Notes under the pieces: model-generated | What the model was told of the DNA's origin: nothing | Databases searched by the model: none | The model's input: the letters and a program-made list of their open reading frames with translations, nothing else | Made by a program: the position numbers and the translations under genes | Part shown: in pieces, positions 1 through 64,000 of the stretch | Numbering within the stretch: the first letter of the stretch is position 1 | Layout: every line of letters begins with the position of its first letter | Source: Acidovorax sp. Root219 | GTDB lineage: Bacteria > Pseudomonadota > Gammaproteobacteria > Burkholderiales > Burkholderiaceae_C | Assembly: GCF_001428665.1 (NCBI RefSeq) | Contig: NZ_LMIJ01000014.1 | Coordinates: 1 to 64,000 of the forward strand | Length of the DNA: 64,000 nucleotides | Reading direction: 5' to 3'

Positions 1-306
1 GAGGGCGGCGACGCCGCGCTGCCGGACCAACTGTGCATAACTGCGTGCTGTGCATAACGCTGCAAAGCCGCCACTGAGCGGTAGCGTGCGCAAGGACAGC
101 CTCGGCCGATAGCGGGAGTCTAGCTGGTCGCGCGAGTGTCCTGTATCACCCAAGAAGGCGACTCGGCGAAGCTGCTCATCGGCGACGACCTGGGCATGGC
201 CACTAGAGCCGTTCTCGGTGTCCAGTTCCCGCCGTTGCGGCTGTCCAACTCAATTCGCCCCCGCTGACCAGCAGCGACCGAAATACGCAGCAAGCCACAA
301 CGCCGG
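1..306. other. No supported gene; accessory DNA with a short direct repeat
   Basis: No reading frame on either strand here looks like a protein. The partner gene that often follows mobile mystery protein A (a Fic-like 'mobile mystery protein B') was looked for on the minus strand downstream of the regulator; the frames are short and interrupted, and no Fic motif is visible. The only structure seen is an 11-base direct repeat near the left edge. Confidence 0.5.
31..58. repeat. Two 11-bp direct repeats, DnaA-box-like on the minus strand
   Basis: CTGTGCATAAC occurs at 31-41 and again at 48-58, a 17-bp period. On the minus strand each copy contains TTATGCACA, one base away from the consensus DnaA box TTATCCACA. 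Seen in sequence; any role in replication or at a mobile element end is speculation. Confidence 0.5.
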
Positions 307-801
307 CTACCAAAATGCGCGTTGGTCGATGCGTGAAAGAAGCGAGGCGAGCACAACCAGCGACTGGCCGTCAATGTTCATCGGGGTGCTGCCTGCCCCC
401 ATCGGAACCGCGCCTTTGGAGTGCTCCATGGCTCGCGCCATCACCTGGTCGACCAAGCTGATCCTGGGCACCAGAACGTACCGCACGTCGCAGTTCAACC
501 CATCTGCAATCTTGGCCAGGGTGTTGAGAGAAATTGAGCCATCAGCTTCCGACTTTTCAAGCTGCCTGACTCCTTGCGGAGAGATGCCGATGCGTCGACC
601 CAAGGTCTCAGAGTTCATCCCCAGAGCCAGGCGCACAGTCTTCACCCACCCGCTCCTGGGCGTGCCTGGACCCTGCAGCTTCGCTAGTTCGCGAAACTGG
701 CTGTCGAGTTCAACCAAGCGGGAAAGATCCAATCGATTCTTCAAGGGCGAGTGGCAGCGAAAGTTCAAAACAACACTCTGATTGCGCAGATGTCTTCGCA
801 A
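307..801 (-). CDS. XRE-type HTH regulator, mobile mystery protein A-like
   Basis: Cytoplasmic DNA-binding protein of 164 residues. The central region (about residues 50-105) is an XRE helix-turn-helix with the pattern W-V-x-x-V-R-x-A-L-G-M, then S-x-Q-G-V-x-x-L-E-K-S-E-A-D-G, then a C-terminal L-V-P-R-x-S-L segment. This order matches the family annotated as 'mobile mystery protein A', usually found on mobile DNA beside a Fic-like partner. The partner is not visible downstream. The first residues are atypical, so an internal start near codon 12 (GTG) is possible. The family call comes from memory of the motif order, not from a search. Confidence 0.7.
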   Translation of the reverse strand: MRRHLRNQSVVLNFRCHSPLKNRLDLSRLVELDSQFRELAKLQGPGTPRSGWVKTVRLALGMNSETLGRRIGISPQGVRQLEKSEADGSISLNTLAKIADGLNCDVRYVLVPRISLVDQVMARAMEHSKGAVPMGAGSTPMNIDGQSLVVLASLLSRIDQRAFW

Positions 802-917
802 GGCAAGTGGGAGCTTTCCATTTGCGCTGGACCGCCTTGAAACGGGTTTTGCGCGGAGAAAGTTCAGCTATCTTCGCACGCTCAGTCCCAAACAGGACCA
901 ACTAGTCCCCTAAATAT

Positions 918-1391
918 TTGACGAGTATGTTGCAGTTAGACAAAGAACAGATCGGCCATTTCAGCGAGATGGACCTGGAAGAAATCCTTCAAACCGGTGG
1001 CTTTGATGCAATCCTTCCAAGAAGCCTTAGCGACGGCCAATTGGTGTGTGTTTCCGATCAACTTCGGGCCATGCTGTGGGGAGAAGGCACACGAGGTCCC
1101 GACGGCGAACCCAATGCAGCGATCGCGATGGCGTTGCTGTTGATAGCAAAGGCACATCCGTCGCCTCCCGTAAATGGCGAACTCATTTTTGAAGGCAGCC
1201 TTGAGCAGTTACGCGACGTGATGATGGTGCTCAGCATGGCCGCAGACCGCGAGATCGTGAACAGACTGCTCAATCGCCCAAACGACGACGAATCGTTGTC
1301 CATGCTGACAGGAATTGAAGCCATCATGGTCGGAGAAAGTTCTCCATCGCAGCCAAGAAGGGCTAAGCGACGTCCTCAGGCAGCAGTGTAG
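918..1391 (+). CDS. Hypothetical protein (157 aa)
   Basis: Not recognised. The frame opens with TTG at 918 and has an in-frame ATG at 927 three codons later; the ATG is equally likely to be the true start. The product is acidic at the N terminus, has a hydrophobic helix around residues 68-77 (alternating A, M and L), and ends in a basic tail (R-R-A-K-R-R-P). No signal peptide or metal motif is seen. It is convergent with the XRE regulator at 1363-1674 and the two frames overlap by 29 bases at their 3' ends. Confidence 0.55.
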   Translation: MTSMLQLDKEQIGHFSEMDLEEILQTGGFDAILPRSLSDGQLVCVSDQLRAMLWGEGTRGPDGEPNAAIAMALLLIAKAHPSPPVNGELIFEGSLEQLRDVMMVLSMAADREIVNRLLNRPNDDESLSMLTGIEAIMVGESSPSQPRRAKRRPQAAV

Positions 1392-1674
1392 AGAGATCGG
1401 TTCGGACGGACTTCAGCACCTTCTCAATCGATGCTGCATCGAATCTGCGCGCGTATGCCACCGCAAGGAGAGTCATTGGATGAACCTGCAGGCCTTCAGC
1501 GAGGTGCTCCACCATGCCAATGCTGGGGAGCTGCTCGCCCTGCTCGAGACGCCCAATGTGCCGCCGGCTGATCGCCGGTGTCAGATCCTCCTGCGTGAAG
1601 CCGCGTGCGGTGCGCAGCTCCTTGAGCGCGCGACCGACAGCAGCTTTCGGTGGATCTGACTTTCGAGTTGGCAT
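1363..1674 (-). CDS. XRE family helix-turn-helix regulator
   Basis: Small cytoplasmic DNA-binding protein of 103 residues. Residues 14-60 form an XRE/Cro-CI helix-turn-helix: V-G-R-A-L-K-E-L-R-T-x-R-G-F-T-Q-E-D-L, then R-R-H-I-G-R-L-E-Q-G-E-Q-L-P-S-I. The C-terminal 40 residues are helical and probably dimerise. It may regulate itself or the convergent gene at 918-1391; such pairs occur in toxin-antitoxin modules, but no toxin fold is recognised. An inverted repeat at 1732-1753, 58 bp upstream of the start, is a candidate operator. Confidence 0.8.
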   Translation of the reverse strand: MPTRKSDPPKAAVGRALKELRTARGFTQEDLTPAISRRHIGRLEQGEQLPSIGMVEHLAEGLQVHPMTLLAVAYARRFDAASIEKVLKSVRTDLSTLLPEDVA

Positions 1675-1731
1675 TCACTCGATTTCCGCCGATGGAGACT
1701 TAAAAGACCACGTCTAACTAGTCGCATTCTG

Positions 1732-1753
1732 GTGGAAATTTGATGATTTCCAC
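1732..1753. promoter_or_regulatory. Perfect inverted repeat upstream of the XRE gene
   Basis: GTGGAAAT at 1732-1739 is mirrored by ATTTCCAC at 1746-1753 around a 6-base centre. It lies upstream of the minus-strand XRE gene, so it may be an operator; the absence of a T-run argues against a terminator. Confidence 0.4.
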
Positions 1754-1910
1754 TTCCGAATGGCTGCCGAAGAGTCCCCAAGCCAGTGTTTATCAGCCTT
1801 GGACTGACCCTCGATTTGGATAAGCACTTCTGCATCGCACTGCAGCGAATCACCGCAAACGGGGAACTACAGCCTGTTCGCCCACCTGATCAAAAACAAG
1901 GTACTGCATC

Positions 1911-2291
1911 GTGCAGATTCAATTTCTCAATGAGCGTCCCGCCCCCGATGTTCAAGTTCAGCCCGAGGTCCAACTGGACCATTGGCGAATCCTTCAACGT
2001 GGAACCGGGACGCTGCACATCGTCGCGATGCTGGGCCCTATGACACTCAGGGTTACTTCGGCCTTGGCTGCCATTGATCTTGCGAGCGCAATGGTCAAGA
2101 CGGGATCAGGTCGCAACTATCACCTCGCAGCACCGCCCGAAGAAGACAAGGAGCTGCGGATGTTGATGGAGCTGCGTGGCAAGCTTGCCATCGGGACGGT
2201 TTCGGCTGATGTGAGCGATGGCGTCTGGCACGCGGTATCTGTCGGCTCGTGGCCAGACCATGGCGGCGGGCTACTGCCACCCTGGCAATAG
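1911..2291 (+). CDS. Hypothetical protein (126 aa)
   Basis: Not recognised. The start is GTG at 1911 with an AAGGTAC purine stretch about 8 bases upstream. The product has no signal peptide and no obvious membrane span. It ends in W-P-D-H-G-G-G-L-L-P-P-W-Q, and the region around residues 45-62 is hydrophobic (T-L-R-V-T-S-A-L-A-A-I-D-L-A). It is the first frame of the rightward phosphoesterase group, ending 22 bases before the likely start of the next gene, which suggests co-transcription. Moderate support only: correct spacing and no better frame in this interval. Confidence 0.5.
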   Translation: MQIQFLNERPAPDVQVQPEVQLDHWRILQRGTGTLHIVAMLGPMTLRVTSALAAIDLASAMVKTGSGRNYHLAAPPEEDKELRMLMELRGKLAIGTVSADVSDGVWHAVSVGSWPDHGGGLLPPWQ

Positions 2292-2313
2292 TTCCGTTTC
2301 CTTACTACGCACT

Positions 2314-2973
2314 ATGGATTTCAACGACGCACTGAACCTATTTCAGCGCACTCTGGCCACGGAGCGATCCCGGCCCGATGTGCACGCTGCGATGCTGGAC
2401 CTCGCCAATCCCGACATCATCAACGATGCCAGCTCTCAGGTCGTGAATGCCCTGACCCGCGGTGAGCGGGTATGGATGACGTCCGATCTGCACCTGGGCC
2501 ACGCCAACCTGATCGAGTACAGCAAGCGGCCTTTTTTCGACGTCATGCAGATGAACGAGCACATCATCACCCAGATCCAGAAGGTCAAGGACGACGAATG
2601 GCTGCTGATTCTCGGGGACCTGGCCATGGGCGACCACGACGAGGCCATGGAGTGGATCCGACGCCTTCCGGGCCGCAAGGTCCTGGTCCTCGGGAACCAC
2701 GACCTCAAGCGCAATGGCAAGTGCCTCTACGTGAGGGAACGCGCGCTGCAGGGGCGGCAACCACTGTTCGACGCAGTGGTCCCATTTCTGTTCTGGCAAG
2801 ACATGCTGGGTCGGACCGTGTTTGCGAGCCACTATCCGGCGACGGTGGACCACGGTTTCCGCAGGCTTGTGAACTACCACGGCCACTTGCACCGCGACGT
2901 GCTGGCTCCCACCGAAATCACCCATTTTGTGAATGTGGGCTGGGACGTCACCCAAGGATTGTTATGCCTTTGA
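2314..2973 (+). CDS. Metallophosphoesterase
   Basis: Calcineurin-like phosphoesterase of 219 residues counted from the ATG at 2314; a longer frame opens at 2218 but overlaps the preceding gene. The metal-site motifs occur in canonical order: S-D-L-H-L-G-H, then G-D-L-A-M, then G-N-H-D-L, then H-Y-P, then H-G-H-L-H-R. The 50 residues before the first motif form a helical N-terminal extension. Its last 10 bases overlap the next gene. The substrate is unknown; the family hydrolyses phosphomono- or diesters of nucleotides, nucleic acids or proteins. Accessory location and a second phosphoesterase next door suggest a shared substrate (inference). Confidence 0.85.
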   Translation: MDFNDALNLFQRTLATERSRPDVHAAMLDLANPDIINDASSQVVNALTRGERVWMTSDLHLGHANLIEYSKRPFFDVMQMNEHIITQIQKVKDDEWLLILGDLAMGDHDEAMEWIRRLPGRKVLVLGNHDLKRNGKCLYVRERALQGRQPLFDAVVPFLFWQDMLGRTVFASHYPATVDHGFRRLVNYHGHLHRDVLAPTEITHFVNVGWDVTQGLLCL

Positions 2974-3254
2974 ACCCTCAATCCTTCAGTAAGCGATTCG
3001 AGCCCGAGCGCAGAGCGCACATCGACAGTCGCAACCGCATCCCCTTGCCGCCGGGCATGGGTTGGAAGGTGGGAGCCCGCGTGTACTTCTCGCTGGCCAG
3101 GAGTAGCGCTGACGGGGACGAACCACCAGAGTTCGTGATCACAACCAAACCAGGGATGCTGCTGAAAGGGAGATTGGTTTCCGCACGCATTCAGCGCGCT
3201 GGCTTCGCGCCGATGGTCAGGGCGCGCAGGAAGCCTCGCCGCTGTTGGCCATGA
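2964..3254 (+). CDS. Small AbrB-like hypothetical protein
   Basis: A 96-residue product starting at ATG 2964, inside the 3' end of the upstream phosphoesterase, and ending in an ATGA overlap with a possible start of the next gene; both overlaps suggest translational coupling. The core D-S-R-N-R-I-P-L-P-x-G-x-G-W-K-V-G-A-R-V-Y-F resembles the swapped-hairpin barrel of AbrB/MazE-type DNA-binding proteins, followed by F-V-I-T-T-K-P-G. The basic C terminus (R-A-R-R-K-P-R-R) would suit nucleic-acid binding. The AbrB likeness is inferred from pattern only. Confidence 0.65.
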   Translation: MPLNPQSFSKRFEPERRAHIDSRNRIPLPPGMGWKVGARVYFSLARSSADGDEPPEFVITTKPGMLLKGRLVSARIQRAGFAPMVRARRKPRRCWP

Positions 3255-4084
3255 GTCCGCGCAACGCCTTCAACAGAGCCTCCATGAAACTGCTCGTTTA
3301 CTCGGACCTGCACCTGGACCTGTGTCCCTTCAAGCTGCAGCTGGACCCGGACTTTCTCAAAACCGTCGACGTGGTCGTGCTGGCAGGTGACACCACCGAA
3401 GGCACGGGCGGGCTTCGTTGGGCGCGTGAGACATTTCCGGGCAAGCCCATCATCTACGTGGACGGCAACCATGAGTTCTACAGCCAACATTGGGATAAGC
3501 ACATTGATGTGATGCGCAAGCTGGCCCAGGATCACGAAGTCCACTACCTGGAGAACGATGCCGTTTTGATCGGCGGTGTGCGGGTTCTGGGGTGCACGCT
3601 CTGGACGGACTACGCACTGCACGGCGCCGAAGAGAAGCTGATTGCGATGAACACGGCGCGCCATCGCATGAGCGACTACCAGCGGATCAAGATCACGCGA
3701 CCGCCGGAGATGTATTGGCAGGAACGCAAGCACCGACTGGTCCCGGCGACGGCTGGGCGCCGGCACGACTCCAGCAGACTTTGGCTGGAGGAGCAACTGG
3801 GCCTGGGTGATCCAGAGAACACGGTGGTGGTCACCCACCATGCACCGCATCCGCGATCAATCCCGCAGGAGTTTGAAGGGCACCCGCTGTCACCTTGTTA
3901 CGCGAGCGACCTGGAAGCGCTTATGGGAAAGGCCGGCACCTGGATCCATGGGCACATCCACGAGAGCCTGGACTACCAAGTGTGGGGGACCCGGATCGTT
4001 ACCAACCCCAGGGGGTACAGGCTCCGGGGCGGTGGCATGCAGAACCCGGAGTTCCGGGCGGATTTCTGTGTGGATGTGGGCTGA
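3251..4084 (+). CDS. Metallophosphoesterase
   Basis: Second calcineurin-like phosphoesterase (277 aa from ATG 3251; ATG 3284 would give 266 aa beginning directly at the M-K-L-L-V-Y-S-D-L-H-L core). The 3251 start overlaps the upstream stop as ATGA. Metal-binding motifs in order: S-D-L-H-L, A-G-D-T, D-G-N-H-E-F-Y, T-H-H-A-P-H, and a terminal H-G-H-I-H. The insert between the third and fourth motifs contains W-T-D-Y and a helical segment seen in Ser/Thr phosphatase-like family members. It shares little with the first phosphoesterase outside the metal site. Substrate unknown. Confidence 0.87.
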   Translation: MSPRNAFNRASMKLLVYSDLHLDLCPFKLQLDPDFLKTVDVVVLAGDTTEGTGGLRWARETFPGKPIIYVDGNHEFYSQHWDKHIDVMRKLAQDHEVHYLENDAVLIGGVRVLGCTLWTDYALHGAEEKLIAMNTARHRMSDYQRIKITRPPEMYWQERKHRLVPATAGRRHDSSRLWLEEQLGLGDPENTVVVTHHAPHPRSIPQEFEGHPLSPCYASDLEALMGKAGTWIHGHIHESLDYQVWGTRIVTNPRGYRLRGGGMQNPEFRADFCVDVG

Positions 4085-4190
4085 ACGCCGCTGCTCCGCG
4101 TCAGGAAGCACGCGAAGTGCTCATCACCGATGGTGTACTCGCCGGCGCCACTTGCACAATCGCAATGAGATTATTTAAAGGATCATCGAC

Positions 4191-4820
4191 ATGAGCATCA
4201 AGCCAATCATCGCCCTGGATGCGGATGGGGTGTTGCTTGACTATGGCCTAGCCTATGCCTCGGTCTGGGAGCGGGCATTTGGCCAGCGGCCGGTCGAGCG
4301 GGACAAGGACGCTTATTTCCCGTTTAACCGCTGGGCGGTTGAGTTTCTGGATGGGGATCGCCTGGCAGCATTGCGGGCCCGCATGGACGAGCAGTTCTGG
4401 TCTTGTGTGCCCCCCTTGGAGCGAGCTGTTGATGCCTGTCATCGGCTTCACGATGCGGGCTATGAGCTGGTATGTGTCTCGGCTCTGTCCCCGCAGTTCG
4501 AAACGGCGCGCCTCAGGAACCTGCGGGATGCGGGGTTTCCGATCGAGCGCGTGATCGCCACGGGAGTAGCTGCAGGGGCGCGAAGCCCGAAGGCTGATGC
4601 GATTGAACTACTTGGGCCAGTGGCGTTCATTGATGACTTCCTGCCGTACTTTCGTGGGATCGCTCCGAGCGTCCATCGCGCACTGATCTGCCGCGGTCCG
4701 AACGGAAGCCCCAACGTCGGACCGGAGCTCGACCAGATCCATTCCTTGCACGCTAATCTGTGGGAGTTCAGCGAGTGGATGCGGGTCCATGGCAGCTTAC
4801 TGCCGTCGAGGGCGGTGTAG
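4191..4820 (+). CDS. HAD-superfamily hydrolase
   Basis: A 209-residue protein with HAD motif I (A-L-D-A-D-G-V-L-L-D-Y, residues 8-18; nucleophile Asp10 and general acid Asp12), motif II serine in V-C-V-S-A-L, a lysine in S-P-K-A-D-A, and a motif IV acidic pair in F-I-D-D-F. Probably a small phosphatase; substrate unknown. AAAGGATC upstream of ATG 4191 is a good ribosome binding site. It lies 106 bases after the second phosphoesterase on the same strand, so three hydrolases of phosphate esters sit in a row. Confidence 0.85.
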   Translation: MSIKPIIALDADGVLLDYGLAYASVWERAFGQRPVERDKDAYFPFNRWAVEFLDGDRLAALRARMDEQFWSCVPPLERAVDACHRLHDAGYELVCVSALSPQFETARLRNLRDAGFPIERVIATGVAAGARSPKADAIELLGPVAFIDDFLPYFRGIAPSVHRALICRGPNGSPNVGPELDQIHSLHANLWEFSEWMRVHGSLLPSRAV

Positions 4821-4973
4821 CCCGGTGGTAGGCCGATTAACTAGCGCTTAGAGGCACGAGGCCACAAGGGCAATCGGCTTCAGGCAGCTGACGCCGGATT
4901 TCACCGGGCGTACGCAAGGTATTGGCTTGTCTGCTGGTGTTGGCACGTGCCTGCATGCTGGTGCGCAAAGCCC

Positions 4974-7382
4974 CTATTTCTTCCAAGACCGCAACGTCAG
5001 GGCGTTGGTCACAACACTCACACTGCTCAACGCCATGGCAGCCCCAGCCACCATCGGGTTCAGCAAGCCAAACGCTGCCAATGGGATTCCCACCACGTTG
5101 TAGGCAAACGCCCAGAACAGGTTCTGCCGGATCTTGGCGTACGTGCGCCGGGAAATATCAATGGCATCCGCGATCAGTGCCGGGTCGCCGCGCATCAGAG
5201 TGATCCCCGCTGCGTGCATTGCCACGTCCGTGCCGGTGGACATGGCGATCCCCACGTCTGCAGCTGCCAGCGCAGGGGCGTCGTTGATGCCGTCGCCCAC
5301 CATGGCGACGACCCTGCCTCCTCCCTTGAGTTGCGCAACGATTGCGGCCTTGCCCTCTGGCAAAACATCAGCACGAACCTGGTCGATACTTAAAGCGCCC
5401 GCCACCATCGCTGCGCTACCCTGGTTGTCGCCAGTCACCAGGACGGTCTTGATGCCCAGCGCTTGCAATTGGGCAATGGCCTGTTGGGAGGTTGCCTTGA
5501 CGGTGTCACCGAACGCCAACATTCCGAGTACCTCTGGCGAATCGGTCACATCGGCCAGCCATGACACGGTACGACCTTGTTGCTGCATTTGTGCAGCGGC
5601 TACCGCCAGACTTTTCGTGTTGACCCCCAGCTCATTCATGTACCGGGTACTGCCCAAGCGAATCTGACGCCCTTTGACCACAGCGGACATCCCTCGTCCA
5701 GCCACGGCGGTTACTTCGGTGGCCCGGGGCACCACGATCGCCTGGGTGCGCGCGGCATCCATCACGGCCTTGGCCAGAGGATGCTCACTGCCGTTCTGGA
5801 TGGCTGCGGCAAACGGCAGCAGGTGCTCCTTGCCTCCCTCGGCAGGGACCGCGGCCGCGAGAGTCGGCTTCCCCTCGGTCAGCGTACCGGTCTTGTCGAA
5901 TGCCACGGTGTCGATGCGGTGCGCCGTTTCAAGTGCTTCGGCATCCTTGATCAGAATGCCATGGCGCGCCGCTACACCAGTGCCCGCCATGATCGCGGTG
6001 GGGGTTGCCAAACCCAGAGCACAAGGACATGCGATGACGAGCACTGCTACGGCATTAAGGATCGCTTGTTCCCAGTTGCCCGTGGCAACACCCCAGCCCA
6101 TCAGCGTGAGCACGGCAAGGCCAAGCACCACAGGAACGAACACGGCACTGACTTTGTCCACCATGCGCTGGATAGGTGCCTTTTTGGCCTGTGCCGACTC
6201 GACCATGCGCACGATGCGCGACAGTGTTGACTCGGCGCCGATGGCGGTCGTTTGGACCAGCAGCAGGCCTTCCGCGTTCACGGCTCCTCCCGTTACCTTG
6301 TCTCCAACAAGCTTCGCGACAGGAAGACTTTCACCGGTGATCAGCGATTCGTCCACCTGGCTGGAGCCTTCGACCACCGTGCCGTCCACCGGAATTCTTT
6401 CCCCTGGGCGAACCACCACTGTGTCGCCCACTCTCACCCGCGCGAGCGGCTGGTCGATGTCGCCCTCTGGTGTGCGCACACGCGCCACTTCGGGCCGCAG
6501 AGCATGCAGCGCCCGGATGGCCGCCGTGGTTTGCCTCTTGGCCCTTGCCTCCAGCCACTTTCCCAAAAGGACGAGCGTGACGATGACGGCGGAAGCCTCG
6601 AAGTACAGGTGGGGCGTTCCATGCTCGGCATGCTTGAAGAGCAGATACAGGCTCAGGCCGTACCCAGCCGAGGTACCCAGCGCCACCAGCAAGTCCATGT
6701 TTCCCGCGCCTGCGCGCAGCGCCTTCCAGCCTGCCCGGTAAAACCGCGCACCCAGCCAGAACTGCACCGGCGTAGCCAAAGCCAGCTGAATCCATCCGCT
6801 CAGACTCCAGTCCTGACCAAATACCATGCCCAGCATGGGGAGCACCAGTGGCACAGACAGGAACGCGGCGAGCGCGACGGGCCACCAGGGCTCTGCATGG
6901 GTCTTGTGGTCCGCAGGCGCATTCGCGTCCACCACCTCTGCCTGGTAGCCAGCCTTCTCGATGGCTGCTACCAGTCGATCAATCGTCAATCCCGCAGCAA
7001 AACGGACTTGCGCGCGCTCGTTGGCCAGATTGACTTCGGCATGCGTCACACCGGGCAAGGCCTTCAGGGCTTTTTCTACGCGACCGACGCAGGAAGCGCA
7101 CGTCATGCCACCGACGGACAGCTCCACTGACTCATCGGCCACTGAGTAGCCAGCCTTTTGCACTGCCGCGGTCAGGGTGGGTACTGCAACGGAAGCTGCG
7201 GCCACCACGCTGGCACGCTCGGTAGCGATGTTCACGGTCACATCCTGGACGCCAGGCACGGCTTTGAGGGCCTTCTCGACCCGCCCGACGCAGGAGGCAC
7301 AGGTCATGCCGAGGATTGGCAGGTCCAGGAGTGCTGTTGGTAGGGAGTTGGCTAGCGTCGCGTCATGGACAGCGGAATTCAT
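4974..7382 (-). CDS. copA: Cu(I)-translocating P1B-type ATPase
   Basis: Inner-membrane Cu(I)/Ag(I) exporter of about 802 residues. Two N-terminal HMA domains carry [15 protein letters not shown] (Cys28/31 and Cys95/98). The transport motif C-P-C is at residues 452-454, followed by the phosphorylation loop D-K-T-G-T-L-T-E-G, the S-E-H-P-L-A motif and [10 protein letters not shown] chose the start at 7382 because GGAGAC lies just upstream, and because a longer frame to 7460 would run through a CueR-type operator at 7441-7458. It is divergent from copZ and cueR, which probably control it. Its two metal-binding domains are strongly alike over the Cys helix. Confidence 0.96.
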
Positions 7383-7440
7383 GGCAGTCTCCAAGTGAAG
7401 TTCAAACCCGGCGTTGGCCGGCACAGGGTGAACTTTCAGG

Positions 7441-7458
7441 GTTGACACGGGGGTAGAC
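7441..7458 (-). promoter_or_regulatory. CueR-type operator for copA
   Basis: Read on the minus strand this is GTCTACCCCCGTGTCAAC, sharing the core CCCCGTG-x-CAA with the sites before copZ, cueR and the second copper ATPase. It lies about 60 bases upstream of the copA start. Promoter hexamers are less clear than at copZ. Confidence 0.55.
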
Positions 7459-7500
7459 ACAAGCGGGCCAGTTGCGTTTTAGCGCGGACCATGCAATGCC

Positions 7501-7531
7501 TTGACCTTGCCCCCGTGACAAGCCACAGACT
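7501..7531 (+). promoter_or_regulatory. CueR-type promoter of copZ
   Basis: A -35 hexamer TTGACC (7501-7506) and a -10-like CAGACT (7526-7531) are 19 bases apart, the long spacing typical of MerR-family promoters. The spacer holds the dyad CTTG-N8-CAAG around CCCCCGTGA, as expected for CueR binding. Confidence 0.7.
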
Positions 7532-7565
7532 GGGCACCTCTTAACTTTTCCCCCCGAGGTGAAAC

Positions 7566-7757
7566 ATGCATGAATTTCAGCTTCCCGACATGACCTGCGG
7601 CCACTGTGCAGGGATGGTGAGCCAGACGCTGCAGATGACGGACCCTGGATGCAAGATTCAGGTGGACATGCCCAAGCGCACGGTCACAGTGCAAAGCACA
7701 GAAGACCGCCAGACGCTTGCAGAGGCACTGACCGAGGCTGGCTATCCGCCCGCCTGA
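7566..7757 (+). CDS. copZ: Copper chaperone (HMA domain)
   Basis: A 63-residue cytosolic metallochaperone consisting of one HMA fold. The metal site is M-T-C-G-H-C (Cys11 and Cys14), with the C-terminal E-A-G-Y-P typical of the family's last strand. It should bind Cu(I) and pass it to CopA. Divergent from copA and followed by cueR; the MerR-type promoter lies 35 bases upstream of its start. His between the two cysteines is a common variant in proteobacterial CopZ. Confidence 0.9.
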   Translation: MHEFQLPDMTCGHCAGMVSQTLQMTDPGCKIQVDMPKRTVTVQSTEDRQTLAEALTEAGYPPA

Positions 7758-7792
7758 TCTCCCGCCGGTACCCGAGAGAGCCTTCACGGGTA

Positions 7793-7823
7793 TTGACATT
7801 GACACGGTGGCAAGGCTCAAAGT
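7793..7823 (+). promoter_or_regulatory. CueR-type operator/promoter before cueR
   Basis: TTGACA at 7793-7798 is followed by a 19-base spacer containing TTGACACGGTGGCAAG, whose reverse complement carries the same CCACCGTGTCAA core as the second copper ATPase promoter. The -10 position reads CAAAGT, which is weak. Likely autoregulation of cueR. Confidence 0.55.
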
Positions 7824-7861
7824 CATGGCTATCGTGTTTTACCCAATGCGCAGGAGCGACC

Positions 7862-8419
7862 ATGACCGCACTCATGAATATCGGCGATGCTGCCAAAGCA
7901 GCAGGCGTATCGCCCAAGATGATCCGCCACTACGAGCAAACGGGCCTGTTGCCCGAAGCGGAGCGCAGCGAGTCTGGCTACAGGCTGTACGGCGAGCGAG
8001 AGGTCTCGGTGCTGCGTTTCATCCGGCAGTCACGCCGCCTGGGGTTTTCGATGCCGCAGATCGCTCAGTTGATCGGCCAATGGGGCGATACCCAACGCAG
8101 CAGCCGCCAAGTCAAGGCCATTGCTGAGCGCCATCTGGCGGATCTGCAGGAGAAGCTACGGGAGATTGTGGAGATGAAGTCGGCACTGGAGCAGCTCGTG
8201 GCTGTCTGCGCAGGCGATGACCATGCCAACTGTGCGATCTTGAACAACCTGGCCGCCGAGAGTCCATCCGCGCCAAATCACAGCGCAAGCTTCGTCAAAC
8301 CGCAGCGCCGCGGCGCCAGCGTGGCAAAGACACGGGTGGCTCCGGGCACGGTGGCAACCAGCCATCTGGATCTCATGACGTGGATGCGCGGAGTGCACAT
8401 CCATCGCGGGGGGCATTAA
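7862..8419 (+). CDS. cueR: Cu(I)-responsive MerR-family regulator with C-terminal extension
   Basis: A 185-residue regulator. ATG 7862 is preceded by CAGGAG. N-terminal MerR winged helix (I-G-D-A-A-K-A-A-G-V-S, then I-R-H-Y-E-Q-T-G-L-L-P), coiled-coil dimer helix about residues 85-115, then the metal loop C-A-G-D-D-H-A-N-C-A-I-L with Cys116 and Cys124, the spacing of CueR. CueR proteins normally end about 10 residues beyond this loop; here about 55 further residues follow, basic and then His-containing (H-I-H-R-G-G-H). It should activate copZ, copA, itself and the ATPase at 17253 through MerR-type promoters. Confidence 0.92.
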   Translation: MTALMNIGDAAKAAGVSPKMIRHYEQTGLLPEAERSESGYRLYGEREVSVLRFIRQSRRLGFSMPQIAQLIGQWGDTQRSSRQVKAIAERHLADLQEKLREIVEMKSALEQLVAVCAGDDHANCAILNNLAAESPSAPNHSASFVKPQRRGASVAKTRVAPGTVATSHLDLMTWMRGVHIHRGGH

Positions 8420-8432
8420 ACGCTGTCTCTGG

Positions 8433-8450
8433 CGCCCGATCGCTCGGGCG
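8433..8450. terminator. Stem-loop between convergent cueR and cusF-like gene
   Basis: CGCCCGA (8433-8439) pairs perfectly with TCGGGCG (8444-8450) around a TCGC tetraloop, 14 bases past the cueR stop and 17 bases before the stop of the opposing gene. No T-run, so it may act only as a barrier or processing hairpin. Confidence 0.5.
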
Positions 8451-8466
8451 TCGAACCGCCCTTGGA

Positions 8467-8805
8467 CTACTTGGCGAGATCAATGGCCGTCACGACCATC
8501 TTTCCGCCTTCACTGACCACCATGAAGCGAACCTTGTCGCCGACCTGTACCTTGTCGAGCAGCGTCTTGTCCTTGGCGTTGAACACCATGGTCATGCCCG
8601 GCATCTCCAGGTGCTTGATCTCACCGTGCTTGATGGTGATCTTGCTGGTGTCCTTGTCGATCTTGCGAACTTCGCCATCGGTCATCGAGGCCGCGGCGGG
8701 GGAGGACTTGGCGGCGTCGGTTGCGGCTTGAGCCATGGCCGAGACTGGCAGCAGCGCGGCCAGCGAAAGCACAGCAGCGGCGATAGTGGTGTTGGCTTGC
8801 TTCAT
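8467..8805 (-). CDS. cusF: CusF-like periplasmic copper-binding protein
   Basis: A 112-residue exported protein: signal peptide about residues 1-26 (A-M-A-Q cleavage), then an OB-fold CusF domain. The metal region is I-T-I-K-H-G-E-I-K-H-L-E-M-P-G-M-T-M-V-F, giving His60, Met71 and Met73 in the places of the CusF ligands. The tryptophan that caps Cu(I) in E. coli CusF is replaced by Met68, with an extra His65. AAGGAATA precedes the start. It is the last gene of the minus-strand periplasmic copper operon and probably hands Cu(I)/Ag(I) to efflux components. Confidence 0.88.
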   Translation of the reverse strand: MKQANTTIAAAVLSLAALLPVSAMAQAATDAAKSSPAAASMTDGEVRKIDKDTSKITIKHGEIKHLEMPGMTMVFNAKDKTLLDKVQVGDKVRFMVVSEGGKMVVTAIDLAK

Positions 8806-8846
8806 AAATATTCCTTGTTCAGTGGGTTGGTGCACTAACACGGGGG

Positions 8847-9332
8847 TTACTTCTTGGAGACCTTGACCTGGCCCTTCATGCCTGCGTCGTAGTGGCCTGG
8901 GTACAGGCATGCGAAATTCACATCACCGGCCTTGGTGAATTGCCAGATGATCTCGCCCTGTTTGCCTGGCGCGAGGGAGATCTTGCTTGGCTCGTCATGT
9001 TCCATCTCCGGAAACTTCTTCATGACCTCGTAGTGCTCCTTGAGCTCGGCCTCCGTGCCCAGGCTGAACTCGTGTTTGACTTGGCCGGAGTTCTTGATCA
9101 CGAAGCGGATGGTCTCGCCCTGCTTGGCGGCGATGGTCGCCGGCGTGAAGCGCATGGTGTCGGACATTTCGACATTCACGGTGCGGCTGACCTTGCCGGC
9201 TTTGCCTGGCTGACCGATGGCCGACTCCGCACTACCGTGGCCATGGCCGCCCCCGTGGTTGCCGCCGGCGAAGCTGTTGAAGGACATGGCCACCAAGGCG
9301 GAGGCTGCGATCAGGGAAAGGGTGCGTTTCAT
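8847..9332 (-). CDS. copI: Periplasmic cupredoxin, CopI-like
   Basis: A 161-residue exported cupredoxin. After a signal peptide ending near residue 22 comes a His-rich stretch (H-G-G-G-H-G-H-G), then a plastocyanin/azurin-type fold. A type-1 copper site is visible: His87 (V-K-H-E-F), Cys142, His147 and Met152 in F-A-C-L-Y-P-G-H-Y-D-A-G-M. This matches the CopI family, described as needed for copper tolerance in purple beta-proteobacteria. Downstream of the multicopper oxidase (35-base gap), it could accept electrons or copper from it (inference). Confidence 0.85.
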   Translation of the reverse strand: MKRTLSLIAASALVAMSFNSFAGGNHGGGHGHGSAESAIGQPGKAGKVSRTVNVEMSDTMRFTPATIAAKQGETIRFVIKNSGQVKHEFSLGTEAELKEHYEVMKKFPEMEHDEPSKISLAPGKQGEIIWQFTKAGDVNFACLYPGHYDAGMKGQVKVSKK

Positions 9333-9367
9333 GAGTACCTCGTGGAGTGAATCAGGGAGATGGGTTT

Positions 9368-10780
9368 TCAGTGCCCGTTATGGGACGAAGGCTTTCTGGC
9401 CTTGACGACGGTGTCGGAGGCGGACTGGTCCTTGCGTGGCATGGACTGCCCGCCCTCGGCCTTGAAGCGGGCTGGCTCGGCGACCGGCCCGGTGTACTCG
9501 TAGGCGACCGTGCCTTCGGGGTGCTTGTACCAACCAGGGTTCTTGTAGTCGCCTGGCTTTTGGTCGCGGCGTACCTTGACGACGCTGAACATGCCGCCCA
9601 TCTCGACCGACCCGAAGGGGCCTTCGCCCGTCATCATCGGAATGGTGTTGTCGGGGATGGGCATCTCCATCTCCGTCATGTCCGCCATGCCGCGCTCACC
9701 CATCACCATGTAGTCGGGAATGAGGTTGTTGATCTTCTTGGCCACCCCCCGGTGGTCCACGCCGATCATGGTGGGAATGTCGTGCCCCATCGCGTTCATG
9801 GTGTGGTGGCTCTTGTGGCAGTGGAAGGCCCAGTCGCCTTCTTCGTCCGCCAGGAATTCGATCTGGCGCATCTGGCCGACCGCCACGTCCGTGGTCACCT
9901 CATACATCCGGGTGCTCTTGGGCGTGGGACCGCCATCCGAGCCAGTCACGAGGAACTCGTGGCCGTGCAAGTGGATGGGGTGGTTGGTCATGGTCAGATT
10001 GCCGATGCGCATGCGCACCTTGTCGTTCAGGCGCACGTTCAGGGAGTCGATGCCCGGGAAGATGCGGCTGTTCCAACTCCACAGGTTGAAGTCGAGCATG
10101 GTCATGATCTTGGGCGTGTAGCTCCCAGGATCGATGTCAAAGGCGTTGAGCAGGAAGCAGAAGTCGCGCTGCACCTCGTCAATCAGCGGATGCTTGGATT
10201 TGGGATGCGTGATCCAAAAGCCCATCATGCCCATGGCCATCTGGGTCATTTCATCAGCATGCGGGTGGTACATGAAGGTGCCCGGACGGCGTGCAACGAA
10301 TTCGTAGACGAAGGTCTTGCCCGGCTGGATGGCGGGCTGGTTCAGGCCTGCCACGCCGTCCATGCCATTGGGCAGGCGTTGCCCGTGCCAGTGGATGCTG
10401 GTGTGCTCGGACAGCTTGTTGGTCACGAAGATGCGCACGCGGTCGCCTTCCACCACTTCGATGGTGGGGCCAGGGCTTTGGCCGTTGTAGCCCCACAGAT
10501 GGGCCTTGAAGCCGGGGGCCATTTCTCGCACCACGGGTTCGGCCACCAGATGGAACTCCTTGACGCCCTGGTTCATGCGCCAAGGCAAGGTCCAGCCGTT
10601 GAGCGTGACCACGGGGTTGTAAGGGCGCCCGGAGTTAGGAACCAGTGGCGCCATGGTGTCTGGACTTGTCTGGAAAACAGGCTCCGGCAAAGCCGCCATT
10701 GCCACCCGACTCACGCTCGCTGCCGCCACTGCCCCGCCGGCGATACCTGCAAAGCGAAAAAAATCTCTTCTCGAACTCAT
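9368..10780 (-). CDS. Multicopper oxidase, Tat-exported
   Basis: A 470-residue periplasmic oxidase, likely oxidising Cu(I). It begins with a twin-arginine signal (S-R-R-D-F-F-R-F). Copper motifs occur in the usual order: H-W-H-G (130-133), H-P-H-A-D (172-176), N-H-P-I-H-L-H-G-H-E-F (267-277) and H-C-H-K-S-H-H with Met331 (320-331). In most family members the last motif lies near the C terminus; here about 140 residues follow, rich in Met (G-E-R-G-M-A-D-M-T-E-M-E-M-P). That tail could bind substrate copper. It sits between a TolC-like gene and the cupredoxin gene in one operon. Confidence 0.92.
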   Translation of the reverse strand: MSSRRDFFRFAGIAGGAVAAASVSRVAMAALPEPVFQTSPDTMAPLVPNSGRPYNPVVTLNGWTLPWRMNQGVKEFHLVAEPVVREMAPGFKAHLWGYNGQSPGPTIEVVEGDRVRIFVTNKLSEHTSIHWHGQRLPNGMDGVAGLNQPAIQPGKTFVYEFVARRPGTFMYHPHADEMTQMAMGMMGFWITHPKSKHPLIDEVQRDFCFLLNAFDIDPGSYTPKIMTMLDFNLWSWNSRIFPGIDSLNVRLNDKVRMRIGNLTMTNHPIHLHGHEFLVTGSDGGPTPKSTRMYEVTTDVAVGQMRQIEFLADEEGDWAFHCHKSHHTMNAMGHDIPTMIGVDHRGVAKKINNLIPDYMVMGERGMADMTEMEMPIPDNTIPMMTGEGPFGSVEMGGMFSVVKVRRDQKPGDYKNPGWYKHPEGTVAYEYTGPVAEPARFKAEGGQSMPRKDQSASDTVVKARKPSSHNGH

Positions 10781-10798
10781 GTTGGTTTCCTTTTGGGA

Positions 10799-12235
10799 TC
10801 AGTGGCCTGCACCGGACTCTGCGGCGGCTGCACCGCCGCCGCTGGCAACGCCAGCGCTCGTGGGCTTGCCGATGAGGGAGGCTTGAAGGGCCGCTTCTGC
10901 CTGCCAGAACTGCTGCTCGGCATTGAGCGCCGCCATCACCGAGCTCACCTGGTCGCGGGAGTCGGCCAGCAGCTCGAACACGCTGATCAGCATCCCGTTG
11001 TAGCGAAGCTGGTTTTCTTCGGAGATGGTTTTCCTCAGCGGGATCACCTCGTCGCGGTGGTGGCGCGCTATGTCATACGCCGTGCGGTAGGCGGAGTAGC
11101 TTTCCCGGAGGTTGGAGCCGGCCGCTCTCGAGGTTGCCTCCAGGCGATTGGCTGCGGCCAGGGTCTGGGCACTCATCGCGCTGCGCTGCATACCGCCCCA
11201 GTCGAAAATGGGCAACCGCAGGCTGATCTCAAAGCCGCGGCGGGTTTGCTTCGTGTTCTCGGCCGCATCGAAGACAGAATCGCGTCGCACCCCCAGCTCG
11301 ATGTCCGTGAATGTCATGACCGAGTTCCAGCCCTGCGAGCGAGCAGCTGCGTCATAGTCCGACTTGGCGATCTGCAGATCCAGGCGGCCTTGGGATGCCT
11401 GGCGGCCAGCATCCTGGGCCGACAGCGGCTCCTTGGGCAGCGTGGGTAAGCGCTCAGGCAGCTTGAGCATGGCAGCCTGGTTGTCATCCAAGCCCAGCAG
11501 GCGGACCAATTCTTCCCGGGCCGCCATGGTCTGGTGCTGGGCGCTGGCCAGCTGGGTCGCTGTGTCCGCGTAGAACGCCTGCTGGCGCGCACGATCGAGC
11601 TTGTTGAAGTTTCCGACCGCCTGCAGGCGCTTGGCCAATTCGGCGCTCGCTTGGGCGCTGGCAAAGACCTGCTGGGTGTAGGCCAGCGTCTGCTGGGCCG
11701 CGACAGCGCGCACCCAGGCTTGGCGAACTTGTGTCACCTGGTCCACCACGTCGCTGCTCAGGCGCAACTGGGCCTGCTTGATCCTCAGCTCCGCAGTTCC
11801 TTTGCGCGTAGGCAAGGTCAGCAGGTCCAGCAGGCCAAACGACAGCAGCCGGCCGATCTCTGTTTCATCGCCCAGGCGCATGCGCTCCAGGCTCAGGATG
11901 GGGTTGGCAATGCGACCGGACTGGGCCGCTGTAGCGGCATCAGCCCAACTCTGGGCCACGATGGCCTGCATGGATGGACTGTTGACCAGCGCGAGTTGCA
12001 CGGCTTCCTTCTGACCGAGCGGCTTGCTCAGCAGATCGGAGGCGCGCTGGCGCAAGGCGTCTTGCTCGGACTTGTCGCGGGCCAGGTTGAGTTGGCCGTC
12101 CGTGAAGCTTGCCGTTGCGCTATTGGCGCTGGACAGGTTCTGCTCCAGGTTCACGCTGGCGCAGCCTGACAGCACCGCGACGGCCGCCAGCGCGATCACG
12201 AGCTTGGTACGGGGCAAGCGCAATGGGCGGATCAT
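10799..12235 (-). CDS. TolC-family outer membrane lipoprotein
   Basis: A 478-residue outer-membrane efflux protein. The signal ends in a lipobox (V-L-S-G-C-A-S), so Cys24 or so should be lipidated. The body is a duplicated coiled-coil/beta layout with periodic Ala, Gln and Leu, typical of TolC/OEP proteins, and a low-complexity Gly/Ala tail. Its ATG overlaps the upstream stop as ATGA. No RND pump gene is in this operon, so it may serve a pump elsewhere in the window or act with the oxidase and cupredoxin, an arrangement also found in other beta-proteobacterial copper loci. Confidence 0.88.
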   Translation of the reverse strand: MIRPLRLPRTKLVIALAAVAVLSGCASVNLEQNLSSANSATASFTDGQLNLARDKSEQDALRQRASDLLSKPLGQKEAVQLALVNSPSMQAIVAQSWADAATAAQSGRIANPILSLERMRLGDETEIGRLLSFGLLDLLTLPTRKGTAELRIKQAQLRLSSDVVDQVTQVRQAWVRAVAAQQTLAYTQQVFASAQASAELAKRLQAVGNFNKLDRARQQAFYADTATQLASAQHQTMAAREELVRLLGLDDNQAAMLKLPERLPTLPKEPLSAQDAGRQASQGRLDLQIAKSDYDAAARSQGWNSVMTFTDIELGVRRDSVFDAAENTKQTRRGFEISLRLPIFDWGGMQRSAMSAQTLAAANRLEATSRAAGSNLRESYSAYRTAYDIARHHRDEVIPLRKTISEENQLRYNGMLISVFELLADSRDQVSSVMAALNAEQQFWQAEAALQASLIGKPTSAGVASGGGAAAAESGAGH

Positions 12236-12549
12236 TGCTTGCCTCCGTGGTGCGCGTCATGGCCTTGGGCGGCTTGGTCCTTCCCGGACGCAGGTGCCGT
12301 CTGGCTCATCTCCTTGGCATAGGCACGCCATCCACCGATCTCGCCCACCTTGTCGTTGGCCTCCCTCCACGACTGGACGGATTGCTCCTTGTAGGCCTCG
12401 TAGCCCGTGAAAGTCGAGCGGTAGGAAAGCTGGTAGTCCACTTTCGTGGCCTCAGCGTCAGGCATCTGTGCAAATGCCAGGGAGGGCAGCACAAGCGCGA
12501 CGGCCAGCCAGGGGCCTGAGGTTGGTCGTGAAAGCCAAGGATTTTTCAT
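12232..12549 (-). CDS. Small exported protein heading the copper operon
   Basis: A 105-residue product with a signal peptide (A-V-A-L-V-L-P-S-L-A-F-A, cleavage near residue 28), a mature part rich in Tyr and charged residues (Y-Q-L-S-Y-R-S-T-F-T-G-Y-E-A-Y-K-E-Q), and a His-ending tail (G-H-D-A-H-H-G-G). Not recognised as a named family. Being first in the operon and downstream of a CopR-type box, it is probably copper-induced; the tail suggests weak metal binding. The start at 12549 gives a clean signal peptide. Confidence 0.75.
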   Translation of the reverse strand: MKNPWLSRPTSGPWLAVALVLPSLAFAQMPDAEATKVDYQLSYRSTFTGYEAYKEQSVQSWREANDKVGEIGGWRAYAKEMSQTAPASGKDQAAQGHDAHHGGKQ

Positions 12550-12618
12550 AGATTCACCAATGCGTTTCGTGATGGATGCATTGTGTGAACCCCTTGCTGC
12601 CGCCGACATAACGGGTCC

Positions 12619-12634
12619 ATTACATCTTTGTAAT
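12619..12634. promoter_or_regulatory. CopR-type box (perfect inverted repeat)
   Basis: ATTACA at 12619-12624 and TGTAAT at 12629-12634 form a perfect 6-bp inverted repeat around TCTT. It lies between the divergent copper efflux operon and copR, so it can serve both. Four similar boxes lie beside DUF4148 genes elsewhere in the window. Confidence 0.75.
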
Positions 12635-12693
12635 GTTCAGGAAAGGCAGCGATCAACGGGCACACTTGCCCCAACAGGTCAAGGGAGCCTCCC

Positions 12694-13380
12694 GTGAAGA
12701 TATTGGTCGTAGAGGATGAAATCAAAACCGGCGAATACCTGCGCCAGGGCTTGCGCGAGGCGGGCTTCAATGCCGATCTGGTGCACAACGGGGTCGATGG
12801 CCTTCACATGGCGCAGGAAGGCGACTACGACCTGGTCATCCTGGATGTCATGCTCCCGGGGATGGATGGTTGGCAGGTCCTGAAGAGCCTGCGGCGCCAC
12901 GGCCTGGAGATGCCCGTCCTTTTCCTGACCGCCAAAGACCATGTGGATGACCGCATCAAGGGCCTTGAGCTGGGCGCGGACGACTACCTGGTCAAGCCGT
13001 TCTCGTTTGCCGAACTGCTCGCGCGGGTGCGAACCATTCTCAGGCGCGGGCGCAGCGGGACCGAGGTAACCGTGCTGCAGGTAGCGGATCTGGAACTCGA
13101 TCTGCTGCGCCGGCGCGTGAGCCGTTCCAGCAAGCGCATTGACCTCACCGCCAAGGAGTTCGGGCTGCTGGAGTTACTCATGCGCCGCCATGGAGAGGTC
13201 CTTCCTCGCTCACTTATCGCCTCACAGGTGTGGGACATGAACTTTGACAGCGATTCCAATGTGATCGAGGTGGCGATGCGCAGGCTGCGGGCCAAAATCG
13301 ATGACGCTTACGACACCAAGCTCATCCAGACGGTGCGGGGCATGGGCTACGTGCTTGAGGCGCCTGAGGAGAGCCCGTGA
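12694..13380 (+). CDS. copR: Heavy-metal response regulator, OmpR family
   Basis: A 228-residue response regulator. Receiver domain (residues 1-120): acidic pair E-D-E near the N terminus, phospho-acceptor Asp in [16 protein letters not shown] and K-P-F-S-F-A-E-L. C-terminal OmpR-type winged helix includes R-I-D-L-T-A-K-E-F-x-L-L-E-L-L and [16 protein letters not shown]. This follows the CusR/CopR pattern for periplasmic copper or silver sensing. The sensor gene overlaps its stop (GTGA). A 16-bp inverted-repeat box lies 60 bp upstream. Confidence 0.93.
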
Positions 13381-14783
13381 GCGCACCGTACTCGTTGACG
13401 ACACGACTGACGGTCTTTTTTACACTCGCCTCCGCATTCGTTCTCATCGGCCTGGGAGCCCTGGTCGCCGTCTCCATTGACCGGCACTTCGTGGAGCTGG
13501 ATCGCGACGCCCTGCGCGACAAGATCCATCTCATGCGGGAAGTGATCGGCAAGTCCAAATCCCCCCAGGACCTGCAGACTCGTCTGGACGAGGTGCTGCA
13601 CAGCCACGAGGGTCTCTTTGTCAGCGTGACACGCGGCAGCGAAGCGCTTTATTCAACACCCGGGTTTGAGTTTCCCGACAACCTTGCGGAGATGACCCGT
13701 GGCGCGCGCCTGGGCGTTGCGGCTTGGCAGGCAGGAGCCAGAAACGTTCGTGGGATGTACGACTCAGTGTCTGCCTCTGGGAGCGGCGATGCGCCGCTGC
13801 AGGTCAGTGTGGCGCTGGATACGGCCCACCACAAGCACTTCATGCACGACTTGATCCGTGTCCTGGCGGTCTACGTGGCCTTGGCCACCCTGGTGGCGGG
13901 CATCCTGGGATGGTGGGCTGCCAAGAACGGGCTGGCACCCTTGCGCGCCATGCGCTCGCGCGCCATGGCCATCACGGCCAAGCGGCTCGATGAGCGCATG
14001 CCCAGCCAGGAATTCCCCATCGAGATGGCTGATCTTGCGACGACCTTGAATGAAATGCTGCGCCGCTTGAAGGAAGACTTCGATCGCCTCTCTGAATTTT
14101 CCTCGGACCTGGCCCACGAGCTGCGCACGCCCATCAACAACCTGATGACGCAAACGCAAGTCACGCTGGGCCAGTCCCGCACACCCGAGCAGTACCGCGA
14201 CATCCTTGCCTCCAACGCAGAGGAATACCAGCGCCTTGGGCGGATGGTCGCGGACATGCTGTTCCTTGCGAAGGCCGACCACGGACTGATCCTACCCACG
14301 ACGGAGAAGATCGCCGTGCACGCGGAGGTGCAGGCGCTTTTCGATTTCTATGAGGCGTTGGCCGAAGAAAAGCAGGTGCATCTGAAGCTGCTCGGTGCGG
14401 CGGAAATCTCTGGTGACAGGCTGATGCTGCGGCGGGCCCTGAGCAACCTTCTGTCCAATGCGGTCAGGTACACGCCGCCCGGTGAAACCGTGTTCGTTGA
14501 AATCACCGCAGACCTTCACGGAACCACGGTGAATGTCACCAATCGCGGGCCGGCCATCGAGGAGCAGATGGTTCCTCGCCTGTTTGATCGGTTCTTCAGG
14601 GCAGACAAGTCGCGCAAGCAACTGGACTCTGAAGGGTCGGGTCTGGGCCTGTCCATCACCCAGGCCATCGTGCATGCACACCGCGGCCGAATCTCCGTGA
14701 GCTCGGATAGCGGCAAGACATGCTTTTCAATGTACTTTCCCAGTGCACACAGCATTGGCAAGCACCAGACAACCAATAGCTGA
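13377..14783 (+). CDS. copS: Heavy-metal sensor histidine kinase
   Basis: A 468-residue inner-membrane kinase, GTG start overlapping the copR stop. Transmembrane segments lie near residues 15-37 and 160-180 with a periplasmic sensor domain of about 120 residues between; a HAMP linker follows. The H-box is [14 protein letters not shown], the N-box [13 protein letters not shown] and the G-box G-S-G-L-G-L-S-I-T. Overall length and layout match CusS/CopS-type sensors of periplasmic copper or silver. It should phosphorylate the regulator encoded just upstream. Confidence 0.92.
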
Positions 14784-14880
14784 TTCCCTTGGCACGCTCA
14801 TCGACTGCTGGAAGGCAGACGCGTGCAGCACCTACAACAGCTTGGCGATGAGCGCTTCAGCCTCAGGTCGGGCGGCGGCG

Positions 14881-15405
14881 TTAGAACCTGGGTTCATGGG
14901 CAGCTCCTGACGATTGGTTTGCCACCGCCGCGTGGTGGGCCGCATGGTAGCGATCGGGATAGATCTCGTTGAGCTTGCGGCCGTCTTCACCGACCGCCAC
15001 GAGCTCCCCACTGCTGATAGCGCGCGCCAGTTCGCTCTTGACCTGGTCGCGGGTCTTGGAAGGTGCCGAGGCGACTGCAGGATAGCGTGCAGGATCAAGC
15101 TCATTGAGCTTCGCTCCCGATTCGCCGCCGGCCATCATGTGGCCCGTACGGATTGCCTGCTCCAGTTCAGCCCGCACCTGGTCGCGTGTCTTTGCGCCGA
15201 GCGCGGACGCTGCCACGGGGTAGGCATGGGGATTGAGCTGCCTGAGCGTCAGGCCCGACTCGCCAGAGGCGAGCATGTCGCCGCTTCGCACGGCCTGCAC
15301 CAGCTCCGCCTGCACCTGCTCGCGCGTCTTGCTGACACTCTGGTCCGAAGCGAACGCGGGGGCGGCGATGAGGGAAAGAACGATGAGAGTGGATTTGAGT
15401 TTCAT
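14881..15405 (-). CDS. Exported DUF4148 repeat protein
   Basis: A 174-residue periplasmic protein of unknown function. A signal peptide (residues 1-19, A-P-A-F-A) precedes three copies of a repeat of about 45-50 residues: K-T-R-E/D-Q-V-x-A-E-L-x-x-A-x-R-S-G-D-M-x-A-x-G-E-S-G-x-K-L-N-E-L. The C terminus adds a His-containing tail (Y-H-A-A-H-H-A-A). The K-T-R-x-Q-V-x-A-E-L core is the hallmark of DUF4148. A close paralogue with the same three repeats lies at 43415-43942. Downstream of copRS and convergent with it; role unknown, likely metal-induced. Confidence 0.8.
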   Translation of the reverse strand: MKLKSTLIVLSLIAAPAFASDQSVSKTREQVQAELVQAVRSGDMLASGESGLTLRQLNPHAYPVAASALGAKTRDQVRAELEQAIRTGHMMAGGESGAKLNELDPARYPAVASAPSKTRDQVKSELARAISSGELVAVGEDGRKLNEIYPDRYHAAHHAAVANQSSGAAHEPRF

Positions 15406-15497
15406 GGTGGTATTCCTTGTTGAATGGATGAGAGAACTGCTCACTACCGGGAGCTGCGAATGGCAGCCCATCGGCAGTGGTTCGTCTGGATGCGCGG

Positions 15498-15869
15498 TCA
15501 GGGCAGTTGGCGGGCATCGACCCAGCCGGCCTCGCCGCCCATGTCGCGCATGCCGTCGCGGCCCACGGGGTTGCGTTTGGCGGCTTGCAGCTCGTCAAGG
15601 ACTTGCTGGCGGGTCTTCGTCAGTTGCGGGCCCTTGACCAGCGGATAGGTGGCTGGGTAGCCGCGGCTGATCCAGTACAGAGAACCGTCCTTCTGGGCGG
15701 CCAGCACGGTGCTTTCGACAGCCTGGCGGCTCACGGCGTTGCCCATGTGGTCAGGGGCGAAGCTCACGCCTTCCTCCTGGCTCGGGCTGGCGTGGTACAC
15801 GGAAGTGGCGAAGGATGCCGTGGCAGATGCTGCGAGGCTGGCAACGAGGACGGCGGTACGGATTTTCAT
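15498..15869 (-). CDS. Short exported DUF4148-like protein
   Basis: A 123-residue exported protein. The start at 15869 gives a signal peptide (A-S-L-A-A-S-A-T-A-S-F-A). The mature part begins S-V-Y-H-A-S-P-S-Q-E-E-G-V-x-F-A-P-D-H, followed by a segment on the pattern A-x-x-D-G-S-L-x-x-I-S-R-G-Y-P and a single K-T-R-Q-Q-V-L-D-E-L core. It belongs to the same short subfamily as the genes at 26361 and 33917. 93 bases separate it from the three-repeat DUF4148 gene on the same strand, so the two may be co-transcribed. Function unknown. Confidence 0.72.
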   Translation of the reverse strand: MKIRTAVLVASLAASATASFATSVYHASPSQEEGVSFAPDHMGNAVSRQAVESTVLAAQKDGSLYWISRGYPATYPLVKGPQLTKTRQQVLDELQAAKRNPVGRDGMRDMGGEAGWVDARQLP

Positions 15870-16249
15870 GATGGTCTCCTGTGGCGCCGGATGCCCGATA
15901 TGGTCCATCCAGGTGGCGTTTAAATGCACCACGAAGAGAAGTCTAGAAAATGCACCCCCACAAAGGCCTGACCTGCCGATTACGCTTTTGACATGCATGT
16001 GCAAGCGAGCACTGCGCACCAAAAAACCAAGGCATGCTCGCCTTCAATCTGACGGTCCGATTACGGTTCTGAAAGCCCGTTGTAATCCTCGACCAGTAAC
16101 GGGCGAAAAGCTGTCCGTTGTGGGGCAAATCGTCGGCGCCGACCTACAGTGCCGGTATCTCCGAGCGGCAGAAGATGGTCGCTCCTCGCAGCCCACTGCG
16201 CTGGATTTCGCACAGACCCTAGCCATTCCACGAATTAAAGGAGCTTCCA
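15870..16249. other. Intergenic control region with two CopR-type half-matching boxes
   Basis: No gene is seen in this 380-base stretch between the minus-strand DUF4148-like gene and the plus-strand copper-storage gene. It contains a good CopR-type box at 15979-15994 and a weaker one at 16060-16075, consistent with divergent metal-controlled promoters. Confidence 0.6.
15979..15994. promoter_or_regulatory. CopR-type box before the short DUF4148-like gene
   Basis: ATTACG-CTTT-TGACAT matches the 6-4-6 pattern of the perfect box at 12619. It lies 110 bases upstream of the minus-strand start at 15869. A second, weaker copy (ATTACG-GTTC-TGAAAG, 16060-16075) lies on the side of the copper-storage gene. 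Confidence 0.5.
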
Positions 16250-16591
16250 ATGAACCACGCCCAAACCCAATACCAAAGCTGCATCCAGGCCTGCCTGTCA
16301 TGCGCCACTACTTGCAACCAATGCTTCGCCGCATGCCTGCAGGAAGAAGACGTGAAGATGATGGTGCGCTGCATTGCCCTGGATGCAGACTGCGCTGCCG
16401 TGTGCAGTTTCGCTGCCAGTGCGATGGCGCGCAACAGCGAGCATGCCAAGGCCATCTGCGCGCTGTGCGCCGAGATTTGCCAAGCCTGTGGCGACGAGTG
16501 CGCCAAGCATGAAGCGGAGCATTGCCAAGCCTGCGCCGCCGAGTGCCACAAGTGCGCGCAGGAATGCCGGTCCATGGCCAGCGCCCGCTGA
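16250..16591 (+). CDS. csp: Cys-rich four-helix-bundle copper-storage protein
   Basis: A 113-residue cytosolic protein with 19 cysteines spaced mainly C-x2-C and C-x3-C along predicted helices (for example Cys11, 15, 18, 22, 25, 29 and Cys92, 95, 99, 102, 106). This matches the four-helix-bundle copper-binding family (Csp3/DUF326 type), in which cysteines line the core and hold many Cu(I) ions. No signal peptide is seen, so a cytosolic role is likely. AAAGGAG lies just upstream of the start. It leads a group with a DUF305 gene and a copper ATPase. Confidence 0.9.
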   Translation: MNHAQTQYQSCIQACLSCATTCNQCFAACLQEEDVKMMVRCIALDADCAAVCSFAASAMARNSEHAKAICALCAEICQACGDECAKHEAEHCQACAAECHKCAQECRSMASAR

Positions 16592-16623
16592 ACCACAACG
16601 TCATCCCTGTCTGGAGAATCGCG

Positions 16624-17037
16624 ATGAATGGTTCCTACCCTGTTCTGAAATTGATCCCCGCTACCGCACTGGCGGTCAGCGCCTTGGTGTCCCCATTGAT
16701 CGTGCAGGCCCAACAATCACCGCACGCCGGAATGAAAGGCTCCGGCATGGACTCCTCGATGCCCGCCGGCAAGATGGACATGAAGTCCATGATGAAGGGG
16801 AACAACGAGAAGATGTCGTCCATGGCGATGACCGGAAACCCCGATGTGGACTTTGCGCAGATGATGCGCATCCATCATCAGGGCGCTATCGACATGGCCC
16901 AGGGCCAGCTGCGCGATGGCAAAGATCCGCAGTTGCTGAAAATGGCCAAGGAAATCATCTCGGCGCAGAAAAAAGAGATTGCAGTCCTGGACGCGTTCTT
17001 GGCCAGAAGCGGCAAAGCACCTGCAGGCGCCAAGTAG
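16624..17037 (+). CDS. Exported DUF305 protein
   Basis: A 137-residue periplasmic protein. The signal peptide ends near residue 31 (V-Q-A-Q). The mature N terminus is Met-rich (M-K-G-S-G-M-D-S-S-M-P-A-G-K-M-D-M-K-S-M-M), then the DUF305 core D-F-A-Q-M-M-R-I-H-H-Q-G-A-I-D-M-A with a His pair and Met residues suitable for copper. A cyanobacterial DUF305 protein, CopM, binds Cu(I) and supports copper tolerance; the same role is inferred here. It follows the copper-storage gene by 32 bases and probably shares its transcript. Confidence 0.87.
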   Translation: MNGSYPVLKLIPATALAVSALVSPLIVQAQQSPHAGMKGSGMDSSMPAGKMDMKSMMKGNNEKMSSMAMTGNPDVDFAQMMRIHHQGAIDMAQGQLRDGKDPQLLKMAKEIISAQKKEIAVLDAFLARSGKAPAGAK

Positions 17038-17060
17038 CCTGCGCGCAACCCCAGGCGCTG

Positions 17061-17093
17061 CCCCTGGACCTGGAGCCCATCCAGATCCAGGGG
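17061..17093 (+). terminator. Strong hairpin between DUF305 gene and copper ATPase
   Basis: CCCCTGGA (17061-17068) pairs with TCCAGGGG (17086-17093); inside, CTGGA pairs with TCCAG around a GCCCA loop with one mismatch. No T-run follows, so it may be a Rho-assisted end or an mRNA-stabilising hairpin. Confidence 0.5.
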
Positions 17094-17177
17094 TAGTAGC
17101 TTGTGGGCTTCCTGCAATGGATTTACGCAGGGGCAGAGGCAGGACTCGCGATAGATCAGTGTTGCCCACGTTCAGGC

Positions 17178-17208
17178 TTGACATTGCCACCGTGTCAGAC
17201 CCTATTGT
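17178..17208 (+). promoter_or_regulatory. CueR-type promoter of the second copper ATPase
   Basis: TTGACA (17178-17183) and TATTGT (17203-17208) are separated by 19 bases that contain TTGCCACCGTGTCAGA. This is the clearest MerR-family promoter in the window and places the ATPase at 17253 under CueR-type control. Confidence 0.78.
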
Positions 17209-17252
17209 TCGTACCAGGCCTACCGCCAAGCCGATAGACAGGAGTTCCATAC

Positions 17253-19601
17253 ATGTCAACCGCAACGCCGCACGACCACCACGCCCATGAGGGCCATGAC
17301 GCGCATGTGCCCCATCCCCCGACGGGTCTCAAGGATCCTGTCTGCGGTATGGATGTGACGAATCAGTCCCATCATTCAGCGGAGCACGAAGGGCATCCCT
17401 TCTACTTTTGCAGCGCCAAGTGCCGCGCCAAATTCGTCGATGCCCCCGAGAAGTACGTTCCGGGAAGCGACGCACCCGCTTCGCCAGAACCCGAAGCAGC
17501 GCAGCCAGGCACGATCTATACGTGCCCCATGCACCCGGAGGTGCAACAGGACCACCCTGGAAACTGCCCCAAGTGCGGCATGAGCCTGGAGCCGATGCTT
17601 CCGACGCTGGAGGAAGGCGAGAACACCGAGCTGGTAGATTTTCGTCACCGTTTCTGGTGGACACTGCCCCTGACCATCGTAGTCACGGTCCTGGCCATGG
17701 CGGGACACCGCCTGCAGTGGTTCGAGATGGCCTCCCAGAGCTGGATCGAGCTGGTGCTGACTGTTCCTATCGTGCTGTGGGCCGGTTGGCCCTTCTTCGT
17801 GCGCGGCGCCCAGTCGGTGGCCAATCGCAGTCCCAATATGTGGACTCTGATCGGTCTGGGCACAGGCGCTGCCTTCGTGTACAGCGTGGTGGCCACCGTG
17901 GCTCCGGGTGTTTTTCCGGCATCGTTCCAGGCCATGGGGCGCGTGTCGGTGTACTTTGAAGCCGCGGCCGTCATCATTTCGCTGACGCTGCTCGGCCAGA
18001 TGCTGGAGCTCAAGGCGCGCTCCCAGACTTCGGCCGCCATCAAGTCGCTTCTGGGCCTGGCGCCCAAGACCGCGCGGCGCATCGACCCGGACGGCCAGGA
18101 AAGCGACGTGCCCCTGTCCCATGTGCATGTGGGCGATCTGTTGCGCGTGCGCCCCGGTGAGAAGGTGCCAGTGGATGGAGTGGTCGTCGAGGGCAGCAGC
18201 GCTGTGGACGAAGCCATGCTCACCGGCGAGCCGGTGCCGATTGTCAAGGGACCAGGGGACGCGGTGATCGGCGCCACGCTCAACACCAACGGCGCGCTGA
18301 TCATCCGATCGGAGCGTGTGGGATCTGCCACCATGCTGTCCCAGATCGTGCAGATGGTCTCGCAGGCGCAGCGCTCAAGGGCGCCCATGCAGCGCATGGC
18401 CGACCAGGTAGCGGGGTATTTCGTGATGGCCGTGGTCGGTATCGCGCTTCTGACGCTGTTCGCATGGGGCCTGTTCGGACCGGAGCCACGCTGGGTTTAT
18501 GGCCTGGTCAACGCGGTTGCCGTGCTGATCATTGCGTGTCCCTGTGCACTGGGCCTTGCCACGCCCATGTCCATCATGGTGGCGACGGGCCGGGGCGCGA
18601 CCAGTGGCGTTCTGTTCCGAGATGCCGCAGCCATAGAGAACCTGCGCAAGGTAGACACGCTGATCGTGGACAAGACCGGCACGCTTACCGAGGGCAAGCC
18701 GTCGTTCGAGCAGGTGGTGGCCATGCCCGGCCTGTCCGAGGATGAAGTGCTGCGTCTGGCGGCCAGTCTGGACCAGGGCAGCGAGCATCCCCTGGCGGAC
18801 GCGATTGTCCATGCGGCGCGGACCAGGGGCCTGGCGCTGGATAAGCCCGAGGATTTCGAATCTGGATCGGGTATCGGCGTGCGCGGCCGGGTTGCAGGCC
18901 GCCAACTGGCCCTGGGTAACACTGTCCTGATGGAGCAAGTGGGTGTGTCAGCGGAGCCGCTGCTGGCGCAGGCCGAGGCTTTACGTGCCACGGGGGCCAG
19001 CGTGATGTACCTGGCAGCGGATGGTCAGTTGCAAGGGTTGCTGGCGGTCTCGGATGCAGTCAAGGCCAGCACGCCGGAGGCCTTGGCAACCCTGCACGCG
19101 GCAGGCATGCGCATCATCATGGCCACAGGCGACGGCATGACCACCGCCAAGGCGGTGGGCGCCAGGCTCGGGATCGATGAAGTCCACGGTGAGGTCAAGC
19201 CTGCGGACAAGCTGGCCCTGGTTTCCAGGCTGCAGGCCGAAGGCCGTGTCGTAGCCATGGCTGGCGACGGGATCAACGACGCGCCTGCACTGGCCAAGGC
19301 AGATGTGGGTATCGCAATGGGCACCGGCACCGATGTGGCAATGAACAGCGCCCAGGTCACGCTGGTCAAGGGTGACCTGCGCGGAATTTCCACGGCGCGC
19401 GAACTGTCTGAGGCGACGGTGGGAAACATGAAGCAAAACCTCATGTTCGCCTTCTTTTACAACGCCCTGGGCATACCGCTGGCCGCTGGTCTTCTGTACC
19501 CATTCACCGGCTGGCTGTTGTCACCGATGATCGCCGCCCTGGCGATGAGCCTGAGTTCGGCATCTGTGATCGCCAATGCCCTGCGTTTGCGCAAGCGCTA
19601 G
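17253..19601 (+). CDS. copF: Copper/silver P1B-type ATPase with YHS and HMBD domains
   Basis: A 782-residue inner-membrane ATPase. Instead of HMA domains the N terminus has a His-rich lead ([12 protein letters not shown]), a YHS domain (D-P-V-C-G-M-D-V, then F-Y-F-C-S-A-K-C, residues about 28-70) and a heavy-metal-binding domain (Y-T-C-P-M-H-P-E-V, then N-C-P-K-C-G-M-S-L, residues about 90-115). The transport motif C-P-C is at 429-431, followed by D-K-T-G-T-L-T-E-G and G-D-G-I-N-D-A-P. This is the SilP/CopF architecture for periplasm-directed Cu/Ag export. Preceded by a CueR-type promoter; convergent with cusA. Confidence 0.93.
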
Positions 19602-19603
19602 CT

Positions 19604-19675
19604 GGTGATGGTGATGGCGATGGTGATGGCGATGGTGATGGCGATGGCGATGGCGATGGCGATGGCGATGGCGAT
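19604..19675. repeat. Hexanucleotide tandem repeat (GGYGAT)x12
   Basis: Twelve uninterrupted 6-base units, five of GGTGAT-type mixing early and GGCGAT for the last six, fill the gap between the convergent ends of copF and cusA. The array starts two bases past the copF stop and ends 10 bases before the cusA stop. In one minus-strand frame it would encode alternating His and Arg/His. Confidence 0.9.
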
Positions 19676-19684
19676 GGCCGTTTT

Positions 19685-22600
19685 TTAGCGTGGTTGTGGA
19701 ATTGGTTGCGGGACCGCCCGACCTTTTCTCGCCCGGCGCATGAGCAGGTATGCGGCGGGAACGACGAACATGGACAGCAATGGGGCTGTGATCATTCCGC
19801 CGACCATGGGTGCGGCGATGCGCTGCATCACTTCCGATCCGGTACCCGTTCCCCACATGATGGGCAGCAAGCCCGCCAGGATCACGGCGACCGTCATGGC
19901 CTTGGGGCGTACCCGCAGCACGGCACCTTCGCGGATGGCATCCAGTAGATCCTCAGGTTCGGTCCGTTGCTGGTCGATGCGGTCCTGCCAAGCGTGTTTG
20001 AGGTACAGCAGCATGATCACGCCGAATTCCGCCGAGACCCCGGCTAGCGCAATGAAGCCCACCGCGCCAGCGACAGAAAGGTTGTAGCCCAGCAGATACA
20101 GCAGCCAGATACCCCCCACCAAGGCGAATGGCAGCGTGGCCATGATGAGCAGCGCTTCCCCAATGCTGCGGAAGGTCAGGTACAGCAGCACGAAGATGAT
20201 GAGCAGTGTGAATGGCAGCACCACCTTGAGCTTTGCCGTGGCACGCTCCAGGAACTCGAACTGGCCGGACCAGGAAACCGAGTATCCCGAGGGCAGCTGA
20301 ACCACCTGCGCCACGGCCTTTTGCATGTCCTGCACGGCCGAGCGCAGGTCCCGGCCACGGATGTCCACGTAGACCCAGCCCGACAGCCGGGCGTTTTCGC
20401 TGCGCAGCATGGGCGGGCCATCGGAGATGCGCACATCCGCCACATCGGACAGCACAAGGCGTGCGCCTTGGGGGCTGAAGATAGGCAGGCTGCGCAGCTT
20501 TTGCAGGGAATCGCGGGTTTCCCGGGGATAGCGGACGTTGATGGGAAAGCGCTGCAGGCCTTCGACCGTCTCGCCGATGTTCTCGCCGCCCACGGCCGAG
20601 GCAATGACCGACTGCACGTCAGCAATGTTCAGCCCAAACCGGGAGGCCGCGTCGCGACGGATGTTCACGTCCACGTAGCGTCCGCCCGTGAGCCGCTCGG
20701 CCAGGGCGCTGGAGACGCCCGGCACGCCTTTGAGCACATTCTCGATCTGTGTCGTGATGCGGTCGATTTCTGCGAGGTCCGTTCCGGCGACTTTGACCCC
20801 CACCGGGCTCTTGATCCCGGTGGCCAGCATGTCGATGCGGTTGCGGATTGGTGGTACCCAGATGTTGGCCAGGCCCGGCACCTTGACGATACGGTCGAGT
20901 TCTTCCACCAGCTTGTCCTGCGTCATGCCCGCGCGCCACTGCTCGCGTGGCTTGAACTGGATCGTGGTCTCGAACATCTCCATCGGCGCTGGGTCAGTAG
21001 CGGTCTCGGCGCGGCCGGCCTTGCCATAGACGCTCGCCACTTCGGGCAACGTCTTGATCAGCCGGTCGGTCTGCTGCAGGAGTTCGGAGGCCTTGCCTGC
21101 CGACAAGCCCGGCAAGGCCGTGGGCATGTACAGCAAGTCCCCCTCGTCGAGCCTTGGCATGAACTCGCCTCCGATGTGCTGCAGCGGCCACAGGCTGATG
21201 ACCAGGACGGCGCCCGCAATCGCCAGCGTGAGCTTGGGCGCACGCAACACGCCATTGAGCAAGGGCTGGTAGACAGCGATCAGAAGGCGATTGAGCGGGT
21301 TGGCCCGTTCCAGGGGTATGCGCCCACGGATGAGGTAGCCCATCAACACCGGGATGAGCGTCACAGACAGGCCCGCCGCGGCCGCCATGGCGTAGGTCTT
21401 GGTAAATGCCAGCGGGGCGAACAACCTGCCTTCTTGCGCTTCCAGCGTGAAAACGGGGATGAAGGACAGCGTGATGATCAACAGGGAGAAGAACAAGGCC
21501 GGGCCCACTTCGGCGGCCGAGTCCCCGATCACGCACCAACGCTCCTCGCCTTCGAGTTTCTCGTCGGGATGCGCGTGTGCCCAGTGTTCCAGGTGCTTGT
21601 GGGCGTTTTCGATCATGACCACCGCGGCATCGACCATGGCGCCGATGGCGATGGCGATACCGCCCAGCGACATGATGTTGGCGTTGACCCCCTGATAGTT
21701 CATGACGATGAACGCGGCCAGGATCCCCAGCGGCAGCGAGATGATGGCCACGAATGCCGAGCGCAGGTGGAACAAGAAGAGCAGGCACACGGCGGCTACG
21801 ACCAGGAACTCCTCGAGCAGCTTGAACGAGAGATTCTTCACGGCGCGCTCGATCAGGCTGGAGCGGTCGTACACCGGGATGATTTCCACGCCTTTGGGAA
21901 GACTGGCCTGCAGGGACTTGAGCTTGGCCTTGACCGCCTCGATGGTCTCCAGCGCGTTCTTGCCCGATCGCATGACGATGATGCCGCCAGTGGCCTCGCC
22001 TTCGCCGTCCAGTTCGCCGATGCCGCGGCGCATCTCAGGGCCCAACTGGATGCGCGCCACGTCGCCCAGGCGCACGGAGACGCCCGCTGGTGTGGTCATG
22101 AGGGGTATCTGCCGGAAATCATCCAGCGACTGCAGATATCCCGAAGCGCGCACCATGTACTCGGCTTCACCCAGTTCCAGCACCGAGCCGCCGGCTTCCT
22201 GGTTCGCCCTTTGCACGGCTTCGGTGATGCGCGTGTGGGGGATGGCATAGGCGGCCAGCTTGTCGGGGTCCAGCACGATCTGGTACTGGCGCACCATGCC
22301 CCCCACGGAGGCGACTTCTGCGACGTTGGGAACGGTCTTGAGCTCGTACTTCAGGAACCAGTCTTGCAGGGCCCGCAACTGGCCCAGGTCCATGGTGCCG
22401 CTGCGGTCGATCAAGGCGTATTGGTAGATCCACCCCACGCCGGTGGCATCGGGGCCGAGCGAGGCCTTGGCTGCGGTCGGCAGCCTGGACTGCACCTGGT
22501 TGAGGTACTCCAGCACGCGCGAACGCGCCCAATAGGGGTCCGTGCCGTCCTCGAACAGCACATACACGAACGAGTCACCAAAAAACGAGTAGCCACGCAC

Positions 22601-22843
22601 GGTCTTCGCCCCCGGTACCGACAGCATCGTCGTGGTCAGCGGATAGGTGACCTGGTTCTCGACAATGCGCGGCGCCTGGCCCGGATAGGTGGTGCGGATG
22701 ATGACCTGCACGTCCGACAGATCGGGCAGCGCGTCCAGTGGTGTCCTGAGCAAGGCGTGAACGCCCCAGGCGCCGACGACCATCGTGGCCAGCAGTACCA
22801 GGAAGCGATTGGCGATGGACCAGCGGATCAGCCGGGCGATCAC
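19685..22843 (-). CDS. cusA: Heavy-metal RND efflux pump, CusA type
   Basis: A 1052-residue inner-membrane HME-RND pump that exports Cu(I)/Ag(I) from periplasm or cytoplasm using proton flow. It starts [15 protein letters not shown] and contains the family sequence [13 protein letters not shown] near residue 40, two large periplasmic loops, and 12 expected membrane spans. The GTG start overlaps the cusB stop (GTGA). The sequence is clearly the copper-type homologue compared with the CzcA at 37827, which reads D-A-V-P-D-I-T-N-V-Q-V-Q-I at the same place. The C terminus ends just before a hexanucleotide repeat. Confidence 0.95.
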
Positions 22844-24480
22844 TTTTTGACTCCTGGCGAGGGCGCCAGCATCGGGGATACCCGCGTGAGCTGGGGCATC
22901 CCCTCCTTGTCCATGAAGAATTCAATCGTGACGTGATCGCCTTTCCCCAGGTTGCGCGGCAGCGCGTCCGGTGGCGGCGGCTTGAACTCCATGGTCATCG
23001 GTCCCCACTGGATGGACGGAATGGGCCCATGCGACAGCAGGATGGAATCCTTGTCGATGGCCACGATCTGTGCCTCGCCCTCATGGCGCGGCGCTGCGAC
23101 GCCAGCGCCCTGTGCAGGCGCTTCGTTCAGGCGGGCTTCCACCCCTTTTAGGCTGGCCTCGGAGTCGATCAGAAACTGCGAGGACACCACCACACGCTGG
23201 CCAGCCTGCAGGCCGCTCTTGATCGCGGTCTGGCCGCCGAACTCGACACCGGCCTGGACCTCCACCGGCCTGAACCTGCCGTTGTCCTCGGCAACCATCA
23301 CCACCGTGCGCTTGCCGGTCTGGATCACGGCTTCGGTCGGGATCAGTAGCGCGCTTTCTCCCTGCTCGTCCATGAACTGCATCGAGACGAACATGCCGGG
23401 CACCAGCCGCAGGCCGGGGTTGGCCAACTCCAGACGGGCCTTGAGGGTCCGCGTACTGGCGTTGACGTCGGGCAAGATGGCCTGAACCCGGCCTTCGAAC
23501 TTGACGCCGGGCGCCGCAGGGCTTTGGGCCCGCGCCATCGCCCCCGGCCGTACCAGCGCCGCCTGGCTTTCTGGAACCTCGGCATTGGCCCATACGGTGG
23601 ACATACCGTTGATCCGAAACAGCGGCGCCCCGGCCATGACGGTCATCCCCTCGCGCGCCGACAGTTCCACTACCACGCCAGCAATGGGCGAGAAGATCGT
23701 GGTGCGGGCTTGTGCCTTGCCGGTGCGCTCCACCAGCGCGATCTGCGCGTCGTTCATGCCGACCAGCCGCATGCGCTGGCGCGCCCCATCGATGAGGCCT
23801 GCGAGGTCGCTGCCGGGCATGCGCTTGAGGGACAGGAACTCCTCTTGCGCAGAGACCCATTCGGGCACGAAGAGTTCGGCCATGGGCTGCCCCTTGGCGA
23901 CCCGGTCCAGCGTGGCGCGCACATGCAGCCGTTCGACATAGCCGGTGGCGCGGGCCTGCACTGTGGCCTGGTCGCGCTCATTGAAGGCAATGCTGCCAAC
24001 GGCATTCACCTGCGGCGCCAGCTTGCCCTCGGAGACGATGGCGGTTCGCACACCCAGGTTCTGCTGGATGCGAGGGCTGACGGTGACTTTGCCCTGGTCG
24101 GCATCGCCGTCCGCATACACGGGCACCAGCATCATGTCCATGAAGGGGGACTTGGCGGGCTTGTCGAACTTGTTGCCCGGCACCATGGGGTCGTGGTAGT
24201 AGAGGATCCTGCGTCCGTTGGCCGGGTCGGTCTGTCCGGCCTGGATGCCTGCTGCCATGTGGCGCCGAGTGGCGTCCTCGCCTTCGGCAATCCCCTGAGG
24301 CACCGCTCCTGTCGGTACCGGTGGAGCAGCCTGTGTGGCTGCATCGGTTGAAGTTGGCGCACTTGTGCCGGAGGCGGCCATGCTGGCGCCGCGCCGCATC
24401 CCTATTTCAAAAGCGGCATAGCCGCCGGCGACGACGGCCAGCACCAGGGTGGAGGCCACGAGGATGTGGGAGTTTTTCAT
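22840..24480 (-). CDS. cusB: RND periplasmic adaptor CusB with fused CusF domain
   Basis: A 546-residue membrane-fusion protein. N-terminal anchor or signal (residues 7-27), then a heavy-metal-binding segment ([10 protein letters not shown], ending [12 protein letters not shown]), barrel-sandwich and beta-barrel adaptor domains, and from about residue 463 a complete CusF-like domain: [19 protein letters not shown] with His484, Trp492, Met495 and Met497, matching all four E. coli CusF ligands. Overlaps both neighbours (ATGA and GTGA), so cusCBA is tightly coupled. The fused domain would load metal directly into the pump complex. Confidence 0.94.
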
Positions 24481-25769
24481 GGCTTTTCCTGGCGAGATGT
24501 GGGGAGGCTGTCGCTGGGTGACAGGAAATTCAACTGGGCCCAGCTCTTGGCGGTCTCCATTTCGACGGCGAGCGCCTGCATGCGGGCGTCGATCACATCG
24601 CGGCGTGCAGCCAGGGCAGCAGCCAAGTCCACCTTGCCCGTGCGGTATGCCGTCAGATCCGCCTGTGCGCGTTGTTCGGCCAGGGGAATGAGCTGTTCCC
24701 GATGGCGATGGACACGGCTTTTGCCAGTTTGCCAGTCGTTGAGCAGTCTGCGCACCTCGGCCTCGTGGCTGCGCAGCATGTCCTCGTACTTGGCGCGCGC
24801 TTCATCGACCATGGACAGCTTGGCGGCCAGCTCACGGTCCTGGCGATTGGCCCTGTCCCATTGCAAGGGAATCGAGACACCGACGGAGAGCATGTTCGAG
24901 TAGGCAGTGCCGCGCTGGCTGTACATCACCTCGACGCTCCAGTCGGATCGTCGGTTGGCGTCGGCCAGCCGCGACTCGGTCTGGGCGGCATCCACCTGCG
25001 CCTTGAGCACGAGCAGATCGGGGTGGAGCGGGATGTGCTCCTGCAGCCTGCCGTCTTCAAGCCGGCTCGTCTGCCAGGCCGGTGCCTCGGTGGCCGGCCG
25101 CTCGGCGTCCGGGCCGACCCATCTGGCGAGGACCAGGGCGGCGTTTCGTTGCTGCCTGTCCACCGTGCTCAACCGGTCTTCCAGCAGGACGAGGGCCGAC
25201 CGCGCTGCAAACACGTCGGCCTGGCTGCTTCGTCCAATACCAAAGCCGGACTCGATCGCCTGAACCTGGAGCCTGGTTTCCTCGATCTGTCGCAGCACCA
25301 GGTCCCGCATCCGCTGGGTGTAGTAGCGCTCAATCCATGCGAGGGCGGTGTCCCGCTGGAGGTTGGCCAGGCTCATCTGGCCTTGCGCGACGGAGAGATC
25401 GGCTTCGCGCTCGAAACGCTCGGTGCGCAGTTGGCGCTTTTGCGCGCCGGGCAGCTCCTGCATCACGCCGATACGCCGCATGGTCATGAAGTCGCGCGAC
25501 AGGCTCAGCCGGTCCGCTCCGTTCAGCGGGAGGTTGTCCAAGCCGAACTTGAGGACGGGGTCCGGCAACTGGCCCGCAGCGATGGCCATGTTCCGCGATG
25601 CAGCCGTCGAGGCTCGGCTGGCCACCAGTTGTTGCGAGCGTGCGGCAGCCAGGGCCAGTGCTTCGCGCAGCGAGAGGGGTTCATCGGGCGTACCGGCCCA
25701 GGCGGGCACGCTCAAGGCTGCCGCCATGGCAGCAGTGGCCCACCAGCGGGCCGAAATCAAACAAGACAT
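24477..25769 (-). CDS. cusC: Outer membrane efflux protein, CusC type
   Basis: A 430-residue TolC-family channel. A signal peptide ends near residue 25 (V-P-A-W-A-G) without a lipobox cysteine. The rest shows the duplicated OEP pattern: S-L-R-E-A-L-A-L-A-A-A-R-S near the start, long Gln/Arg/Ala-rich helices, and a second repeat beginning around residue 200. It is first of the overlapping cusCBA set. It is not closely similar to the TolC-like lipoprotein at 10799, so the copper island encodes two separate outer channels. Confidence 0.9.
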   Translation of the reverse strand: MSCLISARWWATAAMAAALSVPAWAGTPDEPLSLREALALAAARSQQLVASRASTAASRNMAIAAGQLPDPVLKFGLDNLPLNGADRLSLSRDFMTMRRIGVMQELPGAQKRQLRTERFEREADLSVAQGQMSLANLQRDTALAWIERYYTQRMRDLVLRQIEETRLQVQAIESGFGIGRSSQADVFAARSALVLLEDRLSTVDRQQRNAALVLARWVGPDAERPATEAPAWQTSRLEDGRLQEHIPLHPDLLVLKAQVDAAQTESRLADANRRSDWSVEVMYSQRGTAYSNMLSVGVSIPLQWDRANRQDRELAAKLSMVDEARAKYEDMLRSHEAEVRRLLNDWQTGKSRVHRHREQLIPLAEQRAQADLTAYRTGKVDLAAALAARRDVIDARMQALAVEMETAKSWAQLNFLSPSDSLPTSRQEKP

Positions 25770-25844
25770 GTCATCTCCAGACAGCGAAGAACAAGCTGCC
25801 GGGCACTCGAAGTGCCTCAGGCAACGCTCAGACGGTCTGGGATG

Positions 25845-26246
25845 TCAAATGCGAAAGCAGCAGAGCTGCACGGCCAAAGGTGGGGCCGTTGTGCGCTTCA
25901 GGAGCGGCGCCTGCGCGGGGGCACCCTCTGGCAGGTGCGGCGCAATGAAGGGGGTATAGGCAATGTCCGCCAGGGCGGCGGAAGCCATCGCAGGCAACTC
26001 GTACTTGTCGGCTGTTTGCTGGCTTGCCTGGCAGTGCGCCTGGCACAGATGGGGCTGCTCGTCGTCCATGCGCAGCGACATGGTTTCGGCGCACGGCATC
26101 CCAGCTTCGGCCATGGCCGCGACTTCGGCGACCCGGGAAGACTGCGCACCCGGGCAGGAGTAGCTTGCCACTGCCAGCTGCATGAACAGCAGGCTGACCA
26201 GTGCAAAAAGCACTGTGATCAGGCGGGTGCGGCGGTTGCGAGGCAT
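25845..26246 (-). CDS. Cys/Met-containing exported protein upstream of cusCBA
   Basis: A 133-residue protein with an N-terminal membrane or signal segment (residues 8-28), then S-Y-S-C-P-G, M-A-E-A-G-M-P-C-A-E-T-M, H-L-C-Q-A-H-C-Q-A-S and a terminal Q-L-C-C-F-R-I. The C-x3-C and C-C motifs suggest a periplasmic metal or redox role. Not assigned to a named family; similar proteins are, as far as I recall, common at the head of cus operons in beta-proteobacteria. It lies 75 bases before cusC on the same strand, so it is probably the first gene of that operon. Confidence 0.7.
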   Translation of the reverse strand: MPRNRRTRLITVLFALVSLLFMQLAVASYSCPGAQSSRVAEVAAMAEAGMPCAETMSLRMDDEQPHLCQAHCQASQQTADKYELPAMASAALADIAYTPFIAPHLPEGAPAQAPLLKRTTAPPLAVQLCCFRI

Positions 26247-26360
26247 GGGGATGAGTGTAGTGGACTCCCTGGCGCGAAAGAAGTTCTATGCACGCCCGTG
26301 AGGGCGGGTGCCCTCATGGTTCATTACCAGCTTGGATGACGGACCTGGCAAAGGATGGTG

Positions 26361-26699
26361 TCAGGGCGCGGGTACTGCCGCAACTGGTGCACCGACACGG
26401 CGCAGTGCCCAGCTTGGATGCTTCTGGGAGCGTTCCAGGTCAGCCAGCACTTCATCGCGGGTCGCGGCCTTGCCCTTGACCGGTACGGGAGCTCCAAAGC
26501 GGTGGTACTGCCACAGGCCGTCCTTCTTGGACTGATCCATCTCCGCCAGGACCTGATCACGCGATTTGCCCGCTTGCGCGTGTTCAGGGTGCGTCGTGTA
26601 TCCCATCTCGGTGGTCGCAGGATGGATCACGCTGCTGGCCATGGCTGGGGCCACTGCCGCAGCAAGCGACAAGGCGGTCAGGAAGGTGCGAACTGTCAT
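26361..26699 (-). CDS. Short exported DUF4148-like protein
   Basis: A 112-residue exported protein. Signal peptide residues 1-21 (A-P-A-M-A). The mature part begins S-S-V-I-H-P-A-T-T-E-M-G-Y-T-T-H-P-E-H, then two copies of a DUF4148-like core: K-S-R-D-Q-V-L-A-E-M-D-Q and A-T-R-D-E-V-L-A-D-L-E-R, each followed by a Trp-containing segment. Closest in this window to the gene at 33917 (both share the H-P-x3-E-x-G-x-T-T-H-P-x-H opening). A CopR-type box lies 117 bases upstream of the start. Function unknown. Confidence 0.72.
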   Translation of the reverse strand: MTVRTFLTALSLAAAVAPAMASSVIHPATTEMGYTTHPEHAQAGKSRDQVLAEMDQSKKDGLWQYHRFGAPVPVKGKAATRDEVLADLERSQKHPSWALRRVGAPVAAVPAP

Positions 26700-26815
26700 G
26701 TGTATCTCCTTGGGTTTGAATGCACGTGCCCCGGAAACTGCACCAACGTCTGGCCAGCCGACGAGTCACGTGTGACAGTTTGCTGACCGTATGCCAACAG
26801 CTTGCGCACCGCAGG

Positions 26816-26831
26816 ATTACAAGTTTGTTAT
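26816..26831. promoter_or_regulatory. CopR-type box between DUF4148-like gene and CzcI-like gene
   Basis: ATTACA-AGTT-TGTTAT: eleven of twelve half-site positions form the same inverted repeat as the box at 12619. It lies between divergent genes starting at 26699 (minus) and 26935 (plus), so it may control both. Confidence 0.62.
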
Positions 26832-26934
26832 GTTGCCGCGCCTGGCTGTGTGATCGATTCGACACTGCCGGGCATTGCATCCGCCGGCGCTCCAAAGTGG
26901 CCGTTCCGCCTGGGATGCCACTACAATTTTCCGG

Positions 26935-27297
26935 ATGCACTCCCGCACCCGTCTGCTTGTTTTCCTCTTGGTACTGTTGCCGCTGCAACTGTGCTGGGCG
27001 GCGGTGGGCGCGTACTGCAACGATGAAGGACCGGGCTCCTTGCCTCCTGTGGCAATGCATTGCTGCGAGCACGCCCAGCTGCGGGACGGAGCAATCGATG
27101 AATCCACCCGAGCTGGCGATGCAGCGCCCAGCGTGGACTGTGGTTCCTGCCATCTGCAGGGCACCGAAGCCGTTCAGGCGCAACGCGATCTACTGCCGGC
27201 CTTTCCCCTATGGCGCTTTCACACCGACACGCGCGGGTGGCCGTCTTCAGAGTCCGCCAGTCGCCCCGAACGCCCGCAGTGGCCCGCCCTGGCCTGA
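26935..27297 (+). CDS. CzcI-like exported protein
   Basis: A 120-residue exported protein. N-terminal hydrophobic segment L-L-V-F-L-L-V-L-L-P-L-Q-L-C-W-A-A-V-G-A-Y-C, then H-C-C-E-H, D-C-G-S-C-H and a terminal R-P-x-W-P-A-L-A. The same three features in the same order occur in the czcI product at 34332, so this is a diverged paralogue. CzcI proteins are small periplasmic proteins linked to czc regulation; their biochemistry is poorly known. Next on the strand are a DsbB- and a DsbA-like gene, giving a Cys-centred cluster. Confidence 0.7.
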   Translation: MHSRTRLLVFLLVLLPLQLCWAAVGAYCNDEGPGSLPPVAMHCCEHAQLRDGAIDESTRAGDAAPSVDCGSCHLQGTEAVQAQRDLLPAFPLWRFHTDTRGWPSSESASRPERPQWPALA

Positions 27298-27340
27298 CCA
27301 GGGCATCGGTCACCACCGTCTCCGATCCCCGCCAAGCGTG

Positions 27341-27361
27341 CCAGCACAGCGTGTGCTGGCC
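27341..27361 (+). terminator. Stem-loop after the CzcI-like gene
   Basis: GCCAGCACA (27341-27349) pairs perfectly with TGTGCTGGC (27353-27361) around a GCG loop, followed by CTCATTT. Probable transcription end or attenuator between the CzcI-like gene and dsbB. Confidence 0.6.
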
Positions 27362-27486
27362 TCATTTGCATGCCTTCGGGATCTTTCCATGTCCTCCACT
27401 GTCGGGCCGAATGGCTCTGGAATCTACACACGCAGTTGTGCCTTGATCGGTGCCTCCTGCCAGAACCGTTGTTCAAGGAGGTGTCG

Positions 27487-27903
27487 ATGAGCCGACCCTC
27501 GGTGCTGCTCCTGATCGCCTGGCTGCTGGCTGTGTCCGCCACCGGCAGTGCGTTGTTCATCGGCGAAGTCATGGGCATGGCTCCTTGCGTCTTGTGCTGG
27601 TACCAGCGCATTGCCATGTTCCCGCTGGCCTTGCTTCTTGGAATGGCCTTTTACAGCGACGACCGCCGGGGCGCTGTCTATGCCTTGCCTCTGGCGCTGG
27701 CGGGTGCGGTCGTGGCTGGTTACCACAGCCTCTTGGCGGCAGGCCTGGTGCCCAAGGCTTGGGTCCCCTGCGGCGCCGGCGTGTCGTGCGCCGATCAGAA
27801 GCTCGACATCCTCTACGGCATTGAGTTGCCCTGGCTTTCACTGGCGGCGTTCATTGCCATCGCCGTCTCGCTCTCCCTCTATCTGCGAAAAACAGACAAA
27901 TGA
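27487..27903 (+). CDS. dsbB: DsbB/BdbC-like disulfide oxidoreductase
   Basis: A 138-residue inner-membrane protein with four expected spans. Two cysteine pairs fit the DsbB mechanism: Cys34/Cys37 in A-P-C-V-L-C-W-Y-Q-R at the end of the first loop, and Cys95/Cys101 in P-C-G-A-G-V-S-C in the second. It would reoxidise the partner encoded next and pass electrons to quinone. The AAGGAGG site 5 bases before ATG 27487 fixes the start; short length is typical of the BdbC branch. Overlaps the next gene by ATGA. Confidence 0.9.
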   Translation: MSRPSVLLLIAWLLAVSATGSALFIGEVMGMAPCVLCWYQRIAMFPLALLLGMAFYSDDRRGAVYALPLALAGAVVAGYHSLLAAGLVPKAWVPCGAGVSCADQKLDILYGIELPWLSLAAFIAIAVSLSLYLRKTDK

Positions 27904-28556
27904 AACACCGAAAACTCATCATCTTCCTCGTGCTGGGCATGGCCTCTGTGGCCTTCCTTGTCGGCGTGAATCTGTACCAGAGCCGCGTGCAAAGTGCACA
28001 GGAGCTGCAGGTGGCAGGACAAGCCGAACGCCTGGTCCGCATGCATTCACCCGTGATCGGGCCCCGTGAGGCACCCGTGACCATCGTCGAGTTCTTCGAT
28101 CCCGCCTGCGAGACCTGCCGCGCCTTTTATCCGGTGGTGAAGGAACTGATGCAGCAGTACCCCACCGAAGTGCGGCTGGTCATCCGTTATGCGCCTTTCC
28201 ACCAGGGCTCGGAGCAGGTGGTCAAGCTACTGGAATCGGCCCGGCGGCAGGACAAGTACCTGGCCGTGCTGGAAGCGGTGCTGGCCGCACAGCCGCAGTG
28301 GGCGGACCATGGAAACCCCAACCTGGAGTTGGCCTACAAGGCGGCTGAACAGGCGGGGCTGGACATGCAACGGGCGCGGGCGGACATCGCAGCCCCTGCA
28401 TTGGACGCCGTGGTGCTACAGGACGTGCAGGACCTGACCGCCCTCAAGGTCGAGAAGACGCCGACCTTCTTTGTCAACGGGCGCCCGCTGCCCAGCTTTG
28501 GCCACAAACAGCTGGCCGACCTAGTGGCACAAGAGGTCTCCAAAACCAAGAAATGA
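27900..28556 (+). CDS. DsbA-family thioredoxin-fold protein
   Basis: A 218-residue protein anchored by one N-terminal membrane helix (residues 6-24), with a periplasmic thioredoxin-fold domain. The active site is E-F-F-D-P-A-C-E-T-C (Cys70/Cys73), and the cis-Pro loop is E-K-T-P-T-F-F-V-N-G. The layout is that of DsbA/BdbD-type oxidases encoded with BdbC. Translationally coupled to the dsbB-like gene. Placed between copper and cadmium genes, it may keep Cys-rich periplasmic metal proteins correctly disulfide bonded under metal stress (inference). Confidence 0.88.
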   Translation: MKHRKLIIFLVLGMASVAFLVGVNLYQSRVQSAQELQVAGQAERLVRMHSPVIGPREAPVTIVEFFDPACETCRAFYPVVKELMQQYPTEVRLVIRYAPFHQGSEQVVKLLESARRQDKYLAVLEAVLAAQPQWADHGNPNLELAYKAAEQAGLDMQRARADIAAPALDAVVLQDVQDLTALKVEKTPTFFVNGRPLPSFGHKQLADLVAQEVSKTKK

Positions 28557-28620
28557 AAGCGGGACATTCAGTAAGCGCTCCGCAATCCCACCGGTGGACT
28601 TGGCGCGCGCTGACGAACGC

Positions 28621-31146
28621 TCAGTGGGAATGCGCATGCTCCTTGGTTTCTGAGCGGCTTGGCTTGGCGGCTGGCTCCACCCGTGTACCGCGAAGCAGAC
28701 GCAGTCCGTTGGCTACCACCAGCAAGCTCGCTCCCATGTCCGCGAAGACCGCCATCCACATGGTGGCAGTGCCAACGACCGCCATCACCAAGAAGACGCT
28801 CTTGATGCCCAGTGCCAGGGTGATGTTCTGCCAGAGAATGGCGTGGGTGCGCTTGGATAGACGCACTGTCTCGGCGACGCGCTGAAGGTCATCGTTCATG
28901 ATGACCACATCGGCTGCTTCCATGGCCGTGTCAGTTCCCGCTGCACCCATGGCAAAACCGATGTCGGCCTGCGCCAGCGCCGGCGCATCGTTGATGCCGT
29001 CGCCGGTCATGCCGGTAGCGCCATAGCGCTTTTGCATTTCCTTGATGGCATCAAGCTTGGCTTCGGGCAGCAGATCTCCACGGGCGTCATCAATGCCGGC
29101 CTGCGCCGCGATGGCTTTTGCGGTGGCCGTGTTGTCACCCGTCAGCATCACCGACGTCACTCCCAGCGCCTTGAGGTCGACGATGGCCTGCCTCGACGTC
29201 TCGCGAATGGTGTCCGCTACCGCAAACAGCGCCAGGACGCGCGATTCGTCCGCCAGGAGGGTGACCGTGCGGCCTTGTTTTTCATGGGTGGCCAGCTCCG
29301 CCTCCAACTCCGGTCCGCACAGTCCTTGCTCATGGATCAGACGGTGATTGCCCAGTATCAAGCGCACACCATTGACCATGCCTTCGACGCCGCGCCCAGG
29401 CAAGGCCTTGAAGCTTTCTGCTTCTGGGCCCTTTACGTCCAAGCCCTGGACAATCGCCTTGGAAACCGGGTGGTCGGAACGAGCCGCCAGGCTGGCAGCC
29501 ATCTGCTGGACTGCTGCCTCATCACCGGCACCCCACACCTGCCACTTCACCAGCTTGGGCTTGCCTTCGGTGATGGTGCCGGTCTTGTCGAGCGCCACCG
29601 CCTTCAGGAGCCGGGCATCTTCCAGATAGGTGCCGCCCTTGATCAGAATCCCGCGGCGCGCTCCTGCGGCCAATCCGCTGACCACCGTGACCGGCGTGGA
29701 AATGACCAGAGCGCATGGGCAGGCGATCACCAGCAGGACCAGGGCCTTGTAGAGCGCCTCCAGCCAGGTAAGTCCCATCAGGAAAGGAGTGAGGACCGCC
29801 ACCGCCACGGCAATGGCGAAGACTGCGGGGGTGTAGATGGAGGCGAACCGATCCACAAAGCGCTGCGTCGGAGCGCGCGTGCCCTGCGCCTGCTCAACGG
29901 CTTGGATGATCCTGGCCAGGGTGGTGTTGCTCGACAAGGCTGTGACCTCGAACTCCAGCTCACCAGTCTCGTTGATCGTGCCGGCGAACACCTGGTCGCC
30001 AGGTGCCTTGTCCACGGGGATGCTCTCGCCAGTCACGGGGGCCTGGTTGATGGCGCCATTGCCCTTGGTCACCTTACCGTCCAGCGGCACGCGTTCGCCC
30101 GGCTTGATGCGCACGGTCGCTCCGATGGCCACCGAAGCCACCGGTGTAGCGGTCCATGCTCCGTTGGTGCCCAGTACCAAAGCCTCTTCGGGCGCCAGTT
30201 CCAGCAAGCCCTTGATAGCGTTTCGGGCCCGGTCCACCGCCTTGGCCTCGATCAACTCGGCAATCGCGTACAGGGCCATCACCATGGCGGCCTCCGGCCA
30301 CTGGCCGATGAGGAAGGCTCCTGTGACGGCCACCGACATCAGCGCATTGATGTTCAGCTTGCCGCGCAGCAGCGCTGCAAGGCCTTTCTTGTAGGTGTCG
30401 ATCCCGGCAAGCCAGATAGCCAGCGCGGCGATGGCCATGCCCGCCACCTTCCAGGCCATTTGATCGGGAGCAAAGAACGAGAGGACCTCAGCCCCCGTGG
30501 CGAACACCAGCGCGGCTACCAGTCGGGAGATGCCGCCTGCAAAACCATGTCCATGGTCGTCGCCTTCGGCTGGTTCGCCCGCCTGTCCGCCCTCGGAGCC
30601 ATTGGCGCCGGCCACTGGCTGCGGATCGAAGCCCGCTTTGCGGATTGCGTCGAGGGCCAGCGGGTAGGTGCCTTCGTCGGCATCGATCTTCAGCGTCCGC
30701 GCACCGAGCTGAAAGCCCAGAGAGCGAATCCCATCCAGAGGCTCCAGCGCTCGGCGAATCTCCGCCTCCTCGGCGCTGCAGTCCATGGTCGCAATGCGAA
30801 ACACCCGGCCCTGGCTACCCTGGGTGTTTGCCGCAGCGACCACCGGCTGTGGATCGAAGCCCGCCTTGCGGATGGCATCGAGCGCCAGGGGCAAGGCGCG
30901 ATCCTCCGCATCGATCTTCAGCGTGCGCGCGCCCAGCTGGAAGCCCAAAGAGCGGATTCCCTCCACAGGTTCCAGCGCCCGCCGGATCTCCGACTCCTCA
31001 GCGCTGCAGTCCATGGTGGCGATTCGGAACAGCTTGCCTTGGCCCGGGCTGCTTGCGGCTGCAGGGGCCGCTGCTGCGGGACTGGAACAGCCCGAGGAGC
31101 AGCAGGTGTCAACAACGCTGGGAGGAGTGCTGGTTTCTGATTTCAT
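28621..31146 (-). CDS. cadA: Cd/Zn/Pb-translocating P1B-type ATPase
   Basis: An 841-residue inner-membrane exporter of divalent soft metals. The N terminus holds a Cys cluster (C-C-S-S-G-C, residues 15-20) and two tandem HMA-like domains whose usual C-x2-C is replaced by M-D-C-S-A-E-E (L39-V102 and V115-V178), followed by a His stretch (D-D-H-G-H-G). C-P-C is at 476-478 inside A-C-P-C-A-L-V-I-S-T-P-V-T-V-V-S-G, the Zn/Cd/Pb signature, then D-K-T-G-T-I-T-E-G and G-D-G-I-N-D-A-P. Divergent from cadR with a MerR-type promoter between. The two HMA-like domains are nearly identical. Confidence 0.93.
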   Translation of the reverse strand: MKSETSTPPSVVDTCCSSGCSSPAAAAPAAASSPGQGKLFRIATMDCSAEESEIRRALEPVEGIRSLGFQLGARTLKIDAEDRALPLALDAIRKAGFDPQPVVAAANTQGSQGRVFRIATMDCSAEEAEIRRALEPLDGIRSLGFQLGARTLKIDADEGTYPLALDAIRKAGFDPQPVAGANGSEGGQAGEPAEGDDHGHGFAGGISRLVAALVFATGAEVLSFFAPDQMAWKVAGMAIAALAIWLAGIDTYKKGLAALLRGKLNINALMSVAVTGAFLIGQWPEAAMVMALYAIAELIEAKAVDRARNAIKGLLELAPEEALVLGTNGAWTATPVASVAIGATVRIKPGERVPLDGKVTKGNGAINQAPVTGESIPVDKAPGDQVFAGTINETGELEFEVTALSSNTTLARIIQAVEQAQGTRAPTQRFVDRFASIYTPAVFAIAVAVAVLTPFLMGLTWLEALYKALVLLVIACPCALVISTPVTVVSGLAAGARRGILIKGGTYLEDARLLKAVALDKTGTITEGKPKLVKWQVWGAGDEAAVQQMAASLAARSDHPVSKAIVQGLDVKGPEAESFKALPGRGVEGMVNGVRLILGNHRLIHEQGLCGPELEAELATHEKQGRTVTLLADESRVLALFAVADTIRETSRQAIVDLKALGVTSVMLTGDNTATAKAIAAQAGIDDARGDLLPEAKLDAIKEMQKRYGATGMTGDGINDAPALAQADIGFAMGAAGTDTAMEAADVVIMNDDLQRVAETVRLSKRTHAILWQNITLALGIKSVFLVMAVVGTATMWMAVFADMGASLLVVANGLRLLRGTRVEPAAKPSRSETKEHAHSH

Positions 31147-31160
31147 GGCCTAATTGGAAA

Positions 31161-31183
31161 CCCTGTAGTGACCTTAAAGTCAA
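31161..31183 (-). promoter_or_regulatory. CadR/PbrR-type promoter of cadA
   Basis: On the minus strand, TTGACT (31183-31178) is followed by TTAAGGTCACTACAGGGTT, an imperfect dyad of the kind bound by CadR/PbrR/ZntR, with a -10 region about 19-20 bases away. It lies between cadA and cadR. Confidence 0.65.
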
Positions 31184-31243
31184 GCGACAAGCCAGATGTC
31201 GCTGCCTTGTCCTACGTAAAACAGATTTTGCAAAGGACGCTTC

Positions 31244-31735
31244 ATGAAAATCGGCGAACTTGCCAAGGCCACCGGCACGCAGACCGAGACCATCCGCTAC
31301 TACGAGCGCGAGAACCTGCTGCCGATCGCGATGCGCACAGAAAGCAACTACAGGGTCTACGACAGCAGCCATGTCGAGCGCCTGGCCTTCATCCGCCATT
31401 GCCGTTGCCTGGACATGACGCTCGATGAGATCCGGGTGCTGTTGCATTTCAAGGACGCTCCGGATGAAAACTGCGGCGCGGTGGACGCGCTTCTTCAGGA
31501 GCACATCGGGCACGTGGTCTCTCGCATCCGGGAACTCCAAGCACTGGAGTCCGAATTGCGCAGCTTGCAACAGCAGTGCTCACCAGGCCACCTCGCCGGT
31601 GAGTGCGGCATCTTGGGCGGGTTGGCCAATGCGGCACTTCAACACAATCACATGCAGCCCAGCGAGGCCCACCCGCCAGGTGCCCATCGTGATATCGGCG
31701 TGGCTCCTAGGCAGCGGGCCAACAAACGACGCTGA
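31244..31735 (+). CDS. cadR: Cd(II)/Pb(II)-responsive MerR-family regulator
   Basis: A 163-residue regulator. MerR helix-turn-helix (M-K-I-G-E-L-A-K-A-T-G, then I-R-Y-Y-E-R-E-N-L-L-P), dimerisation helix from about residue 80, and metal-ligand cysteines at 77 (D-E-N-C-G-A-V), 112 and 121, the CadR/PbrR arrangement. The C terminus after residue 125 is His-containing (L-Q-H-N-H-M-Q-P), also typical of CadR. It probably represses and, with metal, activates the divergent cadA gene. Ends 4 bases before the stop of the convergent sensor kinase gene. Confidence 0.92.
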   Translation: MKIGELAKATGTQTETIRYYERENLLPIAMRTESNYRVYDSSHVERLAFIRHCRCLDMTLDEIRVLLHFKDAPDENCGAVDALLQEHIGHVVSRIRELQALESELRSLQQQCSPGHLAGECGILGGLANAALQHNHMQPSEAHPPGAHRDIGVAPRQRANKRR

Positions 31736-31738
31736 CTA

Positions 31739-33076
31739 TCAGTGAGCGCGAATTTCTATCCCGACACTTGTCACCCCATTCTCTGACCTGGCCACTGGCT
31801 TGCCCTGGTGCATGCGGGCAATAGCGCCCACGATGGCCAGGCCCAGGCCATGGTTGCTCTGTCCATGACTGCGAGCAGGATCTGCCCGGAAAAACCGGTC
31901 AAAAAACTGCGGAAGCATTTCGGGGTCGATGGTGTTGCCGTAGTTGGTGACACTGAGCAGCGCGCGGTCCTCGTCAACCGCTCTCAGGTTGATCTGGACG
32001 ATTGAGCCCGTGCTGGCGTAGCGAGTGGCGTTTCCCAGCAAGTTCGACAAGGCCCGGCGCAACAACGGCACGTCGAAGGAACCGTGCGCATCGCCGACCA
32101 CTTTCGCTGTCAGGCCGGCCTCGGCCAGCGCGGCCTCGTGGTAGTCCAGCACGTCAGCAGCCATTGATGCAAGGCTCGCCACGGGGGCGCGACGCGCTCC
32201 CACGCCCCGATCTGCCTGAGACAGGAACAGCATGTCGTTGACGATACCGGTCAGGCGGTGCAGCTCCTCCAGATTGGACGCCAGCACCTCGCGAATGTCC
32301 GCCTGATCAGGGCGCCGAAGCGCCAGTTCATTGTTGGCAATGAGCGTGGCCAGCGGCGTGCACAGCTCGTGCGCCACGTCCGCATTGAAGCCCTCCATCT
32401 GTGAGTAGGCCTTCTCAATGCGGGCCAGGAGCGCGTTGAACTGGTCGATCAGAGGCACGAGTTCAAGTGGCTGCTCTGCGCCGTCGAGCCGCTGGTGCAG
32501 GTTGTCCGCCGACACTGCCCGCGTCTGGCTGGCCAGTCTTCGAACGGGCGCCAGGCCCAGGTTGACCAAGGAAAAGCCACCCAGAGATACCACGATGGTG
32601 CCTCCGATCGCCGCGACCAACAGGGTGAGCGCGAGCCGGTGCAAGAGCTGGTTATCGGTCTGGATATCCAGCGACAGCTTGACGCGCAAACCTTTGGCGG
32701 GAGTCTGGCCCACAGGCTGCGCCACCTCGAACTGCCGTTGACGCCATACCGTCTTCGCATTCTGGTTGCGGGTATGGGCGTAGAGAACGAATCCATCGGC
32801 TTGCGCTACTTCGAGCGACAGATCCCCGTGCCCCACAAGGAAGTCATCGAGCTTGTGAGCAAGGTCTTCCGAATCCCCGTGCTCCTTTCCATCCAGCAGC
32901 AAGTGCCGAATGACGTTTTCCTTTTGCGCCAGCGTTTCCTCCTGCCGATCTCGGAAATTGAATTCGGTCACCAGGTAGACGGCCAGGCAGACCAGCCCTA
33001 GCCCGGCAAAGCTCTGCAGTGCCAGCCACCACGACAACCGCTGGCGCAATGAGCGATGTTGGACCAGCGCCTTCAT
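31739..33076 (-). CDS. czcS: Heavy-metal sensor histidine kinase, CzcS-like
   Basis: A 445-residue inner-membrane kinase. Membrane spans near residues 15-37 and 155-180, periplasmic domain between, HAMP linker, H-box F-N-A-D-V-A-H-E-L-C-T-P-L-A-T-L-I (with Cys where most kinases have Arg), N-box N-L-L-G-N-A-T-R-Y-A, and G-box G-L-G-L-A-I-V. The ATG overlaps the regulator's stop. Location beside czcI-czcCBA suggests Zn/Co/Cd sensing. It diverges strongly from copS in the sensor domain, so the two kinases should respond to different signals. Confidence 0.88.
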   Translation of the reverse strand: MKALVQHRSLRQRLSWWLALQSFAGLGLVCLAVYLVTEFNFRDRQEETLAQKENVIRHLLLDGKEHGDSEDLAHKLDDFLVGHGDLSLEVAQADGFVLYAHTRNQNAKTVWRQRQFEVAQPVGQTPAKGLRVKLSLDIQTDNQLLHRLALTLLVAAIGGTIVVSLGGFSLVNLGLAPVRRLASQTRAVSADNLHQRLDGAEQPLELVPLIDQFNALLARIEKAYSQMEGFNADVAHELCTPLATLIANNELALRRPDQADIREVLASNLEELHRLTGIVNDMLFLSQADRGVGARRAPVASLASMAADVLDYHEAALAEAGLTAKVVGDAHGSFDVPLLRRALSNLLGNATRYASTGSIVQINLRAVDEDRALLSVTNYGNTIDPEMLPQFFDRFFRADPARSHGQSNHGLGLAIVGAIARMHQGKPVARSENGVTSVGIEIRAH

Positions 33077-33759
33077 CCGTTGCGCTCCTCCATGACGTAT
33101 CCCATGCCCCGGATGGTGTGCAGCAGCGCAGTATCAAAGGGCACATCGATCTTGGTGCGCAGACGTCGGATTGCGACCTCCACCACGTTGGTATCGCTGT
33201 CAAAGTTCATGTCCCACACCTGCTCGGCGATCTCGGTGCGTGAAAGCACTTCGCCTTTCCTTCTCAGGAACAGGGTGAGCAGCAGAAATTCCTTGGCGGT
33301 CAGTTCCAATCGTTGACCACCTCGGGATGCCTTGCGCCGCACCAGGTCGACCTCCAGGTCGGCCAGACGCAGTTGCGTGGGCTCTGCCGAGTCCCGCGCA
33401 CCTTGGGTGCGCCTGAGCAGAACCTGGATGCGGGCGCTCAACTCGGAAAACGCAAAGGGCTTGACCAGATAGTCATCGGCACCCGTCTGAAGTCCCAGTA
33501 CCCGATCCTCGACACTGACCCTGGCTGTGAGCATCAAGACAGGCGTCTGCCTGGTCTTGCGAAAGGCCGTCAGAAGGCTGAAGCCGTCGATCCCTGGGAG
33601 CATCGCGTCCAAGACCAGCAAATCGTGCCCACCTTCCAGCGCCATGTGCAGGCCGTCCACGCCGTTGTGGGCGACGTCCACTACATAGCCGACCTCTCCA
33701 AGGCCCTTGCGCAGGTACTCGGCCAGCTTGACTTCATCTTCGATGAGCAGAATTTTCAT
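33073..33759 (-). CDS. czcR: Heavy-metal response regulator, CzcR-like
   Basis: A 228-residue OmpR-family regulator starting M-K-I-L-L-I-E-D-E-V-K-L-A-E-Y-L-R-K-G-L. Receiver phospho-acceptor is Asp in L-V-L-D-A-M-L-P-G-I-D-G; K-P-F-A-F-S-E-L closes the receiver domain; the winged helix has S-D-T-N-V-V-E-V-A-I-R-R-L-R-T-K, almost the same recognition region as CopR ([16 protein letters not shown]). This fits the shared box sequence seen upstream of both. A longer frame upstream lacks coding character. Divergent from the DUF4148-like gene at 33917. Confidence 0.9.
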   Translation of the reverse strand: MKILLIEDEVKLAEYLRKGLGEVGYVVDVAHNGVDGLHMALEGGHDLLVLDAMLPGIDGFSLLTAFRKTRQTPVLMLTARVSVEDRVLGLQTGADDYLVKPFAFSELSARIQVLLRRTQGARDSAEPTQLRLADLEVDLVRRKASRGGQRLELTAKEFLLLTLFLRRKGEVLSRTEIAEQVWDMNFDSDTNVVEVAIRRLRTKIDVPFDTALLHTIRGMGYVMEERNG

Positions 33760-33793
33760 GGTGCCATTCTCGAAGAATGCAGGCCCTTCGTAG

Positions 33794-33809
33794 ATTACGA
33801 ATTTGTCAT
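33794..33809. promoter_or_regulatory. CopR/CzcR-type box between czcR and a DUF4148-like gene
   Basis: ATTACG-AATT-TGTCAT, the same 6-4-6 pattern as the box at 12619, 35 bases upstream of czcR (minus) and 108 bases upstream of the plus-strand gene at 33917. Likely controls both. Confidence 0.62.
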
Positions 33810-33916
33810 CTGGCTGTTGGTGCCTTGTCGGGGGCCGTTTTCTACAGTTCACCCCATGTCGCAAGGCATAGCCCAGGCAGGTTGCCGAAGGCTCACCACA
33901 AGCAAGGGACAACACC

Positions 33917-34255
33917 ATGATCATCCGCAAACCTCTCGCACTTTCCCTGATCGCCCTGGCCATTGCCGCTCCCGGCCTGGCATCGGCGTCGTCGCTGTAC
34001 CACCCCGCAGGAGGCGAGGTCGGTTTCACCACCCATCCCGACCACGTCCAGGGCTCGTTGTCGCGCGGCGACGTAATTCAGTCGGTCGCGACGGCTCGCC
34101 AGGATGGGACCTTGGCGATCCTTTCGCGCGGTGGTGCGGTGCCTGTCAAGGCGACCGGAGCGTCAAAGACCCGTGAGCAGGTGCAACAGGAATACCTGAA
34201 CATGTCTGCCGCCGACAAGCAGCGCCTGCAGGAACTGCACGGCGCGGGCGGCTGA
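33917..34255 (+). CDS. Short exported DUF4148-like protein
   Basis: A 112-residue exported protein. Signal peptide about residues 1-24 (G-L-A-S-A). Mature start S-S-L-Y-H-P-A-G-G-E-V-G-F-T-T-H-P-D-H, then R-Q-D-G-T-L-A-I-L-S-R-G-G-A-V-P-V-K and a single K-T-R-E-Q-V-Q-Q-E-Y core near residue 86. It parallels the genes at 15498 and 26361 in order of motifs. The ATG is preceded by an AAGGGAC purine stretch. First gene of the rightward czc group, just upstream of czcI. Function unknown. Confidence 0.75.
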   Translation: MIIRKPLALSLIALAIAAPGLASASSLYHPAGGEVGFTTHPDHVQGSLSRGDVIQSVATARQDGTLAILSRGGAVPVKATGASKTREQVQQEYLNMSAADKQRLQELHGAGG

Positions 34256-34331
34256 TTTTTCGACACAATTGCTCTAGAACGGCCATCAATCCACACGCGA
34301 TCACTTCATGGTCGCATGCTAGACTTCAAAA

Positions 34332-34691
34332 ATGCGCCGCTTGATAGCTGTTTTTATGCTTGCACTGCTACCGTTCCAGTTCAGCTGGTCTGCGGTAGCT
34401 GCCTATTGCATGCATGAGAGTACGACGGCGCAGGCGCAGCATGTGGGACATCATGAGCACAAACATGATGCTGACAAGGCGGTCCACCAAGCCGACAAGG
34501 GCGATCAAAGCGCTGGTCAGTTTGATATCGACTGCTCGGTCTGCCATGGTGCCGGCATCGGTGCCCTCAATTTCTCTTATGCCAGCCAAGGCGCCTCGCA
34601 CGATGGCAGTGTCGGTGCCCAGCCCCATGTGCGACTCGCTGGTGTAACACCCACCCCCCCTGACCGCCCCCGGTGGTCTGTCCTCGCCTAA
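34332..34691 (+). CDS. czcI: CzcI family protein
   Basis: A 119-residue exported protein at the head of czcCBA, as in Cupriavidus. Features: signal-like segment L-I-A-V-F-M-L-A-L-L-P-F-Q-F-S-W-S-A-V-A-A-Y-C; a His cluster H-V-G-H-H-E-H-K-H-D; D-C-S-V-C-H; and the end R-P-R-W-S-V-L-A. CzcI is thought to affect czc expression, possibly by binding metal in the periplasm. The -10-like TAGACT at 34320-34325 is only 6 bases before the ATG, so a leaderless transcript is possible. Confidence 0.85.
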   Translation: MRRLIAVFMLALLPFQFSWSAVAAYCMHESTTAQAQHVGHHEHKHDADKAVHQADKGDQSAGQFDIDCSVCHGAGIGALNFSYASQGASHDGSVGAQPHVRLAGVTPTPPDRPRWSVLA

Positions 34692-34845
34692 TCGGCGGGG
34701 CTTCTCTCCTTCTCCCAGTTGTCCGTGTCCGCCCCAATGGCGGATGCAGTTGCGCATGCCGCGACTGTGACGAGTGACGAGTTGACAGCAACTGCACGGT
34801 TGCCCCCCGCTGATCCTTCGTGTTTTGAAATCACTGGAGAATCGG

Positions 34846-36198
34846 ATGTTCAAGGGTATTTGCTTTCAAGGAAAGCCAGACGCACGGCGCGGCCGCAAGA
34901 AAATCAAGCTCGCAACGGCTGCCGCAGCCATACTGCTCGCCACGTCCACCGGCGCCTTTTCCCAAGGCATGACACAACGACCCGTGGCCGGCTCGAATGC
35001 CTCTGCCGACGTTGCAGCACCCGTAGCGCCGTTGTCGCTAGCCAGGGCCATTGAACTGGCGCTGGAGGGAAACCCCGAGATGGCTGCTGCGACTCGCCAG
35101 TTCGAGGCCACCGAGGGGCAAGTTCTGCAAGGACGCACTCGCCCCAATCCCGAGCTCGCCTATTCGCTGGAGGACGCGCGCTCGAAAACGCGCACCCAAA
35201 GCTGGCAACTCAACCTTCCCGTGGAGTTGGGCGGCAAGCGCGCGGCCCGTACCAAGGCGGCCGAGAAATCGCGCGAGCAAGCGCAGGCCCAACTCGACGA
35301 ATTGAAGGCGACCGTGCGAGCCAATGTGGCTGCAGCCTATTTCGATGTGCTGACTGCACAAGAACGCCTGGCGCTCGCCCGGGACAGCGTGGCACTGGCC
35401 AAGTCGTCTACGGACGCCGTTGCCAAGCGCGTAGCCGCAGGCAAAGTGTCGCCCGTCGAAGAGTCAAAGGCCCGCGTGGCGGAAGCTGGAATCCGGGTTG
35501 AACTCTCCCAGGCAGCTAGCGAAGAACGCAATGCCTTGTCGCGGCTGTTCGCGCTCCTGGGAAAGATCGAGGCGCCTTTCACGGCCCTGGAGGGCAAGGC
35601 AGAAAACATCCCTGCGGTGCCACAGCTCGCCGATCTGCAGCCACTGATTTCTTCTTCTCCAGCGATTGTCCTGGCGCGGATCGAGGTGGATCGGCGCAAG
35701 GCCCTGACCGACCTGGAGCAGAGCAAGCGAGTGCCGGATGTCACCGTCAGCGTTGGCATGCAGCGCAGCAACGAGACGCAGCGAAACGTGCTTCTGTTCG
35801 GTGTCTCCGTGCCTTTGCCGGTGTTCGACCGCAACGAGGGCAATCTGCTGGAGGCACTGAAGCTGGAGGACAAGGCACGCGACGAATTGCAGGTTGCCAC
35901 TGTGCGCCTGCACAGCGAAGTAGCGCAGGCTCGGGAGCGACTCGCCACGATCGCATCGGAGATCCAGGCCCTGCAGCAGGACGTCCTTCCGGGGGCGAAG
36001 TCGGCGTATGACGCAGCCACCATTGGATTTGAAAACGGCAAGTTCAATTTCCTGGAGGTGCTGGATGCGCAGCGTACCTACTTCACAGCCAAAGCCCAAT
36101 ACCTCAAAGCACTTGGCGAAGCGCACCGCGCAGCGGCTGATGTTGACCGCTTGCTCGGCGGCACTACCGCTTCCCGCCTGATCGCAACGCAGAACTGA
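34846..36198 (+). CDS. czcC: Outer membrane channel CzcC
   Basis: A 450-residue TolC-family channel, the outer part of the Co/Zn/Cd efflux complex. ATG 34846 is preceded by GGAGA; a TTG seven codons upstream is less likely. The signal segment is preceded by an unusual basic lead (D-A-R-R-G-R-K-K-I-K) and ends near A-T-S-T-G-A-F-S-Q. The mature part shows the OEP pattern with G-K-R-A-A-R-T-K-A-A and C-terminal F-N-F-L-E-V-L-D-A-Q-R-T-Y, a motif characteristic of CzcC/CusC. Followed two bases later by czcB. Confidence 0.92.
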   Translation: MFKGICFQGKPDARRGRKKIKLATAAAAILLATSTGAFSQGMTQRPVAGSNASADVAAPVAPLSLARAIELALEGNPEMAAATRQFEATEGQVLQGRTRPNPELAYSLEDARSKTRTQSWQLNLPVELGGKRAARTKAAEKSREQAQAQLDELKATVRANVAAAYFDVLTAQERLALARDSVALAKSSTDAVAKRVAAGKVSPVEESKARVAEAGIRVELSQAASEERNALSRLFALLGKIEAPFTALEGKAENIPAVPQLADLQPLISSSPAIVLARIEVDRRKALTDLEQSKRVPDVTVSVGMQRSNETQRNVLLFGVSVPLPVFDRNEGNLLEALKLEDKARDELQVATVRLHSEVAQARERLATIASEIQALQQDVLPGAKSAYDAATIGFENGKFNFLEVLDAQRTYFTAKAQYLKALGEAHRAAADVDRLLGGTTASRLIATQN

Positions 36199-36200
36199 GA

Positions 36201-37811
36201 ATGACCATGAACACCAGCAAATCCACCATCAGCAAAAAGCACCTGATCGCCATTGCCGTCGTCCTCGCATTGGGGGTCGGGGCCGGCGCCTTCATCTTGC
36301 AGGGCGGCGGAAAGCCCAAGGCGGCAGCTGCCGAAGGCGATGGCCACGGGCACGGCGGCCACACTGAAGCCAAGGGCCACGGCGACGGTGAGCACCACGG
36401 CAAGGCAGGAGAAAAGGGCCACGACGATGACAAGGGCCATGCGGACGGCGAGCACCACGAAAAGAGCGAAGCCAAGGGCGCTCACGGCGGTACCGTTTTC
36501 AAGGAAGGCGATTTCAGCCTGGAGGCGCTGCTATCCGAGGACGGTGGAGAGCCGCGGCTGCGCATCTGGTTGTTCGACAAAGACAAGGCGCTGCCGCTGA
36601 ATGCCGCGACGGTCACCGCAACGGTGACCCGCCTGACAGACGAAAAGCAGAAGCTGACTTTCGTCCAGGAAAAAGACAGCCTGGTCAGTAAGGAAATCGT
36701 TCCCGAACCCCATGCATTCGAGATCGAGATCATCGCGCAGACGGCCACCGAGCCCTTCATGTTCGTGATGAGCAAGGAAGAAGGCAAGGTTGAATTGGCA
36801 GACGCCCAGATCAAGGCTGCCTCGATCACGGTGGATACGACATCCGCCGCCAACATCAAGACGGCACTTTTGCTGCCCGGTGAGATCAAGCTCAACGAAG
36901 ACCGCACCTCGCATGTGGTTCCACGGCTCGCCGGCGTGGTGGAAAGCGTCAGCGCCAGCCTTGGCCAGGTCGTCAAGAAGGGACAAGTCCTGGCTGCCAT
37001 TGCCAGCCCCACTGCCTCGGAGCAACGCAGCGAGCTGCAGACGGCCCACAAGCGCCTTGCGCTGGCCAAAACTACATACGAGCGAGAAAAGAAGCTGTGG
37101 GAGCAGAAGGTATCTGCCGAACAGGACTACCTGCAGGCCAGGCAAGCCCTGAGCGAAGCAGAGGTGGCTGTGGCCAACGCCAATCAAAAGCTGAGTGCGC
37201 TGGGCCTGTCCACCTCGTCGGCTTCCGGTCTCAATCGCATCGAGCTGCGTGCGCCCTTCGACGGGATCGTCATCGAGAAGCATCTGAGCCTGGGCGAAGC
37301 CGTCAAGGAAGATGCGGCCGTGTTCACCATCTCCGACCTCTCCACCGTGTGGGCGGAAATCAACCTTCCAGCGAAGGATCTGCCGTCGGTGCGGGTGGGG
37401 GAGAAAGTCACCATTAAGGCCACTGCGTTTGATGCGTCGGCCACGGGTACGGTTGCTTTTGTGGGCGCGTTGATCGGCGAGCAAACCCGCACAGCCAAAG
37501 CCCGCGTGGTTCTGGACAACCCCAAAGGCGCCTGGCGCCCCGGCCTGTTCGTGAACGTCGAGGTGATTTCTGAAGAAACAGCGGCACCCGTGACCATCTC
37601 GGCTGACGCGGTACAGAACCTTGGAGACAAGCCCGTTGTCTTCCTGAAGGTCAACGGTGGGTTTATTGCTCAGCCCGTGAAGCTGGGCCGCAGCGATGGC
37701 AAGCGGATCGAGGTCCTTGGGGGCCTCAAGGCCGGCATGCCTTACGCCTCGACTGGCAGCTTCGTCGTGAAGTCTGAGCTCGGCAAGGGATCTGCCGAAC
37801 ACACGCACTGA
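36201..37811 (+). CDS. czcB: RND periplasmic adaptor CzcB with His-rich and HGG domains
   Basis: A 536-residue membrane-fusion protein. N-terminal anchor (residues 14-34), then a His-rich stretch of about 45 residues (H-G-H-G-G-H, G-E-H-H-G-K and G-E-H-H-E-K units), then a beta-rich domain starting H-G-G-T-V-F-K-E-G-D (about residues 95-195), then the barrel-sandwich and coiled-coil adaptor core. The His stretch and the extra domain are typical of CzcB and absent from CusB, and would collect Zn/Co/Cd. The extra domain resembles the separate protein at 41073. ATG 36201 or 36207 may be the start. Confidence 0.94.
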   Translation: MTMNTSKSTISKKHLIAIAVVLALGVGAGAFILQGGGKPKAAAAEGDGHGHGGHTEAKGHGDGEHHGKAGEKGHDDDKGHADGEHHEKSEAKGAHGGTVFKEGDFSLEALLSEDGGEPRLRIWLFDKDKALPLNAATVTATVTRLTDEKQKLTFVQEKDSLVSKEIVPEPHAFEIEIIAQTATEPFMFVMSKEEGKVELADAQIKAASITVDTTSAANIKTALLLPGEIKLNEDRTSHVVPRLAGVVESVSASLGQVVKKGQVLAAIASPTASEQRSELQTAHKRLALAKTTYEREKKLWEQKVSAEQDYLQARQALSEAEVAVANANQKLSALGLSTSSASGLNRIELRAPFDGIVIEKHLSLGEAVKEDAAVFTISDLSTVWAEINLPAKDLPSVRVGEKVTIKATAFDASATGTVAFVGALIGEQTRTAKARVVLDNPKGAWRPGLFVNVEVISEETAAPVTISADAVQNLGDKPVVFLKVNGGFIAQPVKLGRSDGKRIEVLGGLKAGMPYASTGSFVVKSELGKGSAEHTH

Positions 37812-37826
37812 TCCCGGAGCCTATAC

Positions 37827-40800
37827 ATGTTTGAAAAACTCATCCGATTCTCGATCGAGCAGCGATGGCTGGTGCTGCTTGCGGCCTTCGCCATGGCGGC
37901 CTTCGGCGTCTTCAGCTACCAGAAGCTGCCTATTGACGCCGTGCCCGACATCACGAACGTCCAGGTCCAGATCAACACTCAGGCAGCCGGGTACTCGCCC
38001 CTTGAGACCGAGCAGCGGGTCACATACCCGATTGAGACGGTCATGGCCGGCCTGCCGAACCTGGATCAGACGCGGTCGCTTTCACGGTATGGACTGTCGC
38101 AGGTCACCGTCATTTTCAAGGACGGCACCGACATCTATTTCGCCCGCCAACTCGTCAACGAGCGCATCCAGGAGGCGCGGGACAAACTGCCGGCTGGCAT
38201 CACGCCAGCGCTGGGGCCCATCTCGACCGGACTGGGGGAAATCTACCTTTGGACCGTCGAAACCAAGGACGGCGCGAAGAAGCCCGACGGCTCACCCTAC
38301 ACCCCGACCGACCTGCGCGAGATCCAGGACTGGATCATCAAGCCACAGCTGCGCAACGTTCCTGGCGTGACGGAAATCAACTCCATCGGCGGCTTCGCCA
38401 AGGAATACCAGATCGCACCCATCCCCGAGCGCCTGGCTTCGCTGGGCGTGACGCTGCAGGATGTAGTGACGGCTCTGGATCGCAACAATGGCAACGTGGG
38501 CGCGGGCTACATCGAAAAGCGCGGCGAGCAGTACCTCATCCGTGCGCCTGGCCAGGTGAAATCCCTGGAGGACATCGGCAACGTGATCCTCAGCAGCGCC
38601 AACGGCGTGCCCGTGCGCGTCAAGGACGTGGCCGAAGTGGGCATTGGCCGGGAGCTTCGAACCGGAGCTGCCACTGACAACGGACGGGAAGTGGTTCTCG
38701 GCACGGTGTTCATGCTGATTGGAGAAAACAGCCGGACCGTCTCCCAGGCGGTAGACAAGAAGATGGTGGAGGTCAACAAGAGCCTTCCAGAGGGTGTGCA
38801 TGCGGTGACGGTCTATGACCGCACGGTGCTCGTCGACAAGGCCATCGGCACGGTGAAGAAAAACCTGCTCGAAGGCGCGGTTCTCGTGATCGTGATCCTG
38901 TTCCTTTTCCTGGGGAACATCCGCGCAGCGATCATCACCGCAATGGTCATTCCCTTGTCGATGCTCTTCACGTTCACGGGCATGGTCCAGTACAAGGTGA
39001 GTGCCAACCTGATGAGCCTGGGGGCCCTGGACTTCGGCATCATCATTGACGGAGCTGTCGTGATCGTTGAGAACTGTGTTCGGCGTCTTGCCCACGCACA
39101 AGCGCATCACGGGCGGTCGCTGACCCGGGCAGAGCGCTTCCATGAAGTGTTCCTCGCGTCCCAGGAATCGCGCCGCCCCTTGCTGTTCGGGCAACTGATC
39201 ATCATGGTGGTGTACCTGCCCATCTTCGCGCTCACGGGTGTTGAAGGAAAGATGTTCCACCCGATGGCATTCACCGTGGTTGCCGCTCTGCTGGGAGCGA
39301 TGATTTTGTCGGTGACGTTCATTCCGGCAGCGGTTGCTCTTTTCATTGGCAACCGGGTCAGCGAGAAGGAGAACTTTCTCCTTGGCTATGCCAAACGCAT
39401 GTACGCCCCGCTGCTCGATCGCGTGATGGGCGCCAAAACGCTCGTTCTCACCATCGCTGCAGTCGCTGTGGTCTTGTGCGGATTGATCGCTACCCGCATG
39501 GGCAGCGAATTCGTTCCCAACCTCAATGAGGGTGACCTTGCCATCCAGGCGCTGCGCATTCCGGGGACCAGCCTGTCCCAGTCGGTGGCTATGCAGCAAC
39601 AGATCGAGCGGACACTGAAGGCGAAGTTTCCCGAGATCGAGCGCATCTTCGCGAGAACCGGTACTGCCGAAATTGCGTCGGACCCCATGCCGCCGAACAT
39701 TTCGGACGGGTACATCATGCTCAAGCCCGTGGACGAATGGCCTGAGCCACGCAAGACCCGAGACGAGTTGCTTGCCGCGATTCAGGAAGTCCTTGGCAAA
39801 ATTCCTGGCAACAACTACGAGTTCTCCCAGCCCATTCAGTTGCGCTTCAACGAGCTGATCTCGGGTGTGCGAAGCGACGTGGCGGTGAAGATTTTCGGTG
39901 ACGACATGGACGTGTTGAACAAGTCCGCCGAAGAGGTTTCCGCCATGCTGCAGAAGATCCAAGGGTCATCCGAGGTGAAGGTCGAGCAGACAACAGGCCT
40001 TCCGATGCTCACGGTCAACATCGACCGCCAGAAGGCCGCACGCTATGGCCTGAACGTCGCCGACATCCAGGACACCGTGGCCACGGCCATCGGCGGACGT
40101 GAGGCCGGCACCATGTTCGAGGGCGACCGCCGATTCGACATCCTGGTTCGACTGCCCGAAGCCCTGCGCAACGACCTGGAGGGAATGAAGCGGCTGCCCA
40201 TTGCGCTCCCACGCTCCGGAACGGGCACGGAGGGCAAGACCAACTTCATTCCGCTGGGTGAGGTTGCTTCGTTCGATCTGGCACCAGGGCCCAACCAGGT
40301 CAGCCGCGAGAACGGCAAGCGGCGCATTGTGGTGAGCACCAACGTGCGCGGACGCGATGTGGGATCTTTCGTGGCTGACGCCGAGCAAGGCCTCGCTCAA
40401 ATCAAGATCCCTACGGGCTACTGGACGAGCTGGGGTGGAACCTTCGAGAACCTGCAATCGGCTACGAAGCGCTTGCAGATCGTCGTGCCCGTGTCCCTGC
40501 TGCTGGTCTTCGTCCTTTTGTTCGCGATGTTCGGAAACGTCAAGGATGGATTGCTGGTCTTCACCGGTATTCCATTCGCGCTGACGGGCGGCATCTTGGC
40601 GCTTTGGCTTCGCGACATTCCGATGTCTATCTCAGCGGCCGTAGGGTTTATTGCGCTGTCGGGGGTAGCCGTTCTCAACGGGCTGGTGATGATTTCCTAC
40701 ATCCGAAGCTTGAGAGAAGGCGGTGTGGGCCTTGACGAGGCGATCCGTGAAGGCGCTCTGACCCGCTTGCGACCCGTTCTGATGACCGCCTTGGTGGCCT

Positions 40801-41012
40801 CACTGGGCTTCATTCCCATGGCCATCGCTACAGGCACCGGCGCTGAAGTCCAGCGTCCCCTGGCAACCGTGGTGATCGGCGGAATTCTTTCATCCACGCT
40901 GCTCACGCTTCTCGTGCTGCCGATTCTTTATCGGCTGGCCCACAGGCCCGATGAAGAAGCTGAGGACGTGTCCGCTGAGCCCTCTCACCCGGAAGCACCG
41001 AAGCCCGTGTAG
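37827..41012 (+). CDS. czcA: Heavy-metal RND efflux pump CzcA
   Basis: A 1061-residue inner-membrane HME-RND pump for Co/Zn/Cd. It begins F-E-K-L-I-R-F-S-I-E-Q-R-W-L-V-L-L and carries D-A-V-P-D-I-T-N-V-Q-V-Q-I-N, the Czc-type form of the first loop. The fourth membrane region contains D-F-G-I-I-I-D-G-A-V-V-I-V-E-N, with the acidic residues of the proton path. Two periplasmic halves and 12 membrane spans are expected. Downstream hairpin at 41021 looks like a terminator, ending a czcI-C-B-A transcript. Confidence 0.95.
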   Translation: MFEKLIRFSIEQRWLVLLAAFAMAAFGVFSYQKLPIDAVPDITNVQVQINTQAAGYSPLETEQRVTYPIETVMAGLPNLDQTRSLSRYGLSQVTVIFKDGTDIYFARQLVNERIQEARDKLPAGITPALGPISTGLGEIYLWTVETKDGAKKPDGSPYTPTDLREIQDWIIKPQLRNVPGVTEINSIGGFAKEYQIAPIPERLASLGVTLQDVVTALDRNNGNVGAGYIEKRGEQYLIRAPGQVKSLEDIGNVILSSANGVPVRVKDVAEVGIGRELRTGAATDNGREVVLGTVFMLIGENSRTVSQAVDKKMVEVNKSLPEGVHAVTVYDRTVLVDKAIGTVKKNLLEGAVLVIVILFLFLGNIRAAIITAMVIPLSMLFTFTGMVQYKVSANLMSLGALDFGIIIDGAVVIVENCVRRLAHAQAHHGRSLTRAERFHEVFLASQESRRPLLFGQLIIMVVYLPIFALTGVEGKMFHPMAFTVVAALLGAMILSVTFIPAAVALFIGNRVSEKENFLLGYAKRMYAPLLDRVMGAKTLVLTIAAVAVVLCGLIATRMGSEFVPNLNEGDLAIQALRIPGTSLSQSVAMQQQIERTLKAKFPEIERIFARTGTAEIASDPMPPNISDGYIMLKPVDEWPEPRKTRDELLAAIQEVLGKIPGNNYEFSQPIQLRFNELISGVRSDVAVKIFGDDMDVLNKSAEEVSAMLQKIQGSSEVKVEQTTGLPMLTVNIDRQKAARYGLNVADIQDTVATAIGGREAGTMFEGDRRFDILVRLPEALRNDLEGMKRLPIALPRSGTGTEGKTNFIPLGEVASFDLAPGPNQVSRENGKRRIVVSTNVRGRDVGSFVADAEQGLAQIKIPTGYWTSWGGTFENLQSATKRLQIVVPVSLLLVFVLLFAMFGNVKDGLLVFTGIPFALTGGILALWLRDIPMSISAAVGFIALSGVAVLNGLVMISYIRSLREGGVGLDEAIREGALTRLRPVLMTALVASLGFIPMAIATGTGAEVQRPLATVVIGGILSSTLLTLLVLPILYRLAHRPDEEAEDVSAEPSHPEAPKPV

Positions 41013-41020
41013 CCGTAGAC

Positions 41021-41050
41021 GGTCCCGCTGATCGCGGGACCTTCCCTTTT
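41021..41050 (+). terminator. Rho-independent terminator after czcA
   Basis: GGTCCCGC (41021-41028) pairs with GCGGGACC (41034-41041) around TGATC, followed by TTCCCTTTT. Eight perfect pairs plus a T-rich tail. Confidence 0.8.
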
Positions 41051-41072
41051 CTCCAACCCCAAAGGAACTGCC

Positions 41073-41453
41073 ATGAAACTCTCCCATCTCATCCTCGCCC
41101 TCACAGTGTCGATCTCGGGCGCGGCCGTCGCTGCCGACAACCATGGCCACGACGTAAAGCCGATGCACGGTGGTGCTGTCGCCGAAGCCAAGGACGTCGA
41201 ATACGAATTCGTTGCCAGTGCCGACAAGCTGCAGCTTTATATGCGCGACCATGGAAAGCCAGTTGCCGTGGCGGGGATGACCGCCAAGGTCACTCTGCTG
41301 GCTGGCAGCGAGAAGCAGGACGTTCAACTCCAAGCCGGTGACGGCAAGCTGGAAGCCACGGGCAGCTTCAAAGTCCCCGCCGGTACCAAAGCCGTCGTCG
41401 CTGTTTCGAAGGCCGGCAAGTCTGTCGCCTCGGTCCGTTTCACGCTGAAGTAA
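41073..41453 (+). CDS. Small exported protein resembling the extra domain of CzcB
   Basis: A 126-residue periplasmic protein. Signal peptide residues 1-21 (A-A-V-A-A). The mature part begins D-N-H-G-H-D-V-K-P-M-H-G-G-A-V-A-E-A-K-D and is beta-rich, with L-Q-L-Y-M-R-D-H-G-K-P-V and M-T-A-K-V-T-L-L. The order H-G-G-x-V, then L-x-L/I-x2-x-D-x-x-K-x-x, then A-x-V-T matches residues 95-150 of CzcB. It probably binds Zn/Co/Cd in the periplasm and could deliver it to CzcCBA (inference). Sits between two hairpins, so likely its own transcript. Confidence 0.75.
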   Translation: MKLSHLILALTVSISGAAVAADNHGHDVKPMHGGAVAEAKDVEYEFVASADKLQLYMRDHGKPVAVAGMTAKVTLLAGSEKQDVQLQAGDGKLEATGSFKVPAGTKAVVAVSKAGKSVASVRFTLK

Positions 41454-41472
41454 CACGAACGCCGCCTGGACC

Positions 41473-41505
41473 ATCGCCCCCGCAGCACTTAAGGGGGCGA
41501 TTTCG
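41473..41505 (+). terminator. Terminator-like hairpin after the HGG-domain protein
   Basis: ATCGCCCCC (41473-41481) pairs with GGGGGCGAT (41493-41501) around an 11-base loop, followed by TTCG. Nine perfect pairs; T-run short. Confidence 0.65.
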
Positions 41506-41601
41506 CTGTCTGCGATCAACGGTTCGACACCGTAGTGGCGGGCATGGACCGCCCCTCGGCGCTTTGCATGTTCCCGTCCCCAGGGGCAAAAGGAGCGATC
41601 C

Positions 41602-41838
41602 ATGTCAATGCAAGCGGCTGAGGGAGGGCTCTTTGCCAAGCTGTTCTGGATCTGGATCGGCTTGTTGATCTCTGTGTTTGTGTTTTGGCGGCTGCGGCAC
41701 ATGTGGCTCAAACGCCATCCCCCGATGGAAATTCGAACCAAGTACAGCCGGCGCCTGGCCAAGCGACTGAGGGAGCGGCAGGCAGTCCGGTTGAAATGCC
41801 GAACTACTGGAAAACCGCAGAACCGGCGCCGACATTGA
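41602..41838 (+). CDS. Small membrane protein, unknown
   Basis: A 78-residue protein with one membrane span (F-A-K-L-F-W-I-W-I-G-L-L-I-S-V-F-V-F-W, residues 11-29) and a strongly basic cytoplasmic tail (R-R-L-A-K-R-L-R-E-R and K-P-Q-N-R-R-R-H). AAAGGAG lies 7-10 bases before the ATG, supporting translation. Not a recognised family. It lies between the czc transcripts and czcD on the same strand, with 75 bases to czcD, and may be an accessory subunit of that exporter or of a sensor (inference). Confidence 0.6.
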   Translation: MSMQAAEGGLFAKLFWIWIGLLISVFVFWRLRHMWLKRHPPMEIRTKYSRRLAKRLRERQAVRLKCRTTGKPQNRRRH

Positions 41839-41913
41839 GCACGAAGGGCCCGAACGCGACCGCAGACAAGCCCAGTCAACGGAGTAACCGGATTCAATCT
41901 CAGGAGACAGACC

Positions 41914-42846
41914 ATGGGTAAAGGTTCCGATCACGCCTTGCCGGCGGCGGGAAACGAAAAGGCATTGCGCTACGCGCTGATGCTCACCGGCGGCTTCATG
42001 CTGGCCGAAGTTATTGGCGGCGTCATGCTCAATAGCCTGGCTCTGCTGTCCGATGCCGCACACATGTTCACCGACGTGGCGGCTCTGGCCATTGCGCTGG
42101 CGGCCATTCGCGTCGGGCGCCGGGCTGTAGACGACCGTCGCACCTTCGGGTATCACCGGTTCGAGATCCTGGCCGCCGCGTTCAACGCCTTGCTCCTGTT
42201 TGGCGTCGCGGCCTACATCCTCTACGAGGCGTGGCAACGCTGGAGCAACCCGCCTGCGGTTCAAACCACGGGGGTACTGGTGATCGCCGTCCTTGGCACG
42301 ATTGTCAACCTCGTGAGCATGCGCCTTCTATCCTCTGGCAAGGATTCCAGCCTCAACGTCAAAGGCGCGTATCTTGAAGTGTGGAGCGACCTGCTCGGCT
42401 CGATTGGGGTCATCGTGGGGGCGTTGGTCATTCTGTTCACGGGATGGAACTGGGTAGACACCGTCATTGCCGTAGCTATCGGCCTGTGGGTGCTGCCACG
42501 CACCTGGATCCTTCTGAGGGAGACGCTCAACATCCTGCTGGAAGGAGTCCCCGACGGCATCGACCTGCCTCAGTTAAAGCAGGCATTGGCGGATTTGCCA
42601 GGGGTGACCTCCGTCCATGAGCTGCATGTCTGGGCAGTGAGCAGCGCCAAGACAAGCCTTAGCGCGCACATTGTCTACAACCCCGAAGCGGCAGACCCCG
42701 GGGCCATGCTGGCAGCCATCAATCAGATGCTGGCAAAGCAATTCGAGATCACCCACACCACGATCCAGTTGGAGACCGAAGCGTGCGATAGGGCTGTGGT
42801 CGACGCTTCGAATGCGGGTGCGGATCACTGGAAGGCTTCTGTGTGA
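41914..42846 (+). CDS. czcD: Cation diffusion facilitator, CzcD type
   Basis: A 310-residue inner-membrane exporter of Zn/Co/Cd using proton exchange. Six membrane spans; the transport site in span 2 is S-L-A-L-L-S-D-A-A-H-M-F-T-D with His50 and Asp54, and span 5 has E-V-W-S-D-L-L-G-S-I-G-V with the second acidic pair. The C-terminal cytoplasmic domain carries V-H-E-L-H-V-W-A-V-S. The H-x3-D pair in span 2 is the zinc-type form. It handles low-level cytoplasmic metal before CzcCBA. The next gene starts inside its stop (GTGA). Confidence 0.93.
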   Translation: MGKGSDHALPAAGNEKALRYALMLTGGFMLAEVIGGVMLNSLALLSDAAHMFTDVAALAIALAAIRVGRRAVDDRRTFGYHRFEILAAAFNALLLFGVAAYILYEAWQRWSNPPAVQTTGVLVIAVLGTIVNLVSMRLLSSGKDSSLNVKGAYLEVWSDLLGSIGVIVGALVILFTGWNWVDTVIAVAIGLWVLPRTWILLRETLNILLEGVPDGIDLPQLKQALADLPGVTSVHELHVWAVSSAKTSLSAHIVYNPEAADPGAMLAAINQMLAKQFEITHTTIQLETEACDRAVVDASNAGADHWKASV

Positions 42847-43241
42847 TCCCCGCGCGGATGTCCACCGCCAGTTCATGCTTGCCACAGGTCAGCGCACGCC
42901 TGTTGCGCTGGCTGGCGCTGTGTGTCGTGACCGTGCTGGTCGCTGGCTGCGCCACCCCCGTGTATGAGGGCTCCCTGCCATGGGCAGATGGTTGGCGAGT
43001 TGGTAAGGTCAGCAGGATTGAAGCCACGGCGCAGGACTTGGCGTTCTATAAGCGCCGATGCATGCCCACACAGCTTGGGCGCGCGCCAGAGCGCTTTGCC
43101 ATCGTCCAGTGGAGAGAGGTGGGTCGCTCACGCTGGACCGTTGCGCGTCTCCCTGCAGATGTGAGCGTGGTTGCTGGAGAAGCGGTCTACGTTAAGGTAT
43201 GGGATTGCTCAGCGACCCTGGTAAAGCGGAAAGAAAGCTAG
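42843..43241 (+). CDS. Putative lipoprotein
   Basis: A 132-residue product from the GTG overlapping the czcD stop, or 127 residues from ATG 42858. The signal has a lipobox (V-L-V-A-G-C-A), so the cysteine at about residue 36 should be lipidated. Two further cysteines occur (R-R-C-M-P and V-W-D-C-S). Unrecognised beyond 'lipoprotein'. The overlap with czcD suggests co-expression; metal relevance is unknown. Followed by a hairpin at its stop. Confidence 0.68.
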   Translation: MIPARMSTASSCLPQVSARLLRWLALCVVTVLVAGCATPVYEGSLPWADGWRVGKVSRIEATAQDLAFYKRRCMPTQLGRAPERFAIVQWREVGRSRWTVARLPADVSVVAGEAVYVKVWDCSATLVKRKES

Positions 43242-43257
43242 AGCCGCGATGCGGCTC
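43241..43257 (+). terminator. Hairpin at the lipoprotein gene stop
   Basis: GAGCCGC (43241-43247) pairs perfectly with GCGGCTC (43251-43257) around GAT. It starts at the last base of the stop codon. No strong T-run. Confidence 0.5.
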
Positions 43258-43414
43258 AATTGGGCAGTCGAGACAGCACCGACGCTGGTCCAGCGCAAGC
43301 ACTCCATACCTTACCGGCGGCACCAGGCCCTCAACCCTTGAACGACCCTGGCGCCCACCCCAAAAGGGCGTGGAATGAGCGCCAAGCCAACTCGCGGGAT
43401 TCTGAATCGGATGT

Positions 43415-43942
43415 TCAGAGATCTTGGCCATTGCGGTGGCCCGAATGCGCGGCCGTCGAGCCAGCGTGGTGCGGGTGGTATTGGCCAGGGAAGATTTCGT
43501 TGAGTTTGCGACCATCCTCGCCTGCGGCCATCAGGTCGCCGGTATGGATGGCCTGTGCGAGCTCCTCTTTGACCTGCTCACGGGTCTTGCCGGCCTGCGC
43601 CACCTTGGCTGGAAACAACTCGGGCTGCAGTTCGTTGAGCTTCGATCCGGACTCGCCGGCGGCAAGCATGTCGCCGGCACGAACGGCCTGTTCCAGTTCA
43701 GCCCGCACCTGTTCCCGGGTCTTACCCAGTGCTGGGGTCGTCAACTGATAGCGGCCGGAGTTGAGCTCGCTGACTTTGGCGCCGATTTCCCCGCCTGCCA
43801 TGATGTCGCCGCTGCGCAGTGCTTGCGAGAGTTCGGCTTTGACTTCATCGCGGGTCTTGGATTTGGCGCCATGGTTTGCATCGAAGGCGAATGCAGGGGC
43901 TGCGCTCAGCGCGAGGATGATGATGGTGGTCTTGAGTTTCAT
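43415..43942 (-). CDS. Exported DUF4148 repeat protein
   Basis: A 175-residue exported protein, paralogue of 14881-15405. Signal peptide residues 1-19 (A-P-A-F-A). Three repeats begin K-T-R-D-E-V-K-A-E-L, K-T-R-E-Q-V-R-A-E-L and K-T-R-E-Q-V-K-E-E-L, each ending near G-E-x-G-x-K-x-x-E-L/I. A His-containing tail follows (Y-H-P-H-H-A-G). The two long paralogues share their signal sequence start (M-K-L-K) and about half of their residues by eye. A half-conserved CopR-type box lies 120 bases upstream. Function unknown. Confidence 0.8.
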   Translation of the reverse strand: MKLKTTIIILALSAAPAFAFDANHGAKSKTRDEVKAELSQALRSGDIMAGGEIGAKVSELNSGRYQLTTPALGKTREQVRAELEQAVRAGDMLAAGESGSKLNELQPELFPAKVAQAGKTREQVKEELAQAIHTGDLMAAGEDGRKLNEIFPGQYHPHHAGSTAAHSGHRNGQDL

Positions 43943-44061
43943 GATGGTCCTTGAGGTCAATGGTTAGAGGGAAGCCCGGTTGGGAATTCAGGAGATGCAA
44001 TCTTTCCTGCACCACGGAGACAAGTCTAAAAAGCTGGCCCCCACACGGCGCTGACCGCTGC

Positions 44062-44077
44062 ATTACAGTTTTGTCAG
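44062..44077. promoter_or_regulatory. CopR/CzcR-type box (one half conserved)
   Basis: ATTACA-GTTT-TGTCAG: first half perfect, second half five of six relative to TGTCAT. 120 bases upstream of the minus-strand DUF4148 repeat gene. Confidence 0.5.
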
Positions 44078-44334
44078 CACGGTGTCTAAGTGCAGCCACG
44101 CTCAACTGCGACCCGTTTGGGGGCCTCCGGCGGTCCGGCTCCGCTTAGCCTCTGGATTGGGAGATCACAAAGGGGGGGCCACCTGTGGACGTAGCCTCCT
44201 TGTAAAAACACCCCCTCCCGACGCGTTACATGGCGCCAACCCGGCTTTGGCGGCATTTCGCAGCCATCACAACAGATAAACCCTTATTAACTGCTCCGAA
44301 TTTTCTAGAAATTTTCCCGTTCCCATCGCAATTA

Positions 44335-44362
44335 ATGGTATGTAATATCATGGTATGTAATA
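44335..44362 (+). promoter_or_regulatory. Two 13-bp direct repeats before the KfrA-like gene
   Basis: ATGGTATGTAATA at 44335-44347 and 44350-44362, a 15-bp period, 26 bases before the start codon. Probably the autoregulatory operator, as KfrA proteins are known to bind their own promoters. Confidence 0.65.
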
Positions 44363-44387
44363 CAGTACGAAAAAATCGGAGGAAGCC

Positions 44388-45413
44388 ATGGCCAGAGCGG
44401 GGATCTACAAGTCTGAGGTGTTGCGAGCCAGGGATAGGCTGATCAGCCAAGGCAAGTACCCGTCCATCGATGCGGTGCGGGTCGAGCTGGGCAACACCGG
44501 CTCCAAGGTGACCATCCACCGGTACCTCAAGGAAATCGAAGACGAGGAAGCCCACGCCACGGCACCCAAAATCAGCATCAGCGACGAGCTCGCTGAACTG
44601 GTCGGCCGCCTGTCCGCAAGGTTGGAGCTCGATGCCAACGCACGGGTCGTTGCGCTGATGGAGGAGTTCAACGCCAAGGAGGCGCATTACAAGGCCAGCC
44701 TGGAGACCTCCAAGAGCGAAACGGCCGCGGCCAGGCGGCAGCTGGAACAAACCCAGCTTGAGTTGGCCAGGGAACGCGAATCTCTCGAGCACGCCGGCAG
44801 GCAGTTGGCCGCCAAGGCGATCGAGCAGGCCCAACTGGTCGAGCAAACGACTCAGCTGCAGACCCGGCTTGCGAGTGCCCAAGCACACAGCCAGTCCCTG
44901 GAAGAAAAGCACACCCACGCCAGGGAGGCGCTTGAGCACTTCCGCGATGCGTCCAAGGAGCAGCGCGAGCGCGAGCTACGCCAGCACGAGCACCAACTGC
45001 AGTACCTGCAGACGGAACTGACCAAGGCCAATGCGGCCGTTTCGGCCAACCAGCAGCAGATGCGCAACGACCACCAGCAGAACCAGGCGCTCGCGCGCGA
45101 ACTGGCGCAGCTCAAGTCGCAGTTTCAGCAGCTACAGGCGCAGTTGCAGGGTGCACAGCAGGCTGCCGAAGGCTTCGCGGGCATGCCCCAGCAGTTGGAG
45201 GAAATGTCCGCCAAGGCCCTGGGCCAGGAGCAGGACCTTGCCCGCCTGCACACAGAACTGCACCAGGCCACCCAGCGGAACCTGGAGCTGGAGCGGCTGC
45301 TCGCCGCGACCGCTGCAGCGGAGTCGGCACGCCAGCAGCTGACAGAGGAACTGATGCGCCGCCTGGACACCCTTCAGGCGCAGCCGGAGCCGCGCGCAGC
45401 AAAAGGAAAATGA
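44388..45413 (+). CDS. KfrA-like DNA-binding coiled-coil protein
   Basis: A 341-residue protein. N-terminal DNA-binding domain (residues 1-60: A-G-I-Y-K-S-E-V-L-R-A-R-D-R-L, then Y-P-S-I-D-A-V-R-V-E-L-G-N-T-G-S-K-V-T-I-H-R-Y-L-K) matches the KfrA_N type, followed by about 250 residues of coiled coil rich in Gln, Glu and Ala. KfrA is a plasmid protein linked to partition and gene control. GGAGG precedes the start. Its presence suggests plasmid ancestry or an integrated element for this part of the window. Confidence 0.85.
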   Translation: MARAGIYKSEVLRARDRLISQGKYPSIDAVRVELGNTGSKVTIHRYLKEIEDEEAHATAPKISISDELAELVGRLSARLELDANARVVALMEEFNAKEAHYKASLETSKSETAAARRQLEQTQLELARERESLEHAGRQLAAKAIEQAQLVEQTTQLQTRLASAQAHSQSLEEKHTHAREALEHFRDASKEQRERELRQHEHQLQYLQTELTKANAAVSANQQQMRNDHQQNQALARELAQLKSQFQQLQAQLQGAQQAAEGFAGMPQQLEEMSAKALGQEQDLARLHTELHQATQRNLELERLLAATAAAESARQQLTEELMRRLDTLQAQPEPRAAKGK

Positions 45414-45633
45414 TGGAGAACCCCTTGCGGCAAGTTCGCCATCACGGCCATGTTTGCGTGCCAATGCCACGGCCCTCGATCTAGCCCGGGTGGTCAGCGC
45501 GATTGCCGGACGACTCCCAGTCGCGTCGCAAAGAATTCCTTGCTTGCTCAGTCCCTTCGGAGCAAAGTGCGCTGCTGCTTCGCACCCCGCACGCTGCGGT
45601 CGACGAGAGTGTCATTATTTCAAGGGAGATCCC

Positions 45634-47778
45634 ATGAAATTGAACCAATGGATCGTTCTGCTCGCGCAGGCTACGGCCTGCATATCCGTCAACGCCTCGA
45701 ATGTGGACCCGGTCGAGCTCGCAGAGATGAAGAAGATCGCATTCGAGGAGGGGGCGGTGCGTGTGGCCATTGTGGCTTCAAAGTCAGCGCTTCCCCCAAC
45801 CACCGCGAACGACTATCCGGTCCTGTCCAGAGATCTCAAAACTAGAACCGATTCCATCAAAGCGGAATTGGGAGCCTACATGTACAGTGGAGGTTCTTGG
45901 AGCAGCCCCACAGGGCAGTTTGGTTTGACATTGAAAGCAGAAGGACTGGCCATTTTGGAAAGGAGTCCGAACGTCATCTCGTTTCGGCGGGATACCTCTG
46001 AAAAGACACGTAGCACCGCGCATGATCTTGATGGCAGCTTGAGTGCGCTGAAAAAAATCATCAAGCAGAATGGAAGTGCGGCAGCAGAGGTGGTATTGAA
46101 TAGCGCGACGGTGCAGTATCAAATACTGCCAGACGCAACCACGAAGATCATCCCATCCAAAGAGCTGGATGAGGAGTCAGAGCGTTTGATCAGTCAGATA
46201 AAAGCGGCAGGTCTCGAATCCAGTCGCTTCGTCGACTCGATCAGTAAAAGCCCGTCGAATCCTGCGTTGGTCTTGGCCGAAATCGACTTGCCAACGCTGA
46301 TAACGCTGCAGAGCCACCCTGCAGTTCGGTCCCTTCGCCCCCTCGGATACAAGGATCCGCGCGTCGCTAATTGGTCGTCATGGGCGTTGGAGGATGCCGA
46401 GCGAGAGGGGACAGTCGAAGTCACCATCATGATCCGGGGTGGGCTCTTCTACACCACAAAGATTCGATGGAACTCGCCGGCAGGCAGGAATCAAGCAAAG
46501 GCAAACCGCCAGGCTCTTACCGAGGTTCTGGCGAACGCTGGGATCAAAGCCCAACCGGAACAGTCAGCGCGCGACACCATAGGTTCGGCGCATCTTCGCT
46601 TGACGCCTGCGCAATACAAGCGATTGAAGGGCAACGATGATCCACGGATCCTGGAAGTAGCTGCCAACCGATTGGGAGGAGTCAAAGGACTCAGCGGGAG
46701 CGTTCCCCTTGTCAACGCGCCCACCGCCTGGAGTTCAGGCTTTACCGGCACCAATCAAGCCATCGTTGTCATCGATGAGGGGATCCGAAAGTCCCATGAG
46801 ATGTTCACCATGAATGGCGCAACCAAAGTCATCGGAGAAGACTGCTACGGGACCCGCACTATCAGTGGGTGGCGCTCTGTGTGTCCGAATCCAAATGACA
46901 ACTGGGATAGCCCTGTTGGGACGCCGAATTCCGGTGAGCCAAATCCGAATATTGCGAACTGCCTGAATGTGGACTTCACACAATGTGATCACGGCACTTA
47001 TATGGCTTCGATTGCCGCCGGCATTGCTTCACCAAACGTCTCGGGTGGAGCGCTGCAAGGGGTAGCACCAGGGGCGCAGTTGTACTCGATGAACGTGTTT
47101 TCCTACAACATGATGTCCACACCAAAACAATCGGGCTTCCACATGTCTGATCTGGACTTTGCGTTGGAACGGGTAGTCTATCTTTCAGGCGCGGCGAATG
47201 CGGACCCCGACTCACCAGCGCAAATGGTGGTGAACATGAGCATTCGATCTCTACCCACTTATGGCAGTGACTGCGATGCCGCAGCGGGGGCCGTGTGGCT
47301 TCAAAATTGGATCGACTACCTCTACAGCGCTGGTGTGCCCGTCGTGTCCATCACGGGCAACTATGGAATTCTGAACGGAATCAGCCATCCCGCCTGTTCA
47401 GAAAACGTCATCAAGGTAGCAGGTGTACCGAACGACGGAGTTGGACTGACCCGAGCGAGCTACTCGAATCTTGCAGCCCCAAGCAACTTCACAAAGCCGA
47501 TATTTTTCGCGCCCGGAGGAGAAAAGCCCGAGTTCGGTGGACCGTTAGTCGGTGCCGGGCGAGCAACGGCCACGGCCACTTTCAGCGGATGGGGCACCTC
47601 TCAGGCTGGCGCACATGTGTCTGGACTTGCAGCGCTGTTCAAAAGCCGTTACCCAGTCGCGGGTGTAGATGCCTTTATCGATTGGGTCAATGACTACGCA
47701 AGTGTGCCGATGAGCGTCTCCATCCCCGCAGGAACATTTCAGTACCGGCGCATTGCTTATTCAACCGGAGGACCTTAG
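45634..47778 (+). CDS. Subtilisin-like serine protease (S8), exported
   Basis: A 714-residue protein with an N-terminal signal (residues 1-22). AAGGGAG precedes ATG 45634. Catalytic triad by position: Asp381 in V-V-I-D-E-G-I, His453 in C-D-H-G-T-Y-M-A-S, Ser656 in G-T-S-Q-A-G-A-H-V-S-G. The Asp motif (D-E-G instead of D-T/S-G) and the Ala in place of Pro in the Ser motif are unusual. About 350 residues precede the catalytic domain, much longer than a normal prodomain, and look like repeated I9-type units. Lower GC than neighbours suggests later acquisition. Role unknown. Confidence 0.87.
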   Translation: MKLNQWIVLLAQATACISVNASNVDPVELAEMKKIAFEEGAVRVAIVASKSALPPTTANDYPVLSRDLKTRTDSIKAELGAYMYSGGSWSSPTGQFGLTLKAEGLAILERSPNVISFRRDTSEKTRSTAHDLDGSLSALKKIIKQNGSAAAEVVLNSATVQYQILPDATTKIIPSKELDEESERLISQIKAAGLESSRFVDSISKSPSNPALVLAEIDLPTLITLQSHPAVRSLRPLGYKDPRVANWSSWALEDAEREGTVEVTIMIRGGLFYTTKIRWNSPAGRNQAKANRQALTEVLANAGIKAQPEQSARDTIGSAHLRLTPAQYKRLKGNDDPRILEVAANRLGGVKGLSGSVPLVNAPTAWSSGFTGTNQAIVVIDEGIRKSHEMFTMNGATKVIGEDCYGTRTISGWRSVCPNPNDNWDSPVGTPNSGEPNPNIANCLNVDFTQCDHGTYMASIAAGIASPNVSGGALQGVAPGAQLYSMNVFSYNMMSTPKQSGFHMSDLDFALERVVYLSGAANADPDSPAQMVVNMSIRSLPTYGSDCDAAAGAVWLQNWIDYLYSAGVPVVSITGNYGILNGISHPACSENVIKVAGVPNDGVGLTRASYSNLAAPSNFTKPIFFAPGGEKPEFGGPLVGAGRATATATFSGWGTSQAGAHVSGLAALFKSRYPVAGVDAFIDWVNDYASVPMSVSIPAGTFQYRRIAYSTGGP

Positions 47779-47890
47779 TCGGCCCTGGCCAGGCATAGGC
47801 AACCTGCTGCTACACGGAGCCAAGGTGGCAGCCGTGCCGCCAATAGCAAGACAACCATCACCGTGCGTTTCACCGAAAAGTGATCTCCCG

Positions 47891-48949
47891 ATGAACCGTA
47901 CCCCTATGCATTGGCCGTCACTGCGCGGCGGGCTGCTGGCGCTGCTGTCGGCCGCGCTGTTCGGCGTGAGCATGCCGCTGGTCCAGCACTTCGGGGCCGG
48001 GCTGGGCGCCTTCACCACTGCGGCCCTGCTGTATGCGGGCGCGGCAGCGGTGGGCGCGTTGTCGCGTCAGCGGGTCGAGCAAGAGGCGCGGCTCACGCGC
48101 GGCGACATTCCCCGGCTGCTGTCCATGGCCGCCTTTGGTGCCGTACTGGGCCCCGTGGCGATGGCATGGGGGCTGCAGCACACCAGCGGCACCGGCGCCT
48201 CGCTGATGCTGACGCTGGAGGCGCTGTTCACGGCCGTGCTGGCGCGCCTGCTGTACGGGGAGACGATGGACCGCCGCGTCTGGGCGGCCATGATTCTGCT
48301 GCTGGCCGGGGGCATGGCGCTGGTGATGGGCCAGGGGCAGGCCGGCGGTAGCCAGCTGCTGGGCTTGCTGGCCGTGCTGCTGGCCACGGCCGCCTGGGGT
48401 GCGGACAACACACTGTCGCGCGCCCTGGCCGAGCGCGACCCGGGTCAGGTGGTGCTGGGCAAGGCGCTGCTGGGTAGCTGCGCCACCGCAATGCTGGCCT
48501 GGGTCTTCGATGACCCGCTGCCTTCGATGGGCGCTGCGCTGGCCTTGCTGGCGGTGGGTGCCACCGGCTACGGGCTGAGCCTGCGCTTTTACCTGCTCGC
48601 GCAGCGGGCCTTCGGCGCTGCACGCACGGGCTCGGTGTTCGCGTTTGCGCCCTTCATCGGCGCGGCCCTGGCCATCGCGCTGGGCGACCGCAGCGGCAGC
48701 TGGGCCATGGCGGCGGGTGGTGCGCTGATGGTGCTGGGCGTGCTGCTGCACTTGGCCGAGTCGCACGGCCACGAGCACCAGCACGAGGCCATGGAGCACG
48801 AGCATGCCCACCGCCACGATGACGGGCACCACAACCACAGCCACGCGGTGATGCCGCAGGGGCCGCACAGCCATGCACACGCGCATGAGCCGCTGCGCCA
48901 CGTGCACGCCCATGTGCCGGATGCGCACCACCGGCACGGGCATGGATAG
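47891..48949 (+). CDS. EamA/DMT-family transporter with His-rich tail
   Basis: A 352-residue inner-membrane protein. Two EamA halves make about ten membrane spans (residues 8-285); the pattern G-L-L-A-L-L-S-A-A-L-F-G-V-S opens the first. From about residue 290 a tail of 60 residues contains some 25-30 His in H-x-H runs (H-E-H-Q-H-E-A, H-A-H-R-H-D-D-G-H-H-N-H-S-H). Such tails bind Ni, Co, Zn or Cu; EamA members usually export metabolites, so a metal-linked role is inference. First gene of the likely chromosomal part; the start at 47891 gives a clean first span. Confidence 0.85.
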   Translation: MNRTPMHWPSLRGGLLALLSAALFGVSMPLVQHFGAGLGAFTTAALLYAGAAAVGALSRQRVEQEARLTRGDIPRLLSMAAFGAVLGPVAMAWGLQHTSGTGASLMLTLEALFTAVLARLLYGETMDRRVWAAMILLLAGGMALVMGQGQAGGSQLLGLLAVLLATAAWGADNTLSRALAERDPGQVVLGKALLGSCATAMLAWVFDDPLPSMGAALALLAVGATGYGLSLRFYLLAQRAFGAARTGSVFAFAPFIGAALAIALGDRSGSWAMAAGGALMVLGVLLHLAESHGHEHQHEAMEHEHAHRHDDGHHNHSHAVMPQGPHSHAHAHEPLRHVHAHVPDAHHRHGHG

Positions 48950-49023
48950 ATCCAGGCCTTTTCATGGCAAGGTCCCGGTGATCGGATACGCTGTGCATCC
49001 TGAATGTTCGCAGGGAATCCCCC

Positions 49024-49644
49024 ATGGGCACTGAAACGCATTGGGAATCGGTCTACGGCACCAAGTCGCCTGAAGCGGTGAGCTGGTATGCGCCGCACCT
49101 GCTGCAGTCCCTGCACTATGTCCGCAGGGCGGCCCGCTCGAAGCAGGCGTCCATCATCGACGTGGGCGGGGGCGAGTCCACGCTGGTCGATGACCTCCTG
49201 GCCGATGGCTACCAGGACATCACGGTGCTGGACCTGTCGCGTACGGCGCTGGAGGTCACGCAGCTGCGGCTGGGCCCCAGGGCCGCCGAGGTGGCGTGGC
49301 TTGCGGCCGATATCCTGGAGGTGGGGCTGCCTGCGGCGTCCGTGGATGTGTGGCACGACCGCGCGGTGTTCCACTTTCTCACCAGCGATGCGCAGCGTGA
49401 GCGCTATGTGGCGCAGGTGATGCACGCTCTGAGGCCCGGTGGCTTTGCGATCATCGGCACATTCGGGCCGCAGGGGCCTGAGAAGTGCAGCGGTCTGGAG
49501 GTTTCCCGCTATGCGCCCGACGAACTGCACGGTAGGTTTGGCGCACCCTTCGAACTGATCGACAGCCACACCGAGATCCACACCACGCCCTGGGGGGCGC
49601 CTCAGCAGTTCGTGTATTGCTTTTGCCGGCACCAAGCGCAATAG
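49024..49644 (+). CDS. Class I SAM-dependent methyltransferase
   Basis: A 206-residue cytoplasmic enzyme. SAM-binding motif I is I-I-D-V-G-G-G-E-S-T-L (residues about 44-54), then V-L-D-L-S-R-T-A-L-E, and F-H-F-L-T at the active-site strand. The N terminus T-H-W-E-S-V-Y-G-T-K-S-P-E-A-V-S-W-Y occurs in small methyltransferases of the tellurite-resistance/thiopurine-like group, but substrate cannot be told. Codon use matches the chromosomal part. 74 bases follow the EamA gene, so not clearly an operon. Confidence 0.85.
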   Translation: MGTETHWESVYGTKSPEAVSWYAPHLLQSLHYVRRAARSKQASIIDVGGGESTLVDDLLADGYQDITVLDLSRTALEVTQLRLGPRAAEVAWLAADILEVGLPAASVDVWHDRAVFHFLTSDAQRERYVAQVMHALRPGGFAIIGTFGPQGPEKCSGLEVSRYAPDELHGRFGAPFELIDSHTEIHTTPWGAPQQFVYCFCRHQAQ

Positions 49645-49890
49645 TTCCTAAGTGGCTTCGGGCTGCATTCAAAGACGGGCGGTTTTCCGTTAGCTCATCC
49701 ACGCCCTCCATACCCGTCCCTCCAATCCACTGTGCCAGCGCCTCGATACCGCGACACGTTTCCGCAGCGAGCGCTCTGTGGCACAGAATGAATCCCGCCT
49801 GGGATCACTGCTTGTGGAGTTCCAGAGAATTCACCAGGCCCCGGTGGAGGCTCGCGCCACAATGGGCTACGCTGCTTTCAAGCTCTTTGA

Positions 49891-50247
49891 ATGGAGATCG
49901 TGGTGCCTAGGACAATGACCCAAATGAAGAAACGCCTGGAAGAGGCGATGAACGACGCTTACGAGGCAGAGGAGATCATTCCACTGTTGAAGGAGGTGAT
50001 CGCCAAATTCGAATTGGTGCCGGGCGACTTGTTTGAAGTGGCTGCACTTGAAACGAAAGCTGTTCCGAGTCTGCCCCCCCCAAGTCCTAAGCCTCTAAGC
50101 AGTCAGATGGGCATGTACCAAGATGATCAGGGCAACACATGGGGCGGCAAAGGCCGTCGCCCCAACTGGTTGAACGACGCCCTGGAACACGGCAAGCGCC
50201 TTGAAGATTTTTTGGTCCGCGGGAGGCGTCTCCGCGGCGCTAAGTAG
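49891..50247 (+). CDS. H-NS family nucleoid-associated protein
   Basis: A 118-residue protein (or 110 from ATG 49915). The N-terminal half is helical and charged (K-R-L-E-E-A-M-N-D-A-Y-E-A-E-E), suited to oligomerisation; the C terminus D-D-Q-G-N-T-W-G-G-K-G-R-R-P-N-W-L matches the H-NS DNA-binding loop, in which the G-x-G-x-x-P motif inserts into AT-rich minor grooves. It may silence the AT-rich acquired DNA in this window (inference). 246 bases upstream have no gene. Confidence 0.82.
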   Translation: MEIVVPRTMTQMKKRLEEAMNDAYEAEEIIPLLKEVIAKFELVPGDLFEVAALETKAVPSLPPPSPKPLSSQMGMYQDDQGNTWGGKGRRPNWLNDALEHGKRLEDFLVRGRRLRGAK

Positions 50248-50270
50248 TTGTGCTCTAAGGGAATTTTGAC

Positions 50271-50948
50271 TCAGGATTCTGATCCTGCACAAAAACCGAC
50301 ATTACCCCTGCGCTTGCGTGTGGCCTTGGCGGGTGCCGCAGCGGCCGGCGCGCCGATCAGTTGCTCCACCAGCAGGCGCACATGGCCCTGCATGACTGGT
50401 ATGGCCTTGGCATCGCCAGCCATGTGCCGCAGCAGGCACTGCTGGAAGACGCCGTCGAACAGGGCGTAGGTGAGGTCGATGGGCGCGCGCACCGGCAGGC
50501 TGGCCAGTTCGGACATGCGCGTGAGTACGCGCCAGACCATGTTCGCCAGGCTCTTGTCGATGGCTTCCACATCGGCGCGCAGGGCGTCCTCGAACAGCGA
50601 CTGCGAACGGATGTCGTACCAGAGCCGGTGCATGGGCGCTTCACTGCGCACCGTCTCGCCCAGCACCGCCACGAAGCCATCGACCAGCTCGCCGAAGGTG
50701 GTGGAGTTGTTCGTCACCTCGTCATAGCGCGTGACGCAGCGCGCCTTGTACTGGCGCACGCTGCACAGGATGAGGTCGAGCTTGTCGGTGAAGTAGTAGT
50801 GCAGCACACCGTGCGAGAACGCGGAGTTTTGCGCGATCTCGCGCAGGCTGGTGCGGGCATAGCCCAGTTCGGCCAGCGTCTGCAGCGCGGCCTCGCCCAG
50901 TTCGGCGCGGCGCTCGGCGTATTTGTCACGGCGGGGGGCTCTTTCCAT
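50271..50948 (-). CDS. TetR-family transcriptional repressor
   Basis: A 225-residue regulator from the ATG at 50948; an upstream frame adds 15 residues. The TetR helix-turn-helix spans residues 12-58 (L-G-E-A-A-L-Q-T-L-A-E-L-G-Y, then S-L-R-E-I-A, S-H-G-V-L-H-Y-Y-F-T-D-K). The C-terminal domain would bind a ligand, perhaps an acyl-CoA given its neighbours. Divergent from an SDR-synthetase-thiolase operon with a double palindromic operator between. Confidence 0.88.
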   Translation of the reverse strand: MERAPRRDKYAERRAELGEAALQTLAELGYARTSLREIAQNSAFSHGVLHYYFTDKLDLILCSVRQYKARCVTRYDEVTNNSTTFGELVDGFVAVLGETVRSEAPMHRLWYDIRSQSLFEDALRADVEAIDKSLANMVWRVLTRMSELASLPVRAPIDLTYALFDGVFQQCLLRHMAGDAKAIPVMQGHVRLLVEQLIGAPAAAAPAKATRKRRGNVGFCAGSES

Positions 50949-51023
50949 CGCGCCATTGTAGGCAGCGCCGGGCACTTCGCCATGTCTTTTCATGCATGGG
51001 CTGCGGCAGGTCGATTGAATTTA

Positions 51024-51059
51024 TGACAACTGTCAAGAAAATGTCTTGACAGTTGTCAA
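51024..51059. promoter_or_regulatory. Double TetR operator
   Basis: Two palindromes, TGACAACTGTCA within 51024-51037 and TTGACAGTTGTCAA at 51046-51059, are mirror copies: GACAACTGTCAAG (51025-51037) is inverted in CTTGACAGTTGTC (51045-51057). They lie between the tetR gene and the operon it likely represses; the second contains TTGACA, a -35-like hexamer. Confidence 0.75.
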
Positions 51060-51143
51060 GTCGATTCCCAGAATCAATCCCGTTCCTCGAAGAACACGAT
51101 CTGCGAATCAGCGATCTCTACCTATCCATCAGGAGACAAGACA

Positions 51144-51950
51144 ATGACGAAGTTCGATTTGACCGGCCGCAAGGCCCTGGTCACCGGCGGCGCGCGCGGC
51201 CTCGGTGAAGGCATGGCCCAGGCACTCGCTGCAGCCGGGGCCTCGGTGATGATTGGCGACGTGCTCACGTCGCTGGGCCAGGAGGCGGCAGGCAAGCTGC
51301 CGGTGACCGGCGGGGCCAAGGCCGGCTTCGTGAAGCTCGACGTGACGCAGGAGGCCGACTGGGCCGCCGCCGTGCAGGCCACGGTCGATACATTGGGCGG
51401 CTTCGACATCCTCATCAACAACGCCGGCATCGAGGTCACGGCCCTGGTGACCGAGATCGAGCCCGATGCGTTGCGCCGCATGCTCGACGTGAACATCGTG
51501 GGCACGGCACTGGGCCTCAAGCACGCCTTCCGGACCATGCGCCCGGACGGCGCTGCAGGCAAGGGCGGGGCGGTGGTCAACATCTCTTCGGTCGCCGCCA
51601 CCATTGCCTTCCCGGCGATCGCCGGCTACTCGGCTACCAAGTCGGCCGTGGACCGGCTGACCCGCGTGGCCGCCATGGAGTCGGGCAAGCTCGGCTACGG
51701 CGTGCGTGTGAACTGCATCTACCCCGGCCTGGTGCCCACCGAGATGGGCATGAAGCTGGCCGCCGACGTGGTCGCCGCCGGCCTGTTCGCGTCGCCCGAG
51801 GCCGCCGTGGGCGCCATCATCGAGCAGACGCCCTCGGGCCGCCTGGGCGAGGTGGCCGACATGGCCGATGCCGTGGTCTTCCTCTGTTCCGACGCTGCGC
51901 GCTTCATCAACGGCGCCGGCTTGCCGGTCGACGGCGGCATGGGCATGTGA
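51144..51950 (+). CDS. Short-chain dehydrogenase/reductase
   Basis: A 268-residue cytoplasmic oxidoreductase. NAD(P) motif T-G-G-A-R-G-L-G-E-G (residues 14-23), L-D-V in the cofactor site, N-N-A-G near residue 94, catalytic S-S and Y-S-A-T-K near residues 149-168, P-G-L-V at residues 194-197. CAGGAG precedes the ATG. First gene of the TetR-controlled cluster; likely oxidises a 3-hydroxyacyl-CoA or an alcohol intermediate (inference). D41 near the second strand hints at NAD preference. Confidence 0.92.
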   Translation: MTKFDLTGRKALVTGGARGLGEGMAQALAAAGASVMIGDVLTSLGQEAAGKLPVTGGAKAGFVKLDVTQEADWAAAVQATVDTLGGFDILINNAGIEVTALVTEIEPDALRRMLDVNIVGTALGLKHAFRTMRPDGAAGKGGAVVNISSVAATIAFPAIAGYSATKSAVDRLTRVAAMESGKLGYGVRVNCIYPGLVPTEMGMKLAADVVAAGLFASPEAAVGAIIEQTPSGRLGEVADMADAVVFLCSDAARFINGAGLPVDGGMGM

Positions 51951-51973
51951 GCAGCACACCAGGAGACAACAAC

Positions 51974-53110
51974 ATGGCCAACAACACCAAGAAACCCGTC
52001 GTGGTCTACGGCGCCTCCGGCTACACCGGCCGGCTGGTCTGCGAATACCTGCGCGAGTACAACATCCCCTTCATCGCCGCCGGCCGCAGCAAGGACAAGC
52101 TCGACGAGGCGATGCAATCGCATGTGCCCGGCATCGAAACCGCCAGCTACGAGGTGGTCGAGGTGGCGCATACGCGGGAGGCGCTCACGGCGCTGTTCGA
52201 GGGCGCCTCGGTCGTGCTCAACACCGTGGGGCCGTTCGCCAAGTTCGGCCATGAGGTGGTGCAGGCCTGCCTGGCCGCGAAATGCCACTACACCGACACC
52301 ACGGGCGAGCAGGACTGGTTGATCACGCTGGATGCCGAGTACGGTGCACAGTTCGCCGCCGCCGGCCTGCTGCTGTCGCCGGGCCTGGCGCAGATGTACA
52401 CCACGGGCGAGATCGCTGCGCAGCTGTGCCTGGAGACCCCTGGGCTCGATACCCTGGACATCGCGGTGTTCTGGGGCGGCAGTCCCACGGTGGCCTCCAC
52501 CCAGACCATCCTGGTCAACGCCGCCACGTCCAAGGCCTACTACCTGGAGCAAAACCAGTATGTGGAGTGGCAGCCCGACGCCGGCCTCTACAGTCTGGCC
52601 ATCCCCGGCCAGCACGAGGCAGCACTGGCATTGCCCTGGGGCGGCACCTCGCACCCCGTGTGGTTCAAGAAGGACCCGCGCGTGGCCAACGTCAAGGTAC
52701 TGGGCGGCGTATTCAACAAGCCGCTGATGCTGGGCGTGCCGCAGATCGTGGCCGCCGCGCTCAAGGCCACCGAGGGCATGAACGACGACGACCGCTACGC
52801 CGCCCTGGCGCAGACGGCCGCCGCCGTCATGGGCTCCATGCCGCCGCGCGAGAACCCCCGCATCAACAAGTCGGTGGATTCGGTGCATGCCTCGGGGCCG
52901 CTGGCGCGGGCGCACTGCGTGATCTACGGCAACTGCAACTACAAGCAGACCGGGCTGATGCAGGCCTTTGCTGCCGCCTCGCTGCTGCAGCAGGCGCCCC
53001 GGCGCGTAGGCTTTGCCTCGGGCTGCCAGGCCTTTGGCCACCACGAACTGCTGGGCGCGCTGCGCAGCTTCGGCCTGGTGCAGCCGCCGGTGCTCACGGT
53101 GCACCGCTGA
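51974..53110 (+). CDS. Saccharopine dehydrogenase-like oxidoreductase
   Basis: A 378-residue protein. N-terminal Rossmann motif V-V-Y-G-A-S-G-Y-T-G-R-L (residues 9-20), then A-G-R-S and L-N-T-V-G-P-F; central and C-terminal parts lack an assigned catalytic motif. Matches the saccharopine-dehydrogenase-like NAD(P) proteins that act on unknown substrates, for instance trans-acting enoyl reductases. CAGGAG precedes the ATG; 23 bases from the SDR and 12 to the synthetase, so operonic. Confidence 0.85.
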   Translation: MANNTKKPVVVYGASGYTGRLVCEYLREYNIPFIAAGRSKDKLDEAMQSHVPGIETASYEVVEVAHTREALTALFEGASVVLNTVGPFAKFGHEVVQACLAAKCHYTDTTGEQDWLITLDAEYGAQFAAAGLLLSPGLAQMYTTGEIAAQLCLETPGLDTLDIAVFWGGSPTVASTQTILVNAATSKAYYLEQNQYVEWQPDAGLYSLAIPGQHEAALALPWGGTSHPVWFKKDPRVANVKVLGGVFNKPLMLGVPQIVAAALKATEGMNDDDRYAALAQTAAAVMGSMPPRENPRINKSVDSVHASGPLARAHCVIYGNCNYKQTGLMQAFAAASLLQQAPRRVGFASGCQAFGHHELLGALRSFGLVQPPVLTVHR

Positions 53111-53122
53111 GCGGGCCCCGCC

Positions 53123-54655
53123 ATGCGCCTGATCGACTACCTCGACAAGGGGGCCATGCTGGGCGAAGGGTCGCCGTGCCTGACCATGGGCACGGCCGAC
53201 CTCTCGTACGGCGACGTGCAGCGCACCAGCCACCGCGTGGCGCGGGCGCTGCAGCGCTCGGGCATCGCGCCGGGCGACAAGGTGGCGGTGCTCTCCAGCA
53301 ACGACGCCCTGGCCTTTGCCTGCGTGTTCGGCATCTCGCGCGCAGGTGCCGTGTGGTGCCCGGTGAACCCGCGCAACGAGGCGTCCGAAAACCGCTTTGT
53401 GCTCGACGCCTTCGACTGCAGTTGCCTCATCTTCCACAGCGCCTATGCGCCGATGGTGGAGCAGATGCGCGCGCAACTGCCCAAGGTGCGCCAGTTGGTC
53501 TGCCTGGATGCGGCATTCGGGTGGGCACCCTCCTGGGCGCAGTGGGTGGAGGGCGTGGGCGACGAACCCATCGCCATCGCCCCCGTGGACGACCTGGCGA
53601 TGATCGCCGGCACCGGCGGCACCACAGGCCAGCCCAAGGGCGTCATGCTCTCGGGCCGCAACCTGGAGACCATGTCTGCGCTGACCCTGATGGGCTACCC
53701 GTTCGATGGCCGGCCGGTCTACCTGGCGCTGGCACCGCTGACCCACGCGGCCGGGGTGCTGTGCCTGCCGGTGATGGCTCTGGGTGGGCGTGTGGTCATC
53801 ATGCCCAAGCCCGACCTGGGCGACTTCCTCGCATTGATCGAACGGCATCGGGTGACGCACACCTTCCTGCCGCCCACGCTGATCTACATGCTGCTGCAGC
53901 ACGAGAAGCTGGCCAGCACGAAGCTCGATTCGCTGCAGTGCTTCTGGTACGGGGCGGCACCGATCTCGGCGGCGCGGCTCGAAGAAGCGCTCACGGCCAT
54001 CGGCCCGGTGATGGCCCAGCTCTTTGGGCAGACCGAGGCGCCGATGATGATCTCCATGATGGCACCGCGCGAGCATTTCCACGCGGACGGCTCGGTGGCG
54101 CGTGAGAGACTGTCCAGTGCCGGCCGGCCCGGCCCGCTGGTGCAGGTGGCGACCATGGATGCCGACGGCAAGCTGCTTGCTGCAGGCGAGACCGGCGAGA
54201 TCGTGGTGCGCAGCTCGCTGGTGATGATGGGCTACTACAAGGATCCCAAGGCCACCGCCGAAGCAGGCAAGGGCGGCTGGCACCACACGGGCGACATCGG
54301 ACGGGTGGATGCCGACGGCTACTTGTTCATCGTCGATCGCGCCAAGGACATGATCATCACCGGCGGCTTCAACGTCTACTCGGTCGAGGTAGAGCAGGCC
54401 CTGATGCAGCACCCCGACGTGCAGGACAGCGCCGTCATCGGCCTGCCCGACGACAAGTGGGGCGAGAAGGTGGTGGCCGTGCTGCAGCTGCATGCCGGCC
54501 GTGCGGTGCAGCCCGAGGACATCATGGCCTTCGTCAAGGCGCGCATCGGCAGCGTGAAGGCGCCCAAGCTGGTGGAGATCTGGCCCGATTTGCCGCGCTC
54601 CAAGGTGGGCAAGGTGATGAAGAAGGACATCCGCGCCGCCGTTCTGGCGCGCTGA
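53123..54655 (+). CDS. Acyl-CoA synthetase (AMP-binding)
   Basis: A 510-residue cytoplasmic enzyme that activates a carboxylic acid with ATP and CoA. AMP-binding motif G-T-G-G-T-T-G-Q-P-K-G (about residues 166-176), F-G-Q-T-E-A, Y-Y-K-D-P-K-A-T, H-T-G-D-I-G and the C-terminal R-x-K-D-M-I-I-T-G-G-F-N-V-Y-S, with catalytic Lys near the end (S-K-V-G-K-V-M-K-K). The substrate is unknown. It lies between the saccharopine-dehydrogenase-like and thiolase genes. Confidence 0.92.
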   Translation: MRLIDYLDKGAMLGEGSPCLTMGTADLSYGDVQRTSHRVARALQRSGIAPGDKVAVLSSNDALAFACVFGISRAGAVWCPVNPRNEASENRFVLDAFDCSCLIFHSAYAPMVEQMRAQLPKVRQLVCLDAAFGWAPSWAQWVEGVGDEPIAIAPVDDLAMIAGTGGTTGQPKGVMLSGRNLETMSALTLMGYPFDGRPVYLALAPLTHAAGVLCLPVMALGGRVVIMPKPDLGDFLALIERHRVTHTFLPPTLIYMLLQHEKLASTKLDSLQCFWYGAAPISAARLEEALTAIGPVMAQLFGQTEAPMMISMMAPREHFHADGSVARERLSSAGRPGPLVQVATMDADGKLLAAGETGEIVVRSSLVMMGYYKDPKATAEAGKGGWHHTGDIGRVDADGYLFIVDRAKDMIITGGFNVYSVEVEQALMQHPDVQDSAVIGLPDDKWGEKVVAVLQLHAGRAVQPEDIMAFVKARIGSVKAPKLVEIWPDLPRSKVGKVMKKDIRAAVLAR

Positions 54656-54666
54656 GAAAGCAGGCT

Positions 54667-55857
54667 ATGGCTACGGCACACAAGGCATTCATCGCGGGCG
54701 TGGGCATGATCCCGTTCGCCAAACCGGGCGCCAGCGCACCCTACCCGGAGATGGCAGGCCAGGCCGGGCGGCTGGCGCTGCAGGACGCGGGCATCGCCTA
54801 CGGCGCCATCGAACAGGCCTATGTCGGCTACGTCTACGGCGATTCCACCAGCGGCCAGAAGGCCGTCTATGGCCTGGGCATGACCGGCATTCCGGTCTTC
54901 AACGTCAACAACAACTGCTCGACCGGCTCCACGGCACTGTTCCTCGCGCGCCAGGCCATAGCGAGCGGCGCGGCCGAATGCGTGGTGGCCCTGGGCTTCG
55001 AACAGATGAGCCCGGGCGCCCTCGGCACCGTGTTCAATGACCGGCCCAGCCCCTTCGAGGACTTCGACCGCGAGGCTGCCGAGCTGGTCGGCATGCCCGA
55101 GTTGCCCCTGGCGCTGCGCTACTTTGGCGGGGCAGGGCAGAGCCATATGCACAAGTACGGCACGCCGCTCGAATCTTTTGCCAAGGTGCGCGCCAAGGCC
55201 AGCCGCCACGCCGCGCGCAACCCGCTGGCGCTGTTGCGCAAGGAGCTGTCGGTGCAGGACGTGATGAACGCGCCCATGCTCTGGCCCGGCGTGCTCACCC
55301 GGCTCATGGCCTGCCCGCCGACCTGCGGCGCGGCGGCGGCGGTGCTGGTGTCCGAAGGCTTTGCCAGACGCCACGGCTTGCGCACCGACGTGTTCATTGC
55401 CGCCCAGGCCATGACCACCGACCGGCCCGATGCCTTCGACAGCCACGACATGATGAACCTGGTGGGCTACGGCATGACGGCAGCGGCAGCGCACAAGGTA
55501 TATGAGCAGGCCGGCATCGGCCCCGAAGACCTGGACGTGGTGGAACTGCACGACTGCTTTGCGCAGAACGAACTCATCAGCTACGAGGCCCTGGGCCTGT
55601 GCCCGCCGGGTGGCGCGGCCGCCTTCATAGATGCGGGCGACAACACCTATGGCGGCAGGGTGGTCACCAACCCTTCGGGTGGGCTGCTATCCAAGGGCCA
55701 TCCGCTCGGTGCCACGGGACTGGCCCAGTGCTACGAGCTCACGCACCAGTTGCGCGGCACGGCCGAGGACCGCCAGGTGCCCGGCGCACGCACCGCACTG
55801 CAGCACAACCTGGGCCTGGGAGGGGCCTGCGTGGTGACCCTGTACCAATCGGCCTGA
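54667..55857 (+). CDS. SCP-x-type thiolase / lipid-transfer protein
   Basis: A 396-residue thiolase-fold enzyme. Catalytic Cys84 lies in N-N-N-C-S-T-G-S; the second and third motifs are E-L-H-D-C-F and N-P-S-G-G, followed by G-H-P-L-G-A-T-G. The H-D-C-F and G-H-P motifs are typical of the SCP-x group acting in sterol or branched-chain beta-oxidation rather than acetoacetyl-CoA thiolases. It completes a short acyl-CoA pathway under TetR control. Its stop lies in a hairpin shared with the convergent fur-family gene. Confidence 0.9.
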   Translation: MATAHKAFIAGVGMIPFAKPGASAPYPEMAGQAGRLALQDAGIAYGAIEQAYVGYVYGDSTSGQKAVYGLGMTGIPVFNVNNNCSTGSTALFLARQAIASGAAECVVALGFEQMSPGALGTVFNDRPSPFEDFDREAAELVGMPELPLALRYFGGAGQSHMHKYGTPLESFAKVRAKASRHAARNPLALLRKELSVQDVMNAPMLWPGVLTRLMACPPTCGAAAAVLVSEGFARRHGLRTDVFIAAQAMTTDRPDAFDSHDMMNLVGYGMTAAAAHKVYEQAGIGPEDLDVVELHDCFAQNELISYEALGLCPPGGAAAFIDAGDNTYGGRVVTNPSGGLLSKGHPLGATGLAQCYELTHQLRGTAEDRQVPGARTALQHNLGLGGACVVTLYQSA

Positions 55858-55870
55858 AGCCGATCAGGCC
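55851..55870. terminator. Shared hairpin between thiolase and Fur-family gene
   Basis: GGCCTGA (55851-55857) pairs perfectly with TCAGGCC (55864-55870) around AGCCGA and includes the stop codons of both convergent genes. Confidence 0.6.
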
Positions 55871-56286
55871 GTAGCCGCTGTTTTGCCCCGGGGCTTCGGG
55901 GCGGCTGCTGCCTTTGCGCAATCGGCGCAGCGGCCGTACAAGGTCAGTTCGTGCCGCTCCACCGTGAAACCCTTGGGCGCCAGGTCACGCAGGTCGCCGG
56001 GGCAGTTGTGCACGTCGAACGCGCGCGAGCACGCCGTGCACTGAAAGTGGTGGTGGTGGCCATGGTCGTGCTCGGCGGCTTCGTACCTCGGGCTTTCGCC
56101 TGGCAGGTGCACGGCCTGCAGCGATCCATCCTCCAGCAGCGCCTTGATGTTGCGGTAGACCGTGGCCATGCCCAGCCCCTGCACGGCTTCGCGTGCGCTC
56201 TCCAGCACCTCCTGCGGCGTGAGTGGGCGTTGGGCGTCTGCAATGGCCGCCAGGATGGCGGTGCGTTGCCGGGTGGATCGTTCCAT
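55864..56286 (-). CDS. Fur-family metalloregulator
   Basis: A 140-residue regulator. Winged helix includes T-P-Q-E-V-L-E-S-A and T-V-Y-R-N-I-K-A-L-L; the metal region has E-H-D-H-G-H-H-H-H-F-Q-C-T-A-C and a second pair C-A-D-C, giving the structural Cys4 site. The four-His run after H-D-H-G is typical of Fur/Zur/PerR relatives; which metal is unclear, with Zur or PerR most likely. A palindrome at 56318-56333 upstream is its probable autoregulatory site. An ATG at 56286 gives the best start. Confidence 0.87.
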   Translation of the reverse strand: MERSTRQRTAILAAIADAQRPLTPQEVLESAREAVQGLGMATVYRNIKALLEDGSLQAVHLPGESPRYEAAEHDHGHHHHFQCTACSRAFDVHNCPGDLRDLAPKGFTVERHELTLYGRCADCAKAAAAPKPRGKTAATA

Positions 56287-56317
56287 GGGGTGGGGCCGGT
56301 GCCGCAGGACTTGTTGT

Positions 56318-56333
56318 TGATAACCAATTATCA
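56318..56333. promoter_or_regulatory. Fur/Zur-box-like palindrome
   Basis: TGATAA and TTATCA are perfect 6-bp inverted halves around CCAA, immediately upstream of the fur-family gene. Similar in style to Fur/Zur sites (GATAAT-ATTATC). Confidence 0.6.
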
Positions 56334-56417
56334 GGGAAACCTCAGGTGCACGCCTGTGCCACGCAAGGCAACTCCCTGAATACAAGGCAGCAGCATTTTT
56401 CCGCTCGGTCACTATTA

Positions 56418-56438
56418 ATAATGAAGAAAATTCATTAT
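56418..56438. repeat. AT-rich perfect inverted repeat
   Basis: ATAATGAA (56418-56425) and TTCATTAT (56431-56438) around GAAAA, followed by CTTTTG. Could be a second metalloregulator site or a weak terminator; no gene ends nearby, which favours a regulatory role. Confidence 0.45.
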
Positions 56439-56597
56439 CTTTTGTGAGTGTCGAATTTTGACTGGGTCTTCCAGTGCCTGCTCATCGATTTCTGAAGCGC
56501 TGGTGTCGGCATAGAAAGGCGGCCCATCGTCGGCAATGGATGACAGGCGGGCGGCGGTGGGCTGGCAAGAATGGTGCATTCCCCTTAGGAGTAGCCC

Positions 56598-56813
56598 ATG
56601 CGCACCACACCGCTCCCCAAAGCCGAAGTCGACAAGGCCGAACGCAAGATCGACAACATTCTGGAAGACCTGGAGGAAGAGACACACTCGGAAGTGCAGG
56701 ACATTGACCTCGAAGAGGTTGTCGAAACCGACCCTGCCACCGGTCAACCGGGCGTGCACAAGACCGTGGATGTCACCGTACAGCCCCGGCCGCAGCGCAA
56801 GTGGCTCAAGTAA
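56598..56813 (+). CDS. Small acidic hypothetical protein
   Basis: A 71-residue acidic protein (K-I-D-N-I-L-E-D-L-E-E-E-T-H-S-E-V-Q-D-I-D-L-E-E-V-V) with a short basic end (R-P-Q-R-K-W-L-K). CTTAGGAG precedes the ATG. Unrecognised. It ends 13 bases before the Lys-tailed SDR gene, so they are probably co-transcribed. The opposite charges of this protein (acidic) and the SDR's N-terminal tail (basic) could let them interact (inference). Confidence 0.62.
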   Translation: MRTTPLPKAEVDKAERKIDNILEDLEEETHSEVQDIDLEEVVETDPATGQPGVHKTVDVTVQPRPQRKWLK

Positions 56814-56826
56814 AGGGGGCGGTGCC

Positions 56827-57858
56827 ATGAAGAAATCCACCGCATCCCCGCGCAAGAGTGCCTCTGTGGAGCAGACCGCCAAGAAGCAAAAACGCATCCA
56901 GGCCGAGCAGGATGCCAAGGACGCCTCCAAAAAGAAGGCATCTGCAAGCAAGAAGCTGGCTCAACCGAAGAAAAAGGCCGTGGCCCCGGGCCCTGGTCGG
57001 GCCGAACCCGGGACGCCCCTGCCCAGCCAGCCGCTGGCCAAGCCCGGCATCGAGGCGCGCATGGCTCTGCCTCCGCGTTTCGAGGCCCCGCACTACAAGG
57101 GCAGCGGCAAGCTCGAAGGCATGTCGGCCCTCATCACCGGCGGCGACTCGGGCATCGGTCGGGCCGTGGCCGTGCTGTTCGCGCGCGAGGGCGCCGACGT
57201 GGCCATCGTCTACCTCAACGAGCACGAAGATGCGAAGCGCACCATCGAACTGGTGAAGGCGGAAGGCCGGCGCTGCGTCGCCATCTCCGGCGACGTGAAA
57301 AGCGCACGCTTTTGCAAAGGTGCCGTTGCCAAGACCGTCAAGGCCTTTGGCAAGCTCAACCTGTTGGTGAACAATGCGGCCTTCCAGGAGCATGCCAGCT
57401 CGCTCGAAGACCTGACCGAAGAGCGTTTCGACGAGACCTTCAGGACCAACATCTACGGCTACTTCCACATGGCCAAGGCTGCGCTGCCGCACCTCAACCG
57501 GGGCGATGCCATCATCAACACAGGTTCCGTCACAGGCCTGCGCGGCAGCAAGGAGTTGCTCGACTATTCGGCCACCAAGGGCGCCATCCACGCCTTCACC
57601 AAAGCCCTGGCGCACAACCTGGCCGACAAGGGCATCCGCGTGAACGCCGTAGCCCCAGGCCCGGTATGGACACCGCTGAACCCGGCCGACAAGACGCCCG
57701 AAGACATCGCCCAGTTCGGCGCCAGCACGCAGATGGGGCGGCCCGCGCAGCCCGAGGAGATTTCGCCGGCCTATGTGTTCCTGGCCGCGCCGTGCTGCTC
57801 GAGTTACATCACCGGCATCGTTTTGCCCATCACCGGCAATGCAGGCGACGGGGGCTAA
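56827..57858 (+). CDS. Short-chain dehydrogenase with Lys-rich N-terminal tail
   Basis: A 343-residue SDR. The first 55 residues are Lys/Ala/Ser-rich (K-K-Q-K-R, A-S-K-K-K-A-S-A-S-K-K), histone-H1-like. The enzyme core follows with T-G-G-D-S-G-I-G-R-A, N-N-A-A-F, catalytic Y-S-A-T-K-G and P-G-P-V-W-T-P-L. This core is like the stress-induced 'general stress protein 39' SDRs. The tail may hold it on nucleic acid or polyanions (inference). Convergent with the Bug gene, with 8 bases between stops. Confidence 0.87.
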   Translation: MKKSTASPRKSASVEQTAKKQKRIQAEQDAKDASKKKASASKKLAQPKKKAVAPGPGRAEPGTPLPSQPLAKPGIEARMALPPRFEAPHYKGSGKLEGMSALITGGDSGIGRAVAVLFAREGADVAIVYLNEHEDAKRTIELVKAEGRRCVAISGDVKSARFCKGAVAKTVKAFGKLNLLVNNAAFQEHASSLEDLTEERFDETFRTNIYGYFHMAKAALPHLNRGDAIINTGSVTGLRGSKELLDYSATKGAIHAFTKALAHNLADKGIRVNAVAPGPVWTPLNPADKTPEDIAQFGASTQMGRPAQPEEISPAYVFLAAPCCSSYITGIVLPITGNAGDGG

Positions 57859-57866
57859 GGCTCCGC

Positions 57867-58847
57867 TCAATTGCGGATGTTCGCGAACTCCACCACGCGC
57901 CTGAACTTCTGGATCTCAGCCTGCAGGAAGGGCACGAAATCCGTGCCTTCCATCATGGTCAAGCCCGCGGCTTCGAGCGTCTTGCGCAGTTCGGGCGCCT
58001 TGAGCAACTGCTGCAAGTCCTCGCGCAACCGGGTGGTGGTGGCCGGCGGCAGCTTGCCGGGGCCCAGCAGGCCGAACCAGACACCTGCATCGACCCCCTT
58101 GAACCGCGCATTCTCTGCCAGGGCCGGGATCTGGGGCGCCGCCGCAGAGCGCTCCAGCTTTGTCACGCCAATGGCCTTGACCTTGCCGTCCTTGATATGG
58201 GGCAGGGCGCTGGAAAGCACCATCACCGCAAAGTCCACGTCGCCGCTGTCCAGATTCGCGAGCATGGCACCGGCACCGCGCGAAGGCACATGCGCCATGC
58301 GCACCCCTGATTGCTGGCGAATGGTCTCGCCCGCCAGGTGCAGCGGTGTACCCATGCCCGACGAGGCATAGCGCATGGGCGCGGGCGCCTCGGCCGTGGC
58401 GCGCAGGAATTCCTCGATGCTGGCCACCGGCGTCTTCCTGCCGGCCACCAGCACCAGCGGCTGGCTGCCGATAAGGCCGATGGGCGTGGAGTCCTTGAGC
58501 GGGTTGTAGCCGTCGCGCCGGCGGCTCACCAGGTGGTTGATGCCCACCTCGGCGGGCGAGCCAAGCAGCAGTGTGTGCCCGTCCGGCTCGGCCAGGGCCA
58601 CCCGGGCCGCGGCCAGCGCTCCGCTGGTGCCAGGGATGTTCTCCACGTTCACCGGCTGGCCCAGCCGGCGCGACAGGCCGGGCGCAATGGCCCGTGCCAC
58701 CAGGTCCACGCTGCCGCCTGCCGGGTAGCCCACCACCAGGGTGATGGCCTTCCACGGGTAGTCCTGCGCCCAGGCCGCCATGCTGGACAGGGCCAGCACA
58801 TGCACTGAAACAACGGTCCGGACCTTCTTCAAAATCATCGTGTCCAT
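57867..58847 (-). CDS. Bug-type tripartite tricarboxylate transporter binding protein
   Basis: A 326-residue periplasmic solute-binding protein. Signal peptide to about residue 27 (M-A-A-W-A-Q-D-Y-P). The Bug fold follows: I-T-L-V-V-G-Y-P-A-G-G-S-V-D-L-V-A-R, V-E-N-I-P-G-T-S-G, and H-V-P-S-R-G-A-G-A. Bug proteins capture carboxylates for TctAB-type transporters; many are orphans, as here, with no membrane subunit genes nearby. Start at 58847 or at ATG 58838. Confidence 0.88.
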   Translation of the reverse strand: MDTMILKKVRTVVSVHVLALSSMAAWAQDYPWKAITLVVGYPAGGSVDLVARAIAPGLSRRLGQPVNVENIPGTSGALAAARVALAEPDGHTLLLGSPAEVGINHLVSRRRDGYNPLKDSTPIGLIGSQPLVLVAGRKTPVASIEEFLRATAEAPAPMRYASSGMGTPLHLAGETIRQQSGVRMAHVPSRGAGAMLANLDSGDVDFAVMVLSSALPHIKDGKVKAIGVTKLERSAAAPQIPALAENARFKGVDAGVWFGLLGPGKLPPATTTRLREDLQQLLKAPELRKTLEAAGLTMMEGTDFVPFLQAEIQKFRRVVEFANIRN

Positions 58848-58978
58848 GGTATCCCTGTGGGTGAATTGGGTTACCCATGGTTACATTCGATGCAAAGGTG
58901 CGAGGTGCCGCTTTGGCACCGGTTGGTGCCGAATGGCTCCATTGGGAGCCGCTGTCCGCAAGGGGCGATGCGGCGCGA

Positions 58979-59716
58979 CTACGCCGCGCGCTTGACCAGC
59001 GCGGGCTCAGCGCGGTAGCGGGCGGCAAACAGCCGCTTGAGGTGCGCCACCTTGGGCAGGTCGTTGACCACGATGTAGGGGTGGCGCGGGTTCTCGGTCA
59101 GAAAATCCTGGTGGTAGGCCTCGGCCGCGAAGAAGCTCGGGCCGCTTTCGATGCGCGTGGCGATGGGTTTCTTGAACACCTTGAGCGCATCGAGCTGGGC
59201 GATGTAGGCGCGCGCCACCTTTTCCTGCTCGGGGCTGGCGGCAAAGATGGCCGAGCGGTACTGCGTGCCCGAATCCGGCCCCTGGCGGTTGAGCTGGGTC
59301 GGATCGTGCACCACCGAAAAGAAGATCTGCAGCAGGGCGCCGTAGCTCACCTGTGCGGGGTCGTAGCTGATCTCCACCGATTCGGCGTGCGCCGTGCGCC
59401 CGCTGCTCACCAGGCTGTAGGTGGCCGTGGCGGCCGAGCCGCCGCTGTAGCCCGACACGGCTTTCTGCACCCCCTGGACATGCTGGAACACGCCCTGCAC
59501 GCCCCAGAAGCAGCCGCCTGCGAAGATGGCCTTTTCCACCTTGGCATTGCCGGCGGGCAGGTCCTGCGCGGGAGGCGGGATCACCACGGCCTCTTCGGCG
59601 GAGTGGGCCAGGTTCTGGAACAGCAGGGCGCCGCCGGCCAGCGTGGCGCCACCGGCCAGAAGCTGCAGCAGGCCGCGCCGGCTGGGAGTGGATGCCGTGG
59701 AAGGGGTCGTTTTCAT
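58979..59716 (-). CDS. msrA: Exported peptide methionine sulfoxide reductase A
   Basis: A 245-residue enzyme that reduces the S-epimer of methionine sulfoxide. The start at 59716 gives a twin-arginine-like signal (S-R-R-G-L-L-Q-L-L), so it acts in the periplasm. Catalytic Cys69 in A-G-G-C-F-W-G, then G-Y-S-G-G-S, D-P-T-Q-L-N-R-Q-G-P-D-x-G-x-Q-Y-R-S and Y-H-Q-D-F. No C-terminal resolving cysteine pair is evident near the end. 59 bases after dipZ; the thioredoxin domain of DipZ could recycle it. Confidence 0.92.
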   Translation of the reverse strand: MKTTPSTASTPSRRGLLQLLAGGATLAGGALLFQNLAHSAEEAVVIPPPAQDLPAGNAKVEKAIFAGGCFWGVQGVFQHVQGVQKAVSGYSGGSAATATYSLVSSGRTAHAESVEISYDPAQVSYGALLQIFFSVVHDPTQLNRQGPDSGTQYRSAIFAASPEQEKVARAYIAQLDALKVFKKPIATRIESGPSFFAAEAYHQDFLTENPRHPYIVVNDLPKVAHLKRLFAARYRAEPALVKRAA

Positions 59717-59775
59717 GGTGAGAGCGCCTTTATGGAAGGGGGTGGGAGTGTGATGCGGGTTCGCAGGAAATGTGC

Positions 59776-61608
59776 TCAACCGAAGGTAAAGGCGTAGGCG
59801 TCGACAGGGGCATCCAGGAATTCGATGCTGAAGGTGCGTTCGCGCACCTCGCCGCCCTGGCGCACCAGCTGGTACAGGCGCTGGTCGGTCACCGTGCCTA
59901 TGCCGTCGGCGGCCACGTCGATGCCACGCGATTCGCCAGGGGCCTGGCCATCGACCGTGACCTTGAAGCGCACGGGCTTGCCGCCGGTGCCCGGCCCCAG
60001 CACCAGGTGCAGGTCCCGCGCCTGGAAGCGGTAGACGATGCGGCCGCTGCCGGCAGCCAGGGTGGCACGCTCGGCGCCCACCGTCCACTGGCCGGCCAGG
60101 CCCCAGGCATTGAGCGCCGGGCGGGCGGGGGCGGTATAGGTGGCCGCCCGGTCGCGCACCGCAGGCTCGGCCGAGGCGAAATGCTCGGCCCGCTCATAGC
60201 CCAGGTAGGTTTCTTGCGAGCGCACCGCGCCGAGGTCGGCCGGCTGGTGCACGCCCTGGGCGGCCACCTGGGCCAGGCCGTCCCGCACCGGTGTTGCGGC
60301 GGTGCCGGCCTCGCGCAGCAGTTGCTGGATGGCGCGCTCCGACTCGGCATAGTTGCCCTCGCCGAAGTGGTGGTAGCGCATGCGGCCCTGGGCGTCGATC
60401 AGGTAGTGCGCGGGCCAGTAGCGGTTCTGGAAGGCGCGCCAAATGGCGTAGTTGTTGTCGATGGCTACGGGGTAGGTGATGCCCAGGTCGCGCACGGCCT
60501 TGGCCACATTGGCGGCGTCGCGCTCGAAGGCGAACTCGGGCGCATGCACGCCGACCACCACCAGGCCCTGGTCCTTGTACTTCTCGGCCCAGGCCTTCAC
60601 ATAAGGCATGGCGCGCAGGCAGTTGATGCACGAATAAGTCCAGAAATCCACCAACACCACTTTGCCGCGCAGGCCGGCCGTGGTGAGCGCGGGCGAGTTG
60701 AGCCATTGCACGGCACCGTCGAGCGAGGGCACCTCGCCCTGGTCCGGCAAGCGCCCGGCCGCAGCGTTGCCGACAGCCATCATGGAAGGGCCGGCCCCTT
60801 CGGCGCCAGCGGCTGCCATCATGGCACCGCCGCCTTGCATCATCATCGACGGGCCGCCGCCCATGGCCATGGCGCCGCCCTGGGGTTCGTTGCCCAGCCG
60901 GTTCACCAGGGCCTGCTCGATACCCCCGGTGGATGCCGTCGACAGCCGGGCCAGCACCCCTGTGTCCAGCCCCAGCGCAATCGCGGCGACACCGGCCAGC
61001 ATCGCGGCGCCCAGGCCGCGGCGCACCCACTCGCCCACACCCAGCGAGCGCTTGAGTGCGGCAAACACCCGGCCACCGAGCAGCAGGGCCGCCGCCATCG
61101 ACGTGGCCGCGCCGGCCGCATAGGCCAGCAACAGCAGGCTGGTGCCCACGCTGGCACCCTTCAGTGCGGCGCCCGTCAGGATCAGGCCGAGCACCGGCCC
61201 GGCGCAGGGGGCCCACAGCAGGCCCGTGGCCACGCCGAGCAACAGCGAAGCGCCCACGCGCGGCTGGCCATCGCCCTGGGCCGTCTGCGACAGGCGGTCG
61301 CCCGCAGCGACCAGGGGGCGCGCCATGCGGTCGGCGAGGCCCGGCCACACCAGGGCCAGGCCGAACACCGCCACCAGCACCAGTGCTGCCCAGCGGCCAT
61401 ACTGGTTGGCGGCCACCACCCAGCCGCCGCCCACGGCGGCCAGCGTGGCCACGGCCGCGAAGGTCAGCGCCATGCCGGCCAGCAAGGGCAGGCCGCTGCG
61501 CACGAACGGCTGGCTGGCACGCGAGAAGACAAACGGCAGCACGGGCAGGATGCAGGGGCTGACGATGGTCAGCACACCGCCCAGGTAGGCCAAAAGGATG
61601 AGCAGCAT
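59776..61608 (-). CDS. dipZ: DipZ-type thiol-disulfide transporter
   Basis: A 610-residue inner-membrane protein. N-terminal CcdA-like channel domain (about 200 residues) with cysteines in V-S-P-C-I-L-P and A-P-C-A-G-P, a Met/Gly-rich linker, then a periplasmic thioredoxin-like domain with W-T-Y-S-C-I-N-C-L-R-A and a C-terminal beta-rich domain. It carries reducing equivalents from the cytoplasm to periplasmic partners. Placed between msrB and msrA with short gaps, it most likely feeds both reductases. Confidence 0.92.
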   Translation of the reverse strand: MLLILLAYLGGVLTIVSPCILPVLPFVFSRASQPFVRSGLPLLAGMALTFAAVATLAAVGGGWVVAANQYGRWAALVLVAVFGLALVWPGLADRMARPLVAAGDRLSQTAQGDGQPRVGASLLLGVATGLLWAPCAGPVLGLILTGAALKGASVGTSLLLLAYAAGAATSMAAALLLGGRVFAALKRSLGVGEWVRRGLGAAMLAGVAAIALGLDTGVLARLSTASTGGIEQALVNRLGNEPQGGAMAMGGGPSMMMQGGGAMMAAAGAEGAGPSMMAVGNAAAGRLPDQGEVPSLDGAVQWLNSPALTTAGLRGKVVLVDFWTYSCINCLRAMPYVKAWAEKYKDQGLVVVGVHAPEFAFERDAANVAKAVRDLGITYPVAIDNNYAIWRAFQNRYWPAHYLIDAQGRMRYHHFGEGNYAESERAIQQLLREAGTAATPVRDGLAQVAAQGVHQPADLGAVRSQETYLGYERAEHFASAEPAVRDRAATYTAPARPALNAWGLAGQWTVGAERATLAAGSGRIVYRFQARDLHLVLGPGTGGKPVRFKVTVDGQAPGESRGIDVAADGIGTVTDQRLYQLVRQGGEVRERTFSIEFLDAPVDAYAFTFG

Positions 61609-61619
61609 GGCGTCGGTCC

Positions 61620-62123
61620 TCAGGCAGCGCCGGCCGCGAATGTGAGCGACAGGCCGTTCATGCAGTAGCGCAGGCCGGTGGGCTGGGGGCCGTCGTTGAA
61701 CACATGGCCCAGGTGGCCGCCGCAGCGGCGGCAGTGCGCCTCGGTGCGCGCCATGCCCAGGGTGCGGTCAGTGCGCGTGGCCACGGCATTGTCCAGCGGC
61801 TTCCAGAAGCTGGGCCAGCCGGTGCCGCTGTCGAACTTGGTCTTGGAAGAAAACAGCGGCAGGGCGCAGCCCGCGCAGGCGAAGGTGCCGGCGCGGTGCT
61901 CCTGGTTGAGCGGGCTGCTGCCGGGCCGCTCGGTGTTTTCGTGGCGCAGCACGGCGTATTGCGCGGGCGTGAGCTTGGCGCGCCACTGGGCGTCGGTGAG
62001 GGTCACCTCGAAAACCTCGCTGGTGGCGGCTGCTGCCGGGGCGCGGCGCGGCGAGAACCAGGCGGCCAGGGCCAGTGCGCTGGCGCTGCCGGTGAACAGG
62101 AGATGGCGGCGGGTGGTGGTCAT
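61620..62123 (-). CDS. msrB: Exported peptide methionine sulfoxide reductase B
   Basis: A 167-residue enzyme for the R-epimer. A Tat-like signal (T-T-R-R-H-L-L-F-T-G) leads to export. Zinc ligands Cys83, Cys86, Cys131 and Cys134 (F-A-C-A-G-C, H-C-R-R-C), G-W-P-S-F and catalytic Cys154 in L-R-Y-C-M-N-G-L-S-L; Met-Asn-Gly replaces the usual Ile-Asn-Ser after the catalytic Cys. First gene of the minus-strand operon msrB-dipZ-msrA. Confidence 0.93.
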   Translation of the reverse strand: MTTTRRHLLFTGSASALALAAWFSPRRAPAAAATSEVFEVTLTDAQWRAKLTPAQYAVLRHENTERPGSSPLNQEHRAGTFACAGCALPLFSSKTKFDSGTGWPSFWKPLDNAVATRTDRTLGMARTEAHCRRCGGHLGHVFNDGPQPTGLRYCMNGLSLTFAAGAA

Positions 62124-62266
62124 GGGGTCCTCGGTCGGTAGGGGGTTGGCCGGAGCTTAGGCCGGGCTCCATCGCGAAGTCCTCACGCAAACTTCAATAA
62201 TTCGTGATAACTCGGCAGGCTGCGATTGCGCACAATGCTGGGCATCCCTCGCTTACCTGCCTTTTC

Positions 62267-62992
62267 ATGTCCATACCCCCCTCCAAACGCGTGCTGCTGG
62301 TCGAAGACGATGCCCATATCGCCGACCTGCTGACCATGCACCTGCGCGACGAAGGGCTGCAGGTCGTGCATTGCGCGCGGGGCGACGACGGCCTGGAGCA
62401 GCTCACGCGCGGCGGCGAATGGGACGCGCTGGTGCTGGACCTGATGCTGCCCGGGGTGGATGGCCTGGAAATCTGCCGGCGCGCCCGCGCCATGCCGCGC
62501 TACGTGCCCATCATCATCATCAGCGCGCGGGCCAGCGAGGTGCACCGCATCCTGGGCCTGGAGATCGGCGCCGACGACTACCTGCCCAAGCCGTTCTCGG
62601 TGCTCGAACTCGTGGCCCGCGTGCGGGCCTTGCTGCGCCGGGCCGAGGCCATGGCGCAGAACGCGCGCCAGCAGGCGGGCAGCCTGTCGGTGGCCGGCCT
62701 GGCCATGGACCCCGTGGCGCGCGACGCGCGGCTCGCAGGCCAGCGCCTCGACCTGACGCCGCGCGAATTCGACCTCCTGTACTTCTTTGCGCGCCAGCCG
62801 GGCAAGGTGTTCTCACGCATGGATCTGCTCAATGCCGTGTGGGGCTACCAGCACGAGGGCTATGAGCACACGGTCAACACCCACATCAACCGCCTGCGTG
62901 CCAAGATCGAGGCCGACCCGGCCCAGCCGGCGCGCATCCTCACCGTATGGGGGCGCGGCTACAAGTTCGCCAGCCCCGAGGGCACGCCATGA
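62267..62992 (+). CDS. Response regulator, OmpR family
   Basis: A 241-residue regulator, ATG 62267. Receiver: V-E-D-D-A near residue 13, phospho-acceptor in L-V-L-D-L-M-L-P-G-V-D-G, and K-P-F-S-V-L-E-L. Winged-helix domain: L-D-L-T-P-R-E-F-D-L-L-Y-F-F and V-N-T-H-I-N-R-L-R-A-K-I. Its stop overlaps the kinase start (ATGA). Divergent from msrB with 143 bases between, so it may control the methionine sulfoxide repair operon. Confidence 0.92.
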   Translation: MSIPPSKRVLLVEDDAHIADLLTMHLRDEGLQVVHCARGDDGLEQLTRGGEWDALVLDLMLPGVDGLEICRRARAMPRYVPIIIISARASEVHRILGLEIGADDYLPKPFSVLELVARVRALLRRAEAMAQNARQQAGSLSVAGLAMDPVARDARLAGQRLDLTPREFDLLYFFARQPGKVFSRMDLLNAVWGYQHEGYEHTVNTHINRLRAKIEADPAQPARILTVWGRGYKFASPEGTP

Positions 62993-64000
62993 GACTCACC
63001 CTGACGCAGCGGCTGTCGCTGGTTTTCGCCGTGCTGCTGCTGGTGTGCAGCGGCACCTCGGCCTGGATGCAGGTGCGCTCCAACCGCATGCACGAGCTGG
63101 AGGTGGTGCAGGGCCTCTCGCGCGACCTGGCCGAAAGCATTGCCCGCGACGCCCAGCTCACCGATGCCAATGGCCTCATGCCCGATGCCGTGCGCAAGCT
63201 GTTCAGCCAGCTCATGGTGGTCAACCCGAGTGTGGAGGTGTACCTGCTCGAACCCGATGGCCGCATTGCCGGCCACGCCGCACCCGAGGGCCGGCTGCGC
63301 CGCGACCGCATCGATCTGGCGCCCGTGCGCCGAATGATCGATGGTGCGCCGCTGCCCATCCTGGCCGACGACCCACGCAGCACCGATGGGCGCAAGGTCT
63401 TCAGCGCCGCGCCGCTGCGCGTGCATGGGCGCGACGTGGGCTTCATCTACGTGGTGCTGCTCGGTGAGGCGCACGACCTGGTGGCGGCGCAGGGCTCCAC
63501 CAACGCGGTGCTGACCACGGCGCTGTGGTCCATCGCCATGGTGGCGCTGCTGTGCCTGGCGGCGGGCCTCGTGGCCTTCACCCTGATCACGCGGCCGCTG
63601 CGCCGCCTGACCGACACCGTGCGCCATTTCGACATGACCGGTGCGCCGCCGCCCATGCCGGCACCGGCGCCGGCCCCTGCAGACAGCCGCGACGAGATCG
63701 CCGTGCTCGGCGCCGCCTACCGCCAGATGGTGGCGCGCATCGGCGAGCAATGGCAGGTGCTCAGCCGCCAGGACCAGGAGCGCCGTGAGCTCATCGCCAA
63801 TGTCTCGCACGACCTGCGCACGCCGCTGTCCTCGCTGCACGGCTACCTGGAGACCCTGCTGCTCAAGGACGCCACGCTGCAGCCGGCCGAGCGCCGGCGC
63901 TACCTGGGCATCGCCCTGGACCAGAGCCGCAAGGTGGGCGCGCTGGCGCAAAGCCTGTTCGAGCTGGCGCGGCTCGAATACGGCTTTGTCCAGCCAGAGG
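62989..64000 (+). CDS. Sensor histidine kinase (3' end beyond window)
   Basis: At least 337 residues, open at the right edge. ATG 62989 overlaps the regulator's stop. Membrane spans near residues 8-26 and 172-195, with a periplasmic domain of about 145 residues between, then HAMP (T-R-P-L-R-R-L-T), a Pro/Ala linker, and H-box R-E-L-I-A-N-V-S-H-D-L-R-T-P-L-S-S-L-H-G. The ATPase domain lies outside the window. Sensor for the divergent msr operon is the leading guess; signal unknown. Confidence 0.9.
   Translation, partial: MRLTLTQRLSLVFAVLLLVCSGTSAWMQVRSNRMHELEVVQGLSRDLAESIARDAQLTDANGLMPDAVRKLFSQLMVVNPSVEVYLLEPDGRIAGHAAPEGRLRRDRIDLAPVRRMIDGAPLPILADDPRSTDGRKVFSAAPLRVHGRDVGFIYVVLLGEAHDLVAAQGSTNAVLTTALWSIAMVALLCLAAGLVAFTLITRPLRRLTDTVRHFDMTGAPPPMPAPAPAPADSRDEIAVLGAAYRQMVARIGEQWQVLSRQDQERRELIANVSHDLRTPLSSLHGYLETLLLKDATLQPAERRRYLGIALDQSRKVGALAQSLFELARLEYGFVQPE

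Follow-up and report, generated by a model that had tools for sequence, protein, structure and literature searches.

A mobile phosphoesterase operon beside XRE-type regulators in Acidovorax sp. Root219 and its possible role in clearing phosphates left by RNA damage

Results

A conserved mobile unit carries the phosphoesterase operon

The window, by which we mean the whole stretch of 64,000 nucleotides analysed here, starts at a contig end. Identical copies (100%) of a repeat at this end (1..63) stand where contigs C13 and C40 end, with part-copies in C25 and C40; the repeat is probably a transposon end. A dispersed repeat of ~195 bases (96..291), with 71-80% copies in C5, C1 and C18 of this genome and partial ones in C34, lies just outside a conserved mobile unit that contains regulators and a phosphoesterase operon (305..4828). 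When the unit was compared by blastn with locus L002 of an Acidovorax MAG, 92.8% identity was found in a 4528-column alignment with sharp ends; outside 305-4828 the flanks of the window and L002 differ. These sharp edges, together with the Tn7-like, Tn3 and IS genes at some of the relatives' loci, support the original prediction that the group lies in mobile DNA. Whole-cluster copies were not found on plasmids, where a search with positions 1-5000 of the window gave three records with partial matches.

The first gene of the unit encodes an XRE-type regulator on the minus strand (307..801), which is similar to 'mobile mystery protein A'; it matches PF01381 above the cut-off (37.2 bits) and reaches 96.8 bits against NCBIfam TIGR02612, below the cut-off of 122.6. 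It is followed by an open reading frame for a 157-aa protein on the plus strand (918..1391), with a dN/dS of 0.26 relative to L002 and no match at E<=1 in Pfam, PHROGs, NCBIfam or PADLOC, and by an XRE/HTH regulator of 103 aa on the minus strand (1363..1674; PF13560, 39.5 bits, above the cut-off), of which L002 encodes an identical copy. As predicted, XRE-type regulators stand beside the group, upstream of it (P0006 and P0007, by Pfam). On the plus strand, orf126 (1911..2291) encodes a small putative accessory protein that recurs elsewhere: relatives from L002, L006, L008, L064, L065 and L076 were aligned, and others are present in two further modules of the same genome (L094 and L106).

Four plus-strand open reading frames were found at 2314-4820, at the predicted coordinates. 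They encode the calcineurin-like metallophosphoesterase MPE1 (219 aa, 2314..2973), a small protein of 96 aa (2964..3254) with relatives in L002, L003 and L005, the metallophosphoesterase MPE2 (277 aa, 3251..4084; an alternative inner ATG start lies at 3284) and a HAD-superfamily phosphatase (209 aa, 4191..4820). The two metallophosphoesterases are indeed joined by the small gene through overlapping starts and stops: MPE1 and the small gene share 10 bases, the start of MPE2 overlaps the stop of the small gene by 4 bases (ATGA), and the HAD gene follows MPE2 after a gap of 106 bases. Compared to L002, the dN/dS values were 0.13 for MPE1, 0.41 for the small gene (based on 7 changes), 0.20 for MPE2 and 0.22 for the HAD gene; for the small gene, 0.40 was obtained against L003 and 0.58 against L005. 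The recurrent gene order and the dN/dS below 1 in all four genes show that the gene group is real and above chance.

Active-site residues of the phosphoesterases are conserved

Both metallophosphoesterases match PF00149 above the Pfam cut-off of 21.5 bits (MPE1, 31.7 bits; MPE2, 40.1 bits), and MPE1, which has an N-terminal extension of ~50 aa, matches phrog_547 (4e-36), while MPE2 matches phrog_1649 (1.5e-42). Calcineurin-like metallophosphoesterases have a set of metal-ligand motifs, which was used as a yardstick. The pattern D, H, D, N-H, H, H-x-H is invariant in the alignments of MPE1 and MPE2, and in the nine MPE1 sequences the invariant residues are D58, H60, D102, N128, H129, H173, H191 and H193.

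The structure model of MPE2 (pLDDT 85.2) is closest in the PDB to PptH (6unc; Z 21.6, rmsd 3.1, 240 aligned residues, 18% identity), the next match having a Z of 17.0, and a sequence match to PptH was also found (5.7e-5). Rv0805, an enzyme that hydrolyses cyclic nucleotides, is among the closest folds as well; Pnkp is absent among the listed matches, which implies no exclusion. The best PADLOC match over eight window proteins was that of MPE2 to PDC-S10 (E 2.3e-10), a candidate single-gene phage defence; the match covers half of the model (positions 6-111 of 223), and the MPE2 of the window sits in an operon.

The HAD protein scored just under the cut-off of PF00702 (24.2 bits against 26.4; E 4.9e-05). 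HAD enzymes have the catalytic motifs DxD, K and DD, and the residues D10, D12, K134, D148 and D149 are invariant in an alignment of five sequences. The protein shows a weak likeness, below significance, to 5'(3')-deoxyribonucleotidases. It is not a 'Swiss-army-knife' (SAK) HAD, as the Pfam search gave no match to PF18143 at E<=1 and hhalign a probability of 11%.

The small protein had been labelled AbrB-like. We obtained no support for this AbrB/SpoVT identity: Pfam, PHROGs, NCBIfam and PADLOC gave no match at E<=1, the PDB profile search gave five matches up to E 10 with no AbrB chain among them, and the structure model (mean pLDDT 52.7) was too poor for use, all of this with four sequences, which give little power. 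A plasmid search with this protein was without match at E<=0.01.

The two metallophosphoesterases keep company in variable clusters

MPE1 is rare and was found in 6 of 399 family genomes. After removal of L010 (a 27-residue match) and L017 (on the contig of L007), MPE2 relatives were present near MPE1 in 13 of 14 MPE1 loci, so that the genes do not lie separately without a common neighbourhood. The order MPE1-small gene-MPE2 is also found at L002, L003 and L005. The complete four-gene set occurs in two of the 14 loci (the window and L002); the predicted grouping thus holds for the company of MPE1 and MPE2, but not as a fixed set of four. At 47 of 51 places of the window HAD family in the 399 genomes, compared by eye, no listed MPE2 of at least 195 bits lies within 6 kb, and this was counted against a function in RNA-end clean-up. 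An AAA ATPase was present in 10 and a CxxC protein of ~180 aa in 12 of 32 loci, counts that are biased, since most of L061-L078 were chosen for MPE2/HAD_SAK neighbours or a high MPE2 score.

Phage records contain distant MPE relatives and three HAD matches at 24-26% identity. The gene families are common to phages, but the gene set of the window was not seen in the viral contigs scanned; a phage origin of the exact set was rejected after scans of these contigs with HAD and MPE1 alignment patterns gave no relatives.

Relatives lie beside RNA-repair and defence genes

For MPE2 relatives, a PF18143 RNA-repair HAD was found at a distance of up to 6 kb in 21 of 104 places, a count restricted to listed MPE2 places of at least 195 bits. 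Of the 14 MPE1 loci, 7 have SAK-type HADs no more than 6 kb from MPE1. The RNA 2'-phosphotransferase KptA directly precedes the window HAD family at five loci (L081, L107, L100, L117 and L118), of which L081 and L107 sit on one plasmid. A Nudix gene lies within about 2.2 kb at L081, L100, L117 and L118, and an ADP-ribosylglycohydrolase is present at L081, L100 and L117. A single plasmid carries two KptA-HAD pairs and one MPE2-SAK-SAK group that are all followed by the same HU-HTH flank. Among 46 genomes with the window HAD family there are five KptA genes, three of which adjoin the HAD gene.

At L064, an orf126-like gene, a PF18143 HAD, SIR2, a window-type HAD and MPE2 lie on one strand. RlaP was found at G254:C1:715252-715917, 0.3 kb from three same-strand MPE2 genes, in a reading that holds one in-frame stop. 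Two examined phage MPE2 relatives lie among tRNA genes, and a phage HAD relative sits one gene behind a metallophosphatase. The links to sirtuin and RlaP were each seen at a single locus, which was counted against RNA-end clean-up, as were the two of the five KptA genes that lie away from the HAD gene and the window flanks without defence genes.

We also looked for these genes in the carrier genome and its relatives. In the unit of the window no ligase, kinase, KptA or sirtuin was recognised by Pfam. The carrier genome has no KptA match (PF01885, E<=1e-5), its one SIR2 match lies on contig C47, apart from the window, and it encodes an RtcB-RlaP pair (RtcB on C10) and an RNA_ligase-family gene on C30. 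Among the 19 genomes compared that carry MPE1 or a high-scoring MPE2 locus, RtcB is absent from 15 and RNA_ligase from 18. A ligase as regular partner was ruled out, as the RtcB and RNA_ligase matches do not lie near the clusters, and so was a sirtuin, which is near the cluster in one of 19 genomes (L064). The unit without a recognised ligase, kinase, KptA or sirtuin, the 15 genomes without RtcB and the 18 without RNA_ligase, the carrier without KptA and the window HAD outside PF18143 were likewise counted against RNA-end clean-up. The RtcB-RlaP pair and RNA_ligase-family gene of the carrier, the HU-HTH flank common to the plasmid groups and the neighbours of the phage relatives were counted in its favour. 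The predicted nucleic-acid end processing is supported by the PF18143 HADs, KptA, sirtuin and RlaP at relatives, but none of these is in the window itself.

The original prediction had called for a check of association with defence islands. The flanks of relatives match 70 PADLOC families compared to six in controls. The flanks of relatives came from 15 chosen loci other than the window, each contributing up to seven ORFs that were picked with a GC3 filter; L067 gave no ORFs and L066 one. At L074, a CBASS E1-E2 gene and an MPE2 relative are 1.4 kb apart, and HipA is encoded at L003 and L005. The flanks of the window are the contig end and a metal-resistance region and contain no defence genes, so that the suggested part in phage conflict is supported in the relatives' neighbourhoods only.

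Discussion

The relatives adjoin RNA-repair and anti-phage genes, and therefore the cluster probably cleans broken RNA ends or related nucleotides. That the window holds a mobile phosphoesterase operon beside XRE regulators which clears phosphates left by RNA damage has, in our judgement, nearly an even chance. The gene structure, selection, active-site conservation, conserved company and the RNA-repair and defence neighbours of relatives are observed; we infer the substrates, the order of steps, the regulation, the benefit to the element and the roles of the small protein and orf126. An RNase (a toxin, an anticodon nuclease or a defence effector) would leave RNA with a 2',3'-cyclic phosphate, the HAD would take off the remaining monoester, and joining and rebuilding would be carried out by host enzymes. 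RtcB joins phosphate-bearing ends, so phosphate removal would not help this enzyme, which argues against the clean-up of RNA ends.

RNA repair has reportedly been surveyed by Burroughs and Aravind in 2016. Phage neighbourhoods for NAD-dependent RNA repair have been predicted that combine a sirtuin and a Swiss-army-knife HAD, sometimes with a calcineurin-like phosphoesterase (PMC9503650, section 3.7.3). Our cluster likewise has calcineurin-like phosphoesterases with HAD phosphatases, and L064 unites a PF18143 HAD, SIR2, a HAD and MPE2. In contrast to the phage neighbourhoods, the relatives form bacterial mobile islands with arrays of several MPEs and, at some loci, the AAA ATPase and CxxC protein, and the unit of the window is without recognised sirtuin, 2H, cREC or ligase. 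The KptA/Tpt1 loci that also carry genes for Nudix and ADP-ribosylglycohydrolase enzymes (L081, L100 and L117) share the HAD family, which there stands directly behind KptA, whereas the window and its genome are without KptA match and the window HAD is preceded by MPEs. The phosphatase of Pnkp is metallophosphoesterase-like. Bacterial Pnkp-Hen1 and Pnkp1-Rnl-Hen1 are RNA repair systems (PMC4411300); they share phosphatase end healing before ligation, as proposed for the cluster, which in contrast has no recognised kinase, methyltransferase or ligase. The cluster is probably a mobile module for the clean-up of RNA ends or ADP-ribose phosphates, a bacterial variant of the predicted phage neighbourhoods.

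The phosphoesterases could instead degrade nucleotide signals such as cyclic dinucleotides or cyclic ADP-ribose, either for the benefit of a mobile element that evades defence or to keep a defence system nearby in check. The CBASS gene at L074, neighbour ORFs of relatives that match CBASS cyclase and phospholipase models (ORFs without locus assignment) and the likeness to Rv0805 fit this explanation, and so do calcineurin-like phosphodiesterases of jumbo phages, which are predicted to degrade such signals (PMC7824862). It is nevertheless rather unlikely, as the company of KptA, RlaP and SAK HADs and the presence of two MPEs plus a HAD would stay unexplained, and a CBASS neighbour was located at one place only.

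We consider it improbable that independent small-molecule phosphatases, PptH-like and nucleotidase-like, were collected on mobile DNA as metabolic cargo with no single pathway. PptH, a phosphopantetheinyl hydrolase described as acting on a carrier-protein substrate in M. tuberculosis (PMC8557913), is the best fold match of MPE2 and also resembles it in sequence; it is not an RNA enzyme, and this was counted against RNA-end clean-up. In contrast to the PptH setting, the unit has no recognised carrier-protein gene. The weak nucleotidase likeness of the HAD, the variable composition of the clusters and an Azoarcus plasmid MPE2 relative without comparable company also fit such a collection. On the other hand, the same families associate repeatedly across several genera and plasmids, the genes overlap, and the links to RNA-repair genes exist. 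Still less probable is that the cluster itself is a defence or toxin-antitoxin system acting by nucleotide depletion or by damage to the nucleic acid of phages: the defence-rich flanks of relatives, HipA at two loci, the weak match to PDC-S10 and a phage metallophosphoesterase known to damage host DNA (PMC12287305) favour it, but no known toxin or sensor domain was recognised in the unit by Pfam, that PDC-S10 match was the best in PADLOC for the eight window proteins, and the duplication and shuffling of several phosphatase types would fit clean-up better than killing.

Returning to the clean-up of RNA ends, a bolder version is doubtful, though worth stating. The window may be one version of an undescribed modular system on bacterial mobile elements that is built from MPE arrays and HADs, has fuller versions with a dedicated AAA ATPase and CxxC protein, is interchangeable with KptA-HAD modules and shields the host of the element from RNase-based immunity or toxins. 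Literature searches on Tn7-like phosphoesterase cargo in defence and on MPE/HAD/AAA defence, both with subscription papers mostly outside their scope, gave no paper combining all elements of the former and no matching paper for the latter.

PMC6333775 describes the occurrence of KptA/Tpt1 in bacteria as a longstanding conundrum. At several of our loci KptA is paired with a HAD family whose members occur together with metallophosphoesterases in mobile clusters at other places. If our interpretation is true, this would yield partners and substrates with which bacterial KptA-type chemistry could be tested, and kits for RNA-end repair would be carried by bacterial mobile elements and not by phages alone.

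Organization of the phosphoesterase genes

The original prediction of two metallophosphoesterase genes (MPE1 and MPE2), linked by a small gene that it called AbrB-like and followed by a HAD hydrolase gene, was borne out at the level of gene content, and all four open reading frames read on the + strand. MPE1 (2314-2973) scored over the PF00149 cut-off and matched phrog_547 (4e-36). MPE2 (3251-4084, or from 3284) also exceeded the PF00149 cut-off and matched phrog_1649 (1.5e-42) and PDC-S10 (2.3e-10), the latter being the top PADLOC match among eight window proteins. The HAD protein (4191-4820) fell just under the PF00702 cut-off and matched phrog_420 (3e-11), whose function is unassigned in PHROGs. 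The 96-aa small protein (2964-3254) gave zero matches in Pfam, PHROGs, NCBIfam and PADLOC, and none of the four proteins exceeded an NCBIfam cut-off. MPE1 and the small gene overlap by 10 bases, the small gene and MPE2 by 4 bases, and a gap of 106 bases precedes the HAD gene. Scanning window 1500-5000 for promoters and terminators by a simple method yielded nothing exceeding shuffled sequences.

Compared with L002, an Acidovorax MAG contig, dN/dS was 0.13 for MPE1, 0.41 for the small gene, 0.20 for MPE2 and 0.22 for the HAD gene; compared with locus L003 it was 0.21 for MPE1, 0.40 for the small gene and 0.16 for MPE2. The small gene is the weakest case for selection, because its values were 0.41, 0.40 and, relative to locus L005, 0.58. 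The residues that we take to be the active sites are unchanged in alignments of nine MPE1, 13 MPE2 and five HAD sequences; judged by sequence, these three enzymes are probably active. The MPE2 model (pLDDT 85.2) has PptH as its nearest PDB fold (Z 21.6, rmsd 3.1, 240 aligned residues), followed by aq_1956, MPPED2, Mre11 and Rv0805 (Z 15-17), and the substrate cannot be named from this modelled fold alone. The window HAD was ruled out as a Swiss-army-knife RNA-repair HAD (SAK; PF18143), since it had no match to that profile and profile-profile comparison also argued against it. Its profile search of the PDB returned matches below significance.

The genes lie in a sharply bounded unit

Window 305-4828 is 92.8% identical to L002, with sharp ends on both sides. 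This unit comprises a mobile mystery protein A (MobA)-like XRE regulator, whose MobA score is under the NCBIfam cut-off, an ORF without assignment, a second XRE gene, the small accessory gene orf126 (1911-2291, +) and the four genes. A Tn3 transposase gene lies upstream in L002; the window has, just beyond the unit edge, a repeat (1-63) resembling a transposon end. Just outside the unit is also a dispersed repeat of ~195 bases (96-291), of which at least four further contigs in this genome carry copies; our impression is that some copies adjoin short ORFs in integron-cassette-like arrays. Directly after the unit, from 4974 to ~43 kb, we identified by eye a large heavy-metal resistance region, with a copper ATPase, two-component regulators, RND pumps and other metal ATPases. 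The window genome carries a second module (L094), with a HAD 81% identical to that of the window and an orf126 relative, and a third (L106), in which a PF18143 HAD occurs with orf126-like and MobA-like genes.

MPE1 and MPE2 form a conserved core

An MPE1 scan of genome contigs gave nine loci, L010 being dropped for its 27-residue match, and a genome search found MPE1 in six of 399 family genomes, at seven places (E<=1e-10). Combined, with one duplicate contig removed and the window included, these make 14 MPE1 loci. When the proposed gene order was sought in other genomes, the pairing of MPE1 with MPE2 held in 13 of the 14 (exception, L019), and the full four-gene set proved variable. The small gene occurs in four (window, L002, L003, L005), and window-type HADs, relatives of the window's own, are intact in two, stop-interrupted in L006 and reduced to a fragment in L005. 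SAK-type HADs lie <=6 kb from MPE1 in seven (L005, L007, L008, L009, L018, L020, L021). From these presence counts we consider MPE1-MPE2 the core and the other parts variable. MPE2 reaches up to three copies, in L008 (one truncated by the contig end) and L009. In L007 (duplicate contig L017), an IS66 element splits MPE2, with MPE1 adjoining.

MPE2 profile matches occur in 347/399 family genomes and fall into two score bands, of which the lower is apparently housekeeping. PF18143 matches were found in 73/399 family genomes versus 0/14 control genomes. Among the matches listed, PF18143 is found no more than 6 kb from 21 of 104 MPE2 places scoring >=195 bits (the 21 being in 13 genomes), and 26 of 118 PF18143 places have such an MPE2 nearby; the chance expectation is ~0.1 places (arithmetic estimate, mean genome 4.4 Mb). 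Most places of either family are nevertheless unpaired, as 83/104 and 92/118, respectively, lack the partner among these matches.

In 32 loci, a biased choice, an AAA ATPase cluster (10), a ~180-aa CxxC protein (12) and a third MPE type (7) recur. The ~180-aa protein (e.g. L009:604-1476, L018:3495-3989, L066:8979-9635) combines a KEKFGxLRxY-like motif with a CxxC pair; the one tested had no Pfam match, and PHROGs gave a weak match at most. Among the plasmid matches opened, the order is HTH-AAA-MPE-MPE in Sphaerotilus, an overlapping HAD and MPE2 pair in Bosea, HAD-unknown-MPE-DHHA1 in Variovorax and AAA, three genes, then MPE in Polaromonas; the Azoarcus MPE2 copy has no company of this kind. 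At L062:8733-9971, a single 412-aa protein matches PF18143 twice. An Alteromonas phage has a distant HAD relative one gene behind a metallo-dependent phosphatase. In Caulobacter and Brevundimonas giant phages (L079, L080), MPE2 relatives are flanked by tRNA arrays, with a peptide deformylase a few genes away.

Defence-family matches in the flanks of relatives

In PADLOC, 92 neighbour ORFs from 14 loci, covering flanks of relatives and not of the window, matched 70 families (E<=1e-10), whereas 97 ORFs from 15 displaced regions of the same contigs matched six, none better than 6e-29; these are counts of families, not of proteins or defence genes, as one gene can match many models, and TnsB/TniQ are included. 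The 25 of the 70 families listed include CBASS cyclase, E1-E2, phospholipase, PD-T7-1, type II methyltransferase, IetA and PDC-S14. Integrase and transposition families were found by Pfam in the same ORFs, the control applying to PADLOC only. At L074:7586-11615, a Cap2-like CBASS E1-E2 gene lies 1.4 kb from an MPE2-type gene, and the opposite side holds homologues of the Tn7-like genes of L003.

Relation to RNA repair

Window-type HADs occur in 46/399 genomes, at 51 places, four of which have an MPE2 of >=195 bits within 6 kb (by eye, among the matches listed). The RNA 2'-phosphotransferase KptA is present in five of these 46 genomes, directly before the window-type HAD in three and elsewhere in two. 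KptA-HAD loci have Nudix genes within ~2.2 kb (L081, on a plasmid, L100, L117, L118) and ADP-ribosylglycohydrolase genes (L081, L100, L117). On the Acidovorax DW039 plasmid, KptA precedes a window-type HAD at two places, and one HU-HTH flank recurs there (81-100% identity), twice behind KptA-HAD and once behind an MPE2-SAK-SAK group whose last SAK is on the opposite strand. L064 has the order PF18143 HAD, SIR2 gene (4.1e-42), window-type HAD, MPE2. In genome G254, three MPE2 genes share a strand with a gene for RlaP ('RNA repair pathway polymerase' in Pfam), read with one in-frame stop, at a distance of 0.3 kb.

Against a role in RNA repair, no ligase was recognised in the window cluster, and RtcB occurs in four and RNA_ligase in one of the 19 genomes that carry MPE1 or high-scoring MPE2 loci. 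The window genome has both, and on its contig C10 (106455-108465), outside the window, RtcB and then RlaP form an RNA-repair pair; in this genome SIR2 matches on a contig other than the window's, and KptA gave no match. The nearness of the MPE2 model to PptH and the exclusion of the window HAD from the SAK family count on this side too.

Such enzymes have been predicted to resolve cyclic phosphates or process ADPr>P (PMC9503650, section 3.7.3), and PMC7824862 describes SAK HADs as enzymes that remove terminal phosphates. According to PMC4334965, ADP-ribose is hydrolysed by vertebrate metallophosphatases and 2',3'-cAMP is a poorer substrate for them, which would bring the proposed chemistry within reach of this fold. 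Set beside predicted phage RNA-repair neighbourhoods, the window is a bacterial variant, outside membership by the sirtuin or SAK criterion. Our best reading, offered tentatively, is that the genes form a mobile phosphoesterase module that may clean up RNA ends or ADP-ribose phosphates.
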